From: Nitrospirota bacterium
GTDB taxonomy: Bacteria; UBA2233
NCBI GenBank assembly: GCA_011620345.1
Contig: WOZJ01000028.1
Span: forward strand, 1 to 8,610
Reading direction: 5' to 3'
DNA length: 8,610 bases
Shown here: one piece after another, positions 1 to 8,610 of the stretch
How the letters are laid out: every line of letters starts with the position of its first letter
Numbering within the stretch: position 1 is the stretch's first letter
The notes under the pieces: model-generated
The model's input: only the letters and a program-made list of their open reading frames with translations
What the model was told of the DNA's origin: nothing
Databases searched by the model: none
Position numbers and translations under genes: made by a program

Positions 1-149
1 CTAACATCCATCCTGCCATTCTTACCGCCCTTGACAAAGGGAAATGCCGCGTGGTATACATAATGCCCGGTTCGATCGCGCCGAAAGCCTTGGATGGCGC
101 TGGCGTATCGCTTCTCATTCCCCATTGTTTCACGTGCCAGAAAGGTCAT
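1..149 (-). CDS. Possible partial divergent gene, unrecognised product
   Basis: A - strand frame opens with ATG at 149-147 (MTFLARETMGNEKR...) and stays open for 49 codons to the left edge, so any gene would be truncated by the window. The product is basic and aromatic-rich in this stretch and I do not recognise it. There is no convincing Shine-Dalgarno sequence before the ATG. An equally open + strand frame lies in the same codon register, so one of the two may be an antisense shadow. A divergent gene here would be consistent with a regulator or unrelated neighbour, but nothing in the sequence says so. The promoter-like site for the + strand operon would lie inside it, which counts mildly against one of the two calls. 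Confidence 0.25.
   Translation of the reverse strand, partial: MTFLARETMGNEKRYASAIQGFRRDRTGHYVYHAAFPFVKGGKNGRMDV
31..60 (+). promoter_or_regulatory. Possible sigma70-type promoter for the operon
   Basis: TTGACA at 31-36 matches the -35 consensus fully. After an 18-bp spacer, TATACA at 55-60 is a partial -10 (4 of 6), preceded by TG at 52-53, which gives an extended -10 arrangement (TGGTATACA). It points toward hyfB about 210 nt downstream and is the best promoter-like match in the leader. The last -10 base is not T and no operator was recognised, so confidence is moderate. Regulation by an activator binding between here and 270 cannot be excluded. Confidence 0.45.
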
Positions 150-270
150 GGTGGAAAGAACCTGCAGGCAGAGCGTCCTAAGGCGCGCCGCCGAACAACC
201 CGCCCCTTGCTTGCCCAAACCGATCGGTCTGCGCCGACGCGTTTTTGGCTCCCAATAGCTGGACCCGTTG

Positions 271-2241
271 ATGGTACTTGTGATTCTTGGGGCTGTCGCC
301 CTTTGGTTGCTCCTTAGCCTTTTTGCCCTTCTGCTTAGGGAACGGTTTTATTTTGTCTTTCCTTTAAGCGCCGTCGGCTCTTTGTGCATTTTTGCCGGAA
401 GCGTATGGGCCCTTTCCAAATCCCAGCCTGAAATACCGCTCGCCTTCTACTTATCCGGATTTTTACTGCACTTGCGCCTGGATGCCTTAGCCTCGGTCTT
501 TCTAGCCTTGCTTGGCGCTTCATCTTTTGGCATTTCTTTGTATTGTCTGGGGTATTTTCGCCGGACCCAAGGCGCGAATCCTTCCCTGCTCGGCTTTTGG
601 TATCACCTTTTCCTTTCCGCCATGGCACTGGTTTTGTTGGCCGACGATGCCTACGCCTTCATGATGTCCTGGGAGATCATGGCGCTTTCTTCGTATTTTC
701 TGGTCGTTACCGACCATCGCATTACGGTCATTCGTAAGGCCGGATTTTTGTACCTCCTCATCGCCCACCTCGGAGCATTTGCCATTTTGCTCTCGTTCGC
801 CATCTTGGGGAAAGGGGATTGGAGCTTTGCCGCGATGCGCCAAATGGATCATAGCGCGGGTGCAGCAAGCGTGGCCTTCCTTCTTTCGCTGTTGGGCTTT
901 GGCGCCAAGGCGGGGGTATTGCCCTTTCATGTCTGGCTTCCGGAAGCACATCCAGCGGCACCTTCCCCGGTATCGGCTCTCATGAGCGGCGTTATGCTCA
1001 AGACGGCCGTTTACGGCATGATGCGCGTTGGCTTCGATCTTCTGCCCCTGCAATTATGGTGGTGGGGGGCCATCGTCCTTGGGCTTGGCTTGTTGGCAGC
1101 CCTCTTCGGCGTCCTTTTTGGCGCGGTAGAGACCGACATGAAACGCCTGCTCGCGTATTCGTCCATCGAGAACATCGGCATTCTACTGGTCGGCATGGGG
1201 CTCGGGCTGATCTTTTTTTCGTTTGGCATGGCACCCATCGCGGCCCTGGCCCTTACTGCCACCTTGTACCACGCCATCAACCACTCGTTGTTCAAATCCC
1301 TCCTTTTTCTTGCAACCGGTTCGGTATTGCACGCCACAAGCGAGCGGAACCTGGGCAAACTGGGCGGGCTCATCCACCCCATGCCCAAAGTGGCCCTGCT
1401 TACGCTTGTCGGAGTCCTCGCACTTGCCGGTTTGCCGCCTTTGAATGGCTTTGCCTCCGAGTGGCTTCTTTTACAGACCTTTTTGCTGACGCCCTCCCTG
1501 CCCAATTCCTTCCTCAACATGCTGATTCCCGTGGCGGCGGGCGGTCTTGTGCTGGCAAGCGCGCTTGCCGCTTACGTAATGGTCAAGTTCTACGGGGTTG
1601 TTTTTCTAGGACAGCCGCGCGAGGAAAAACTTAAGACGGCTCACGACGCCGATTTTTGGGAGAGGCTCGGCATGGGGTGGCTTGCTGCGGGGTGCATTCT
1701 TCTAGGAATCTTGCCCGTGTCGGCAGTCTTGATGCTCGATAAGGCCACGAAGCTCCTGGTTGGCGTAGGCATCGGCCAAACCGCCGGCAAGAGCTTCTTT
1801 TTTCTCACCCCTATCGCCTCCGAGCGCGCAAGCTACAGCCCTTTGTTTTTCTTGCTGGTCGTCTTGGCCGTGGTGATTTTGACGTTTGTCGCCGTCCGGT
1901 TTTTCTACCACGGCAGGGTGCACCGCGCGCCCGCGTGGGATTGCGGGTTCGGCGTGCTCACACCTCGCATGGAAGATACGGCAGAAGGCTTCGGGCAACC
2001 GATACGTCGGATTCTTGAGCCTGTTTTTTCTATCGAGCGGCAGATGCCCGACCCATTTTCCGAAAAACCTCGCTACCACATCCAGGTGGAAGACCGTCTC
2101 TGGACGCTTCTTTATCGCCCGATCGTCCGCGTTACCGAGTGGGTTGCAGCCAGAATCGCCATTATGCAGCACGGTCGAATCTATGGCTACCTGCTTTATA
2201 TGTTCGCCACACTCCTCCTTTTGCTCTTTTTAGCACGATGA
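271..2241 (+). CDS. hyfB: HyfB-like antiporter-type membrane subunit
   Basis: This is a large multi-spanning inner-membrane protein of the NuoL/MrpA/HycC/HyfB family. It is expected to move H+ or Na+ in the complex. At 656 aa it is close to the length of E. coli HyfB. Family channel residues are in place: E135 in the WEIMALSSY helix, K213 in GFGAKAGVLPFH, K244 in MSGVMLKTAVYG, K342 in HAINHSLFKSLL and E397 in LPPLNGFASEW. TDMKRLLAYSSIENIG (288-303) is the usual loop motif. The C-terminal part (about 555-580, AWDCGFG...FGQPIRRI) is the HyfB/HycC hallmark that sets it apart from NuoL, followed by a last helix (about 639-655). I chose ATG at 271 over TTG 268, although no clear ribosome site precedes either; an in-frame stop at 256-258 limits extension. 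It is the first gene of the operon and overlaps hyfC by 4 nt (ATGA). Confidence 0.95.
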   Translation: MVLVILGAVALWLLLSLFALLLRERFYFVFPLSAVGSLCIFAGSVWALSKSQPEIPLAFYLSGFLLHLRLDALASVFLALLGASSFGISLYCLGYFRRTQGANPSLLGFWYHLFLSAMALVLLADDAYAFMMSWEIMALSSYFLVVTDHRITVIRKAGFLYLLIAHLGAFAILLSFAILGKGDWSFAAMRQMDHSAGAASVAFLLSLLGFGAKAGVLPFHVWLPEAHPAAPSPVSALMSGVMLKTAVYGMMRVGFDLLPLQLWWWGAIVLGLGLLAALFGVLFGAVETDMKRLLAYSSIENIGILLVGMGLGLIFFSFGMAPIAALALTATLYHAINHSLFKSLLFLATGSVLHATSERNLGKLGGLIHPMPKVALLTLVGVLALAGLPPLNGFASEWLLLQTFLLTPSLPNSFLNMLIPVAAGGLVLASALAAYVMVKFYGVVFLGQPREEKLKTAHDADFWERLGMGWLAAGCILLGILPVSAVLMLDKATKLLVGVGIGQTAGKSFFFLTPIASERASYSPLFFLLVVLAVVILTFVAVRFFYHGRVHRAPAWDCGFGVLTPRMEDTAEGFGQPIRRILEPVFSIERQMPDPFSEKPRYHIQVEDRLWTLLYRPIVRVTEWVAARIAIMQHGRIYGYLLYMFATLLLLLFLAR

Positions 2242-3182
2242 GCAAGCTTATGGGCATCCTCTTTCAGCTCTTCCAATCGCTTTTGGTTATTGCCTTCGCG
2301 CCTCTTTGGCTGGGTTGGATCAATCAATGCCGGGCATGGCTGTTGAACGCCAAGGGTGCGGGCGTCTTCCAGCCTTACCGCCAATTGCGCAAACTCTTTT
2401 CCAAGGATGCAGTGCTTGCTGAAAACGCCTCTCCCGTTTTTCGCACCGCGCCCTACGTCATCTTTGGCTCTATGTGGCTTGCGGCGGCCATGGTCCCGAT
2501 ATTCGTCCCGGATTTGCCCTATGCTCCCGCGGCGGATGTGATCGCCCTGACCGGCGTGTTTGCCGTGGCGCGCGTCTTTCTCGCGCTGGCGGCCATGGAT
2601 GTCGGTACAGCCTTCGGCGGGCTTGGCGCAAGGCGCGAAATGTTCGTGGGCTTTTTGGCGGAACCGGCACTCTTAATGGTTTTTTTTGCCGCATCCTTAA
2701 TTAGCCAGTCCACCTCGCTTTCTACGATTGTCAAAACCCTGGCTCATCCGCCCTTTGTTTTTCATCCGAGCCTTGCGTTCGCCGCCGCAGCCTTTCTCAT
2801 GGTCTTTTTGGCTGAAAACGCCAGGCTTCCGGTGGATAACCCCAGAACGCACCTTGAGCTCACCATGATCCATGAAGCCATGGTGCTTGAATATTCGGCA
2901 AGACACTTGGCGCTCATCGAGTGGGCCTCAAGCATCAAGCTTTTTACCTATACGGCCCTTGGCATTGCCCTTTTCTTCCCTTATGGCATTGCCCTTACCT
3001 GGAAAGGGCTCCCTATAGCCTTTTTGGCGCTTGTTCTCAAATTCTTCCTGGCGGGCGTCTTTCTGGCGGTATTTGAGACGTTATGCGCGAAGATGCGGCT
3101 TTTCCGTGTGCCAGAATTCATGGGCATGGCCTTCTTGCTGGCGGTCTTGAGTATGTTCACCCACGTCCTTTTGGGCTCCTAA
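2238..3182 (+). CDS. hyfC: HyfC-like membrane anchor subunit (NuoH family)
   Basis: This is a hydrophobic 314-aa protein of the NuoH/HycD/HyfC/EchB family, nearly the length of E. coli HyfC. In relatives it joins the hydrophilic arm to the membrane arm and forms part of the ion path or, in complex I, the quinone tunnel. Visible signatures are KGAGVFQPYRQLRKLF (39-54), the loop FGGLGARREM (126-135) with E134, AEPALLMVFF (141-150) and the acidic cytoplasmic segment ENARLPVDNPRTHLELT (193-209) continuing to E213 and E218. I chose ATG at 2238 because it overlaps the hyfB stop as ATGA, the usual coupling arrangement; the frame is open further upstream but only inside hyfB. It lacks its own clear ribosome site, so translation probably depends on ribosomes finishing hyfB. 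Its stop TAA is followed directly by the hyfE ATG. Confidence 0.95.
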   Translation: MSKLMGILFQLFQSLLVIAFAPLWLGWINQCRAWLLNAKGAGVFQPYRQLRKLFSKDAVLAENASPVFRTAPYVIFGSMWLAAAMVPIFVPDLPYAPAADVIALTGVFAVARVFLALAAMDVGTAFGGLGARREMFVGFLAEPALLMVFFAASLISQSTSLSTIVKTLAHPPFVFHPSLAFAAAAFLMVFLAENARLPVDNPRTHLELTMIHEAMVLEYSARHLALIEWASSIKLFTYTALGIALFFPYGIALTWKGLPIAFLALVLKFFLAGVFLAVFETLCAKMRLFRVPEFMGMAFLLAVLSMFTHVLLGS

Positions 3183-3830
3183 ATGCTGGAATTCGTCAAC
3201 TTCCTTGCGGCACTCCTTCTTCTGATTGCCTTTGCCATGCTTGCGCAAAGACGAGAGTTCCCCTTGATAAACCTTTTCGCGCTGCAAGGCTTGGTCTTGT
3301 CAATCAGCACCTTTTCCGTTGCATTCATGACCGGGAAAAACCATCTTTATCTTTCGGCCGCCATGACGTTTCTTCTGAAAGCTATCGTTCTTCCCGTCAT
3401 TCTTCGCCGCCTGGTACGAAGGCTTGGCGTGCAATGGAGCACGGAAACGCTCCTGAACATTCCGACAACAATGCTTTTGGGGATCGTCCTCGTGGCGTTC
3501 TCCTTCAATCTCGCCAACCCTGTTTCAAGGCTGGCGGGAACGGTCACGCACGGCACCTTCGCGATTGCCACGGCGAGCGTGCTCCTTGCTTTCTTGATGA
3601 TGGTCACCCGCAAAAGAGCCATATCCCAAGTCATGGCCTTTTTGGCGATGGAAAACGGTCTTTTTTTTGCGGCGACAAGCGTGACGTATGGCATGCCGAT
3701 GGTGGTTGAAATCGGCATCGCGCTCGATGTGCTCGTTGGCGTCTTTATCCTGGGGATTTTCCTTTTTCAGCTGGCCGAATCGCCAGACCACCTCGATTTG
3801 AGCCACCTCGAGAAAATGAAGGCGGACTAA
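3183..3830 (+). CDS. hyfE: HyfE-like small membrane subunit
   Basis: This 215-aa membrane protein matches the length of E. coli HyfE, a subunit of Hyf-type complexes and relatives that is absent from the smaller formate hydrogenlyase-1. Several hydrophobic helices are evident: about 5-20, 29-50, 57-75, 95-112, 127-141, 149-168 and 173-196. The segment QVMAFLAMENGLFF (149-162), with E157, resembles the NuoK/MrpC helix bearing a conserved membrane glutamate. A second acidic pair, E176 and D182, sits in the last helix, as expected if it contributes to ion transfer. The C-terminus is short, charged and soluble. ATG immediately follows the hyfC TAA, and its own TAA is immediately followed by the GTG of hyfF, so it is translationally coupled on both sides. 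Its presence places the complex in the Hyf/Ehr branch rather than the Hyc branch. Confidence 0.9.
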   Translation: MLEFVNFLAALLLLIAFAMLAQRREFPLINLFALQGLVLSISTFSVAFMTGKNHLYLSAAMTFLLKAIVLPVILRRLVRRLGVQWSTETLLNIPTTMLLGIVLVAFSFNLANPVSRLAGTVTHGTFAIATASVLLAFLMMVTRKRAISQVMAFLAMENGLFFAATSVTYGMPMVVEIGIALDVLVGVFILGIFLFQLAESPDHLDLSHLEKMKAD

Positions 3831-5270
3831 GTGGAGATTGGTTTCATCCTTGGGGTCCCCCTCTTAGGGGGGATCACTCTCGCCATGCTGGGCCAAAAAG
3901 CATGGGCATCCGCCCTCAATAGCCTCTTTTCCTTCTTGCTGCTTGCCGCCACGGCCTTTCTCGTGCTTCGCTTCGTCAAGCATGGCCCCTTTAGCGCCTT
4001 TGGGGAACAGTTTTTCATTGACTCTCTGAACATTTTCTTGATTGCCCTGACCTCCCTTGTCGCCTTTACCACCTCGCTTTTTAGCGGAACCTACATGCGC
4101 CGCGAGAAAGAAGAGGGCCGGCTTACCCCTGGCAGCCTGCACCTCTACCACTCTATGTTCCAGATCTTTGTCCTGACCATGGTCCTCGCCCTTTCGTCCA
4201 ACAACCTGGGCATTTTGTGGGTATCCATGGAGGCGGCGACACTTTCAACCGTTCTTCTGGTCTCGCTTTATCGCACCAAAGCAGGATTCGGGGCGGCATG
4301 GAACTATTTCATCCTTTGCAGCGTGGGAATTTCCCAAGCGCTTTTTGGCACGATTCTGCTTTATTTCTCCGCCGCGCAAGTCGCTGGCCCCGACGAACAT
4401 GCAATTCTTTGGACGCACTTAGAAAGCATCAAGGATTCGTTGCCGCCAAGCGTCGTTTCCCTTGCCTTCATTTTCCTGCTTGTCGGTTACGGCGCCAAGG
4501 CAGGCCTTGTTCCCCTCCACAACTGGCTGCCCGATGCGCATGCCGAAGGGCCAACGCCGGTGTCCGCACTTCTGTCCGGGCTTTTGCTCAACGTCGCCTT
4601 GTATGCAATTCTACGCGTAAAAATCCTGGTCGACGGCGCCCTTCATTCCAACTTTGCCGGCAATCTCATGATGGCTTTCGGCCTTTTGAGCGTGGTCGTC
4701 GCCGCCTTCTTCCTTCTTCGCCAGAAGAGCTTGAAGCGCCTCTTTGCTTATTCTTCCATCGAGCATGTAGGCTTGATGACCTTTGCCTTTGGCCTGGGCG
4801 GGGTCGGCAGCATGGCCGGCCTCTTGCACATGACTACCCATACCCTGGCCAAGTCCGCGGCCTTCTTCGCGGCAGGCGAAGTCATCCAGAAAGCACATAC
4901 CCAAACAATGGGCGACATCCGCGGCGTCATACGCCAAATTCCAGGGGCTGGCTGGGGCCTTATGTTTGCAGGCCTTCTGTTGGCCGGTATCCCCCCTTCC
5001 GGCATTTTTCTAAGCGAGTTTATGATGCTGGGATTAAGCGTTCGTCAAGCGGTATGGACGTTGCCCTTCATGCTCGTAGGCTTGGGAGTCGGCTTTGCGG
5101 CCATTGTCTGGAAAATTCAGGAGATGGTCTTTGGAGAGGCGAAGGCGACGAGCGTTTCCTTTTCTGCGCCTCTGGTGTGGATTCACCTCGTCTTGGCGAT
5201 CCTTTTAGGTTTTTATATTCCGCCGTATCTTCTGCATTGGTACCGCGAAGCGGCGAAACTTCTAGGATAA
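3831..5270 (+). CDS. hyfF: HyfF-like second antiporter-type subunit
   Basis: This is a second NuoL/M/N-type membrane protein, 479 aa, somewhat shorter than E. coli HyfF. Conserved channel residues are E134 (WVSMEAATLS), K223 (GYGAKAGLVPLHNW), K341 (THTLAKSAAFF) and E396 (GIPPSGIFLSEF). SLKRLFAYSSIEHVG (300-314) is the family loop. At the position where HyfB has K244, this protein has N254 (SGLLLNVALY), which from recollection is also the HyfF-type residue. Having both HyfB and HyfF implies at least two ion-translocation modules. I chose the GTG start because it directly follows the hyfE TAA and has GAAGG at 3818-3822 eight nt upstream; the next ATG would remove part of the first helix. A GC-rich hairpin lies 26-41 nt into the gene. 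The stop is 10 nt before hyfG. Confidence 0.94.
   Translation: MEIGFILGVPLLGGITLAMLGQKAWASALNSLFSFLLLAATAFLVLRFVKHGPFSAFGEQFFIDSLNIFLIALTSLVAFTTSLFSGTYMRREKEEGRLTPGSLHLYHSMFQIFVLTMVLALSSNNLGILWVSMEAATLSTVLLVSLYRTKAGFGAAWNYFILCSVGISQALFGTILLYFSAAQVAGPDEHAILWTHLESIKDSLPPSVVSLAFIFLLVGYGAKAGLVPLHNWLPDAHAEGPTPVSALLSGLLLNVALYAILRVKILVDGALHSNFAGNLMMAFGLLSVVVAAFFLLRQKSLKRLFAYSSIEHVGLMTFAFGLGGVGSMAGLLHMTTHTLAKSAAFFAAGEVIQKAHTQTMGDIRGVIRQIPGAGWGLMFAGLLLAGIPPSGIFLSEFMMLGLSVRQAVWTLPFMLVGLGVGFAAIVWKIQEMVFGEAKATSVSFSAPLVWIHLVLAILLGFYIPPYLLHWYREAAKLLG
3857..3871 (+). repeat. GC-rich hairpin near the hyfF start
   Basis: CCCCC (3857-3861), a 5-nt loop TCTTA and GGGGG (3867-3871) form a strong short stem just inside hyfF. 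An overlapping alternative pairing, GGGGTCCCC (3852-3860), competes for the same C run. No T run follows, so it is not an intrinsic terminator. It could tune translation or mRNA decay between hyfE and hyfF, or be incidental to the Gly/Pro/Leu coding there. Confidence 0.4.
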
Positions 5271-5280
5271 GGGTAGCCCC

Positions 5281-6828
5281 ATGGATCTTGCAGGTTTTAC
5301 GGCCATGCTCCAGACGATCAGCAAAGCCCCTAAAGCGGCCTACGGCGTGTTTGAGGTATCGAAGCTGCGACCTGCCTGCAGCATCCTCCAGTCAGCGGGC
5401 GGGCGGCTTATCGCCCTCTGGGGGAGTGATGAGCGCGAATCTCTCGATGCACCTTGCCCCTTTGCCCTGCACCTCGCCTTTGCCCTCGGTCCAACGCTTG
5501 GGCTGGTCTGGATTGCCATTCCTCTCGAAGCGCCCGAATACCCGAGCATTCATGACATCTTTCCGGCCGCATCACGGATGCAGCGCGCCGCCTTTGATTT
5601 GTCCGGGCTTTCCGCGATCAACAGCCCAGACGCCAGAAAATGGCTCCGTCACGGAGCATGGCCGCAAGAGGCATTCCCCCTGCAAAAACGCTTTTCCGGC
5701 TCTTTCCCCATAGAGGCCGATGATTACCCCTTTGTCACGGTCGAAGGCGACGGCGTATCGGAAATTCCGGTAGGGCCAGTCCATGCCGGAACGATCGAGC
5801 CAGGACACTTTCGCTTCTCGGTCGTTGGTGAAAAAGTGCTGCGCCTGGAAGAGCGGCTGGGTTACACGCACAAAGGCATCGAAAAGCGCTTTGAATCGCT
5901 CGGGATGATGGACGGCGCACGCCTGGCTGGACGAATCAGCGGAGACAGCACGGTCGCTTACGCATGGGCCTACGCAATGGCAATCGAAAGGGCGACGGGC
6001 ACAACGCCGCCCCAAAGGGCCCTTTGGCTACGGGCCCTTTGGCTCGAACGAGAGCGCGCGATGAATCACTTGGGCGATTTGGGCGCCATAGCGAACGATG
6101 CCGGGTTTGCGTTTGGGCTTGCCCAGTTTTCCCGCCTCAAAGAAGACCTGTTGCGTGAAAATTTTGCCATGAGCGGCCACCGCTACCTCATGGACGCAGT
6201 TGTTCCAGGCGGGGTCGCTGGCGACCCCGGGGATCGTCTTGTCCACGTCGTCGATGAAGCCCAAAGATTTGAAGCGGAGCTAGACGAGCTCAAGGCCATA
6301 TACGACGATCACGCCGGCCTGCAAGATCGTTTCCGGGGAGCCGGGCGTCTTTCCCCAAGTCTTGCCGCTAGGCTTGGCGTGGTCGGTCTTGCCGCCCGCG
6401 CGAGTGGCAAAGCCATGGATTTGCGGGCAGACTTTCCTTCCTCGCCCTATGACCAACTTGACCTCAAAATCGCTACGGCGGCCGAGGGCGACGTGGCCGC
6501 GCGAGTGGCCGTACGCTTTGCCGAAATCCAGGAATCCCTTCGCCTGTGGAGAATCATCGCGCAAAGAATCCCGTCGGGCAGCGTCCTGGAGCCAATACCC
6601 CCAGACCCCCCTCCTGCCCTAGGCGTAGGATGGGTGGAGGGCTGGCGAGGCGAAGTATTGATTGCGCTCGCGCTGGGCAATCATGGGGCACTTGCACGCG
6701 TCCACGCGCATGATCCTTCCTGGCAAAACTGGCCGGCACTCGAGCACGCCGTCTTGGACAATATCGTTCCCGATTTTCCTTTGATCAATAAATCGTTTAA
6801 CCTCAGCTACAGCGGTCACGACCTCTAA
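5281..6828 (+). CDS. hyfG: HyfG-like NuoCD-type subunit lacking all NiFe cysteines (Ehr type)
   Basis: This 515-aa soluble arm subunit has two domains. Residues about 20-145 are NuoC-like (30-kDa subunit; HDIFPAASRMQRAAFDLSG, 91-109). Residues about 160-515 are related to NuoD and the hydrogenase large subunit: IPVGPVHAG (162-170), PGHFRF (174-179), LGYTHKGIEKRF (193-204), ARASGKAMDLRADFP (372-386), SPYDQLDL (388-395). The NiFe ligands are gone: where HycE has RVCGICG this protein has R218-I-S-G-D-S, and where HycE has DPCYSC it has N507-L-S-Y-S-G. There is no cysteine after residue 59. It stops at SGHDL, matching the mature end of a hydrogenase large subunit, with no cleavable tail. It cannot carry a normal NiFe site, which places it in the Ehr class; the reaction is unknown. 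AAGGG at 5269-5273 is a plausible ribosome site for this ATG. It is followed by hyfI after 14 nt. Confidence 0.93.
   Translation: MDLAGFTAMLQTISKAPKAAYGVFEVSKLRPACSILQSAGGRLIALWGSDERESLDAPCPFALHLAFALGPTLGLVWIAIPLEAPEYPSIHDIFPAASRMQRAAFDLSGLSAINSPDARKWLRHGAWPQEAFPLQKRFSGSFPIEADDYPFVTVEGDGVSEIPVGPVHAGTIEPGHFRFSVVGEKVLRLEERLGYTHKGIEKRFESLGMMDGARLAGRISGDSTVAYAWAYAMAIERATGTTPPQRALWLRALWLERERAMNHLGDLGAIANDAGFAFGLAQFSRLKEDLLRENFAMSGHRYLMDAVVPGGVAGDPGDRLVHVVDEAQRFEAELDELKAIYDDHAGLQDRFRGAGRLSPSLAARLGVVGLAARASGKAMDLRADFPSSPYDQLDLKIATAAEGDVAARVAVRFAEIQESLRLWRIIAQRIPSGSVLEPIPPDPPPALGVGWVEGWRGEVLIALALGNHGALARVHAHDPSWQNWPALEHAVLDNIVPDFPLINKSFNLSYSGHDL
6012..6045 (+). repeat. 16-bp palindrome overlapping a 15-bp near-duplicate in hyfG
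   Basis: CCAAAGGGCCCTTTGG (6012-6027) is a perfect palindrome. It overlaps two adjacent 15-nt units (6016-6030 and 6031-6045) that share the core GGGCCCTTTGGCT and encode RALWL twice (residues 247-251 and 252-256 region). In HycE the same stretch aligns without a gap (from memory, ...AQMIRAILLE...), so it does not look like a recent insertion of one unit. The role is unknown and it may be chance codon similarity. Confidence 0.6.
6211..6228 (+). repeat. Inverted repeat inside hyfG
   Basis: GGGGTCGC and GCGACCCC flank two bases (TG), giving a 7-bp stem with a CTGG tetraloop if folded as RNA. It lies in coding sequence for a Gly/Ala/Asp/Pro loop (about residues 311-316). No T run follows, so it is not a terminator. 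It may slow ribosomes or be incidental to GC-rich glycine and proline codons. Confidence 0.5.
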
Positions 6829-6842
6829 ACCGGAATTGCTCA

Positions 6843-7367
6843 ATGGAAAACATCGTCAAGAAAATACTTAAAACAGGGATCAAGAGCGAAGCCGCCCCTT
6901 TTCCCGATGAACGCTTGCGGGTTCTTCGCGGGCGGCTTTCTGAAGCGGTCTTGCGCCGCTTCGGGCGGGCGCTTGCCATAAGGCACGTGGATGCAGGCTC
7001 ATGCAACGCTTGCGAGCTTGAAATCAACGCCATGCACAACCCTTACTACAACCTTGAAGGCTTGGGCATCCATTTCGTGGCCAGTCCTAGACATGCCGAC
7101 CTTTTGCTGGTGACCGGGCCAGTATCACGCCACATGGAGCTTGCCTTGAAGCGCACTTATGAGGCTACTCCAGACCCAAAGCTCGTCGTCGCTTGCGGCG
7201 ATTGCGGCGTTTGTGGCGGAATTTTCGGGGAAAGCTACGCAAGCCTAGGGCGCGTGGCCAACGTGATTCCGGTTGACGTTGCAGTGCCCGGATGCCCGCC
7301 TTCGCCTAATGCCATCATTCAAGGCATTCTGACGGCGCTGATGCCAGAAGCCGAAACCCAGGCTTAA
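6843..7367 (+). CDS. hyfI: HyfI-like NuoB-family [4Fe-4S] small subunit
   Basis: This 174-aa small subunit of the NuoB/HycG/HyfI/Ech small-subunit family carries the single [4Fe-4S] cluster (N2 equivalent) nearest the HyfG site. Likely ligands are C54 and C57 (GSCNACELE), C121 (GDCGVCGGIF) and C151 (VPGCPPSP). They follow the hydrogenase Cx2C pattern rather than the tandem CC of complex I. Extra cysteines C118 and C124 flank C121. SPRHADLLLVTGPV (81-94) is a family signature. Residues 1-45 are basic and probably dock on the membrane arm. It ends about 23 residues after C151 and lacks the long C-terminal extension of E. coli HyfI and HycG. The ATG follows hyfG by 14 nt with only a weak GGA (6832-6834) ahead of it. 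As the cluster ligands survive while the NiFe ligands in its partner do not, electron transfer is probably retained. It is the last gene of the operon. Confidence 0.94.
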   Translation: MENIVKKILKTGIKSEAAPFPDERLRVLRGRLSEAVLRRFGRALAIRHVDAGSCNACELEINAMHNPYYNLEGLGIHFVASPRHADLLLVTGPVSRHMELALKRTYEATPDPKLVVACGDCGVCGGIFGESYASLGRVANVIPVDVAVPGCPPSPNAIIQGILTALMPEAETQA

Positions 7368-7451
7368 ACGTAAAAAGGCCCTGGCGGCCTGCCAATATCC
7401 GCTCAGCATGGCATCGTCATGCCCACGGACGGGGGTTGGGAAATCAAAACG
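7368..7451. other. Convergent intergenic region
   Basis: These 84 nt separate the 3' ends of hyfI (+) and the hydrolase gene (-). Besides the - strand terminator-like hairpin they contain GGCAT/ATGCC (7410-7414 and 7419-7423, 4-nt loop) with no following T run. I see no convincing + strand intrinsic terminator, so the operon transcript may end by Rho or run into the antisense of the hydrolase gene. Confidence 0.5.
7371..7390 (-). terminator. Intrinsic terminator for the - strand hydrolase gene
   Basis: Read on the - strand, AGGCC (7390-7386), a 5-nt loop GCCAG and GGCCT (7380-7376) are followed by TTTTA: stem, loop and U run in the right order, about 60 nt after the hydrolase stop. On the + strand the U run is on the wrong side, so the hairpin would not be a classical terminator for the hyf-like operon. 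The stem is only 5 bp, so the call is moderate. Confidence 0.5.
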
Positions 7452-8297
7452 CTAGAACAGGGCAATATTGGGCAGCTCGTAGCCTTCGCCCGGGGGGCGC
7501 AAGAACGAGCGTACGAGGTGCACGCAGGAAAAATCACCGCGCGAGATGGCGTGCATCAACCATGGGTCTTGCCCTAAGACTTTGCGGGCGATGGTAGCGG
7601 CATCCATCCCCTTTTCGCTAAGCGGCAGGATTTTTTCCATGAGCCCCTCCATAAAGGCGAGCTTAGCCTTCAGGGCATTTTCTGGATCGGAAAGAACGCC
7701 CTTGTGGTAGCAGAAGGCAAATTTGGGCCTTAAACCGATTACGCGCCTTAGTGAATCCATCAGATCCATGGCATTTTCGTAGGGTCTTGCGCACGGAACC
7801 TTCGCGCTCAAGAACAAATCCCCCAAGAAAACCCAGCGCCTTTCGGGCTCAAAGAATACCACGTGATCGTGAGCATGTCCTGGCGTGGGGATGACCATGA
7901 GCCGTACCTTGCCGGCCTCGAGCGTATCTGGAAGAGGGTTTGCCTCGAGGCCATCTGGAACTCCCCAAAGGAGTCTTCTATAGGCGCCATGGGCCATGAT
8001 CGAAGGGTTTTTTAAGATAGGCAAGGAAGCTTTCGGTGCAAACACGGGGATTCCAAAAGCGGCCTTCAGGAATGCGCTGTTGCCTATGTGGTCCTCGTGG
8101 GCGTGGGTGTGCACGATAAGCTGGGGTGGCTTGGCTTGAAGTGCCCTGGCAAGCGATCGTCTGGCCCGAAAAAACCCGGAGTCGATCAGCACGTCCCCAA
8201 GAAGCGGAACGAACGTGCCGTAAGACAACACGCCCGATAGCCGTGTTTGAAGCCGCACAAGGGTAAGCTCGTTGGTTAATTTTTTGAGCTCGAACAC
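7452..8297 (-). CDS. Metallo-beta-lactamase-fold hydrolase
   Basis: This is a 281-aa soluble protein of the metallo-beta-lactamase superfamily with a full binuclear metal site. HTHAHEDHIG supplies H65, H67, D69 and H70; H141 lies in PTPGHAHDH, D160 in VFLGDLF and H198 in FCYHKG. No signal peptide is visible, so it should be cytoplasmic. The domain is followed by a helical C-terminal part (about 205-265). The substrate cannot be read from sequence; glyoxalase II-like thioesters, lactones or other esters are all possible. There is no flavodoxin domain, so it is not a complete flavodiiron protein. I chose GTG at 8297-8295 because GAGGAG (8311-8306) lies 8 nt upstream and the protein then begins MFELKKLTNELTLVR, a normal first strand for this fold. 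A longer in-frame reading from 8441 would add 48 low-complexity basic residues. It is convergent with the hyf-like operon, so not co-transcribed. Confidence 0.9.
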   Translation of the reverse strand: MFELKKLTNELTLVRLQTRLSGVLSYGTFVPLLGDVLIDSGFFRARRSLARALQAKPPQLIVHTHAHEDHIGNSAFLKAAFGIPVFAPKASLPILKNPSIMAHGAYRRLLWGVPDGLEANPLPDTLEAGKVRLMVIPTPGHAHDHVVFFEPERRWVFLGDLFLSAKVPCARPYENAMDLMDSLRRVIGLRPKFAFCYHKGVLSDPENALKAKLAFMEGLMEKILPLSEKGMDAATIARKVLGQDPWLMHAISRGDFSCVHLVRSFLRPPGEGYELPNIALF

Positions 8298-8305
8298 GCC
8301 GCCAG

Positions 8306-8311
8306 CTCCTC
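8306..8311 (-). promoter_or_regulatory. Strong Shine-Dalgarno for the hydrolase
   Basis: On the - strand GAGGAG stands 8 nt before a GTG codon. It is the strongest ribosome-binding match in the window and decides the GTG start against the upstream in-frame ATG at 8441. Confidence 0.75.
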
Positions 8312-8323
8312 GTTTCTGTTCTC

Positions 8324-8610
8324 TTACGCCTCGTTTTCTACTACGGGGAGGCTCTCCCTGCCGTTTAAAGACCTCTTGGATGAAAGACCTTCTTGGGACT
8401 CTATCCTCTCCTCCAAATCGATAAACCCCTGGCCCGGGCACTCGATAAGAAGGCGCATGGCCCCTCGATGTGTTTGAACTTTCAGTTTACCACGCATGGA
8501 ACAGCAGAGGGCTTCCATCCCTATTGCAATTGCACACCTTAGAATGAATGGCCTGGCAACATCCCAAGGCGCTTGATGCACCACGGAGGGTGTTTTAGAA
8601 TATTGAGGCT
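8324..8610 (-). CDS. Possible partial gene running off the right edge, unrecognised
   Basis: A - strand frame is open from the right edge to TAA at 8326-8324, over 90 codons, ending 26 nt before the hydrolase start. The internal GTG-GTG at 8584-8579 has no Shine-Dalgarno ahead of it, so if the frame is coding it probably begins outside the window. The visible part includes a cysteine pair (MEALCCSMRGKLKV) and an acidic C-terminus (LEERIESQEGL...ENEA). It matches no family that I recognise. If real, it would be the upstream partner of the hydrolase gene. Against it are the lack of recognisable domains and the possibility that this is the hydrolase's leader. Confidence 0.3.
   Translation of the reverse strand, partial: PQYSKTPSVVHQAPWDVARPFILRCAIAIGMEALCCSMRGKLKVQTHRGAMRLLIECPGQGFIDLEERIESQEGLSSKRSLNGRESLPVVENEA

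Follow-up and report, generated by a model that had tools for sequence, protein, structure and literature searches.

Energy-converting hydrogenase-related (Ehr) complexes have been published without an assigned function in a series of studies (PMC6349859, PMC10284858, PMC12342949, PMC10432482, PMC7304191). The Ehr complexes of Geobacter (EhrA-D/L/S), Nitrospira, AOA, CPR and Riflemargulisbacteria resemble one another, and the locus analysed here, in combining a group-4-like large subunit without NiFe ligands with an HycG-like small subunit and antiporter-like membrane subunits. In Cupriavidus metallidurans, a six-gene cassette identical to that of this locus was considered incomplete and not likely to have a role in lithotrophy (PMC2864759), and in Acidithiobacillus ferrooxidans HydDB assigned it to the non-hydrogenases (PMC7735108); in a comammox genome, the same cassette was labelled a group 4 hydrogenase (PMC5596200). 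The Ehr class and the hyfBCEFGI cassette are therefore already described as non-hydrogenase, and the present locus adds another member.

The window analysed here is an entire contig of 8,610 bases from a 1.8-Mb draft genome in 72 contigs. It carries a tight hyfB-C-E-F-G-I operon on the + strand, with the same gene set and order as in C. metallidurans CH34 and A. ferrooxidans but in a different host. The hyfB gene (271..2241, +), which could start with either the TTG at 268 or the ATG at 271, encodes an antiporter-like (NuoL/M-type) subunit that matches the NCBIfam model NF005086 'hydrogenase 4 subunit B' above its cut-off (825.8 bits). It is followed by hyfC (2238..3182, +), encoding a NuoH-like membrane subunit (PF00146, 8.3e-31), by the gene for a HyfE-like membrane subunit (3183..3830, +), approximately 53-68% identical to its relatives and below the cut-off of NF008556 'hydrogenase 4 membrane subunit' (3.4e-25), and by hyfF (3831..5270, +), which has a GTG start and encodes an antiporter-like subunit scoring above the cut-off of NF005045 'hydrogenase 4 subunit F' (693 bits). 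The large subunit HyfG (EhrL; 5281..6828, +) is a NuoC+NuoD-like fusion (PF00346, PF00329), and the small subunit HyfI (EhrS; 6843..7367, +) is of the NuoB/HycG type (PF01058, 8.4e-31; PDB 6cfw_J and 7z0s_G). No HyfA/HyfH-type electron-entry subunit is encoded in the cassette. A metallo-beta-lactamase-fold gene (7452..8441, -; PF00753, 3.4e-24) is convergent to the operon; it was rejected as a member of the complex on its absence near Ehr in the fetched relatives, and probably lies outside it. The best relatives of its product among the searched genomes (33% and 29%) occur in two genomes, G021 and G042, that each also encode Ehr elsewhere.

A first-pass annotation had proposed that HyfG is a hydrogenase-like large subunit in which all four NiFe ligands are replaced. 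The hyfG reading frame is intact, specifying 515 amino acids without an internal stop, and the best PDB sequence match of its product is E. coli HycE (7z0s_E, E=6.7e-61), which is also the best match of the predicted fold (TM 0.82, E=2.7e-31). On alignment with HycE, the L1 motif C241-G-I-C244 is replaced by S220-G-D222-S223 (5938..5949, +), and D529-P-C531-Y-S-C534, within the L2 motif DPCYSCTDR, is replaced by N507-L-S509-Y-S-G512 (6799-6816), within N507-L-S-Y-S-G-H-D-L515 (6799..6825, +). HycE C241, C244, C531 and C534 correspond to S220, S223, S509 and G512, bearing out both replacements as first read; the four cysteine ligands expected at L1 and L2 of a group 4 NiFe hydrogenase are absent from HyfG. 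The canopy aspartate (HycE D529), conserved in hydrogenases and in most of the complex I sequences compared here, is likewise changed, to N507. Displacement of the cysteines to other positions was rejected, since HyfG has only two cysteines, both within the N-terminal NuoC-like part, and its C-terminal domain is cysteine-free, as the annotation had stated. Like the other Ehr proteins compared, HyfG terminates at the position of HycE R537, the last residue of the mature hydrogenase domain, where HycE is cleaved (PMC9474812), and thus leaves a maturation protease no segment to remove; the HycE-type C-terminal extension is absent, as it also is in some CxxC group 4 proteins. The AlphaFold model of HyfG has low confidence around both motif loops (pLDDT <50 at residues 146-198 and 491-515).

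The 80 HyfG relatives in the genome collection, which come from Betaproteobacteria and closely related groups and are 53-63% identical, all show the same kind of ligand replacement. Their L1 site reads [SA]-G-D-[STA], with one exception carrying C at the G221 position, and their L2 site N-L-[SN]-Y-[SATC]-G-x-D-[LR], with one exception carrying S at the N507 position. Residues D222, L508, Y510, G512, D514, E173, H263 and R456 are invariant in these 80 proteins and are encoded by mixed synonymous codons, indicating that they are under selection. Six distant Ehr relatives (~34-42% identical) also retain D222, with an [SA]-[GS]-D-[STA] signature and NKSFNL[SN]Yx-G-x-D-[LR] at the extreme C-terminus, while CGIC, DPCFSC and a 29-residue tail are all present in L114, a CxxC hydrogenase aligned with them as a control. 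Sequencing error or decay at L1 and L2 was rejected on the recurrence of the signature, with varied synonymous codons, in the 80 relatives. The original description of a specific loss, not decay, consequently holds as far as the exclusion of decay is concerned, but the replacement is ancient and clade-wide, not a recent loss in the window. Of 25 Ehr-bearing genomes, eight yielded no HypD; some of these eight are draft metagenome bins, and they include the isolate assembly of Paraburkholderia susongensis (L061). The host of the window encodes HypD, so that a genuine NiFe hydrogenase is probably present elsewhere in its genome.

On a large-subunit tree built without named reference Ehr proteins (Geobacter, Nitrospira), the window protein falls into a group of ligand-less proteins (SH-aLRT 100) that is separate from CxxC group 4 hydrogenases and from NuoD. 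The Ehr assignment made in the first-pass annotation is supported by this grouping, by the absence of NiFe ligands and by the six-subunit composition (hyfBCEFGI), and published accounts of Ehr agree with it (PMC6349859, PMC10284858, PMC7304191, PMC12342949). The small subunit is of the NuoB/HycG type and carries [4Fe-4S] ligands, and a single operon holds both antiporter-like and NuoH-like membrane subunits; the operon almost certainly encodes a six-subunit Ehr complex and not a hydrogenase. The accompanying caution that a hydrogenase-4 label would mislead was well placed, with NCBIfam naming two of the subunits 'hydrogenase 4 subunit B/F' and the comammox cassette being called a group 4 hydrogenase.

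Relative to the other described Ehr complexes, the window belongs to the proteobacterial hyfBCEFGI branch, its HyfG being 58% identical to that of C. metallidurans CH34, whereas its host lineage is poorly sampled and has no phylum-level relative among the searched genomes. It shares with E. coli FHL/hydrogenase-3 (HycE-HycG, 7z0s) the fold, the NuoC+NuoD fusion, the HycG-like cluster and the proton-path residues, but lacks the four cysteines, D529, the cleaved tail and the FdhF/HycB/HycF electron entry. Respiratory complex I (NuoD/Nqo4) belongs to the same superfamily and has the membrane arm in common with the window. Nqo4 H38 and Y87 are quinone-site residues of complex I; they correspond in HyfG to I172, in the beta1-beta2 loop H168-A-G-T-I-E173-P (5782..5802, +), and to G221, so that neither is retained, and the operon lacks NuoEFG (the NADH module) and NuoI. 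The host has two more NuoD-type loci, on contigs C53 and C66, which are accompanied by NuoL/M/N-type genes and seem to represent two sets of complex I. Pyrococcus MBS/MBX (6u8y), a relative described as a ferredoxin-dependent non-hydrogenase complex, matches HyfG more weakly than HycE does (6u8y_L, E=1.7e-22 versus 6.7e-61).

The provenance of the operon was assessed on a five-protein concatenated tree. It places the window as the sister lineage (support 0.68) of a group of 69 loci, most of them betaproteobacterial, and a Rhizobium pRL11 locus falls outside the clade formed by both. With the closest relatives found being betaproteobacterial, the whole contig spanning only 8.6 kb and the only same-genus genome in the set searched (G001) lacking Ehr, the contig might have been binned in error from another organism, such as a proteobacterium, in which case the finding would be uninformative on the host. 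Several observations make this unlikely. The window branches beside the betaproteobacterial clade and not inside it, its GC content (0.560) is inside the range of host chunks, and its tetranucleotide correlation (0.532) exceeds both the lowest value for host chunks (0.497; median 0.63) and that of every betaproteobacterial locus (maximum 0.427). Because binning itself uses composition, a composition match does not prove host origin. Horizontal acquisition of the operon is the likely explanation, and misbinning the less likely one.

The residues that are kept in the complex delineate a putative coupling route. In HycE, protons are routed through E193, H284, E437, R395 and the canopy pair R478/D529 (PMC9474812). 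HycE E193, H284, R395, E437 and R478 map to HyfG E173, H263, R373, E415 and R456, all kept, leaving the canopy aspartate as the only altered position of the route. The HyfI ligands of the proximal [4Fe-4S] cluster (C54, C57, C121 and C151) are present in 79 of 79 relatives. In the membrane arm, HyfB E136, K214, K343 and E398 are conserved in 63-64 of 64 relatives, HyfF E134, K223, K341 and E396 are conserved in relatives, and HyfC E193, D200, E207 and E213 do not vary in any of the 67 relatives or of the six distant Ehr. Since proton-path residues, FeS cysteines and membrane charges are all retained, the complex resembles, by its sequence, a proton-coupled pump in complete form that has one FeS cluster and a pocket without metal, even if conserved FeS ligands alone are no proof of turnover.

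We therefore lean, if only slightly, towards a general picture in which Ehr would be a reductant-fed, proton-coupled ion pump with a pocket that handles a small non-H2 substrate. As HyfA/HyfH-type electron-entry subunits are not encoded, the donor would be soluble, low-potential and ferredoxin-like, reducing the HyfI [4Fe-4S] cluster. The remodelled pocket (E173, D222, N507, Y510, R456) could then support proton-coupled chemistry on the substrate, or proton uptake alone, and the resulting charge change would drive ion pumping via HyfC and HyfB/HyfF. Against this general picture counts the fact that no Ehr has a known substrate, donor or activity. A non-redox module for ion or pH homeostasis, in which an Mrp-like transporter would carry a purely structural peripheral arm, agrees with the conservation of the antiporter-like subunits and with the pH-homeostasis role suggested for Methylacidiphilum Ehr (PMC6688271); invariance of the four FeS cysteines and of buried proton-path residues would be unexpected in a structural relic, however, and we regard this alternative as improbable. 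Partnership with a separate formate dehydrogenase (FDH-Ehr) has been proposed for Riflemargulisbacteria and Geobacter (PMC6349859), and Geobacter Ehr subunits are more abundant on formate than in hydrogen-containing conditions (PMC7894505). In the window, such a formate link appears quite unlikely: the contig has no fdh gene, fdh does not recur among the recurrent flank clusters examined, and the HyfA/HyfH-type linkers are absent.

Gene neighbourhoods in the relatives suggest a more specific version of the pump picture. In 17 of the 54 loci with enough upstream DNA, a gene encoding a SulP permease lies on the same strand and ends 45-288 bp upstream of hyfB. The tested genomes contain 1-8 SulP matches in 1.9-7.7 Mb, and random placement would be expected to yield approximately 0.02 such adjacencies in 54, an estimate that ignores relatedness. 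Ehr flanks also include genes resembling hexapeptide gamma-carbonic anhydrases and CsoSCA, cbbO/Q/R and the RubisCO genes cbbLS, with at least one carbon gene in 26 of 80 loci. Five of the 40 long loci contain cbbL, and in L013, L022, L025, L048 and L072 the distance between RubisCO and Ehr is no more than 10 kb. A single Thiobacillus contig (L048, DDRS01000007.1, with L155:1082-11747) carries SulP, a gamma-CA-like gene, Ehr, cbbOQLS, cbbR, dabB, dabA and the carboxysome genes csoS2 and csoSCA, and is possibly a CO2-concentrating island that includes Ehr. A second SulP-type permease of ~720-750 aa, whose transporter domain is interrupted midway by an insert (L018:2680-4860; similar in L023, L045 and L052), adjoins the ordinary SulP, both upstream of Ehr. 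A spermidine-synthase-like gene also recurs beside Ehr (L022:12337-13251, -; similar in L048, L061, L065, L153 and L154), in Thiobacillus, Paraburkholderia and Variovorax hosts. No report of an Ehr-SulP-RubisCO linkage was found in the non-subscription literature searched, the main text of a 2024 review of the inorganic-carbon toolkit does not contain 'hydrogenase', 'complex I', 'NDH' or 'PF00361' (PMC10880623), and no discussion of a carbon-gene neighbourhood was found for the C. metallidurans and A. ferrooxidans cassettes.

These linkages point to a candidate inorganic-carbon complex, in which reduced ferredoxin or the proton-motive force would drive Ehr either to hydrate CO2 vectorially or to power bicarbonate import, by analogy with cyanobacterial NDH-1MS or DabAB. 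Besides the SulP, carbonic-anhydrase-like and RubisCO linkages, it agrees with the failure to detect DabA in 22 of the 25 Ehr genomes. Ehr has a PF00361 proton-channel subunit in common with DabAB (DAB2) and co-occurs with it in the Thiobacillus contig, but the cassette lacks the DabA carbonic-anhydrase-like subunit; the window contig has no gene for a CO2 hydration subunit (DabA or CupA/B), and PF10070 is absent from the host. Other loci have MetRS/ApbC, spermidine synthase-like or DnaE neighbours, cassettes on Paraburkholderia, Variovorax and Rhizobium plasmids lie next to non-carbon genes, and the carbon-linked loci are phylogenetically related. SulP may, moreover, transport sulfate, and no zinc ligand set was recognised in HyfG. 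On this evidence we hold an inorganic-carbon role to be doubtful but worth pursuing. A Calvin-cycle carbon role is not supported in the window's host, whose genome has no RubisCO, SulP or DabA; together with the plasmid copies, this indicates that a carbon role, if any, may be lineage-specific. The carbon-gene linkage should thus be read as a clue to the betaproteobacterial branch and not as a finding on the window's host. More speculatively, the outcome of pumping in betaproteobacterial autotrophs might be inorganic-carbon accumulation next to SulP/RubisCO. We tentatively put forward, as a minority possibility, that the hyfBCEFGI branch is a further inorganic-carbon-accumulating complex beside NDH-1MS and DAB, its former NiFe pocket (SGDS/NLSYSG) now serving to hydrate CO2 or to energise bicarbonate transport by the neighbouring SulP. 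Unlikely as it is, the inorganic-carbon reading is the specific form of the pump picture that lends itself best to testing; because it overlaps that picture, the likelihoods we assign to the rival readings do not sum to one.

Ehr complexes are widespread, and the literature surveyed, up to 2025, still assigns them no reaction. The strict conservation of the replaced pocket, with the proton path and FeS ligands kept, indicates that Ehr does something specific, and is a reason to stop labelling hyfBCEFGI as hydrogenase-4 or formate hydrogenlyase. The carbon-uptake neighbourhood makes a role in inorganic-carbon accumulation testable in culturable Thiobacillus or Sulfuricella.
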